NCBI GenBank assembly: GCA_900299025.1
Contig: OMIE01000155.1
Span: 1-35,982, forward strand
Direction of reading: 5' to 3'
Source of the DNA: Burkholderiaceae bacterium
GTDB lineage: Bacteria > Pseudomonadota > Gammaproteobacteria > Burkholderiales > Burkholderiaceae_E
DNA: 35,982 nt
The notes beneath the pieces are model-generated. The model worked only from the letters and a program-made list of their open reading frames with translations, was not told where the DNA came from and did no database searches. How positions within the stretch are numbered: the first letter of the stretch is position 1; each line of letters starts with the position of its first letter. The translations under genes were made by a program, and so were the position numbers. Shown here in pieces: positions 1 through 35,982 of this stretch.

Positions 1-456
1 ATGATGATCGCAACAGCCGAATCGTGTACCGGGGGCATGATCGCCATGGCACTCACCGAAGTGGCTGGGTCAAGCGCCTGGTTTGAACGAGGCATGGTGA
101 GTTACTCCAATCTTGCCAAGTCTGATTTGCTGGCTGTGCCTGCAGAGCTGATCGAACAACACGGTGCGGTCTCCGAGGAAGTTGCTTTAGCCATGGCCTT
201 AGGCGCACTGTCTGCGAGCCCGCGGATTCAGTTTTCAGTCTCAGTTACGGGTATTGCTGGTCCGAGTGGAGGATCAACCGATAAGCCCGTTGGCACCGTT
301 GTCCATGGCTTTGCTTGGCGTGGGAGCGGAGAGGGCGAGCCCATGAGCCACCGCGTCATGCGTCGCCACTATCCCGGTGAGCGGGCAGACGTTCGACTTG
401 CCACCGCACATTTTGCCTTAAGGCAATCGCTAGTCCTGCTACAGGCAGCCGTGTGA
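1..456 (+). CDS. cinA: CinA C-terminal domain / nicotinamide-nucleotide amidohydrolase (probably 5'-partial)
   Basis: Encodes the CinA/PncC amidase domain, which deamidates nicotinamide mononucleotide to nicotinic acid mononucleotide in pyridine-nucleotide salvage. Visible family motifs are AESCTGG at residues 6-12 and SVTGIAGPSGG followed by KPVGTV at about residues 80-100. The protein matches only the C-terminal domain of long CinA proteins. Stand-alone PncC proteins usually have 10-20 residues before the AESCTGG strand, and this frame is open to the first base of the window, so the true start is probably outside it. The gene lies directly upstream of recA in the same direction, the common cinA-recA order. 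It ends 127 bases before recA, and the gap holds recA's own promoter. Function is well supported; the start is not. Confidence 0.9.
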   Translation: MMIATAESCTGGMIAMALTEVAGSSAWFERGMVSYSNLAKSDLLAVPAELIEQHGAVSEEVALAMALGALSASPRIQFSVSVTGIAGPSGGSTDKPVGTVVHGFAWRGSGEGEPMSHRVMRRHYPGERADVRLATAHFALRQSLVLLQAAV

Positions 457-506
457 ATCGATCGATCAATCGAAAATCAATCCATCAAGCGAAGAATCGG
501 TCTTTT

Positions 507-526
507 GACTGATTTTTTATACAGTA
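507..526 (+). promoter_or_regulatory. LexA (SOS) box of recA
   Basis: The sequence CTGATTTTTTATACAG (509-524) matches the proteobacterial LexA consensus CTGT-N8-ACAG at seven of the eight fixed bases (CTGA instead of CTGT). It lies about 60 bases before recA, where the operator is expected. It implies repression of recA, and probably of the coupled recX, by LexA until DNA damage. A possible -10 hexamer, TAGAAT (533-538), lies just downstream, so the operator would overlap the -35 region. The -35 is weak, as expected for a regulated promoter. Confidence 0.7.
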
Positions 527-583
527 TTCTTGTAGAATAATGGCGGGCGCTTTATCCCGTCCACTCAAAACAGAGGATTTCGT

Positions 584-1621
584 ATGGAAGACAGCAAGCA
601 AAAGCTCGAGCGTGCCAAGGCTTTGTCGGCAGCCTTATCGCAAATCGAAAAACAATTCGGAAAAGGCTCGGTCATGCGCATGACCGACAAAGAGATTGAA
701 AACGACCTTGAAGTGGTATCCACTGGCTCACTGGGTCTTGATTTAGCACTGGGTGTTGGTGGATTACCTAGAGGCCGCGTTGTTGAAATTTACGGCCCGG
801 AATCCTCCGGCAAAACGACGCTCACCTTGCAGGTGATTGCCGAGATGCAAAAGCTCGGGGGTACTTGCGCTTTCATCGACGCCGAACATGCGCTTGATGC
901 CCAATACGCACAAAAGCTCGGGGTAAATCTGGCTGATTTACTTATTTCACAACCTGACACCGGTGAGCAGGCCTTAGAGATCGCTGACGCGCTGGTTCGA
1001 TCGGGTTCGGTTGATTTGATCGTAATCGACTCGGTTGCAGCCCTAACGCCAAAAGCCGAGATCGAAGGCGAAATGGGCGACTCACTTCCCGGCCTACAGG
1101 CTCGGTTGATGAGTCAAGCGCTTCGCAAGCTTACAGGCACGATCAAGCGAACCAACACCCTGGTGATCTTTATCAACCAGATTCGCATGAAAATCGGGGT
1201 GATGTTTGGTAATCCTGAAACCACGACAGGGGGTAACGCACTGAAGTTTTACGCGTCGGTGCGGCTCGATATTCGCCGCACCGGATCGATCAAAAAAGGC
1301 GATGAAGTCATTGGTAGCGAGACCAAGGTTAAGGTTGTGAAAAATAAGGTGGCGCCACCATTCCGTCAGGCCGACTTCGACATTTTGTATGGTGAAGGCA
1401 TTTCACGTGAGGGCGAGATTCTCGATTTAGGCTCTGAAGCGAGCATCATCGATAAGAGCGGTGCCTGGTATTCCTATAGTGGCGATCGCATCGGCCAGGG
1501 TAAGGACAACGCTCGTGAGTATCTCCGTGAGCGGCCTGCGCTCGCTCTAGAAATCGAAAACAAGCTTCGTGCGCATCACGGTGTAGCTCAACGTGGCCTT
1601 AGCGCGCCGGAGGCCAACTGA
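584..1621 (+). CDS. recA: Recombinase RecA
   Basis: RecA is the ATP-dependent strand-exchange protein of homologous recombination and the co-protease that triggers LexA cleavage. The 345-residue product has the Walker A motif [10 protein letters not shown] at about residues 70-79, the Walker B segment [10 protein letters not shown] near 145, and the RecA signature [14 protein letters not shown] near 220-235. The core is nearly invariant. The C terminus ends RGLSAPEAN and lacks the strongly acidic tail of E. coli RecA. A ribosome site AGAGG (572-576) precedes ATG 584. An SOS box lies upstream, and recX follows with a 4-base overlap, so the two are probably co-transcribed and translationally coupled. 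Confidence 0.98.
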
Positions 1622-2052
1622 AAGATTCGTCGCTGATTCAGCGTGGTCTCGCGGCGCTTGCGCGCCGCGAGTATTCCGCTGCCGAACTTAAGCGTAAATT
1701 GGCAGCCCATGCGGCGTCCGACGAAGCGCTTGAAGAAGCTCTTAAGGCGCTGAAAGATCGTGGCTACCTTTCAGAGGAGCGTTTCGCCGAATCGTTTATT
1801 AGGCGGCAGGCAGCGCGTAAGGGCACATCCTTTATTAAGCAAAGTCTTAAACAGCATCAACTGCCAGCCGAACTCATTGCAACGGTGACTACCGATTTGC
1901 AAGCCAGCGAAGAGTCGCGTGCGAGACAACTTTGGGAGCGACGCTTTGGCGAGGTGGCACTCGATCCCAAAGAACGCTTGCGGCAAATGCGCTTTTTAGC
2001 CTCGCGAGGTTTTTCTCACGATGTGATCCGCCGTATCGTCCGTCAGGATTAA
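1618..2052 (+). CDS. recX: Regulatory protein RecX, probable CTG start
   Basis: RecX binds RecA filaments and limits RecA activity. Family features include the opening helix [15 protein letters not shown], then [19 protein letters not shown], and near the end [18 protein letters not shown]. The conserved N-terminal helix lies upstream of the first ordinary start in this frame (TTG 1699), so a start there would cut the protein. Reading back, the frame is open into recA. CTG 1618 sits 4 bases after GGAGG (1609-1613) and overlaps the recA stop (CTGA), giving a 144-residue protein of usual RecX length. CTG 1633 is an alternative without a well-placed ribosome site. The identification is firm; the rare CTG start is inferred from conservation and the ribosome site. 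Confidence 0.87.
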
Positions 2053-2100
2053 CAAGGCTGTCGCAACACCGTAGCAACCCCCGTGATACCATCACCGCAC

Positions 2101-2140
2101 ACGGTGCCTGGGCCTCAGGCGCAGGCTCGAAGAACACCGT
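2101..2140 (+). other. Nested inverted repeats in the recX-sucC spacer
   Basis: ACGGTG (2101-2106) is complementary to CACCGT (2135-2140), and inside it GCCTG (2106-2110) pairs with CAGGC (2116-2120). The structure sits 18 bases before the sucC start. No T-run follows, so an intrinsic terminator is unlikely. It could be a leader structure or a processing site in the sucC mRNA, or chance in GC-rich DNA. Confidence 0.3.
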
Positions 2141-2158
2141 CTGCTAGGGGTAATCCGC

Positions 2159-3325
2159 ATGAAAATTCACGAATATCAAGGCAAGGAGCTGCTGCGTCAG
2201 TTCCATGTACCTGTTCCCAAAGGCAAGCCCGCGTTCACGGTTGATGAAGCGGTTGAAATCGCTCAAGAACTAGGCGGTCCGGTCTGGGTTGTCAAAGCGC
2301 AAATCCATGCAGGTGGGCGCGGCAAAGGTGGTGGGGTCAAACTTGCTCGATCAATTGATGAGGTGCGCAAGCTAGCCTCAGAGATCCTTGGGATGCAACT
2401 CATCACCCACCAGACCGGTGCAGCTGGCCAAAAAGTAAGGCGCTTGCTGATCGAGGAAGGCGCTGATATCCGTAAAGAGTTCTATGTGGGTATCGTGACC
2501 GATCGAATCACCCAAAAGATATGCGTGATGGCTTCATCTGAAGGGGGCATGGAAATTGAAAAAGTTGCCCATGAGACGCCCGAAAAGATTCTAAAGGCCT
2601 TTGTTGAGCCCTCCGAAGGTCTTGCTGATGCAGAGGCTGCAGCCCTTGCAAAGGGGATTGGGATCCCCGATGCCTCAGTGCCGCAGGCTGTGGATGTGCT
2701 CAAGAAGCTGTATCAAGCCTACTTCGATACCGATGCATCCTTGGCCGAAATCAATCCGCTCATCCTGACCGGTTCTGGCGATGTTCGTGCGCTCGATGCG
2801 AAGTTCAATTTTGATAGTAACGCCTTGTTTCGGCATCCTGAGATTGTTGCTTTCCGTGATCTTGATGAAGAAGATCCTGCCGAGATTCGTGCCAGTCAGT
2901 TTGATCTTGCCTACATACAGCTCGATGGCAATATCGGTTGCCTGGTGAACGGCGCTGGTTTGGCGATGGCCACGATGGATACGATTAAGCTCTTCGGCGG
3001 TGAGCCTGCAAACTTTCTCGACGTAGGGGGTGGTGCCACCACCGAGAAAGTCACCGAAGCCTTCAAGATCATGCTTGACAACCCGAAGCTTAAGGCAATC
3101 CTGGTCAATATTTTCGGCGGCATTATGCGTTGCGATGTGATCGCGCAAGGTGTTGTGGAAGCTTGTAAAGCTGTGAGCCTCTCGGTGCCGCTTGTGGTTC
3201 GTATGAAGGGCACCAACGAAGACTTGGGCAAGCAAATCCTCAGAGATTCGGGCTTACCAATCATTTCTGCCGACACCATGGCCGAAGCAGCCGAGAAGGT
3301 TGTTGCTGCGGCCAAGGGCCACTGA
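2159..3325 (+). CDS. sucC: Succinate-CoA ligase [ADP-forming], beta subunit
   Basis: Beta subunit of succinyl-CoA synthetase, which makes ATP (or GTP) and succinate from succinyl-CoA in the TCA cycle. The 388-residue product is the same length as E. coli SucC. It opens with the typical [15 protein letters not shown]. An ATP-grasp domain follows with [15 protein letters not shown] near residues 46-60 and the metal-binding segment AEINPL near 198-203. The CoA-ligase domain has GGGATTEKV and [13 protein letters not shown] near 285-330. A ribosome site AGGGG lies about 9 bases before ATG. sucD follows after 22 bases, so the two subunits are made from one message. Confidence 0.98.
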
Positions 3326-3347
3326 TTAACCATTCGGGGTCTATCCG

Positions 3348-4229
3348 ATGAGCATTCTGATTAATAAAGACACCAAGGTCATCACCCAGGGAATCACTGG
3401 CAAGACGGGTCAGTTCCATACAAGGATGTGCCGCGACTATGCAAACGGCAAAGCCTGTTTTGTTGCAGGCGTGAATCCAAAGAAAGCCGGTGAGGATTTT
3501 GAAGGTATCCCCATTTATGCCTCAGTTAAGGACGCAAAGGCGTCGACTGGTGCAACGGTCTCGGTGATCTATGTTCCGCCAGCAGGTGCTGCGGCAGCGA
3601 TTTGGGAGGCAGTTGAGGCTGATCTCGATTTGGCTATTTGCATTACCGAGGGCATCCCCGTTCGCGATATGCTGGAGGTTCGCAACCGCATGAAGCGGGA
3701 AAACAAGCGAACCCTATTGCTTGGTCCAAATTGCCCAGGTTTGATCACGCCTGACGAAATCAAGATAGGCATCATGCCAGGGCATATTCACCGAAAAGGC
3801 CGCATCGGGATCGTATCGCGTTCTGGAACCTTGACTTATGAAGCGGTTGGCCAAGTCACTGAGTTAGGATTGGGGCAATCGTCGGCTGTCGGTATTGGTG
3901 GTGATCCAATCAATGGTCTGAAACACATTGATGTGCTTAAAATGTTTAACGATGATCCAGATACTGATGCGGTCATCATGATCGGCGAGATCGGTGGTCC
4001 CGACGAAGTCAACGCTGCACGTTGGGCTAAAGAGCATATGAAAAAACCTGTTGTTGGTTTTATTGCAGGGGTCACAGCGCCACCAGGCAAGCGCATGGGG
4101 CATGCAGGTGCCTTGATATCGGGCGGCGATGACACCGCACAAGCTAAGCTGGATATCCTGGAAGCTTGCGGTATTCGCACCACTAAAAACCCCTCTGAAA
4201 TGGCAGCTTTACTCAAGAAGGTCATGTAA
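3348..4229 (+). CDS. sucD: Succinate-CoA ligase [ADP-forming], alpha subunit
   Basis: Alpha subunit of succinyl-CoA synthetase. It binds CoA in its N-terminal Rossmann domain and carries the phosphorylated histidine. Visible motifs are ITQGITGKTGQFHT at residues 13-26, GPNCPG near 127-132, and GHAGALISGG near 248-257, which contains the active-site His. Its 293 residues are close to the usual 289-293. It forms the alpha-beta complex with the adjacent sucC product. Confidence 0.98.
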   Translation: MSILINKDTKVITQGITGKTGQFHTRMCRDYANGKACFVAGVNPKKAGEDFEGIPIYASVKDAKASTGATVSVIYVPPAGAAAAIWEAVEADLDLAICITEGIPVRDMLEVRNRMKRENKRTLLLGPNCPGLITPDEIKIGIMPGHIHRKGRIGIVSRSGTLTYEAVGQVTELGLGQSSAVGIGGDPINGLKHIDVLKMFNDDPDTDAVIMIGEIGGPDEVNAARWAKEHMKKPVVGFIAGVTAPPGKRMGHAGALISGGDDTAQAKLDILEACGIRTTKNPSEMAALLKKVM

Positions 4230-4231
4230 GC

Positions 4232-4256
4232 GCAGGCTATCTGCACTTCTTTTTTT
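4232..4256 (+). terminator. Weak possible terminator after sucD
   Basis: A short hairpin GCAG-gctat-CTGC (4232-4244) is followed within a few bases by a T-rich run (4247-4256). The 4-bp stem is short for an intrinsic terminator, so this is only a candidate for the end of the sucCD message. Confidence 0.25.
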
Positions 4257-4324
4257 ACGGTCAGGTGATCGGATCGTCTTGAATAAAGCGACCGTCGCTT
4301 GCTGAAGTACAAGGGAGCCTTGTT

Positions 4325-4480
4325 ATGAAAGAGAACGAAAGGCCGGTCGTTCGACGTGGTTTGGATGTTTCACGAGGATCGAAAGTGACCGAGGGTATGT
4401 CCTTGCTTACTTACCTCGGTTTATTGGCGAGTGCTGGTGTCATCACCAGCATGCTTGCGCGCTGGCTCTTGCAAGCCTAA
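4325..4480 (+). CDS. Small single-pass membrane protein, unknown function
   Basis: A 51-codon frame begins with ATG 4325, preceded by a good ribosome site AGGGAG (4313-4318). The product starts with a charged stretch (MKENERPVVRRGLDVSRGSK) and ends with a hydrophobic helix from about residue 25 (MSLLTYLGLLASAGVITSM, then LARWLLQA). That fits a small inner-membrane protein with a basic cytoplasmic N terminus. I do not recognise the family. It lies between sucD and the rubredoxin gene, same strand, and ends about 30 bases before the latter, so it may share a transcript with it. The strong ribosome site and composition favour a real gene. Confidence 0.6.
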   Translation: MKENERPVVRRGLDVSRGSKVTEGMSLLTYLGLLASAGVITSMLARWLLQA

Positions 4481-4509
4481 CAAGCTAAGCCACGCATAAG
4501 GGTGATTTG

Positions 4510-4689
4510 ATGACTGAGCAAGCGAATAAGACTTGGATGTGTTTGATCTGCGGCTGGATTTACGATGAAGCCGCCGGCTTGCCTGAAGAGGGTATTGCCG
4601 CGGGAACTCGCTGGGAGGATGTTCCCATCAATTGGACTTGCCCGGAGTGTGGCGCGAGAAAAGAAGACTTTGAAATGGTTGAAATCTGA
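4510..4689 (+). CDS. Rubredoxin
   Basis: A 59-residue rubredoxin: a small soluble electron carrier with one iron held by four cysteines. The two knuckles are visible as CLICGWIYDEAAG near residues 11-23 and CPECGARKEDF near 44-54, with the conserved GTRWEDVPINWTCP between them. ATG 4510 is preferred over the in-frame TTG 4507 because AAGGG (4498-4502) lies 7 bases before it. No rubredoxin reductase or alkane hydroxylase gene is next to it, so its redox partner is not evident here. Confidence 0.95.
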   Translation: MTEQANKTWMCLICGWIYDEAAGLPEEGIAAGTRWEDVPINWTCPECGARKEDFEMVEI

Positions 4690-4818
4690 GTTGCAGGACC
4701 AGGCTTTGACTTAAACGATTATCTCGACGCCAAACTAATTTTCCCGAAGCTAAACCATTCTTTTTAGCTATGTGGACATGCTTCCGTGAGCATGCTTTGA
4801 AGCATTGCTCGTTTCGCG

Positions 4819-6417
4819 TTAAAGCTTTGCTCGCTTGACGACTTGATAACGTTCTAAGGTTTTCTTTCGGGCTTGATCGTGATTAACGATCGGCAAGGGG
4901 TAGTCGCTGCCAAGTTTGAATCCAATTGCCTGAGCATCGAGTCCTCCCATTTCCCAGGGGGCGTGAATTTGCTTGTCTGAGAGTTGTGCGATCTCAGGAA
5001 GGTAGCGGCGGATAAAGCGCGCCTCCCGATCAAATTTTTCACTCTGGCTCACGGGGTTGAAAATACGAAAGTAGGGTTGAGCGTCGCAGCCGCTAGATGC
5101 CGCCCACTGCCAACCACCATTATTGGCAGCAAGATCAAAATCAAGCAGGTGCTGGGCAAACCATGCTTCACCCCAGCGCCAATCAAGCCCTAAGTCTTTG
5201 CACAAAAACGATGCGGTTACCATGCGAAGGCGATTGTGCATATAGCCGCTTTGCAAGAGTTGCCTCATGGCTGCATCGACAAGTGGATATCCGGTTTGCC
5301 CATGACACCAGGCCTGAAAGTCCGCTGACGCTTTCGACCCATCCTCCCAAGCGATGAGGTCATATTCGGGCTTAAAGGATTGGCGCACAACATGTGGAAA
5401 GTGATACAGAATTTGCATGTAAAAATCACGCCAAATCAATTCGCTCAGCCAGGTCTGAGCGCCCGAGCTTGCGGCTTGCAGAGCCAGACGGGTGAGTTCT
5501 CGAATGCTGATCGTTCCAAACCTTAAATGTACCGATAAATAAGACGGTCCTTTGAGTGCAGGGAAATCACGTGCCTTATCGTAGCGATCAATCCTGCCAG
5601 CAAAATCCTTCAAAAGAGCTCTCGCGCCGTTTGCTCCGACTGGCACGCGAAGTTGGCTTAAGTTAGTGCTACGAAAACCAATCGCCTCGAGACTAGGCGG
5701 GGTCCCAAACCACAAGCCCCAGTCTCTTGAGTGTGCAAGGGCGCGACAGGCTGATTGTTGCGCTGGATCAGGCGCCATTAATCGGCGCTGATCAACCTTG
5801 GCTTCAGCGATAGCTTCTTGCTGTGCCGCAAGTCGCTTAAGCCAAGACTGCTTATAGGGTGTAAAAACACTATAAGGTTTAGACGCCTGCGTCAGTATCT
5901 CGCTGCGCTCAAAAACAACATGATCTTTATACGAAAAACAACCAATTTGCATGGCCCTAAGCGCTTGCGTGAGGTGGCCATCACGACAAAGCGCATAGGG
6001 ATCATCATCGTGATTAAAAAATACCGCGTCCACGGCAAGCGCTTTGACTAGTTCTGGCAAAGCGTCCTGGGCATGTGCATGAACGGTGATTAAACTGCCT
6101 GCCAGCGCAGCACCGCTCTCAAGGCTTCGTAGACTTTCCCAAATAAACTCTACACGCCGATCGGCGCGATCGGGCAGTGCATCCAAAATCGCCCGATCAA
6201 ACACAAAAAGCAATTGCACCGATTCAGATAAATGACAGGCATGGGCAAGCGCCTGATGATCGTCGATACGCAAGTCGCGGCGCAGTATCACAAGGCTTCG
6301 CCGATAAGGGCGTGAGCTAGGCTTGATGCTGCCTTGTCTGCTGTTTTCTGCGCCTACGCTCACGGGCATTTCCTCATGGCATTTCCTGGTAAGCAGTCCT
6401 TGACGGACCTGATGCAC
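4819..6417 (-). CDS. phrB: Deoxyribodipyrimidine photolyase (cryptochrome/photolyase family)
   Basis: A light-driven flavoenzyme that splits cyclobutane pyrimidine dimers. The alpha/beta antenna domain begins at about residue 41 with SLVILRRDLRIDDHQAL. The FAD-binding helical domain holds the family signature NNGGWQWAASSGCDAQPYF followed by RIFNPVSQSEKFD near residues 430-465. Length is 532 residues if translation starts at GTG 6417, which follows AGG at a 5-base spacing. ATG 6369 would give 516 residues but its AGGA lies only 2 bases away. The first 40 residues are not part of the conserved fold, so the start is uncertain. The gene is alone on the reverse strand between rubredoxin and a divergent SDR gene. 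Confidence 0.95.
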   Translation of the reverse strand: MHQVRQGLLTRKCHEEMPVSVGAENSRQGSIKPSSRPYRRSLVILRRDLRIDDHQALAHACHLSESVQLLFVFDRAILDALPDRADRRVEFIWESLRSLESGAALAGSLITVHAHAQDALPELVKALAVDAVFFNHDDDPYALCRDGHLTQALRAMQIGCFSYKDHVVFERSEILTQASKPYSVFTPYKQSWLKRLAAQQEAIAEAKVDQRRLMAPDPAQQSACRALAHSRDWGLWFGTPPSLEAIGFRSTNLSQLRVPVGANGARALLKDFAGRIDRYDKARDFPALKGPSYLSVHLRFGTISIRELTRLALQAASSGAQTWLSELIWRDFYMQILYHFPHVVRQSFKPEYDLIAWEDGSKASADFQAWCHGQTGYPLVDAAMRQLLQSGYMHNRLRMVTASFLCKDLGLDWRWGEAWFAQHLLDFDLAANNGGWQWAASSGCDAQPYFRIFNPVSQSEKFDREARFIRRYLPEIAQLSDKQIHAPWEMGGLDAQAIGFKLGSDYPLPIVNHDQARKKTLERYQVVKRAKL

Positions 6418-6464
6418 TAAAACCTATCTGATGTAATAGGGTGGCCTGATGCATTAAAACGTAC
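6408..6464 (-). repeat. Direct repeat upstream of the photolyase gene
   Basis: Two near-identical copies of CCTGATGCAYTAAAAC (top-strand reading) start at 6408 and 6445, 37 bases apart. They differ at one base, C or T. The first covers the proposed GTG start of the photolyase and the second lies upstream of it. They may be regulator half-sites or a small segmental duplication. See findings. Confidence 0.55.
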
Positions 6465-6596
6465 CGATTATCCTGGACTCGATGCTCGCATTCCCTAGAA
6501 ACACGAGTGCTTCGGAAGGGGTATGCGATCCAGGGCTGCTAGCATCGCGCGGTCAGTCAATGAAACGCTTGCAAAGCCCATATTTAGGAGAACCAC

Positions 6597-7376
6597 ATGG
6601 ATTTAGGGATTAAGGGTCGTTGGGCCTTGGTTTGTGCGTCAAGCAAAGGCCTCGGTTTGGGGTGCGCCGCATCGCTTGCGGCCGAAGGCGTGAATCTTGT
6701 GATGAACGCGCGCAGTGAGCCCCTGCTCAACGAGGAGGCAAAACGCCTGGCTGCCGAGTATGGTGTCACGGTCCACGCAGTGGCGGGTGATATCACCACC
6801 GAGGCGATTCGCCAGAAAGCACTCGCAGCAGCGCCGCAAATCGATATCCTGATTAATAACGCTGGCGGTCCCCCACCCGGTGATTTTCGTAACTTTTCTC
6901 GTGATGATTGGATTAAGGCTGTTGATGCCAATATGCTGACACCGATCGAACTCATCAAAGCAACTGTCGATGGGATGATCGCCCGAAAGTTCGGGCGTGT
7001 GGTCAACATCACCTCCTCAGCGGTAAAAGCACCCATTGACGTCCTAGCGCTGTCAAACGGCGCAAGAAGCGGCTTAACCGGTTTCATAGCGGGTCTTTCG
7101 CGCAAAACAGCTCTTCACAACGTAACGATCAACAACTTGTTACCTGGCATGTTTGACACGGATCGTCTCCGTGGCACGATCAAGGCTGCGGCAGCCCAAA
7201 TGGGTGTTTCAGAGGACGAGGCGGCAAAGCGTCGTATGGCTGGTGTGCCCGCTGGTCGCTTTGGCAATGCCCATGAATTTGGGCAGGCATGTGCTTATTT
7301 GTGTAGCGCACAAGCCTCTTACGTCACAGGGCAGAATTTCCTGATCGATGGCGGCGCATATCCCGGAACCTTTTGA
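6597..7376 (+). CDS. SDR-family oxidoreductase lacking the canonical YxxxK
   Basis: A short-chain dehydrogenase/reductase fold of 259 residues. The cofactor motif is seen as ASSKGLGLG near residues 14-22, NNAGG near 88-92 and DANML near 112. In the active site, ITSSAVKAP is followed by ALSNGARSG where classical SDRs have YxxxK, so the catalytic Tyr and Lys appear replaced by Ser and Arg. This matches a divergent set of proteobacterial SDRs usually annotated as 3-oxoacyl-ACP reductase-like; the true substrate is not known to me. A good ribosome site TAGGAGA (6584-6590) precedes ATG 6597. A quinone oxidoreductase gene follows after 43 bases on the same strand. Confidence 0.85.
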   Translation: MDLGIKGRWALVCASSKGLGLGCAASLAAEGVNLVMNARSEPLLNEEAKRLAAEYGVTVHAVAGDITTEAIRQKALAAAPQIDILINNAGGPPPGDFRNFSRDDWIKAVDANMLTPIELIKATVDGMIARKFGRVVNITSSAVKAPIDVLALSNGARSGLTGFIAGLSRKTALHNVTINNLLPGMFDTDRLRGTIKAAAAQMGVSEDEAAKRRMAGVPAGRFGNAHEFGQACAYLCSAQASYVTGQNFLIDGGAYPGTF

Positions 7377-7419
7377 CTACAGCCAAGGCTCAGACTGAAT
7401 TATTTAACGGAGAACAAGT

Positions 7420-8397
7420 ATGACCATGCAAACAACAAAAGCGATTCGGATGACTTCAACAGGGGGTCCCGAAGTCATGACCTATGTTGACGTCGAGTTA
7501 GGTGCGCCCGCAGCAGGCGAAATCCAGGTGCGTCATGAAGCGATTGGCCTTAATTATATCGATGTGTATTTTAGGACAGGGCTTTACCCCGTGCCGCTCC
7601 CCGCTGGGCTTGGCTTAGAGGGGGCAGGTGTGGTGACTGCAGCTGGAGAAGGTGTTGACTTTAAGCCTGGTGATCGGGTTGCTTACTGCGATCGTCCGCC
7701 TGGCTCTTATGCTCAAATGCGCAACATGCCTGCAAAGTCTGTGGTGAAAGTGCCAGACGGCATAGGTCTAGATACAGCAGCCGCTATGATGCTAAAAGGC
7801 ATGACGGTTGAGTATTTATTTCATCGTACATTCCAAGTGCAAGCTGGCCAGACCATTCTTTTTCACGCTGCCGCAGGCGGTGTTGGTTTGATCGCCATGC
7901 AATGGGCCAAGGCTTTGGGCTTAACCGTCATCGGTACGGTTGGCTCCGATGAAAAGGCAGAACTTGCAAAAAAACACGGATGCGACTACCCGATTGTTTA
8001 CACCCGCGAAAATTTTCAGCAAAAAGTTATGGAAATTACAAACGGCAAGGGTGTACCGGTGGTTTATGACTCGATTGGTAAGGATACTTTCCAAGGGTCG
8101 ATCGATTCGCTCTCGCCTTTTGGGATGTTTGTCAGCTTCGGTAATGCATCAGGGCCTGTACCACCCGTGCCCCTTACCGCGCTCAAAGGCAATCTTTATA
8201 TGTGCCGCCCTTCGTTGATGGCTCATACTGCAACCCGGTCAACCCTCGAAGCTATGTCAGCGCGCTTATTCGACATGGTGAAATCGGGTAAGGTAAAGAT
8301 CGAGATCGACCAGCGCTACGCGTTGAAAGACGCAGCTCAGTCGCATCGTGATCTAGAGTCGCGCAAGACAACTGGGTCGACTATTCTATTACCTTGA
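7420..8397 (+). CDS. qor: NADPH:quinone oxidoreductase (zinc-free MDR family)
   Basis: A 325-residue medium-chain reductase of the quinone oxidoreductase branch, predicted to reduce quinones or enones with NADPH. The GroES-like domain has HEAIGLNYIDVYFRTGLYP near residues 39-57 and GLEGAGVV near 67-74. The Rossmann domain has HAAAGGVGLIAMQWAK near 149-164. No zinc-ligand cysteine pattern of alcohol dehydrogenases is present, as expected for QorA. ATG 7420 follows GGAG (7410-7413). Its stop overlaps the TTGA at 8394, so it is probably co-transcribed with tcdA. Confidence 0.93.
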   Translation: MTMQTTKAIRMTSTGGPEVMTYVDVELGAPAAGEIQVRHEAIGLNYIDVYFRTGLYPVPLPAGLGLEGAGVVTAAGEGVDFKPGDRVAYCDRPPGSYAQMRNMPAKSVVKVPDGIGLDTAAAMMLKGMTVEYLFHRTFQVQAGQTILFHAAAGGVGLIAMQWAKALGLTVIGTVGSDEKAELAKKHGCDYPIVYTRENFQQKVMEITNGKGVPVVYDSIGKDTFQGSIDSLSPFGMFVSFGNASGPVPPVPLTALKGNLYMCRPSLMAHTATRSTLEAMSARLFDMVKSGKVKIEIDQRYALKDAAQSHRDLESRKTTGSTILLP

Positions 8398-8456
8398 TCG
8401 ATACGATTTCCGGAGGGCGCTCACGCCGTCCAGGTTTTCAGGAAATAGGCGGCGGG

Positions 8457-9224
8457 ATGCAAGGGCTCGAGCAACCCAGGTCTTGCGACACCCGCCAATT
8501 TTCCGGCATCCTTCAGCTTTACGGTGAACGCGGTCTTGCGCGTTTGCAGGCAAGCCATGTGGTGGTTGCAGGCATTGGTGGCGTGGGCTCCTGGGCTGCC
8601 GAAGCTTTGGTGCGATCGGGTATTGGTCGCATCAGCCTTATTGATATGGATCATATTGCGGTATCGAATATTAACCGCCAAGTCCATGCCCTGCATTCCA
8701 CACTAGGTGCGTCGAAAATCGAAATCATGGCAGATCGACTTCGAGACATCCGCCCCGATTTGGATGTTCAGTTGATTGATGATTTTCTAACGCTCGATAA
8801 TTTGGAGCAAAGACTCGACTTCTCCTTCGATGGCTTAATCGATGCGATCGATCAGGTTTCAGTCAAGGCTGCGCTTATTGCGCATTTGCACAGACGCGCT
8901 ACGCCAGTGGTGGTTTGTGGAGCCGCTGGGGGACGTGTTGATCCGCTCTTATTAAAGGCGCAGGATTTAGCCTTCACCACGCAAGATGCCTTGCTTGCCA
9001 ATGTTCGAGCTCGGCTTCGAAAACACTACGATTTTCCAAGGGATCTTCAAAAGCCCTTTGCTGTAACTGCTATTCATTCCTCAGAGGTTTGGCGCGGCCA
9101 CCGAGCGAGCCCCGGCGCTGGTTCGGCGCTTGCTTGCTCAGGTTTTGGCTCCTCGATGATGCTGACTGCCTCCATGGGCTTAGCATCGGTCGTAAGACTG
9201 ATTGAAAAACTCATGACTTTGTGA
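8457..9224 (+). CDS. tcdA: tRNA threonylcarbamoyladenosine dehydratase TcdA (ThiF/E1-like)
   Basis: TcdA (CsdL) is an ATP-dependent E1-like enzyme that cyclises t6A37 in tRNAs. The ATP-binding loop VVVAGIGGVGSWAAEALVRS lies near residues 36-55, followed by LIDMDHIAVSNINRQ with the conserved NxNRQ. The segment GAAGGRVDP and the C-terminal GFGSSMMLTASMGLASV also fit the family. ATG 8457 is chosen because the conserved region begins soon after it (RQFSGILQLYGERGL). A TTG at 8394 overlapping the qor stop would add 21 residues with no family match, but would give translational coupling. Function is well supported; the start is moderately sure. Confidence 0.9.
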   Translation: MQGLEQPRSCDTRQFSGILQLYGERGLARLQASHVVVAGIGGVGSWAAEALVRSGIGRISLIDMDHIAVSNINRQVHALHSTLGASKIEIMADRLRDIRPDLDVQLIDDFLTLDNLEQRLDFSFDGLIDAIDQVSVKAALIAHLHRRATPVVVCGAAGGRVDPLLLKAQDLAFTTQDALLANVRARLRKHYDFPRDLQKPFAVTAIHSSEVWRGHRASPGAGSALACSGFGSSMMLTASMGLASVVRLIEKLMTL

Positions 9225-9257
9225 TTGCTCGCAAGCATTTGCGGCACACAAAGGTTT

Positions 9258-9284
9258 GATCCGATATGCCGGATCCTTGTTTTT
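9258..9284 (+). terminator. Intrinsic terminator after tcdA
   Basis: A perfect stem GATCCG (9258-9263) / CGGATC (9270-9275) with loop ATATGC is followed by CTTGTTTTT. It lies 33 bases after the tcdA stop and just before the pilin gene, and would separate the qor-tcdA message from the pilus operon. The ribosome site of flp follows almost at once, so any pilus promoter must lie inside this spacer or upstream. Confidence 0.5.
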
Positions 9285-9304
9285 CAATCTTTCGAGGAAC
9301 TTTT

Positions 9305-9616
9305 ATGAAGACTGTGTCTAAGCAAGATCTCAATCAAACATCGCAAGCTAGCCTCCCATTTTTCAGTCCAAAGCCATCGCAGTCCCTGGCTGCCCAGTCT
9401 CATCCAGTACCCCCGCAAGCAGCTGCTAAAAGTCTTGGGCATCGCATGCGTGGTGTTTCGCGTTTTGCCAAGCAGTCCAAGCAGCTCGGTGCAAGCGCGA
9501 TTGAGTATGGCCTCATCGCAGCATTGATCGCGCTGGTCATTGTTGGCACGATTACAACACTTGGTGGGGCATTAAAGCTCAAGCTCGATCAACTTGGTGT
9601 TGGCTTAGGCATCTAG
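9305..9616 (+). CDS. flp: Flp-type (class IVb) prepilin with long leader
   Basis: Major pilin candidate of a Tad/Flp pilus. The mature part starts after Gly62 with ASAIEYGLIAALIALVIVG, the Flp signature with Glu at +5 and Tyr at +6, and ends at residue 103. ATG 9305 follows AGGAA (9294-9298). The leader is about 62 residues, rich in Gln, Ser and Pro, whereas Flp leaders are usually about 10-25 residues. Only the last part (RFAKQSKQLG) resembles a normal basic leader. The remaining locus, cpaB to tadC, follows directly downstream. Prepilin identity is firm; the purpose of the extra leader is unknown. Confidence 0.9.
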   Translation: MKTVSKQDLNQTSQASLPFFSPKPSQSLAAQSHPVPPQAAAKSLGHRMRGVSRFAKQSKQLGASAIEYGLIAALIALVIVGTITTLGGALKLKLDQLGVGLGI

Positions 9617-9623
9617 AAGCGCT

Positions 9624-10547
9624 ATGCAAGGCAAGGCCTTTTGGGTGGGTGCGCTTGGCCTTTGCCTAGCGCTTGGCGGTGCCTTCGGCATGAGTCGCTG
9701 GCATCAATATGCGCTCGAAGCTGAGCGTCAACGTTCGAGTACCCCTGTGCTGGTCGCCTTGCGAGCCTTAAACCAGGGCGAGGCGCTGGGTCCCTTTGAC
9801 TTCAGGATGAGCGCTTGGCCCTCCGATGCATTACCCGAAGGCGCAGTGCTTGATTCCGCAGGAGTCGAAGGGCGAGTGCTCAACGCAAGCTTGCAAGCTG
9901 GTGAACCGATATTGCTTGGCAAGCTTGCTCCCGTGGGAGCCGCAACAGGCTTGGTGCAGCGTATTAGCCTTGGCCATCGGGCGATCAGCCTTAAGGTGAG
10001 CGAAGCTAGTGGCGTCAACGGCTTTGTCCAGCCAGGCCATCGCGTCGATGTGATCGCTTACCTCCCTGGCTCGGCTTCCGCGGGTCTCGCGGGTCTGAGT
10101 GCCCATAGTCCCGCAAAAACACGAAGTCTGATTCAAGATGTGCTTGTGCTTGCCGTGGATCGTGAGGCACAAAGTGATCAGGGGCGACCCAGAGCAAGCT
10201 CCGTCGTTACCCTGGAAATTAAGGCCGAAGATCAGGAGCGCTTCGAACACGCCCGCCAGATTGGTGCGGTGAGCTTGAGCCTTCGCGCTGACGGTGATAG
10301 TCATTTGTTGCAAAGTTCAGGGCAAAGTTCAGCGAGTCTTTGGTCTAACGACCAACTTAGCAAAAAGTCTTCCCGTACCGATACAACAAAGCCTCTCGGA
10401 GCATTTGAAAAAGCGACAGCGGCTGAAAGGTTCTCAAAGCCCGCAAGTCCTCCTCAGGCCCAGCCTCTTGAGAGGCGCGAACCCGCCACTCAGTCTTGCG
10501 TGGAGGTGATTGAAGGGCTCAGGCTGCATAAAGAGTGTTTGCCATGA
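9624..10547 (+). CDS. cpaB: Flp pilus assembly protein CpaB/RcpC (SAF domain)
   Basis: CpaB/RcpC is an inner-membrane anchored periplasmic protein of Tad pilus machines that works with the outer-membrane secretin. The product has one N-terminal membrane helix (FWVGALGLCLALGGAFGM, residues 6-23). A SAF-like domain follows with VLVALRALNQGEALGPFDF near 43-61. The CpaB core appears as GHRAISLKVSEASGVNGFV and PGHRVDVIAYLPG near 117-150. The C-terminal 80 residues are low in conservation and rich in Ser, Gln and Pro. It lies 7 bases after flp, and its stop overlaps the next start (ATGA). The usual partner secretin gene cpaC/rcpA is absent beside it. Confidence 0.88.
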   Translation: MQGKAFWVGALGLCLALGGAFGMSRWHQYALEAERQRSSTPVLVALRALNQGEALGPFDFRMSAWPSDALPEGAVLDSAGVEGRVLNASLQAGEPILLGKLAPVGAATGLVQRISLGHRAISLKVSEASGVNGFVQPGHRVDVIAYLPGSASAGLAGLSAHSPAKTRSLIQDVLVLAVDREAQSDQGRPRASSVVTLEIKAEDQERFEHARQIGAVSLSLRADGDSHLLQSSGQSSASLWSNDQLSKKSSRTDTTKPLGAFEKATAAERFSKPASPPQAQPLERREPATQSCVEVIEGLRLHKECLP

Positions 10548-11251
10548 TCAGTCTCCTTATACCGTTATTAAGCTTATGGCTTTCGCTTGTGCTTGCGCTC
10601 ATCGATGGTTTTGCCTTGCCATTAGCTCGGATGAAAGCGGGTCATGATGCGGCCGATTGTATTCAGCAGCAATCCCTGGCAGGTGATCAAGCGATCGATG
10701 AGCATTCGGAGCAGGCGGTGGCTTGCGGCAAGCCGCCTATTATCAGCACGAGCCTCCTTTTTGGCAGTCAAATGCCAGCAAGTGCTCAAGAGCCTGCTCA
10801 GGCCTATTCGGTCACAAAGCTGCATCCCACAAGCTGTGCGCTTGAGGTGGCTATTTGCGTTCGGCCCGAGCAGCAGGGGGAAGCAATCGCCATGTCAAAT
10901 CTTCGATCGATACGTTATGAAAATAATCGCTGTGAGCTCGAGGGCCAGCGCGCAATGATTGTTGGATTCCAAGAGCCATCGGGGATAAACTCAAAGCCCG
11001 ACTCGAATGGCACATTAGTTCCCAGGCTTGGATTGGCTCCCCTTATCCATTGTGAACAGCAAGGCGCCATTGAGCTTGCAAACGCTGACTGGCATTGTGT
11101 TGACGAACTGGATCAGCAGATCCGATGGTGGGGACCGGCTTCGAAGTTAGGAAGCCCTTGCTTAGTCTCAACAAGGCAAGGCGCACAGGCCTTTGAAACT
11201 GCAACACCCGCAATAGGTCGCAAGCTCTACCTGCGTCAAGCCTTAAATTGA
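10544..11251 (+). CDS. Membrane-anchored protein, possibly TadG-like, of the Tad locus
   Basis: A 235-residue protein of unknown function. It has one N-terminal hydrophobic segment (ISLLIPLLSLWLSLVLALID, residues 2-21) followed by FALPLARMKAGHDAADCIQQ, which loosely resembles the stretch after the helix in TadE/TadG proteins, where an Ala-Ala-Asp motif is common. The rest is predicted exported, with about eight cysteines that could form disulfides. Start ATG 10544 overlaps the cpaB stop (ATGA), so it is translationally coupled to cpaB. It occupies the position where other Tad loci carry the secretin, but has no secretin features. TadG-like is an inference from position and a short motif. Confidence 0.6.
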   Translation: MISLLIPLLSLWLSLVLALIDGFALPLARMKAGHDAADCIQQQSLAGDQAIDEHSEQAVACGKPPIISTSLLFGSQMPASAQEPAQAYSVTKLHPTSCALEVAICVRPEQQGEAIAMSNLRSIRYENNRCELEGQRAMIVGFQEPSGINSKPDSNGTLVPRLGLAPLIHCEQQGAIELANADWHCVDELDQQIRWWGPASKLGSPCLVSTRQGAQAFETATPAIGRKLYLRQALN

Positions 11252-11262
11252 GTGGATTCACG

Positions 11263-11787
11263 ATGTGTAAAGCTTCAAAAGTTATCGAGATCTCTTTAGG
11301 TTCAAGATTTATAATTCAAAGCGATAAATCGATAACGCAAGGTACTACATCTATAGCCCAAGGCGCTAGATCGATAGCCCAAGGCACTAAATCTATCCCT
11401 CATGGCTACCAAGGTCTTGCTAAGCAGGCTGGATTGAGTACGGTTGAACTCGCGCTAATGCTCAGCCTCTTGATACCGATGACCATAGCCATGACTTACG
11501 CAGGTCTATTCTTGCACCGCAGTTGGCAAATGGCAGAAACCGCAAACATGGCCGTCCGCTATGTCAGTGATATCGAGCCATCTTCCCAGATTAGTCAGAC
11601 CTTGATTGATGAGCAAATCAGCATGCGATGTCAGCGCTTAATACAAATCCTGCAGCAATCGCTGCCAGCATTTGAAGTGAGCCAGTGCGCTCGCATCGAC
11701 AAGGACCGCCTGCAAATCGAGCTATACACAGCTGCTCGAGGGCTGCTTGGCCCAAGCCGTCACCAAAGCAGCTGGACTTTAAGGTAA
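11263..11787 (+). CDS. TadE-like pseudopilin with heptapeptide-repeat leader
   Basis: A TadE-type minor pilin of about 174 residues. The prepilin site is predicted after Gly57, where the mature sequence begins LSTVELALMLSLLIPMTIAM with Glu at +5. The leader is about 57 residues and contains four 7-residue repeats (SITQGTT, SIAQGAR, SIAQGTK, SIPHGYQ). ATG 11263 is preferred; TTG 11248 overlapping the previous stop would add five residues. It is followed after 10 bases by a second small pseudopilin, as tadE-tadF pairs often are. Confidence 0.78.
   Translation: MCKASKVIEISLGSRFIIQSDKSITQGTTSIAQGARSIAQGTKSIPHGYQGLAKQAGLSTVELALMLSLLIPMTIAMTYAGLFLHRSWQMAETANMAVRYVSDIEPSSQISQTLIDEQISMRCQRLIQILQQSLPAFEVSQCARIDKDRLQIELYTAARGLLGPSRHQSSWTLR
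11326..11409 (+). repeat. Four 21-bp tandem repeats in the TadE-like leader
   Basis: Four consecutive 21-base units start at 11326, 11347, 11368 and 11389. Units 2 and 3 are closest, sharing the core TATAGCCCAAGGC / GATAGCCCAAGGC; units 1 and 4 have diverged. Each encodes seven residues of the type S-I-x-Q-G-x-x, so the reading frame is kept when copies are gained or lost. Confidence 0.8.
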
Positions 11788-11797
11788 TGAGAACGCT

Positions 11798-12088
11798 ATG
11801 AACGCTAAGCATCCCAGTCATTGTCAGCAGGGGAGTATCGCACTCGAATCGGCGCTTGGTTTATCGGTCCTTGTTCCATTGATCGTGCTCGGTATGGGCT
11901 ATGCAATCAATACGCTGCTGCTCCAAGAAGATCAACGCGAGCTATCTACGCAATTAAGGGCAAAGGCGCAGCAAGTGAACAAGGCTGATCAAGAAAGCAT
12001 CAACACAGAGATCCATGAAGCCAGTGACTATCGTTATGGTATTGCAAAACGTTCGGGCGCTCAGGCCATCTGGCTTAAAGACGAGTAG
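11798..12088 (+). CDS. TadF/TadE-like minor pseudopilin
   Basis: A 96-residue protein with a short leader ending QQG (residue 12) and a mature start SIALESALGLSVLVPLIVLG, with Glu at +5 and one membrane helix. The rest is a short charged periplasmic domain. Size and site fit a TadF-like minor pilin processed by a prepilin peptidase. It lies between the TadE-like gene and tadB. It is short compared with typical TadF proteins, but no frameshift is evident. Confidence 0.72.
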   Translation: MNAKHPSHCQQGSIALESALGLSVLVPLIVLGMGYAINTLLLQEDQRELSTQLRAKAQQVNKADQESINTEIHEASDYRYGIAKRSGAQAIWLKDE

Positions 12089-12102
12089 GCGATGGAAAGC
12101 TT

Positions 12103-12855
12103 ATGATTTATAGCTTTGCGATCTTGCTGATGCTCGGTGTTGGTGCGATGATCTGGGCGATCTGGACATCATATCGTTCTGCATTCAGTGACAGCCTTGG
12201 TACGTTACGTCAGTGGCGTCAGTGGCATCACGATTCGCTTGCATGGTCACGGGCTGATGCAGCAGTGAAGCCTGGTGAGAGGCGATGGCGTATCCGCCGC
12301 AAGCTGAGCGCGATCGAGTCTGCTACGCCTGAACTCTTGAGCTTTCTTGCACGAGCGATTCGTGCCGGGCATTCGCTACCGACAGCCGTTCTTTGGGCGG
12401 GCGAAAGTTTCCCCGGGCCCTTGGGCGAGGCATTTTCACGTGTTCGAACGCAATTACATGCGGGTATGCGCTTGCAAGACGCTCTCGATGACCTGGCTGC
12501 ACGTTTTCCGCTTGCCGAACTTCGCATGCTCGTTCTCGGACTTCGTATTGCCCAGGATCTCGGTGGGCCGCTTCCAGATCTGCTTGATCAGTTGGCGGCA
12601 AATAGTCGCGCGAGGCTCAGGTTACGAGCTCGAGTGAAGGCGCTTTCTGCTGAGGCGCGATGGTCAGGATGGTTTTTGGGTTTGCTCCCGCTTGCGATCG
12701 CAAGCGGTTTGAGTGTGTGGCGTCCCGAACATATGGCTGTGCTGTGGCATGACCCACGCGGCCAGGTGCTGAGTTTGGCCGCGCTAGGTTTAAGTCTTTG
12801 CGGAGCCCTATGGATGCGATCCATGGTGCGACATGTTGATCGACATGAGGACTAG
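12103..12855 (+). CDS. tadB: Tad pilus inner-membrane platform protein TadB
   Basis: A GspF-type platform protein of Tad pili. The T2SSF domain is visible from about residue 73 (TPELLSFLARAIRAGHSLP), with GPLGEAFSRVRTQLHAGM near 103-120 and LGLRIAQDLGGPLPDLLDQL near 145-164. There is one N-terminal membrane helix and two C-terminal helices. At 250 residues it is somewhat shorter than common TadB proteins (about 300). It partners TadC, whose start follows the stop by one base. Confidence 0.88.
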   Translation: MIYSFAILLMLGVGAMIWAIWTSYRSAFSDSLGTLRQWRQWHHDSLAWSRADAAVKPGERRWRIRRKLSAIESATPELLSFLARAIRAGHSLPTAVLWAGESFPGPLGEAFSRVRTQLHAGMRLQDALDDLAARFPLAELRMLVLGLRIAQDLGGPLPDLLDQLAANSRARLRLRARVKALSAEARWSGWFLGLLPLAIASGLSVWRPEHMAVLWHDPRGQVLSLAALGLSLCGALWMRSMVRHVDRHED

Positions 12856-12856
12856 T

Positions 12857-13633
12857 ATGGTGACAAGCACAAGCGCCAATCGCCCTAAGCAAGTCTTGGC
12901 CGATCGTGTTGGTAGAAAGCTTAAAGCAGCGTTTGTAGAACGTTTCGATAAGCGATTTCAATATTCAATGGTTCACATGGGTTTGCGACACCCTATACCC
13001 ATGCGCGCACTTCAAATGCTTCGATGGCTCGCTATCGTATCTGGTACTGGGCTGATCGGATTTGCGATCTTGTTTTTGCAATCGACGGCTCAAACCATGG
13101 TGTTCGCCTTTGGAGTCATCATCACTTGTGCGATTGATGCTGTGGTCCATGTTCGTGCTAAGCGTCGAACTGCAAAGTTTGAGTCAGAGTTACCTGATGC
13201 GATCGATTTGCTCACGCTTGCCATGGACGCTGGGCTTAGCCTTGATGCGAGTTTGCACCGAATTGCGATCGACCTGCCAGCGCGTTCACGACTACTTGGT
13301 GATGAATTTTTAGCCTTAAGCCTCGCATTGCGTTCGGGCCTTGGTCGCGCTGAAGCGCTAGCTGATATGGCCTGGCGTTGTAATGCTAAGTCGCTGGAAA
13401 GTCTTGCGTCCTTGGTTGCTCAGGCTGAACGTCTTGGGACCCCGATGATCGACGCGGCAAAGGCCCTAGCCCAAAGCATGCGTCAACAGCGCGAATTTGA
13501 CGCTGAAGAGCGCGCAGGACAGATCGCTGTCAAGCTCGTTGTGCCCTTAGTACTTTGTATGTTGCCTGCGCTCTTTGTCGTGCTACTCGGGCCTGCACTT
13601 TTGCAAGTGAGCGATGTGCTTAAGGAGTTATGA
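12857..13633 (+). CDS. tadC: Tad pilus inner-membrane platform protein TadC
   Basis: The second GspF-type platform protein. The T2SSF domain starts at about residue 108 with ESELPDAIDLLTLAMDAGLS. LGDEFLALSLALRSGLGRAE follows and then LASLVAQAERLGTPM. The C terminus is a hydrophobic hairpin (VPLVLCMLPALFVVLLGPAL). ATG 12857 is chosen over the in-frame ATGs 12833 and 12845 because GAGG (12847-12850) precedes it at a 6-base spacing. Its stop is directly followed by the ATG of the fatty acid hydroxylase-like gene (TGAATG), so the two are tightly coupled. Confidence 0.88.
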   Translation: MVTSTSANRPKQVLADRVGRKLKAAFVERFDKRFQYSMVHMGLRHPIPMRALQMLRWLAIVSGTGLIGFAILFLQSTAQTMVFAFGVIITCAIDAVVHVRAKRRTAKFESELPDAIDLLTLAMDAGLSLDASLHRIAIDLPARSRLLGDEFLALSLALRSGLGRAEALADMAWRCNAKSLESLASLVAQAERLGTPMIDAAKALAQSMRQQREFDAEERAGQIAVKLVVPLVLCMLPALFVVLLGPALLQVSDVLKEL

Positions 13634-14389
13634 ATGCTAGATCTTTCGACAGGTTATCTACAAGCGTTGCTATGGTCTGCTGCGCTTTGGCTTGCTCTGC
13701 CGCTTACTGTCAGTCTTTGCGCGGGTCGCGAAGCATCGTTCCATGATTCGAAGGATCGTGAAGCCAGGGCGCTTAATCTTGGTTTTTGGCTTTTTGAAGC
13801 CTTAGCGCTTGGGCCGGTGCTCTGGCTTTTTAGCTTTTTTGGTTTGGGTGTTGGCCAACACCAACCGGCATCGACTCAGATCGATGGTTTAAGCGAGCAA
13901 ACCCTGAGCTTTATGCTCTCCTTTTTACTTGCTTTATGGCTTGGTGACGGCATAGCCACCCTTCGGCATCGACTTGAGCACACGCGCTACTTGTGGCCTA
14001 TCCATGCATGGCATCACACGGTCGATGCCAGCGATTGGTTGCAAACTCATCGCCATCATCCATGTTCGCGGATCATCGCCTTTTTTTGCGAGGTGGTCTT
14101 ACTAGCCCTGATGCTTGATGTATTTTTTGGAACCATACCCTGGCCGGCCATGCTTTTGGCAATGGCCTGTCGTCGTGCGTACGCAATTTGGCTGCATGCA
14201 GGCTCTGATTGGGGGATGGACCTATGGATCGCCCGATTGATTGTCCTACCTGGACACCATCGCGCGCATCATGCCGGTGCTCCGATTTATAGCGGTATGT
14301 TTCATCACTGGGATGTGTTCTTTGCAGTCTGGGGCAAAGGGCCAAGTCTTTATCGCCTCAAGGCTGTGCGCAATATCTCAGCCGATTGA
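13634..14389 (+). CDS. Sterol desaturase / fatty acid hydroxylase-like membrane protein
   Basis: A 251-residue integral membrane protein with the His-box pattern of the fatty acid hydroxylase superfamily: HRLEH near residue 117, HAWHH near 130-134, HRHHP near 143-147, and HRAHH plus HHWD near 215-235. These histidines normally bind a di-iron centre that oxidises lipids. Several hydrophobic segments surround them. AAGGAG (13622-13626) lies at the end of tadC and the ATG follows the tadC stop without a gap, so it is probably expressed with the pilus genes. Its substrate is unknown and a link to pili is unexpected. It converges with gspC. Confidence 0.85.
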   Translation: MLDLSTGYLQALLWSAALWLALPLTVSLCAGREASFHDSKDREARALNLGFWLFEALALGPVLWLFSFFGLGVGQHQPASTQIDGLSEQTLSFMLSFLLALWLGDGIATLRHRLEHTRYLWPIHAWHHTVDASDWLQTHRHHPCSRIIAFFCEVVLLALMLDVFFGTIPWPAMLLAMACRRAYAIWLHAGSDWGMDLWIARLIVLPGHHRAHHAGAPIYSGMFHHWDVFFAVWGKGPSLYRLKAVRNISAD

Positions 14390-14396
14390 TCCCAGG

Positions 14397-14873
14397 TTAG
14401 CGAATCAAGCTCTCACGTTTGGGCAATTCGATGCGCAGCGTTTGACCCAAAGCACCTTTTGACAGGCCTGGTAAAGGCTCAAGTATGGCCGCATCCTGTT
14501 GAATTGATCGGATACGGTAAGCGCCGATAGGTTCACCCGCCCGATACACCTGAGGCTTCTCGCCTGCTGCATTGGCCACGATACTGCTGTCCGTACCTGC
14601 AAACACAATGCCATGAAGCTTGATGTCGGGTGGGGCCATGTCAAGGGCTTGCTCAGCGGGTTTGCTAAAGAGCAAACCAAGTGCTTCAGCAGCTTGCTTT
14701 GAGGCATTACCACTAAGCTCAAGCGCCGGAGCAAGCGAGGCTGTCGGTGCAGACAGGGGCTTTGGCGCAACCCACTTGCTTAGCCAGTACGCGATCAAGT
14801 AAGCGAGTGCGATGGCAAGAACCGCACTAAGTGCTCGTGACCAGATTGGAAGGCGTGCTTGATTCGGTGTCAT
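14397..14873 (-). CDS. gspC: Type II secretion system inner-membrane protein GspC
   Basis: GspC links the inner-membrane platform to the secretin GspD. The 158-residue protein has one N-terminal membrane helix (ALSAVLAIALAYLIAYWLSK, residues 14-33), a Pro/Ala-rich linker, and a homology-region domain with IKLHGIVFAGTDSSIVAN near 84-101 and YRAGEPIGAYRIRSIQ near 110-125. It stops soon after this domain and has no PDZ domain, unlike E. coli/Vibrio-type GspC; short forms are known in Burkholderiales. It is divergent from gspG, and the 87-base spacer probably carries both promoters. The family call rests on the homology-region pattern and context. Confidence 0.85.
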   Translation of the reverse strand: MTPNQARLPIWSRALSAVLAIALAYLIAYWLSKWVAPKPLSAPTASLAPALELSGNASKQAAEALGLLFSKPAEQALDMAPPDIKLHGIVFAGTDSSIVANAAGEKPQVYRAGEPIGAYRIRSIQQDAAILEPLPGLSKGALGQTLRIELPKRESLIR

Positions 14874-14889
14874 CTTGGGTTGTTATGAT
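14859..14889 (+). promoter_or_regulatory. Possible gspG operon promoter
   Basis: TTGATT (14859-14864) and TATGAT (14884-14889) resemble -35 and -10 hexamers, but the 19-base spacer is longer than the optimum. The site lies 70-100 bases before gspG and overlaps the start of the divergent gspC. It is a pattern match only. Confidence 0.3.
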
Positions 14890-14960
14890 AGCTGCAAGGC
14901 AGGCAATCAGCCTCAGCGCGGAGAATCAGCGCCTTTGCTTTCCACCTACACGCGAGTACT

Positions 14961-15482
14961 ATGAACCGAACTGATAGCGTCAACAAGCCATTGACCCAAG
15001 GCTTTCGAGCTGGGCTGGGTCTGATTCACGACAGTGCTGGCCTAAGCCGACGTAAGGTGGGCGGGATTCGAGGTCAGGCCGGGCTGACCTTGATCGAAAT
15101 TATGGTGGTCATCGTCATTATCGGCGTGCTCGCAGCGCTCATTGTGCCAAGGGTGATGACCCGACCTGACGAGGCAAGAGCGGTGGCAGCCAAGCAAGAC
15201 CTTGCTTCGATCATGCAGGCCTTGAAGCTTTATCGGCTTGACAACCAGACATACCCGACCGCGGAACAAGGTCTTGCGGCACTGGTCACCCGCCCGAGTG
15301 TCCCCCCTGAGCCAAGTCAATGGAAATCCTACCTCGATAAGCTACCCGTTGACCCTTGGGGGCGGCCTTATCAGTATTTAAATCCGGGGCTTAAAGGTGA
15401 AATCGATGTCTTCAGTTGGGGCGCTGATGGCAAACCCGGGGGCAGTGGTGTCGATGCTGATGTGGGAAACTGGACCCTCTAG
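14961..15482 (+). CDS. gspG: Type II secretion major pseudopilin GspG
   Basis: Main subunit of the type II pseudopilus. Prepilin processing is predicted after Gly41, giving LTLIEIMVVIVIIGVLAAL with Glu at +5. The C-terminal domain has the GspG features AKQDLASIMQALKLYRLDN, YPTAEQGLAALV, PVDPWGRPYQYL and DVFSWGADGKPGG, the last being the calcium-binding loop. The leader of about 41 residues is long; GspG leaders are usually under 15. No closer in-frame ATG exists between 14961 and the cleavage site, though a GTG or TTG start downstream cannot be excluded. First gene of the forward gsp cluster. Confidence 0.95.
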   Translation: MNRTDSVNKPLTQGFRAGLGLIHDSAGLSRRKVGGIRGQAGLTLIEIMVVIVIIGVLAALIVPRVMTRPDEARAVAAKQDLASIMQALKLYRLDNQTYPTAEQGLAALVTRPSVPPEPSQWKSYLDKLPVDPWGRPYQYLNPGLKGEIDVFSWGADGKPGGSGVDADVGNWTL

Positions 15483-15507
15483 GCTTTGCCTTGTTGATGA
15501 CTCGAGC

Positions 15508-16029
15508 ATGAGGTCGCGATTAAGGCTTCGTGCGGATAAGGGCTTTAGCCTCATCGAGGTCTTGGTGGTGCTTGTTGTGTTGGCAAGCGTGATCGTGATT
15601 TCGACGCTATCGCTTCAAGGCCTACAAAGCAGAGGCCTCACGCTCGAGGCTGAGCGGCTTGGCGCGCGAATTCATGCAGCTCAGGACGAAGCAAGGCTGC
15701 TGGCGCAAGCGATTCGATTGGAACTTGACGACCGAGGTTATCGGTTTTATCGCAATCAGCTTGGCCGCTGGCAATTAATTGAAGGCGATGAACTGCTCAA
15801 GCCACGGGCCTGGGAAGCCTTTACCGAATGGCGCACCGACAGCATTGCCTTGCGTCAGCATCCTGGTGGCGTCGATGTGGCCAAAGGCGCGGTCGTAAGC
15901 CCTTCATTCTTTCTTGCGATCGGTGCAGAGCCTATCGGTTCGCCCTGGTCGCTTGTGCTGTGGAGGGCGGGCCAAGGCGTAAGCTTACAAAGCGATGGCA
16001 TTGGTCCGATTAAGTACAGAACGCTATGA
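15508..16029 (+). CDS. gspH: Type II secretion minor pseudopilin GspH
   Basis: Minor pseudopilin with a 12-residue leader ending DKG and mature start FSLIEVLVVLVVLASVIVIS, Glu at +5. The C-terminal domain of about 140 residues fits GspH (EAERLGARIHAAQDEARLLA, then YRFYRNQLGRWQLI). ATG 15508 lies 25 bases after the gspG stop. The frame is open further upstream inside gspG, but a start there would give an implausible leader. Its stop overlaps the gspI start (ATGA). Confidence 0.9.
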   Translation: MRSRLRLRADKGFSLIEVLVVLVVLASVIVISTLSLQGLQSRGLTLEAERLGARIHAAQDEARLLAQAIRLELDDRGYRFYRNQLGRWQLIEGDELLKPRAWEAFTEWRTDSIALRQHPGGVDVAKGAVVSPSFFLAIGAEPIGSPWSLVLWRAGQGVSLQSDGIGPIKYRTL

Positions 16030-16397
16030 GTTTTATTAAAAAGATTTATGGCTTCTCCTTGGTCGAAGTCCTAGTTGCGTTGATGCTGCTATCAATTGCC
16101 ATGCTTGCGGTCTTTCGAAGCCTGGGGGTGGGTACGCAAACTGCACAAATTGCGCATGTACGCATGCTAGCCCAATGGAGCGCTGAAAACCGCCTCATGG
16201 AAATTCGGCTAAAGCGCGAGTGGCCGAATATTGGTGAGGAGCGATTTGATTGTTCTCAACTCGATACCGTTCTGAGCTGTTCGCAAAAAGTTATCGCAAC
16301 GCCTAACGCTGGCTTTAGAAGGGTTGAGTTACAGGTTTTCGATGCAGGCCAGCGACAGGTGGCCCGATTGGTTGGCTTCGCTACAGTGGTTCGCTGA
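16026..16397 (+). CDS. gspI: Type II secretion minor pseudopilin GspI
   Basis: A 123-residue minor pseudopilin with a 9-residue leader ending IYG and mature start FSLVEVLVALMLLSIAMLAV, Glu at +5. The GspI pattern continues with AQWSAENRLMEIRL near residues 54-67. It is part of the pseudopilus tip complex with GspJ and GspK. ATG 16026 overlaps the gspH stop. Confidence 0.93.
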   Translation: MSFIKKIYGFSLVEVLVALMLLSIAMLAVFRSLGVGTQTAQIAHVRMLAQWSAENRLMEIRLKREWPNIGEERFDCSQLDTVLSCSQKVIATPNAGFRRVELQVFDAGQRQVARLVGFATVVR

Positions 16398-16418
16398 CCT
16401 TGACTAGGTGGAGGCACC

Positions 16419-17075
16419 ATGACTAGCAATGGCGCACGTGATGATGTTGATGCTGATGTTGATGATCATGCGGATGCTCATGTTGATGGTGATATTGGTT
16501 CGTATGCCGGTCAGGTTGCGTCGATGCCACTTCGTTTGCAGCGTGGCCTAACCCTTGTTGAAATATTGATCGCTGTGCTTTTAAGTGCGATCCTTGCCGC
16601 AATTGCCTGGCGTGGTCTCGATCATGTTGCACGAAGCAGCCAACAGCTTGTTGCAAGTACCGATCGCAGCCAACGCCTTAATCAAGTGATGAGTCAGCTT
16701 GAACTGGATTTGATGGAAGCTGCCCAATTGAGACAGAGCGGACAGTTTGCCTTGCAAATGATGAGCTTTCCAATTGCAGAGGGTGCTGAGTCCTCTTGGT
16801 TGCTATTGCAACGTGCCATGAGCGAACAGCTACCTACCAGGGCGCCCCGCTGGGTACGGTGGGAGGTTCGTGATGGCGTCCTAACGCGCAGTCTTTCAGA
16901 GCTTGGTCAAAGTCAAGCCTTGCTTAGTGGTTTGCGTGGCATGGAATTGCGCCCCATTGGCCTGGCACTTGCGCAAGATCCAAGATCTCCCCCTGAGCGG
17001 TGGTCGGGTTTGGAGGTTTTGATCGTGATGCAAAACGGGCAACGGCTTCGCCGTGTGCTTTCGATGCGCGATTGA
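16419..17075 (+). CDS. gspJ: Type II secretion minor pseudopilin GspJ with Asp/His-rich leader
   Basis: Minor pseudopilin of the tip complex. The processing site follows Gly43 and the mature start is LTLVEILIAVLLSAILAAIA, Glu at +5. The domain then has RLNQVMSQLELDLMEA near residues 86-101, typical of GspJ. The 43-residue leader is odd: residues 8-27 are almost only Asp, Val, Ala and His, from a GAT/GTT/GCT-rich repeat. The long leader is supported by a strong ribosome site GGTGGAGG (16407-16414) before ATG 16419. ATG 16524 would give a normal leader but has no ribosome site. Confidence 0.92.
   Translation: MTSNGARDDVDADVDDHADAHVDGDIGSYAGQVASMPLRLQRGLTLVEILIAVLLSAILAAIAWRGLDHVARSSQQLVASTDRSQRLNQVMSQLELDLMEAAQLRQSGQFALQMMSFPIAEGAESSWLLLQRAMSEQLPTRAPRWVRWEVRDGVLTRSLSELGQSQALLSGLRGMELRPIGLALAQDPRSPPERWSGLEVLIVMQNGQRLRRVLSMRD
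16440..16495 (+). repeat. Imperfect GATGTTGATGCT repeat in the gspJ leader
   Basis: Low-complexity DNA made of GATGTTGAT, GATGCT and related triplets, encoding alternating Asp, Val, Ala and His. All units are multiples of three bases, so copy changes keep frame. It looks like replication-slippage expansion inside the coding region. Confidence 0.7.
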
Positions 17076-17078
17076 TTG

Positions 17079-18020
17079 ATGGCCAGAATCATGAGGCGCA
17101 AGGCTGAAGGCGCGGCCGTCCTGGCTGCGATGCTGGTTGTTGCTATTGCAGCAAGCCTTGCGGCACAAGTCTTTGAGCGTCAGCAACTAGCCGTGCGTAC
17201 CATCGAAAACCGCATGGATGCGTCTCAGATTCGATGGATCGAGCGAGCAGCAAGTGATTGGGCTCGGCTTGTGCTTCGTCTGGATGCCCGAACCACCACC
17301 ATCGACCATTTAGGCGAACCCTGGGCCATGGCCATACAGCAAACCGAGCTTGATCCGACGGTATATGGGGGTGCGCGTGCAGGTACGAAGGATGCAAAGG
17401 CGGTGCTTTCGGGTCAAATCCAGGACGCTCAAGCCCGATTTAATCTTCGCAACTTGCTGCAAACAAGCGATCGCACAGCCTCGGATCCACTTCCGCAAAC
17501 GCCCAAGCCTTCAGCGCCAGACCTCCAAGCCCTGAGAAAATTACTTGCTGCTATAGGGCTTGACGCAAGCCTTGCAGAGTTGATTGCTGCCTATGCTGTG
17601 TCGCCTGGCTTTGGCCGCGCTGCAGATCTTCTGTTGGTTCCTGGTATGGATCAGCCGATTTATCAACGATTAGAGCGGTACATGATTGTTCTGCCTCAGC
17701 GTTCATCCTTGAACATTAATACGGCAAGCCCCGAGTTGTTACATGCTTATCTTCCAGGCCTTGACTTGGCTTCTGCCCAAATTTTGGTAAAGCGTCGCGA
17801 AGAGCGAGCCTTCATGGATTTGGCAGCGCTTAAGGCAAGCCTATCGTTGAGCGAGGAGCTTGCAGGTGATCGCTTCACTGTCCTTTCGCGTTTCTTCTTT
17901 ATGGAGGGGGTGATAGGCTATGGGCGGGTGAGTTCACGTGCTCGCATACTCTATGACCGAAATCCTCAAAGTGGTCTGGACGGTGAGGCAGTCAGCGTCG
18001 TCTGGCGAGAAACACTTTAA
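17079..18020 (+). CDS. gspK: Type II secretion minor pseudopilin GspK
   Basis: GspK caps the pseudopilus tip. The leader is 11 residues (ending AEG) and the mature start AAVLAAMLVVAIAASLAAQV lacks Glu at +5, as is normal for GspK. The large alpha domain shows GQIQDAQARFNLRNLL near residues 108-123 and the helix-hairpin-helix-like SSLNINTASPELLHAYLPGL near 210-229. At 313 residues it is of usual length. ATG 17079 is taken over TTG 17076. A 160-base gap separates it from gspL. Confidence 0.93.
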   Translation: MARIMRRKAEGAAVLAAMLVVAIAASLAAQVFERQQLAVRTIENRMDASQIRWIERAASDWARLVLRLDARTTTIDHLGEPWAMAIQQTELDPTVYGGARAGTKDAKAVLSGQIQDAQARFNLRNLLQTSDRTASDPLPQTPKPSAPDLQALRKLLAAIGLDASLAELIAAYAVSPGFGRAADLLLVPGMDQPIYQRLERYMIVLPQRSSLNINTASPELLHAYLPGLDLASAQILVKRREERAFMDLAALKASLSLSEELAGDRFTVLSRFFFMEGVIGYGRVSSRARILYDRNPQSGLDGEAVSVVWRETL

Positions 18021-18084
18021 GGCTGGCGATGGTCGCACTCGGTTTGACGAAAAGCGGTTTATTTTTTGAAAGCTTATGCCTGCC

Positions 18085-18113
18085 TTGGGCTTGTATTAAA
18101 TCTGTCATATAAG
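18085..18113 (+). promoter_or_regulatory. Possible internal promoter before gspL
   Basis: TTGGGC (18085-18090) and TATAAG (18108-18113) are separated by exactly 17 bases, about 70 bases before the gspL start. The gap between gspK and gspL is the longest inside the gsp cluster, so a second promoter here is plausible. Pattern match only. Confidence 0.4.
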
Positions 18114-18181
18114 GTCTGAATCATCCGGTCCTGCTGCTCATACTCCATGTTTTTCATACCCATTATTAAGGAAACCATTTC

Positions 18182-19411
18182 TTGGCGCTAAGGCCTCAAT
18201 CCAGGTCTTGCTTTTTGCCCTCCCGGACTTCGGTTGCGGGGCGGGCCCAAAAGGCCTTGCTGCTTTCGCTCGAAGCAGCAAGTAATGAGGCCATAGCAGG
18301 CTCAGGCTCGCTGGCATTAGGGACTGGTGCTCAGGGGATCAAGCTCTACCTTCATCCAAGAGATGCGCGTTTGCTGGGATTTAAGCCTTTGCCGCTTGTT
18401 GGTGTCGAACGAGTCAACGCCCTTAAGAGTCAGCTTGAGGGGTCATTGCTTGAGGATTTAGATCGATTGGTTCTGGCATGTCGATTCGAGCGCGATCAGT
18501 GGTATGCGGCATTAAGTGATAAATCATGGATCGAAGCTTTAGCGATCGAAGCTCGATCGCTTGGTTTAAAGCTTGAGGGTGTTTGGCCTGCCCAATGTTT
18601 GTTTGACGTCGCAGAGATAGCGCAAACCGACAAGCCATCGGAAGCCTGGGAACATAGCAACCTCGATCTCCTCTGGCCGCCAGCTCGAGGGCAAGTCGAG
18701 GCATCAACGCGCATCCGTCAATGGCCTGACAAGGCATTAAAAAAACATGAACAAGGTTTGAATTTACTTGAGGCCTTGGTATTAGGTGATGAGAAAAATG
18801 CCTGGGCTGCGACTTCAGCTGACTCAGTGGGTATAGGTCGAAGATTTGCACTACTTGTTGCACAAGTCCGCTGGGCCTTGAGCCATTCACCAAAAGGCAG
18901 CTTGCGGCGACCGATGACGCTTGGCCTGGCATGCATGGCTGTAGCGGGTATTGGATTGCAAATCGACACTTGGACCCTGCAAAGCCGAGTCGAGGAAGCT
19001 GAAGCAGAACTTGGTCGCTTGTTCAAAGAGACGATGCCCAATCAGACGGTCATGGTTGATCCAGTGTTGCAGCTGCAGCGTGCCCTTGATCAGCGCCGGC
19101 AGTCACCCTTTGTCGGATCTGGCCAAGCCACGGATATGGATCCTATAGCGGGCATGCTTCTTATGCAGCGGGCGCTTTCGCGTGCAGCGGGCGCAAGCGC
19201 CGCCGACGCCGTCCAAATGATCGAGTGGCGTACCGGCCCATCGGGAGCGATCTTGAGCCTGCGCTACAACGCTTCGGCAGTCGATCAACAAAGTCTGCGG
19301 CCAATTGTTCAAGATCTTGCATCGAAAGCAGGTTGGTCGGTGCAATGGGGTGCGGCTCAGGAAGGTTTGATGCAATGGCAGGCACGATCAAGGCAGGGTT
19401 ATGGTTCCTAG
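18182..19411 (+). CDS. gspL: Type II secretion platform protein GspL, TTG start
   Basis: GspL spans the inner membrane and recruits the ATPase GspE. The cytoplasmic actin-like part covers about residues 1-235 (VNALKSQLEGSLLEDLDRLV, then SWIEALAIEARSLGL). A membrane helix follows near 240-260 (MTLGLACMAVAGIGLQI) and then a periplasmic ferredoxin-like domain. The start is TTG 18182, supported by AAGGAA about 9 bases upstream; no ATG fits better. The gspM start lies inside its end (ATG 19401 before stop 19411). Confidence 0.88.
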   Translation: MALRPQSRSCFLPSRTSVAGRAQKALLLSLEAASNEAIAGSGSLALGTGAQGIKLYLHPRDARLLGFKPLPLVGVERVNALKSQLEGSLLEDLDRLVLACRFERDQWYAALSDKSWIEALAIEARSLGLKLEGVWPAQCLFDVAEIAQTDKPSEAWEHSNLDLLWPPARGQVEASTRIRQWPDKALKKHEQGLNLLEALVLGDEKNAWAATSADSVGIGRRFALLVAQVRWALSHSPKGSLRRPMTLGLACMAVAGIGLQIDTWTLQSRVEEAEAELGRLFKETMPNQTVMVDPVLQLQRALDQRRQSPFVGSGQATDMDPIAGMLLMQRALSRAAGASAADAVQMIEWRTGPSGAILSLRYNASAVDQQSLRPIVQDLASKAGWSVQWGAAQEGLMQWQARSRQGYGS

Positions 19412-19907
19412 TCAGCTGCAAGGGCTTGCCCACTGGTTCCAATCGCTTAAACAACGCGAGCGTCGTCTGATTGGCTTCACCCTCTGTGTGCTAGTTCCTG
19501 CAGTCTTACTTTTGGCTTGGGTGGAACCCATGCTCGCATCGAGGCGGGTCTTACATGAACGCTTGGATCGGCTTGAGCGTGAGCGGGGGCGGATGCAAGC
19601 CTTAGCCCAAGAATGGCGAAGTCTGGATCAACAGCTTCCGCAGGCAAATCGACAAGATCTAGAATCCAGAATTTTAGCAAGCCTGAAGGCAAGAGCTGAT
19701 CTCGACGGCGTTTCAGTAAAAGTTCTCGATCAAGGATCTGTTTTGCTTGAGGCAGCAGCGGTACCGCGAATGCCGTTTATGGCTTGGCTTGTTGAGGTGA
19801 GACGCGAAACACAAACTCAATGGTCAGAATTTCGCATCGAGCGGGCTGCGCAAAGTGACCGCTTAAAGATCCGGATTCGCTTCGTTGAAGCGGCTGGACG
19901 GACATGA
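19401..19907 (+). CDS. gspM: Type II secretion platform protein GspM
   Basis: A 168-residue bitopic protein that pairs with GspL. It has a short cytoplasmic N terminus (FQSLKQRERRLIG), a membrane helix (FTLCVLVPAVLLLAWVEP, about residues 26-43), a coiled region with many Arg and Glu, and a small ferredoxin-like C-terminal domain. It overlaps gspL by 11 bases and its stop overlaps the gspN start. Confidence 0.88.
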   Translation: MVPSQLQGLAHWFQSLKQRERRLIGFTLCVLVPAVLLLAWVEPMLASRRVLHERLDRLERERGRMQALAQEWRSLDQQLPQANRQDLESRILASLKARADLDGVSVKVLDQGSVLLEAAAVPRMPFMAWLVEVRRETQTQWSEFRIERAAQSDRLKIRIRFVEAAGRT

Positions 19908-20722
19908 AGATTATTGTTGTTTTGTTGATCATGGTCGTTGCTGCGGTCTTGCATGCGCCGGCAACCTGGCTCGACGAAGCTGCCGCAAATACCACTGCTG
20001 GCCGAATTCGCCTGGCTCAGGCAAGCGGCACGATTTGGCGTGGACAAGCGTATTTGCTTGTCAGCGTCAAACAATCAGGCCAAGCAACGAGCGCCTCCGC
20101 AACTAGTGGGTCAGGTGGTCGCGATGAAGGGGGTGAACAGGCGCGTGCACGCGATCAGGTTAAGGGCCTTGTCCTACCCGAGCCCTTGAGATGGCGTATC
20201 AATCCCTTTGCGCTACTCGCGGGCGGTCCTGCGCTCGAAGTGAGCATGCAAGGCCTTGATCGACCTTTGCGCTTGGCCTGGCGCGATCAAACGCTTCAAG
20301 TGCCCGCGGGACAGCTAGATTTGCCAAGACTTGATTTTGCAGCACTGGGATCGCCCTGGAATAGCTTGCAACCCAGCGCACGCTTGCAATTTCGCTGGAG
20401 CGAGCTTTTGATTGCGACGCATGCTGATCCGGCTAAGCCTTCGGTAGGACGGGTTAACCTGGTGATAAGCGATCTCGCTGCACGCATTTCACCGGTTCAA
20501 CCGCTTGGAAGTTACGACTGGGCTTTTGATCTTGGTAACGGCAAGCAATGGACCATGCGCACACTTGACGGTGTGCTGGATCTGCGAGCTGCGCCAGAAG
20601 CAGGAAGGGGTATTCGTATTGAAGCGCGTCCCCTGCCTGCGGAAGAAGCAAGGCTTAGGCCGCTTTTGTCATTGATGGGGACTCGGGAGGCCGACGCGAC
20701 GGTGATGCGATTGTTGCCCTAA
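19904..20722 (+). CDS. gspN: Type II secretion system protein GspN
   Basis: GspN is an accessory type II protein found in Burkholderiales, Xanthomonadales and Klebsiella. The 272-residue product has an N-terminal membrane or signal segment (IIVVLLIMVVAAVLHAPATW) followed by the T2SSN pattern LAQASGTIWRGQAYL near residues 38-52 and PLRWRINPFALLAGGPALEV near 94-113. It overlaps gspM by 4 bases and lies just before gspD. A low-complexity insert rich in Ser, Gly, Ala and Arg lies near residues 61-85. Confidence 0.88.
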   Translation: MKIIVVLLIMVVAAVLHAPATWLDEAAANTTAGRIRLAQASGTIWRGQAYLLVSVKQSGQATSASATSGSGGRDEGGEQARARDQVKGLVLPEPLRWRINPFALLAGGPALEVSMQGLDRPLRLAWRDQTLQVPAGQLDLPRLDFAALGSPWNSLQPSARLQFRWSELLIATHADPAKPSVGRVNLVISDLAARISPVQPLGSYDWAFDLGNGKQWTMRTLDGVLDLRAAPEAGRGIRIEARPLPAEEARLRPLLSLMGTREADATVMRLLP

Positions 20723-20756
20723 AGCAATCGCCATCTCTCCGCTATAAAGGATGTCA

Positions 20757-23288
20757 ATGAATCAAGCATATAGAACGAATAACGGAAAAGTCGTGCAGTC
20801 GCAGAGACTTCGCATGGCTGCTCGACGTATCGCAAATCGCAAGCTATCGGTAGTACTTCTGTTGCTGCCCTTTATTCAAGCATCCTATGCTCAGCAGCCT
20901 GCTGCCTTATTGCCCGCAAACCCGTCAGCTCAATCGATAAGCGCTGGCACTACAAACTCAAGCCAAGCAGCGAGCCCGCCATCGACAGACACCCAGCCTC
21001 TACTATCGCCAGACGCGCAGTCGCGGGCGTCGCCCGACTCGCAGTCTCAGTCCTCAGCTTTATCTCCTGCGCCTGCTACGCTCCCGTCCGGGATACCGAG
21101 CGCTGCCCCCTCGCAAAGCAAGGGCTCGATTCAGCGTGTTGGCGGTGATCGCCTGCAGTTGAATTTTAGAGATGCCGACATCGATACCGTGGCCGCGGCT
21201 TTTGCCCATTTATTGGGTCGCCAAATCCTGGTTGACGCACGTGTGAAGGGCCGTATGAGCTTGGAATCGAGCAGGCCCTTGACTAAGGATCAAGCGCTTG
21301 CCTTGTTTCAGAGTGCGCTCCGTATGCAGCTTTTTGCGATGGTTCACGTCGGCGATAGCCTGCGAGTCGTACCAGAAGTTGATGCAAAATTGCATGGCGG
21401 TCCTGTGCAGCAACAGGCGAGTCTAGCCCGCAGCGGAGAGGAAGTCATTACGAGAGTTTTTCGCTTGCGCTATGAGTTGGCGAACAATATTTTGCCGATC
21501 ATTCGTCCGCTTGTACCACCCAATAATACGATTTCAGCGATGGCAAGCAATAACAGTCTGGTGGTGACTGATTACTCGAGCAATTTAGAACGTATTGCAC
21601 AATTGATCGAAGAGCTTGATGCACCAGTCAAGGCTGAGTTTGTTTCGATAGCAATCAAACACGCCTCGGCAAGCGAGGTGGCTTTGCTGGTATCACGACT
21701 GCTCGAGGCGAGCGAGGTGGGTGCTAACGATGCCCGACTTAAGGTGAGTCTTGTTCCTGAGCCTCGAAGCAATGCCTTGCTGGTACGATCGGCATCGCCT
21801 GCGCGCATCGAGCAGGTCAGGCAACTGATCGATCAAGTCGATCAGCCATCGGGCAAGCCCGGCAATATCCATGTGGTTTATCTAAAAAACGCTGAAGCGA
21901 CCCGCTTGGCGCAAACGCTTCGAGGCATTTTGAGTGGCGAGGGTACAAGTCTTGGCGGCTCGCTTGCTGGGGCATCAGGCTTTGGTGCCTCCGGGGCTAT
22001 GATGAATCAAGGCCTCGGTGGTGGCTCTGGTGGTCTGACCCATGCCGGAGCTGCGGCTCAACAAGGTCTTGGATCTTCATCGATGGGGCCAAACGCCATG
22101 GGAGGTGCTGCTGGCTTTGCTGGCACAGGATTTGGAGCAACTCCGCAGGGTGGCGGTGCGCTTGGGCTCGGTGGACAAAATATGGCCATGGGTGCTTCGC
22201 AGTCGGGGCAGCTTGGTGTTACGGGTGCAAGCGGCCCGGCAAGCAGTATTAACCGCTTAGGGGCTGTTGTGATTGCAGCAGATGCGGCCACCAACTCGCT
22301 AATCATCACCGCTTCTGAGCCGGTTTTTCGCGATATTCGTGCGGTGATCGATAAGCTCGATGTGCGTCGTGCTCAGGTTTATATCGAATCATTGATTGTT
22401 GAAGTCAATGCCGATAGAGCTGCTGAGCTTGGATTTCAGTGGCAATTCTTAAACGGTACGGTTTCAGGTGCATCGCGTGCGATTGGCGGTACCAACTTAT
22501 CTGCTCGCGGTGAGGGTACGAATATTCTCGATCTCACCACGAATGTGCTTGGCGCAGCCCAGGGGCTTAACATCGGCGTTATCCGAAACACGCCGCTTCC
22601 GGGTGCAGGATCAAACACCGCGGGCTTGATCAATTTGGGTGTGCTTGCCAATGCCTTGCAATCGCGCGCCAACGGTAATGTGCTTGCAACGCCTAATTTA
22701 CTCACGCTTGATAACGAAGAGGCCCGGATCATCATCGGGCAGAACGTTCCCTTTGTAACCGGCTCTTATGTCAATACCGGCGCAGGCGGTGGTGTTGTTA
22801 ATCCATTTCAAACGGTTGAGCGACGCGATGTCGGAACGACCTTGCGTGTGCGACCGCAAGTGTCAGAGGGTGGCACGGTGAAGCTTGCAATCTATCAAGA
22901 AGTTTCTAGTATTCAGGACAAAACGCTAAGTGCTGGCCTCATCACCAACCGGCGTGCGATCGAATCGAATGTGCTGGTTGATGACGGTCAGATTATTGTT
23001 CTCGGCGGTCTGATTGAGGACCGAAGCAGTGGTGACACGCAGTCCGTGCCAATCCTTGGCGACATTCCGATTGCAGGACAGCTTTTCCGTTACGATGCGC
23101 GCTCGCGAAACAAAACCAACCTTTTGGTTTTTCTCCGGCCCCGTGTACTTCGAAGCGCAGAGGCGGCTAATGCCCTCACGCAAGATCGTTATGAATTTAT
23201 GCGAGCTGTTCAGCAAGAGCAAACCCTTCCTGGGGCTGTGTTGATGCCCAAGCAGGAGGCCCCCGTGCTTCCCGAGGTGCCTCGATGA
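20757..23288 (+). CDS. gspD: Type II secretion outer-membrane secretin GspD
   Basis: Forms the outer-membrane channel. The signal peptide is LSVVLLLLPFIQASYA (ending near residue 45), then a Ser/Pro/Gln-rich linker of about 75 residues. N domains start with LQLNFRDADIDTVAAAF near 130. A Gly/Ala/Met-rich insert lies near residues 395-500, a known variable place in secretin N3 domains. The secretin core has VYIESLIVEVNADRAAELGF near 540 and VPILGDIPIAGQLFR near 760, the secretin signature. ATG 20757 is chosen over ATG 20751 because AAAGG lies 6 bases before it. Its stop overlaps the gspE start. Confidence 0.95.
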   Translation: MNQAYRTNNGKVVQSQRLRMAARRIANRKLSVVLLLLPFIQASYAQQPAALLPANPSAQSISAGTTNSSQAASPPSTDTQPLLSPDAQSRASPDSQSQSSALSPAPATLPSGIPSAAPSQSKGSIQRVGGDRLQLNFRDADIDTVAAAFAHLLGRQILVDARVKGRMSLESSRPLTKDQALALFQSALRMQLFAMVHVGDSLRVVPEVDAKLHGGPVQQQASLARSGEEVITRVFRLRYELANNILPIIRPLVPPNNTISAMASNNSLVVTDYSSNLERIAQLIEELDAPVKAEFVSIAIKHASASEVALLVSRLLEASEVGANDARLKVSLVPEPRSNALLVRSASPARIEQVRQLIDQVDQPSGKPGNIHVVYLKNAEATRLAQTLRGILSGEGTSLGGSLAGASGFGASGAMMNQGLGGGSGGLTHAGAAAQQGLGSSSMGPNAMGGAAGFAGTGFGATPQGGGALGLGGQNMAMGASQSGQLGVTGASGPASSINRLGAVVIAADAATNSLIITASEPVFRDIRAVIDKLDVRRAQVYIESLIVEVNADRAAELGFQWQFLNGTVSGASRAIGGTNLSARGEGTNILDLTTNVLGAAQGLNIGVIRNTPLPGAGSNTAGLINLGVLANALQSRANGNVLATPNLLTLDNEEARIIIGQNVPFVTGSYVNTGAGGGVVNPFQTVERRDVGTTLRVRPQVSEGGTVKLAIYQEVSSIQDKTLSAGLITNRRAIESNVLVDDGQIIVLGGLIEDRSSGDTQSVPILGDIPIAGQLFRYDARSRNKTNLLVFLRPRVLRSAEAANALTQDRYEFMRAVQQEQTLPGAVLMPKQEAPVLPEVPR

Positions 23289-24751
23289 CTATCGACGATT
23301 CGACTTGGGTACCTGTGTCCCCAGCTCGTTTTGTTCCTTATAGCTTTGCTCGAAGCCATCGATTACTCGTTAAGGCTGAAGACGCAGGGCGTTTGTTGGT
23401 CTTGCAATGTGAGGCAAGCAGCAGCGCTGGTGTGAATGAGCTCTACAGGGTCCTCGATCAAGAGTTGGTCTTTCAACGTCTGCCTCAAGATCAATTGGAG
23501 CGCGATATTGCCCAGGCCTATGCAAAACAAGACGGTTCTGCAGCAGCTGTGGTCGACGCAGTTGAGAGCGATCTCGATCTGAGTCAATTGATGCAAGACG
23601 TGCCAAGAGTTGAAGATTTGCTCGACGCTCAAGACGATGCACCAATTATTCGGATGATTAATGCTTTGCTTACCCAAGCGGTGCGCGATGGTGCGTCTGA
23701 TATTCATATCGAGGCCTTTGAGCATTTTTCGCTGGTACGTTTTCGTATCGATGGCAGCTTGAGGGATGTGGCCAGACCAAGGCGCGAGTTACACGCTGCC
23801 TTGCTTTCGCGTATCAAGATTTTGGCCTCTCTCGATATTGCAGAAAAGCGTCTGCCGCAAGATGGCAGGATGGCTTTAAGGGTTGCAGGCAAGGCGGTCG
23901 ATGTGAGGGTATCGACGCTTCCAACCGGGCATGGTGAGCGCGCGGTGCTTCGCTTGCTTGATAAGCAAGCTGGCCGGCTCGACTTGAAAGCGCTGGGATT
24001 GGCAGACGATACCCGTGTCGCCTTGAGTAAGCTCGTGCGTCAGCCCCATGGGATTGTTTTAGTGACCGGTCCAACCGGTTCGGGCAAGACCACCACGCTT
24101 TACGCGGCACTCGGTCAGCTCGATAGCACCGTAACAAATATTCTTACGGTTGAGGATCCGATTGAATACGATTTAGAGGGTGTAGGCCAGACTCAGGTCA
24201 ATGCCCGAATTGATATGGATTTTGCAAGAGCGCTTCGCGCAATTTTGCGACAAGACCCTGATGTGGTCATGATCGGTGAAATTCGCGATTTGGAGACCGC
24301 TCAGATCGCGGTACAGGCTTCGCTGACTGGTCACTTGGTGCTTGCAACCCTGCATACGAATGATGCGATCGCGGCTGTGACAAGGCTTGTCGATATGGGT
24401 ATCGAACCGTTCTTATTATCCTCAAGCTTATTAGGCGTTTTATCGCAGCGTTTGATTCGACTGCTTTGTGAAGCATGCAAGGTGCCTGACCCGCTATACC
24501 CCGGTGCCTGGCGAGCGGTTGGCTGCCCAGTCTGTGCGCAAAGCGGATTTCGCGGCCGGGCCGCCATTTGTGAGCTCTTAGAGGTCGATCAAGCCATGCA
24601 GGCCTTGATTCACGAAGCTGCCTCTGAGGCTCGCATGCGTGAGCTGGCTCAGCGCAATGGTTTTAAGAACATGCGCGAAGATGCGCAGCGTTGGCTTCAA
24701 GCCGGATCAACAAGTGTCGACGAAGTGGTCCGTGTGACCCGCGACGCCTAG
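23285..24751 (+). CDS. gspE: Type II secretion ATPase GspE
   Basis: Cytoplasmic ATPase that powers pseudopilus assembly. The Walker A motif is GPTGSGKTTTLYAAL near residues 260-274. The Asp box VEDPIEYDLEGVGQTQVN, Walker B DPDVVMIGEIRD near 324-335 and His box ATLHTNDA follow. The zinc-binding tetracysteine is CEACK and CPVC near 395-420. At 488 residues the length is normal. It overlaps gspD by 4 bases. It is the only secretion ATPase in the window, relevant to the Tad genes upstream that lack their own. Confidence 0.96.
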   Translation: MTIDDSTWVPVSPARFVPYSFARSHRLLVKAEDAGRLLVLQCEASSSAGVNELYRVLDQELVFQRLPQDQLERDIAQAYAKQDGSAAAVVDAVESDLDLSQLMQDVPRVEDLLDAQDDAPIIRMINALLTQAVRDGASDIHIEAFEHFSLVRFRIDGSLRDVARPRRELHAALLSRIKILASLDIAEKRLPQDGRMALRVAGKAVDVRVSTLPTGHGERAVLRLLDKQAGRLDLKALGLADDTRVALSKLVRQPHGIVLVTGPTGSGKTTTLYAALGQLDSTVTNILTVEDPIEYDLEGVGQTQVNARIDMDFARALRAILRQDPDVVMIGEIRDLETAQIAVQASLTGHLVLATLHTNDAIAAVTRLVDMGIEPFLLSSSLLGVLSQRLIRLLCEACKVPDPLYPGAWRAVGCPVCAQSGFRGRAAICELLEVDQAMQALIHEAASEARMRELAQRNGFKNMREDAQRWLQAGSTSVDEVVRVTRDA

Positions 24752-24757
24752 ACGCAT

Positions 24758-25972
24758 ATGGCTGCCTTTCGCTTTGAAGCTTTACGTGGCGATGGTAAGC
24801 GCGAGAGCGGTTATCTTGATGCGGAGTCGATGCGTCATGCGCGTTCAATCCTGCGCGAGCGTGGCTTATTGTGTTTGCAATTAGATCGTTCGGAACAGCA
24901 AAAGGCTCAAAGTCGTGATATCGCTTGGTTATCAGGAAAAGTCAAAGCGAGCTCCCTTGCAAACGCAACCCGACAGCTAGCAAGTCTTGTTGCCGCAAGA
25001 CTGCCGCTTGAGCGGGCATTGCTTGCCGTGGTGGAGCAAGCCGAGGAAAAGCGCTTACGTGATCTGATTTCGGCGGTACGCAGTGAAGTGGTTGCCGGTC
25101 AGTCCCTGGCACAAGCGCTAGCCGCTTATCCGCGTGATTTCCCTGAAACGTACCGTGCGGTGATTGCAGCGGGTGAGCAATCGGGTGATTTGGCACCTGT
25201 TCTTTTGCGACTGGCCTCGGATTTAGAACGGGCGGGACAACTAAGCCAGAAGATTGGGCTTGCCATGGTCTACCCTGCGATTGTGAGTTTGGTTGCGATG
25301 GCGGTCGTGATCGCATTGATGAGTACTGTGGTGCCGCAAGTGGTCCAGGTTTTTGCAAGTACCCGACAAACCCTACCCTGGCTCACTCAGGCCCTGATCA
25401 CTGTTTCTGATGCAATCCTGGCTTATGGCCTTTATGCAGCAGCAGCCGGCTTTGTAGCGGGTTTGCTCTTTTATCGGGCGATGCAAGGCAAAGGGTTTCG
25501 GCGTCTTGTCCATCGGCGCTTGATCAGCATGCCAGTGCTAGGTCGATTGATCGTCGATTGGAATACGGCGCGTTTTGCTTCAACACTGGCCATGCTCGTG
25601 GCCTCAGGGGTGCCCTTAATGCAGGCATTAGTGGCTGCGGCAAGTACGGTAGGCAATCTTGTGATGCGTGAGGCGGTGATGCTTGCGCTCGAACGTGTGC
25701 GAGAGGGCATGAGTTTGTCGAAGGCCCTTGCCGATGCCCCTGGTTTTCCGCCGCTACTTAAACACCTGATCGCAAGCGGCGAGGCCACTGGGGATCTTGA
25801 CAAAATGCTTGATCAGGCCGCCGTCGTGGCAACTGCTCAGGCCGAGCGTAGGGCACTTTTAACCACCAGCATCCTTGAGCCATTCATGATTCTTGTGATG
25901 GGAGCGATCGTACTCACCATCGTCCTGGCGGTCATGATGCCGATTTTGGATATGAATGCTTTGGTGAGGTGA
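24758..25972 (+). CDS. gspF: Type II secretion platform protein GspF
   Basis: A polytopic inner-membrane protein with two T2SSF domains: one from about residue 68 (NATRQLASLVAARLPLERAL) and one from about 270 (ARFASTLAMLVASGVPLMQA). Three membrane segments are present. FFirst-domain and second-domain SGE motifs are AAGEQSGDL and ASGEATGDL. At 404 residues it is full length. Its last 17 codons and stop form the first copy of a perfect 55-bp direct repeat; the second copy lies 845 bases downstream, past the NYN gene. Last gene of the gsp cluster. Confidence 0.95.
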   Translation: MAAFRFEALRGDGKRESGYLDAESMRHARSILRERGLLCLQLDRSEQQKAQSRDIAWLSGKVKASSLANATRQLASLVAARLPLERALLAVVEQAEEKRLRDLISAVRSEVVAGQSLAQALAAYPRDFPETYRAVIAAGEQSGDLAPVLLRLASDLERAGQLSQKIGLAMVYPAIVSLVAMAVVIALMSTVVPQVVQVFASTRQTLPWLTQALITVSDAILAYGLYAAAAGFVAGLLFYRAMQGKGFRRLVHRRLISMPVLGRLIVDWNTARFASTLAMLVASGVPLMQALVAAASTVGNLVMREAVMLALERVREGMSLSKALADAPGFPPLLKHLIASGEATGDLDKMLDQAAVVATAQAERRALLTTSILEPFMILVMGAIVLTIVLAVMMPILDMNALVR

Positions 25973-25973
25973 T
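25919..25973 (+). repeat. 55-bp direct repeat, copy 1 (3' end of gspF)
   Basis: Begins ATCGTCCTGGCGGTC and ends GTGAGGTGAT. It is identical to 26764-26818 over all 55 bases; the flanking bases differ on both sides. It contains the last 17 codons and stop of gspF. With copy 2 it brackets the NYN gene. See findings. Confidence 0.95.
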
Positions 25974-26058
25974 TGTTTTCGATTGTGACTAGTGATAGGA
26001 TTTCGAAACGACTCACCCCTCGACCGCCTTGCAGGTTAAGGTGCTTTTGGGGTTGCGG

Positions 26059-26080
26059 GCCGCCTTTTGGCGGCTTCGCT
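26059..26080 (+). terminator. Hairpin between gspF and the NYN gene
   Basis: A perfect stem GCCGCC-TTTT-GGCGGC (26059-26074) is followed by TTCGCTTTTT. It looks like an intrinsic terminator for transcripts leaving gspF, but it ends only some 20 bases before the NYN start and sits beside its G-rich ribosome site (26085-26090), so it could instead control NYN translation or read-through. Confidence 0.5.
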
Positions 26081-26094
26081 TTTTGGGGGGCCTG

Positions 26095-26754
26095 ATGCGA
26101 ACAAAAGTTTTCGTTGATGGGTATAACCTTTACTACGGGTTGCTCAGAGGAACGAGACTTAAGTGGCTAGATTTGGTCGCTTTGTTTGAGCGGTATGTCC
26201 TGCATCCTTCACCGAATCTTTTAGAGGTCCGTTACTACACTGCGCCGGTACTAGCCAAGATGTGCGATAGCGCAGAGTCGGCGCGCCGCCAGAGGATTTA
26301 CCTACAAGCACTCAGGACCTTGTATCCAATGCGTTTGCAAATCGTTGAAGGTCGAATGGCAGCGACAAAACCATTTCTTCGTCTGGTAAGCCCCATCAAC
26401 GAGACGCCAGAAATCGATCGTGTTCAGGTTTATGATTTCACAGAAAAGAAAACGGATGTGAATCTCGCTTGCGACATGCTTAATGGTGCTTGGAAGGGCG
26501 AATTTGAGCAGGTGGTTGTTTGCTCAAATGATTCGGACCTAGAGGCTGCCTTCGCGTCAATCCGTAAATACCACCCACAGATTCGATTGGGGCTTGTTGC
26601 GCCGATTGCTCGCGCTGAAGCAAGATACATTGCCTCTGATCTAAAACAATACGCGCATTGGTCAAAAATCCTGAGTAAGTCTCATATTGCGCAGTCGCAA
26701 CTTCCCGAACGTATACCTGGATTGGGAATTCGTCGGCCGGATGCTTGGGCTTAA
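26095..26754 (+). CDS. NYN-domain protein (PIN-like ribonuclease family)
   Basis: A 219-residue NYN-domain protein. The fold is predicted to cut RNA with a metal held by conserved acidic residues, seen as TKVFVDGYNLYYGLLRG (Asp8 and Asn11), KKTDVNLACDML near residue 120, and VVCSNDSDLEAAFASIR near 141-157. The ending LPERIPGLGIRRPDAW resembles other stand-alone proteins of this subfamily, whose role is not established to my knowledge. ATG 26095 is used because the NYN fold starts right after it and a run of six G precedes it. The gene lies between two copies of a 55-bp repeat at the gspF end, which suggests insertion as a unit. Confidence 0.85.
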   Translation: MRTKVFVDGYNLYYGLLRGTRLKWLDLVALFERYVLHPSPNLLEVRYYTAPVLAKMCDSAESARRQRIYLQALRTLYPMRLQIVEGRMAATKPFLRLVSPINETPEIDRVQVYDFTEKKTDVNLACDMLNGAWKGEFEQVVVCSNDSDLEAAFASIRKYHPQIRLGLVAPIARAEARYIASDLKQYAHWSKILSKSHIAQSQLPERIPGLGIRRPDAWA

Positions 26755-26763
26755 GTTGCGCAA

Positions 26764-26818
26764 ATCGTCCTGGCGGTCATGATGCCGATTTTGGATATGA
26801 ATGCTTTGGTGAGGTGAT
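26764..26818 (+). repeat. 55-bp direct repeat, copy 2 (downstream of the NYN gene)
   Basis: Identical to 25919-25973. Here the gspF-derived sequence is not attached to a longer gspF frame and lies 52 bases before yqgE. Bases after this copy probably represent the original gspF-yqgE junction. See findings. Confidence 0.95.
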
Positions 26819-26870
26819 GGGTTGCAGCCCCGGTGGCTTGCTACACTTGGGCTTATCTTAAGGTCCAACC

Positions 26871-27461
26871 ATGACAGCGTCTCAACACCCCCAACACCCC
26901 GAGCATTTCACTGACTTATCCAACCACTTTTTGGTGGCGATGCCAGCTATGGCTGACCCCAATTTTTCGGGCACCGTGATCTATCTGGCAGAGCATTCAC
27001 CGAAAGGTGCGCTCGGTATTGTGGTCAATCGCCCGCTTGAAATTGACCTGGCCAATCTTTTCGAGCGCATAAGTCTTAAGTTAGACGATACGCGTTTTGC
27101 AAGCCAGCCAGTGTTTGCAGGCGGCCCTGTGCAAAATGACCGTGGATTTGTGCTGCATTCGCCCGCGGGGTCATTTAGTTCGAGTATCCATGTCGGTTCG
27201 GATATTGCGCTGACCTCGTCCAAAGATGTGCTTGAGGCTGTCGCCGAAGGCAAGGGACCGCGGCGACTCTTGATGGCATTGGGTTATGCAGGATGGGGTG
27301 AGGGTCAGCTTGAAGAGGAACTTGCAGCAAACGCCTGGTTAACCGTACCGGCAACAGCCTCGCTGATGTTTGATGTGCCTGTTGAAGAGCGCTTTCACCA
27401 TGCCTTTGGCCTTCTAGGTATTCACCCGATGTTTTTATCACCGGCCGCAGGGCATGCCTAG
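26871..27461 (+). CDS. yqgE: YqgE/AlgH family protein (UPF0301)
   Basis: A 196-residue UPF0301 protein of unclear biochemical role. Family motifs are FLVAMPAMADPNFSGTVIYL near residues 20-39, GALGIVVNRP near 45-54, GGPVQNDRGFVLH near 83-95 and GYAGWGEGQLEEELAANAW near 138-156. AAGG lies about 8 bases before ATG 26871. It overlaps ruvX by 8 bases, a very common pairing. Confidence 0.95.
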   Translation: MTASQHPQHPEHFTDLSNHFLVAMPAMADPNFSGTVIYLAEHSPKGALGIVVNRPLEIDLANLFERISLKLDDTRFASQPVFAGGPVQNDRGFVLHSPAGSFSSSIHVGSDIALTSSKDVLEAVAEGKGPRRLLMALGYAGWGEGQLEEELAANAWLTVPATASLMFDVPVEERFHHAFGLLGIHPMFLSPAAGHA

Positions 27462-27885
27462 TTCTCAGATCGTTCTGGGATTTGATGTAAGCTTAAATCG
27501 TATCGGTGTTGCCATTGGAAACCTCATCACGCGCGACGCCAGGCCTTTATTGCAAATCAATAACCGTGATAAAAATCAACGCTTTGCCGAGATCGCACGA
27601 TTGGTCAGTGACTGGGAACCTGAGTCCTTGATTGTCGGCGTGCCCAGCCATCCTGACGGTGCGCCGCTACCCAATACCGCATTTTGTCAACGCTTTGCCA
27701 ATCAACTAAGGGGAAGATTTTCAAAACCCGTGATTGAGCTTAATGAAAATTTCACAAGTCTTGCTGCGCGCGACCGCAGTGGACGTCAAATCAAAGCTTT
27801 GCTTGGGTCAGCGAGCATCGATGCTGATGAATCCATCGATGCCTGGGCTGCCGTGGAAATCCTTGAACAATTCTTACGCGCCTAA
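27454..27885 (+). CDS. ruvX: Putative pre-16S rRNA nuclease / Holliday junction resolvase-like RuvX (YqgF)
   Basis: YqgF/RuvX has an RNase H fold and is linked to 16S rRNA 5'-end maturation. The 143-residue product shows GFDVSLNRIGVAIGN near residues 9-23, IVGVPSHPDGAPLPNTAFC near 60-78, and IDADESIDAWAAVEILEQFL near 122-141. The usual ERxTT motif after the third strand reads NENFTSLAA here, a divergent form. It overlaps yqgE at its start and converges with manC, sharing the four bases CTAA (27882-27885) as both stops. Confidence 0.88.
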   Translation: MPSSQIVLGFDVSLNRIGVAIGNLITRDARPLLQINNRDKNQRFAEIARLVSDWEPESLIVGVPSHPDGAPLPNTAFCQRFANQLRGRFSKPVIELNENFTSLAARDRSGRQIKALLGSASIDADESIDAWAAVEILEQFLRA

Positions 27886-29384
27886 GCTCGGCCGTATTGA
27901 TCAGAAAATCGAACAATATCGTCTTCGTCAAGATAACTCCCAGATTGGACTTCGATCATTTCAAGCGGCATTTTTCCTGGGTTTTCGAGCCGATGCTTAA
28001 CGCCAAGCGGTATGAAGGTTGATTGATTTTCCCCCAGAATAAAGACTTCATCGCCTCGGGTGACTTTTGCTGTGCCTTTTACAACGATCCAATGTTCGGC
28101 ACGATGATGATGCATTTGTAGGGATAGCGCTGAGCCTGGGTTGACGGTGATGCGCTTGACCAGAAAACGGTCACCCGCGTCGATCGAATCGTAAGTGCCC
28201 CAGGGGCGGGCTACGCGTCGATGAAACCGGGCCTGACTCACACCGCGGCGATCGAGTTCCGCCACGGCTTCTTTGACCTGTTCGACCGCTGATTGGTGAG
28301 CGACGAGAACGGCATCGGGCGTATCAATGATCAGTAAATCGCTAACACCCACTGTGACAACGGGCCTGTCTTGTGCGTAGACAAAATTATCGTGGCTAGC
28401 ACAAAGTGTGTGTGCATTGCCCATGTGGCGATTGCCTTGGGCATCGGGCTCGCAGCTGATTTCTGCAACGGATTTCCAGCTACCCACGTCGCTCCAAGCG
28501 CCTGAAAATGGGACCATGGCAACCCTGTCGTGTTTTTCAAGCACAGCGTAGTCGATGCTGATACTTTGAGCATTTGAAAAACTCTTACCCAAGCTTAGAT
28601 CGTTAAGTTCCTTTGGATAAGTGGTCCGTGCGTTGGCTTGTAAGTCCTTAGTCGATTCATCAAAGGCCTGATTGAGCTGCTCAAGCATGCCTGGGCAGTG
28701 CATCTTCGCTGAATCAATCGCAGTGCGAGCACTGACAAGGAAGATGCCAGCATTCCAGAAGTGACTCCCTTCGAGCAGCATGGCCTGTGCTCGGTCAAGC
28801 GTTGGCTTTTCAACAAATCCCTTGATGGGGTAGGCACAGGCGGGATGGCTGCCCGCTCGCATCGCTTCTTGCGCTGCTTCGCTATCTAAGGCGATGTAGC
28901 CATAGCCTGTGGCGGGAAAGCTCGGGAGGACACCGGCAATAACCCACCAACCCGCTTTGGCCTGTTCGATGCCAGCCCACACCGATCTTGCAAATGCCTC
29001 GGCATCAGGTATGAAGTTGTCCGCAGGTACAACAAGCATTAGGGCTTCTGGACCAGCGCGTCTTTCAAGATCAATGGCTGCCGCAAGAATGGCAGGGGCC
29101 GTATTCCGACCGGCCGGCTCAAGCAGTAGCTTGCTTTCAACTCCTGCTTGGTTCATGGCATCACGCGCTAAAAAGCGATGCTCAGCAGCGGTAACAAGCG
29201 TAATAGGAGTTGTTACAGATGGCTGAAGCAATGGTTTAAGACGCTCAGCTGTCAGCCTTAAGAGGCTTTTGCCTTGAATCAAAGGTACGAACTGTTTTGG
29301 AAATTGCTGTCGGGATAAGGGCCAAAGTCTTGTACCTGAGCCGCCACATAAGATCACGGGATGTATGACAGATTGACTAGTCAT
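27882..29384 (-). CDS. manC: Mannose-1-phosphate guanylyltransferase / mannose-6-phosphate isomerase
   Basis: A bifunctional enzyme making GDP-mannose for surface polysaccharides. The N-terminal nucleotidyltransferase opens with ILCGGSGTRLWPLSRQQFPK (residues 11-30) and has GFVEKPTLDRA near 190-200. The C-terminal type II isomerase cupin has GSALSLQMHHHRAEHWIVV near 418-436. At 500 residues it is of the usual length. ATG 29384 has no clear ribosome site. It sits on the reverse strand between ruvX and pyrR, which are often adjacent in Burkholderiales, so it looks like a later insertion. Confidence 0.96.
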   Translation of the reverse strand: MTSQSVIHPVILCGGSGTRLWPLSRQQFPKQFVPLIQGKSLLRLTAERLKPLLQPSVTTPITLVTAAEHRFLARDAMNQAGVESKLLLEPAGRNTAPAILAAAIDLERRAGPEALMLVVPADNFIPDAEAFARSVWAGIEQAKAGWWVIAGVLPSFPATGYGYIALDSEAAQEAMRAGSHPACAYPIKGFVEKPTLDRAQAMLLEGSHFWNAGIFLVSARTAIDSAKMHCPGMLEQLNQAFDESTKDLQANARTTYPKELNDLSLGKSFSNAQSISIDYAVLEKHDRVAMVPFSGAWSDVGSWKSVAEISCEPDAQGNRHMGNAHTLCASHDNFVYAQDRPVVTVGVSDLLIIDTPDAVLVAHQSAVEQVKEAVAELDRRGVSQARFHRRVARPWGTYDSIDAGDRFLVKRITVNPGSALSLQMHHHRAEHWIVVKGTAKVTRGDEVFILGENQSTFIPLGVKHRLENPGKMPLEMIEVQSGSYLDEDDIVRFSDQYGRA

Positions 29385-29509
29385 GAGGCTGATTTCCGAA
29401 AATAAGTACCCAAGTTTAATATCGGAAGCTTAATCTTTAGGTTGCAAGCTCAAGGTGATTGTCAAAAGCTTGGGACCGTGGCCGCTGCGCCCTATGGCGC
29501 GAGGGAAAC

Positions 29510-30067
29510 ATGATGAGTGGAGAACATCCAAACGACTGTCCCGATGCCGAGCAAACACTCAAGAGCTTGGCAAATGCCATTGGCAAACGATTGGCTTCGG
29601 ATGCGCGCAAGTGTGACTTTATCGGCATACATAGCGGCGGTGCCTGGGTGGCGCGCAGACTTTATGAGGATTTTCAGAAAAGTTTGCCACCAGAGCGCAT
29701 GGGTGGCCTCGGATTTCTTTCAAGTGCTTACCACCGCGATGACTATGGCCATAATGCCCAGCGTCGCGGCTTGAGCGCCATAGCCAAGGGTACAACCGAT
29801 TTGCCCTTTGACATTACAGGCGCCCACATCATTTTGGTTGATGATGTGCTCTATACGGGTCGGACGATACGCGCGGCGCTAAATGAACTCTTTGACTATG
29901 GCCGACCTGCTCGTGTTGAACTTGCTGTATTGATCGACCGCAGCGGACGGGAGTTGCCGGTTCATGCTGACTACGTCGGAGCCAGGGTCAATATCAGCGC
30001 TAAGGAGGCTGTCATGTTGGCACAAGCCAGCGACGGCAAATTAACGCTTTCGATAAGAACCGAATAA
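29510..30067 (+). CDS. pyrR: PyrR phosphoribosyltransferase (pyr regulator / uracil phosphoribosyltransferase)
   Basis: A PyrR-type PRTase, converting uracil and PRPP to UMP and, in Gram-positives, controlling pyr attenuation. The PRPP loop is HIILVDDVLYTGRTIRAAL near residues 105-123, with FIGIHSGGAWVARRL near 40-54. ATG 29510 follows GAGGG (29501-29505) and gives 185 residues; an upstream in-frame start would add 17 unlike residues. pyrB and pyrX lie downstream, separated by about 800 bases of decayed DNA and a terminator. Confidence 0.9.
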   Translation: MMSGEHPNDCPDAEQTLKSLANAIGKRLASDARKCDFIGIHSGGAWVARRLYEDFQKSLPPERMGGLGFLSSAYHRDDYGHNAQRRGLSAIAKGTTDLPFDITGAHIILVDDVLYTGRTIRAALNELFDYGRPARVELAVLIDRSGRELPVHADYVGARVNISAKEAVMLAQASDGKLTLSIRTE

Positions 30068-30074
30068 GGTTTTG

Positions 30075-30164
30075 AAAGGCGCTGATCCATTTCAGGTCAA
30101 TGATGAGTCTGAAATTCGTAAGTGGGGAAAGATCATTCGCGATGGACATATCAAGCTCGATTAA
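30075..30164 (+). pseudogene. C-terminal remnant of a Bug/TctC-type binding protein
   Basis: The frame from 30075 to the TAA at 30162 reads KGADPFQVN, then ESEIRKWGKIIRDGHIKLD, which is the typical end of Bug/TctC periplasmic binding proteins (a motif like IRxEIxKWGKVIxxAGI). No start or upstream domain is present, so this is a 3' fragment left by deletion. It lies 7 bases after pyrR, in a region otherwise without intact genes. Confidence 0.7.
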
Positions 30165-30189
30165 CCGAGAAGCAATGCGCTTGCGCAAC

Positions 30190-30752
30190 ATGATGGCTAC
30201 CGTTATGACCGGACACAAAAAGCTGCTGATCCTCTTTGCACTAACAGACGGCTACACCTTGTTCATGCACAACTCCAGCCACCTCGGTACCTTGCAGGCA
30301 ATCTACAAGCAGTTCAAGCATCAACCAGGGGACTACACGGCCATTAGTCGTTGGACTACTGCGCCGCTATTGCTTGCGGTTTCAGTAGGATCTGGAATTC
30401 AGAATGTTCCAGAACTGATTAAAAGGGCTAAGGCTGCTCCTGGAAAGCTTAACTATGCATGATCGGGCGTCGGTGGCGGCACGCACTTACCCGGGCTACT
30501 CTTCACCAAAGCAGCTGGCGTCGATATTGTGCACGTACCCTATAAGGGTGGCGCACCGGCGCTTCAAGGGGTCGATTGCCTGCACCCATCGTGCAAAGGC
30601 TTTTTGATGCAAGCCAGGCTGTTTTGCGGGATCCCGATCTAGTCAAGCGGATACTCGCTAGTGGCAATGAGGTTGCCCCATCAAAGTCCTCTTCCGAATT
30701 CGCCACTTGGGCGCTTGAGGACGGTGTTCGACAAGCCAAACTTGCGCTTTAA
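30190..30752 (+). pseudogene. Decayed Bug/TctC-family tricarboxylate-binding protein gene
   Basis: Fragments of one Bug/TctC protein lie in order. TDGYTLFMHNSSHLGTLQAI, then APLLLAVSVGSG and VPELIKRAKAAPGKLNYA, end at an in-frame TGA (30460-30462). After it the same frame gives SGVGGGTHLPGLLFTKAAG and VDIVHVPYKGGAPALQG. The next part is shifted by one frame: PAPIVQRLFDASQAVLRDPD to VRQAKLAL ending at TAA 30752. The middle of the family (about 90 residues between YKGGAPAL and the GxPxPIV stretch) is missing. So there is a stop, an internal deletion and a frameshift; the gene cannot make a working protein. The N-terminal signal peptide is also gone. Confidence 0.75.
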
Positions 30753-30769
30753 GCAGGAGCGGCTGCAGG

Positions 30770-30798
30770 ACAGTGATGAGAATCACAGTAGATTTTTT
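30770..30798 (+). terminator. Intrinsic terminator between the Bug remnant and pyrB
   Basis: GTGAT (30773-30777) pairs with ATCAC (30782-30786) around a GAGA loop. The stem can extend by two pairs past an A-A mismatch (30770-30789), and six T follow (30793-30798). It lies 18 bases after the end of the Bug remnant and was probably its terminator. If active, pyrB needs a promoter in the remaining 65 bases. Confidence 0.5.
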
Positions 30799-30863
30799 CT
30801 CTTCTTAGCCCAAGTCCACACCAATTTCTGGTTTAATCGCTCCTCAGTCGAACGATTGAATCA

Positions 30864-31826
30864 ATGCCCCATCCTCAACTTAGCGCAAACGGTGAACTCA
30901 AGCACCTTCTCACCATCGAAGGTTTACCTCGAGCATTGATTCACCATATTCTCGATACTGCAAAGGGATTTTTAGGCGTTAACACAAGAGATGTAAAGAA
31001 GGTTCCCTTGCTGCGCGGGAAAAGCGTTTTCAATCTTTTCTTTGAAAACTCCACGCGCACGCGCACAACCTTCGAAATCGCCGCAACACGGCTGTCTGCC
31101 GATGTGGTCAACCTCAATATCAATACCTCATCGGCTGCCAAGGGCGAATCCCTGCTTGATACTATCGACAATCTGGTGGCGATGCATGCCGATATGTTTG
31201 TTGTGCGGCATGCATCAAGTGGTGCGCCGTTTTTGATTGCCGAACATGTCAATCGAACAAGAGGCGAAGGGGTTCATGTCATCAATGCGGGCGACGGGCG
31301 GCACGCTCACCCCACCCAAGGCCTGCTTGACATGTACACCATTCGTCATTTTAAGAAGGATTTCACGCAGCTGCGTGTAGCAATCGTGGGTGATGTGCTT
31401 CATTCGCGCGTGGCACGAAGCGATATTCATGCGCTCACAACCCTCGGTGTGCCTGAGGTAAGAGTCATTGGGCCCCTGACCTTGCTGCCATCGGGACTTG
31501 AACAAATGGGTTGTCAAGTTTATACCGATATGAAAAAAGGGTTAAAAGACGTTGATGTCATCATCATGTTGCGTTTGCAACATGAGCGGATGCGCGGCGC
31601 TTTGCTGCCTTCGGCGCAAGAATACTTTAAACATTATGGGCTTACTCAAGAAAAACTTGCTTTAGCAAAGTCCGATGCCATCGTCATGCACCCAGGACCG
31701 ATGAATCGTGGGGTCGAAATCGAATCGGCTGTCGCGGACGGTCCCCAGGCCGTCATTCTTGAGCAGGTTACCTTTGGGATTGCCGTTCGCATGGCGGTGA
31801 TGAGTTTGTTGGTGGCAAGCGCATGA
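30864..31826 (+). CDS. pyrB: Aspartate carbamoyltransferase catalytic subunit
   Basis: Joins carbamoyl phosphate and aspartate in pyrimidine synthesis. Visible are the carbamoyl-phosphate motif [13 protein letters not shown] near residues 58-70, [12 protein letters not shown] near 149-160, MLRLQHERM near 234-242 and [10 protein letters not shown] near 275-284. Length is 320 residues. ATG 30864 has no strong ribosome site. No pyrI regulatory gene is present. The next gene, pyrX, overlaps by 4 bases, and such PyrB-PyrX pairs form a joint complex in Pseudomonas-type (class A) enzymes. Confidence 0.97.
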
Positions 31827-33133
31827 GAATTAGCCTCAAAGGTGGCCGCTTGCTTGGTCCTGTCATGCTCGATGGCGTGAGCGCAATGCTGCATGATGCA
31901 CGGACCGATCTTTATATCGCTGATGGCAAGATACTTGCAATCGGTGATAAGCCTCTAGGATTTTCTTCCGATCTAAATCTTGACCTTTCTCAATACTGTA
32001 TTGCTCCAGGTCTTGTTGATTTAGCTGCCCGGCTCCGCGAACCAGGCTTTGAATACAAGGCAACCCTTGAGTCGGAAATGCAAGCTGCACTTGAGGGCGG
32101 CATTACGTCGCTGTCTTGCCCGCCCGATCCCGATCCGCCACTGGATGAACCCGGTCTTGTTGAGATGCTCAAGCACCGTGCCCGAGGCTTACAAGCCGCC
32201 TCGCTCTACCCACTTGGGGCGATGACCGTGGGCTTAAAGGGCGAAGTGATCACAGAAATGGCTGAGTTGGCCGAGGCAGGTTGTATTGGCTTTGGCCATG
32301 CTGGGGCGATGTTTACCGATACGCAGGTTTTGTTGCGTGCGATGCAATATGCCAAAAGTTTTGGTTATACGCTTTGGATTCAGCCATGCGATTACTTTTT
32401 ATCACGAGGCGGTGTTGCCCATAGCGGTGCCGTGGCCGGTCGACTGGGACTTTCAGGCGTACCTGTCATGGCTGAGACAGTGGCCTTGCACACGATTTTT
32501 GAGTTGATGGCGGCAACCGGTGCCCGAGTCCATTTGTGTCGGATGTCGTCCGCAGCAGGCCTTGAACTTTTAAAGCAGGCGCGTAAAGACGGACTTGCAG
32601 TGAGCGCTGATGTTGCTGTTCATCATTTACATTTGATCGATATCGATATTGGATACTTTGATCCCAATATGCGGGTTGACCCGCCTTTTCGTACCCAGCG
32701 CGATCGTGATGCTTTGCGCGCTGCGCTACATAGCGGGGTCATCGATGCGATTTGTTCGGATCACACGCCTGTGGACGACGATGAAAAGCAATTGCCGTTT
32801 GCTGAGGCTGCGGCGGGCTCAAGCGGCTTGGAGCTTTTGCTACCCCTCACACTTAAGTGGGCCAGCGAATCGCGACTTGATCTTGCCCATGCCATCGATC
32901 GACTGACCCGGCAACCCGCAGCCGTGCTTGGCATTGATGCGGGTGTGATTGCACCCGGCGCAGCAGCCGATTTGTGCGTCTTTGACCCTGAGGATCGCTG
33001 GCTTGTGAATGCCTCAAGCCTTCATTCGCAGGGCAAGCACACGCCTTATTGGGGAAGAGAGCTTGTGGGGCGAAATCGACTCACGATGGTGGCAGGGCGT
33101 ATTGTGCTTAACCATCTCGGCACGAGACAATGA
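31823..33133 (+). CDS. pyrX: Dihydroorotase-like protein, catalytically degenerate (PyrX / PyrC')
   Basis: A 436-residue amidohydrolase-fold protein of the dihydroorotase family. Active enzymes have a DxHxHxR metal motif after strand 1; here the matching stretch is [13 protein letters not shown], with no His pair. Downstream ligands are also changed: WIQPCD where a His is expected, and VHLCRMSS in place of HxxHxS. SDHTPV is kept. This is the pattern of PyrX/PyrC', known from Pseudomonas as a non-catalytic subunit needed for aspartate carbamoyltransferase assembly. It overlaps pyrB by 4 bases. An active pyrC must be elsewhere. Automatic annotation would likely call it dihydroorotase. Confidence 0.88.
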
Positions 33134-33167
33134 CATCGACACAAGATCATGACATCGATACAAGATG
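33130..33167 (+). repeat. 19-bp tandem duplication at the gmhA start
   Basis: ATGACATCGACACAAGATC (33130-33148) is followed directly by ATGACATCGATACAAGATG, differing at two bases. Each copy has an ATG; 19 is not a multiple of three, so only the second is in frame with gmhA, while the first overlaps the pyrX stop (ATGA). Confidence 0.85.
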
Positions 33168-33724
33168 ATTTATGCGCATCAAGTGTGCTTGCTCAAAGCC
33201 TTGCCAGCGATCAATCACTGCTTCAAGCCATTGAAGCGGTGGTTGAGCTTTGCGTTGGGTCGCTAAAAGCCGGCGGCAAGATTCTCTTTGCGGGCAATGG
33301 CGGCAGTGCTGCCGATGCACAGCATATGGCTGGCGAGTTTGTTTCGCGTTTTAATTACGATCGCCCCGGTCTCGCAGCGCTTGCTTTAACGGTAGATACT
33401 TCCATTCTCACCGCAATCGGCAATGATTATGCTTATGATTACGTGTTTGCAAGGCAAATCGAAGCGCTTGGGCAGGCCGGTGATGTGCTATTTGCCTACT
33501 CAACTTCGGGTAATTCGCCAAACATCCTTCGTGCCCTTGATGCTGCCAAAGCCAAGAAGATCACAAGGGTGGGGTTGACCGGCAATCGCGGCGGTGCGAT
33601 GAATCGAGCCTGTGATTACTTGCTTGCCATGCCTTCGGCCCATACACCTCGGATTCAAGAAGGGCATCTCATGGTTGGCCATGCGATATGTGCGGCGGTG
33701 GAAGCTCGGATCTTTCCGCGCTAG
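33149..33724 (+). CDS. gmhA: Phosphoheptose isomerase (SIS domain)
   Basis: GmhA converts sedoheptulose 7-phosphate to D-glycero-manno-heptose 7-phosphate for LPS core. The 191-residue SIS-domain product shows FAGNGGSAADAQHMAGEF near residues 49-66, ALTVDTSILTAIGNDYAYD near 78-96, STSGNSPN near 117-124 and PRIQEGHLMVGHAIC near 167-181. These match GmhA better than DiaA, though both share the fold. It lies 15 bases after pyrX and may be co-expressed with the pyr genes. Confidence 0.88.
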   Translation: MTSIQDDLCASSVLAQSLASDQSLLQAIEAVVELCVGSLKAGGKILFAGNGGSAADAQHMAGEFVSRFNYDRPGLAALALTVDTSILTAIGNDYAYDYVFARQIEALGQAGDVLFAYSTSGNSPNILRALDAAKAKKITRVGLTGNRGGAMNRACDYLLAMPSAHTPRIQEGHLMVGHAICAAVEARIFPR

Positions 33725-33791
33725 GGCACTTTACTCAAAGACCGCCGACTGGATAAGACCCAATCCGCATGATCGCCCGGTACTCCATGAG

Positions 33792-34544
33792 ATGGTGTCG
33801 CTATTGATTCAATTACGGTTAGCTTTTAGAGCAGGCTATTTGCTAACGACCGTTTTTTGGGGCTTTCTCGCGGTCTTATTTTTGTATCCTTTGATCAATA
33901 AGGAGCGGCAGCGCGCGGTTAAAAAAGCTTGGTCACATCAAATGCTCATGGCTTGCGGCATTGACTTCCAAGTCGAAGCCTCGCCTGAGGGTTTGCTTGA
34001 ACCTGGGCCGGGCGAGTTAGTAGTGATGAACCACATTAGCTTTATCGACATATTGGCGCTTGATGCCTTGCGGCCGGTTCATTTCATCGCGAAGAGCGAG
34101 ATTCGCGGCTGGCCCATCATAGGTACGCTGTGTCAGCGCACCGGTACGATTTTTATCGAACGCGGCAAACGCCACGCGGTTCACGATGTGCTCAAGACCA
34201 TGGCCTCAGAACTCAGCCAAGGCGAGGTCGTGAGTTTTTTTCCAGAAGGAACCACAAGCGATGGTAAACAGCTACTTCCCTTTCACGCCAATTTGTTTGA
34301 AGCGGCCGTGCGTTCTGCAGCGCCGGTCAGGCCGGTGGTGATTAGCTATCGTCAAAATGGGCAGTTCACCACGATTCCCGCATTTATCGATGACTTGAGC
34401 CTTGTCGACTGCGCATTGGCCGTGTTTCGTGCCCGAGGCTTAAGCGTTAGCATGCGCATGCTCGATCGCATTTCAAGTGAAGGACTCAGTCGGCACGAAC
34501 TTGCAGCGAGAGTTCGCGAAGCCATGCATCAAGGGGCCTCTTAA
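33792..34544 (+). CDS. plsC: 1-acyl-sn-glycerol-3-phosphate acyltransferase
   Basis: PlsC adds the second acyl chain to lysophosphatidic acid at the inner membrane. It has an N-terminal hydrophobic segment (YLLTTVFWGFLAVLFLYPL, residues 16-34). The acyltransferase motifs are NHISFIDIL (the HxxxxD box) near residue 80, FIERGKRHA near 123 and FFPEGTTSDG near 151-160. ATG 33792 gives 250 residues, the usual size; the frame is open further back into gmhA but that part is not PlsC-like. The ribosome site is weak. It converges with apaH, sharing TTAA (34541-34544). Confidence 0.92.
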   Translation: MVSLLIQLRLAFRAGYLLTTVFWGFLAVLFLYPLINKERQRAVKKAWSHQMLMACGIDFQVEASPEGLLEPGPGELVVMNHISFIDILALDALRPVHFIAKSEIRGWPIIGTLCQRTGTIFIERGKRHAVHDVLKTMASELSQGEVVSFFPEGTTSDGKQLLPFHANLFEAAVRSAAPVRPVVISYRQNGQFTTIPAFIDDLSLVDCALAVFRARGLSVSMRMLDRISSEGLSRHELAARVREAMHQGAS

Positions 34545-35386
34545 GTCTGCCTCTTTGCCTGCCGGGATGAAACTTGTAGCAATTCACGGCTGTGAAGATT
34601 CACTGCGCTCAGTGCGCCACCCCAAACGCAGCCCGTGTCAAGCGCAATCACCTTTGGGCTATTCATCAGGCCAAGTGTGGACCAGTGACCGAACACCAGT
34701 GTTTGCTCACGCGTGCGACGCTGTGGAAGCGCAAACCAGGGCAAAAAACCCGAGGGTGCATGGCCAGCGCTTTCTTTAGTGTTAAATTCCATGACGCCCG
34801 AAGCGCTACAAAATCGAAGACGGGTGAGAGCGTTTACACTCATTCGGCGGCGATCAGCGCCCTTTAAATCGTCGCGCCACTGCGCAGGTTCATTGCCATA
34901 CATTTGAGCGATAAAGTCTTTCCAGTCGGCCGATTGCAACCGATACTCAATTTCAGCGGCATAGGCCAAAGTCATCGCAACGTCCCATTGTGGCAGGACG
35001 CCTGCGTGGACCATCAGGACATCGTCTTCAAAATGAGCGAGTTGTTGATGACGAATCCAACTCACAAAGCGCTTGCGATGGGGCGATTGCAATAAGTCAG
35101 CGAGGGTGTCGTCTGCTTTGCTTTTCCGAACACCAGCAGCCACTGCCAGAAAATTAAGGTCATGATTGCCCAAAACGATGCGACAACGATCTTCGTTGTG
35201 CATGATCCACTCTAATGTCTGTAGCGATTTGGGTCCGCGGTTGACTAAATCGCCAACCAGCCAAAGCTTTGGGCTTTCGCTATAGCCATGCTCATGAGCG
35301 TGTCTGTCGATGCGTTCGACGAGTTCGATGAACTCATCAAAACAACCTTGAATGTCGCCAATGGCCCAGGCGTTTGATTGTTGCAT
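34541..35386 (-). CDS. apaH: Bis(5'-nucleosyl)-tetraphosphatase, symmetrical
   Basis: ApaH hydrolyses Ap4A to two ADP and can remove Np4 caps from RNA. The PPP-family metal motifs are GDIQGCFDE near residues 10-18, GDLVNRGP near 45-52 and GNHD near 73-76, with MVHAGVLPQWD near 124-134 and VFGHWSTLGL near 233-242. ATG 35386 gives 281 residues, with the fold starting soon after as in E. coli. A TTG at 35404 would add six residues. No other gene of the E. coli apaH operon is adjacent. Confidence 0.95.
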   Translation of the reverse strand: MQQSNAWAIGDIQGCFDEFIELVERIDRHAHEHGYSESPKLWLVGDLVNRGPKSLQTLEWIMHNEDRCRIVLGNHDLNFLAVAAGVRKSKADDTLADLLQSPHRKRFVSWIRHQQLAHFEDDVLMVHAGVLPQWDVAMTLAYAAEIEYRLQSADWKDFIAQMYGNEPAQWRDDLKGADRRRMSVNALTRLRFCSASGVMEFNTKESAGHAPSGFLPWFALPQRRTREQTLVFGHWSTLGLMNSPKVIALDTGCVWGGALSAVNLHSRELLQVSSRQAKRQT

Positions 35387-35462
35387 CAGTGAATTGTCGA
35401 ACAATTAGGTCGATGCCTCAACTCACGCAGGGACGCCAGATCAGACCAGACTATGCTAGGGC

Positions 35463-35477
35463 GCGTCCGAAGGACGC
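35463..35477 (-). other. Short perfect hairpin between the glycosyltransferase and apaH
   Basis: GCGTCC and GGACGC form a 6-bp perfect stem with a 3-base loop, in the 122-base spacer. No T-run follows on either strand, so it is not a clear terminator. It would lie in the apaH leader if transcription comes from upstream. Confidence 0.3.
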
Positions 35478-35508
35478 CATATCTCACCAATCCAACCTGA
35501 AGCTTTAG

Positions 35509-35982
35509 TCAATGATGCGTGAGGCTTGTCTCGCTTGAAGTTTGGGCTTTCGCATCATCAGTGATGGATGAAGCGATAGGTTCTAACCCAGAAGTATCAC
35601 GGACTTGAACCATCGTTGTTCTTTTAAGTGGATCGACCCTGTTCGGAACCTCTTTTTTTAACAATCGTCGATAACGCCACCAGCTACGTGAGCCCCACAT
35701 CATGAACAGGCTACAGACATGCCAGAACAAATGTCTAGGAGAATCATGGCTCGCACGTCGAGCATCGTGGACAACGCGTGCCTCATCACTTAAGCCGATA
35801 GGCCATCCAAGTAACCTTACGCGTGCGCAAAGATCAAAATCTTCGCAATACAAATGAAAACGTTCATCAAACCCACCCACGCCCTTATAGGCTTCTGAAC
35901 GAATCATCAAAAACATCCCGGCCATCCAAGCTGGGTATCGAAGTGGGGGTCTTGGCTTTATCCTTCTCGAAATGATTTCCCA
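35509..35982 (-). CDS. Family 2 glycosyltransferase, 3' part (5' end beyond window)
   Basis: The reverse frame is open to the last base of the window, so the gene continues outside it. The visible 157 residues are the C-terminal part of a GT-A glycosyltransferase of the rhamnosyltransferase-like group. WMAGMFLMIRSEAYKGVGGF, then DERFHLYCEDFDLCARVRLL contain the GGFDE..F...EDxDL pattern that closes the active site. A final 45-residue basic and polar tail follows. The missing N-terminal part would hold the nucleotide-sugar site. Likely involved in surface polysaccharide assembly; the sugar is not predictable. Confidence 0.88.
   Translation of the reverse strand, partial: WEIISRRIKPRPPLRYPAWMAGMFLMIRSEAYKGVGGFDERFHLYCEDFDLCARVRLLGWPIGLSDEARVVHDARRASHDSPRHLFWHVCSLFMMWGSRSWWRYRRLLKKEVPNRVDPLKRTTMVQVRDTSGLEPIASSITDDAKAQTSSETSLTHH

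Follow-up and report, generated by a model that had tools for sequence, protein, structure and literature searches.

An NYN-family gene and a conserved structured RNA form a 790-bp insert behind gspF: a candidate type III-like RNA/RNase module

The described systems closest to the locus analysed here pair a small RNA with an RNase. According to the cited part of the source, type III toxin-antitoxin systems consist of one promoter, a small RNA, a rho-independent terminator and an RNase gene (PMC5086642), and the ToxIN, CptIN and TenpIN modules built in this way occur on plasmids and phages. In AbiF, as described in the cited part of PMC12373285, the toxic RNase is bound and neutralised by a structured RNA (Rfam RF03085) that the prophage encodes upstream of it. 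The cited part of PMC11346440 describes a Mn-dependent ribonuclease of the NYN family in Bacteroides fragilis whose gene lies at a type III CRISPR locus and whose proposed task is crRNA trimming; it reports no comparable small RNA partner there. The module described here has the layout of ToxIN, CptIN and TenpIN, including the occurrence on plasmids and phages, but its putative toxin is a NYN (PIN-like) protein and not ToxN, CptN or TenpN, and its inhibition by the RNA is a prediction. Like AbiF, it combines a structured RNA with an RNase gene, with RNA binding again predicted; unlike AbiF, which is a HEPN/Abi_2 protein, its protein is a NYN, and it does not belong to the AbiF family. With the Bacteroides protein it shares the NYN family and, as far as that source goes, a link with immunity. 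The PADLOC entry HEC-09 and phrog_7929 represent the same protein family, but as protein-only entries without an RNA partner. A search of the open literature, preprints excluded, found no paper describing an RNA that partners NYN proteins, which is weak evidence of absence. We consider a type III-like RNA/RNase module with a NYN toxin, inserted as a mini-islet, the best reading of the locus, and hold it with somewhat better than even confidence.

The window, that is the whole stretch of 35,982 nt analysed here, from a draft assembly of a Burkholderiaceae bacterium, carries this module between gspF and yqgE (Table 1). The module is bounded by a 55-bp direct repeat with zero mismatches between copies offset by 845 bp, which is far beyond chance, and the bases just past the repeat differ between the copies on both sides; the exact repeat with abrupt ends noticed in a previous, sequence-only reading was thus confirmed, coordinates included. 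We used window positions 25300-27461 as a query against the three other genomes of the genus (G001, G002 and G003). G002 and G001 each matched in two pieces sharing a 55-bp overlap: G002 has an uninterrupted gspF-yqgE junction with one repeat copy, to which the window flanks, joined without the insert, align gaplessly (718/755, ~95% of nucleotides), and G001 also has an empty site with one copy (joined flanks 612/761, ~80%). Nothing in G003, one of the three congeners searched, matched this query. The uninterrupted junction with one repeat copy in two congeners indicates that 845 bp were gained in the lineage of the window. A recent insertion behind gspF that left the gene whole, as proposed earlier, is therefore borne out, and the islet-free junction, for which a search of relatives had been suggested, is present in two of the three congeners. 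Fixation of the NYN gene in relatives, which would have spoken against an insertion, was not observed either (one of the four genomes of the genus and five of the 74 genomes of the family, own included). In contrast, the suggestion that zero divergence by itself points to active exchange was not supported: the same 55 bp are identical in G002 too, so the identity of the copies says little about the age of the event. As a separate observation, upstream of the gsp genes there is another cluster (window 12103-16029) that combines a T2SSF gene with one for a prepilin-like N_methyl protein.

Table 1. Features of the gspF-yqgE region, in window coordinates
Feature	Position	Strand	Remarks
gspF (target, 3' end duplicated)	24758..25972	+	ORF; Pfam T2SSF 1.3e-56
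Left 55-bp copy	25919..25973	+	Last 17 gspF codons, stop and one T
Insert proper, 790 bp	25974..26763	+	Missing in G002 and G001
-10-like hexamer TAGGAT	25996..26001	+	By eye against phage relatives; 6 nt 5' of the conserved RNA start
Conserved structured RNA (~77 nt)	26008..26084	+	Single-stranded ACGACUCA, then long interrupted hairpin, then terminator
Terminator stem-loop	26057..26076	+	T run after it, to 26084
NYN gene (putative RNase), 219 aa, intact	26095..26754	+	PF01936; PADLOC HEC-09; ends 9 bp ahead of the right repeat
Right 55-bp copy	26764..26818	+	Now outside gspF
yqgE	26871..27461	+	DUF179 3.4e-50; right neighbour at the empty site as well

By ORFs and Pfam, the 790 bp between the repeats hold the structured RNA and the NYN gene only, with no recombinase or integrase. 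The unit is thus integrase-free, as had been noted, but the single-gene cassette imagined from the sequence gives way to a module of RNA and RNase. Insertion-sequence hallmarks were absent (no transposase, and no inverted repeat shared by the ends of the insert), no attC was seen by eye at its 3' end, and its DNA gave zero matches to plasmids, even in a distant search mode. Direct repeats of the target 3' end, an intact target and an empty site in relatives are shared with integrative islands flanked by att repeats; a site-specific recombinase of its own is not found in the insert. One could also regard the repeat as an assembly or binning artefact arising from one k-mer overlap, or as a simple duplication that captured DNA, with no mobile unit involved. 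A length of 55 is a common assembler k-mer, and the genome is a draft of 180 contigs, in which the 900-bp stretch is present once. We nevertheless judge such an origin very unlikely: the insert directly abuts the repeats and holds a whole module whose parts make functional sense together, other assemblies hold comparable units with repeats of 24, 58 and 74 bp, and flanking repeats occur at other NYN loci more often than at control positions (see below).

The NYN protein matches PF01936 (E 7.9e-9; 36.6 bits against a gathering score of 24.2) and, over residues 2-218, the candidate defence family HEC-09 (E 1.9e-34); the HEC-09 and phrog_7929 profiles both match it and five relatives, and NCBIfam gave zero matches for the six NYN proteins. 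Residues D8, E117, D121, D146 and D148, which we take to be the catalytic acidic residues of NYN, are invariant in an alignment of 18 family sequences; RNase activity is predicted. The AlphaFold2 model (pLDDT 88.7, pTM 0.82) retrieved 2qip as best solved structure (E 4.8e-6), the single match at E<=0.001, and searching the PDB by sequence returned a single poor match (E 0.048). For the toxin candidate Pfam found only NYN and PADLOC only HEC-09, not ToxN, CptN or TenpN. Single-sequence scans found no close NYN relatives in viral contigs or genome contigs; alignment scans did find relatives.

The RNA upstream of this gene folds at -35.9 kcal/mol (z -3.54). The order in the window is that of promoter, RNA, terminator and NYN gene, with the promoter recognised by eye only: a -35-like TTGTTT at 25973-25978, also by eye, would span the repeat boundary, and a consensus pattern scan found no sigma-70 promoter by its rule near 25996-26001. 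In the window stretch Rfam had nothing to match the RNA at E<=5, nor over the RNA at E<=1 in sets of 17 and 10 loci, and RF03085 had zero matches in the same loci. The RNA family is clearly conserved and yet fits no Rfam family. In most of the regions inspected 130-260 nt 5' of NYN homologues we found a start of the ACUAC or ACGACUC type, then a hairpin with CCC/GGG as closing pairs, a terminator and the NYN start. Two sequence types could be distinguished, A (CUACUACCCC...) and B (ACGACUCACCCC...), the window RNA being of type B, and covariance models were built from 14 type A RNAs (R1) and from type B (R2). R2 gave 4e-11 for the window RNA, one of its training members. R1, trained without type B, had one match only in the window, at 26009-26085 (3.1e-4, in a smaller search than the genome scan below), and its matches to phage relatives of type B had E values of 1e-4 or lower; the two types are linked because this type-B-free model finds both. 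Under the strict filters of a scan of 399 genomes of the order, R1 did not report the window RNA at E<=0.01.

Covariation supports the structure. Among the 14 type A sequences, 12 of 19 pairs showed two-sided changes, with a covariation of 0.482 against 0.230 in shuffled and at most 0.162 in slid alignments. For the outer stem and terminator of 12 type B sequences the values were 5 of 11 pairs and 0.328 against 0.172 shuffled, and for the window RNA plus the eight relatives nearest to it 4 of 19 pairs and 0.208 against 0.126; the number of pair types did not exceed that of shuffles in these last two sets. We then used a GTDB test set, the best 80 of 534 loci obtained with NYN protein patterns (type A query), none of them in the training set. 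R1 gave 64 matches at E<=1e-4 in these best 80 of 534 loci, of which 61, in 61 loci, lay within 200 nt of NYN and three were not adjacent; such adjacent DNA makes up ~7% of the sequence searched; 19 of these 80 loci had no adjacent match at E<=1e-4. The matches down to E 1 (79, of which 78 distinct), in an alignment fitted to the R1 model, had two-sided changes at 19 of 19 pairs (0.636 against 0.192 shuffled, slides at most 0.114). R2 had no strong match in the same best 80 of 534 loci (best 0.0016), so a wide spread is established for type A. In whole genomes R2 gave many weak matches and for that reason only strong ones were used; all seven below 1e-8 were training members. A Thiothrix plasmid present in no training set (L014) has the RNA at 2941-3014 (R2 1.3e-13, R1 4.3e-7), with a NYN 53% identical to that of the window.

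The placement of the RNA bears on whether it acts on its own transcript. It was upstream on the same strand in 51 of the 61 adjacent GTDB matches, convergent downstream in eight and divergent upstream in two. The order of type III systems fits the first 51 and not the other 10, a further difference from those systems, as RNAs convergent or divergent to the gene occur in some loci. The three orientations suggest a trans-acting partner rather than a leader. A cis-acting leader, that is an attenuator or protein-binding site tuning a NYN protein with a housekeeping-type role in RNA processing, would suit the window and the 51 sense-upstream cases, in which a terminator stands right before NYN, and the CRISPR-associated Bacteroides protein, which trims RNA and is not essential for interference according to the cited part of PMC11346440, would be a precedent for such an enzyme. 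This explanation is unlikely in our estimation: it does not account for the 10 convergent or divergent RNAs, for a 120-aa ORF that separates RNA from NYN in L014, or for the conservation of the RNA where NYN is missing.

The RNA differs from type III antitoxins in being usually one hairpin unit instead of a tandem array; the window RNA contains no tandem repeats, and TRF detected tandem repeats of hairpin size in only one of 128 upstream regions. This was an E. coli plasmid (L047) with 33-nt hairpin repeats (2.6 copies by TRF, four by eye) before the terminator and NYN (at 2483), an array that resembles classical type III antitoxin repeats. We do not file the module as type III, because its putative toxin belongs to a different family and the window RNA has no repeat structure of that kind.

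Several genomes hold the RNA with a broken NYN gene or none. Over the 399 genomes of the order R1 had 11 matches below 1e-8, five of them training members with a whole NYN and six new. NYN fragments follow the RNA in four of the new cases, L086 and L092 by HMM and L089 and L094 by eye only, and none follows it in L095 and L096. Similarly, in a genus of six genomes NYN was found in G638 only, with one stop, and was absent from all five congeners, four of which (G828, G829, G827 and G825; loci L308, L309, L311, L313 and L314) have the RNA. Several NYN copies broken next to an intact RNA are as expected of a toxin. RNAs without NYN may be retained antitoxins; an RNA with its own role, or one that marks an insertion hotspot, may fit too. 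In this genus the RNA lies beside AbiEi/AbiEii in L308, beside a truncated AbiE-like stretch (by eye) in L309, near HigB genes in L314 and ahead of dsrC in L313. Orphan RNA copies were seen near dsrC in two of the congeners (L314 2468-2539, L313 2467-2541).

Such surroundings would be consistent with the structured element being a DNA mobility signal or insertion hotspot, recombined as a folded strand, that recruits toxin-antitoxin cargo of which NYN is only the commonest. In the G638 genus the element adjoins AbiEi/AbiEii or HigB genes or precedes dsrC, and it also adjoins repeats of the lptB tail. We hold this to be quite improbable, as the -10-like box and the terminator suit a transcript, the terminator pairing is preserved by compensatory changes, 61 of the 64 GTDB matches adjoin NYN, and the 47 viral loci scored show no enrichment of flanking repeats (1/47 against 2/245 controls). 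Alternatively, the RNA could activate the NYN RNase or direct it, as a cofactor or guide, instead of inhibiting it. The association independent of position and the strongly conserved structure would agree with this, and RNA-guided nucleases are thought, in the cited part of PMC12373285, to derive from RNA-toxin pairs of the AbiF type. We find a cofactor or guide hardly probable, since RNAs that outlast the decay of NYN are easier to explain for an antitoxin and an informal reading identified no variable guide-like segment.

What favours an RNA-neutralised RNase is the arrangement of the parts, the lack of a fixed place for the RNA relative to the gene, a patchy distribution on mobile DNA, and loci in which NYN has decayed but the RNA persists. 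According to this, a promoter, a structured RNA with its own terminator and a NYN RNase were inserted as a single 790-bp unit, with duplication of the last 55 bp of gspF. The RNA would be made in excess, bind the RNase and hold it inactive, while little RNase would be produced by read-through of the terminator. A drop in RNA, caused for instance by phage take-over of transcription or by loss of the DNA, could then free the RNase, leading to RNA degradation, so that the module could serve maintenance or phage defence. It would in this resemble type III toxin-antitoxin or AbiF-type abortive-infection modules, though the fold of its toxin is unrelated to theirs. If true, RNA-restrained RNases would reach beyond ToxN-like and HEPN folds to NYN/PIN-like nucleases, and a protein family listed so far only as a candidate defence gene would gain a concrete partner and mechanism.

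The distribution of the RNA-NYN pair is mobile and patchy, and includes plasmids and phages. NYN was found on 431 of 72,556 plasmids, in 10 of 5,426 E. coli genomes (plasmid-borne in every one) and in 17 of 399 genomes of the order. The alignment scan of viral contigs found 69 NYN loci, and 37 of the 54 scanned for the RNA had a match at E<=1e-4 with R1 or R2; in viral loci L232-L238 the NYN is 59-66% identical to that of the window.

Lastly, we looked at flanking repeats of other NYN loci by locally aligning the 430 nt that precede the RNA to the 500 nt that follow NYN, counting scores of at least 45, a cut-off picked after set 1; controls were overlapping, clustered windows of the same loci. 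In set 1, with three loci left out as too short, 6 of 45 loci (own included) reached the cut-off against 8 of 500 control positions, and in the GTDB set, with two of 80 loci also left out, 7 of 78 against 6 of 409. Pooled without the window, the counts were 12/122 against 14/909 controls (one-sided Fisher p 1.0e-5, with controls that overlap and are clustered), and 9/122 (p 6.6e-4) when L064, L075 and L153, whose repeats look like dispersed or simple repeats, were removed. Two other loci have repeats of a 3' end: that of tRNA-Phe in L074 (exact 24-bp repeat, unit of 940 bp) and that of lptB in L076 (58-bp repeat with differences, unit of ~1.06 kb). At the L076 site in G827 and G828 the left flank meets lptB within 20-26 nt and the NYN unit is missing. 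In addition, 74-bp repeats bound one comparable unit in another assembly. Repeats of a 5' end were found for hmaB (L177, and L067 by likeness to the hmaB start) and hsdR (L166, in which the gene was profiled, and L167 by likeness). In these four loci hmaB or hsdR follows the RNA-NYN unit immediately, and on the far side of the unit the 5' end of that gene recurs as a diverged copy. The lptB 3' end appears as a hotspot in the G638 genus (L308, L309, L315), with different small toxin-antitoxin or NYN units next to diverged lptB tails.

Together with the gspF case, these loci lead us to suggest tentatively, as a view somewhat short of even confidence, that an undescribed, phylum-wide RNA family pairs with HEC-09 NYN proteins and that the pair spreads as integrase-less islets of ~0.8-1.1 kb at gene ends (3' of gspF, tRNA-Phe and lptB; 5' of hmaB and hsdR) and duplicates the end in doing so, perhaps aided by a recombinase acting in trans. 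The small size, the lack of an integrase and a new target each time distinguish the NYN units from integrative islands. The geometry could have arisen through such a recombinase, through recombination of a circle that carried the gene end, or through staggered-break repair. If true, the module would be a clean system for how a recombinase-less, sub-kilobase unit enters gene ends. ARAGORN, run on 87 loci (27 and 60), placed a tRNA on the same strand as NYN, no more than ~300 nt upstream, in six (L012, L053, L068, L071, L193, L194), and beyond ~300 nt in L019. Integration at a tRNA site is supported in one case only, a tRNA 3'-end repeat being found only in L053/L074 and no good repeat in the downstream DNA searched at the other tRNA loci. 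Past the tRNA-Phe islet, L074 contains (1300-6000) a run of short ORFs, all on one strand, in which a PAYTAELKSNLKLG stretch recurs, resembling an integron cassette array.
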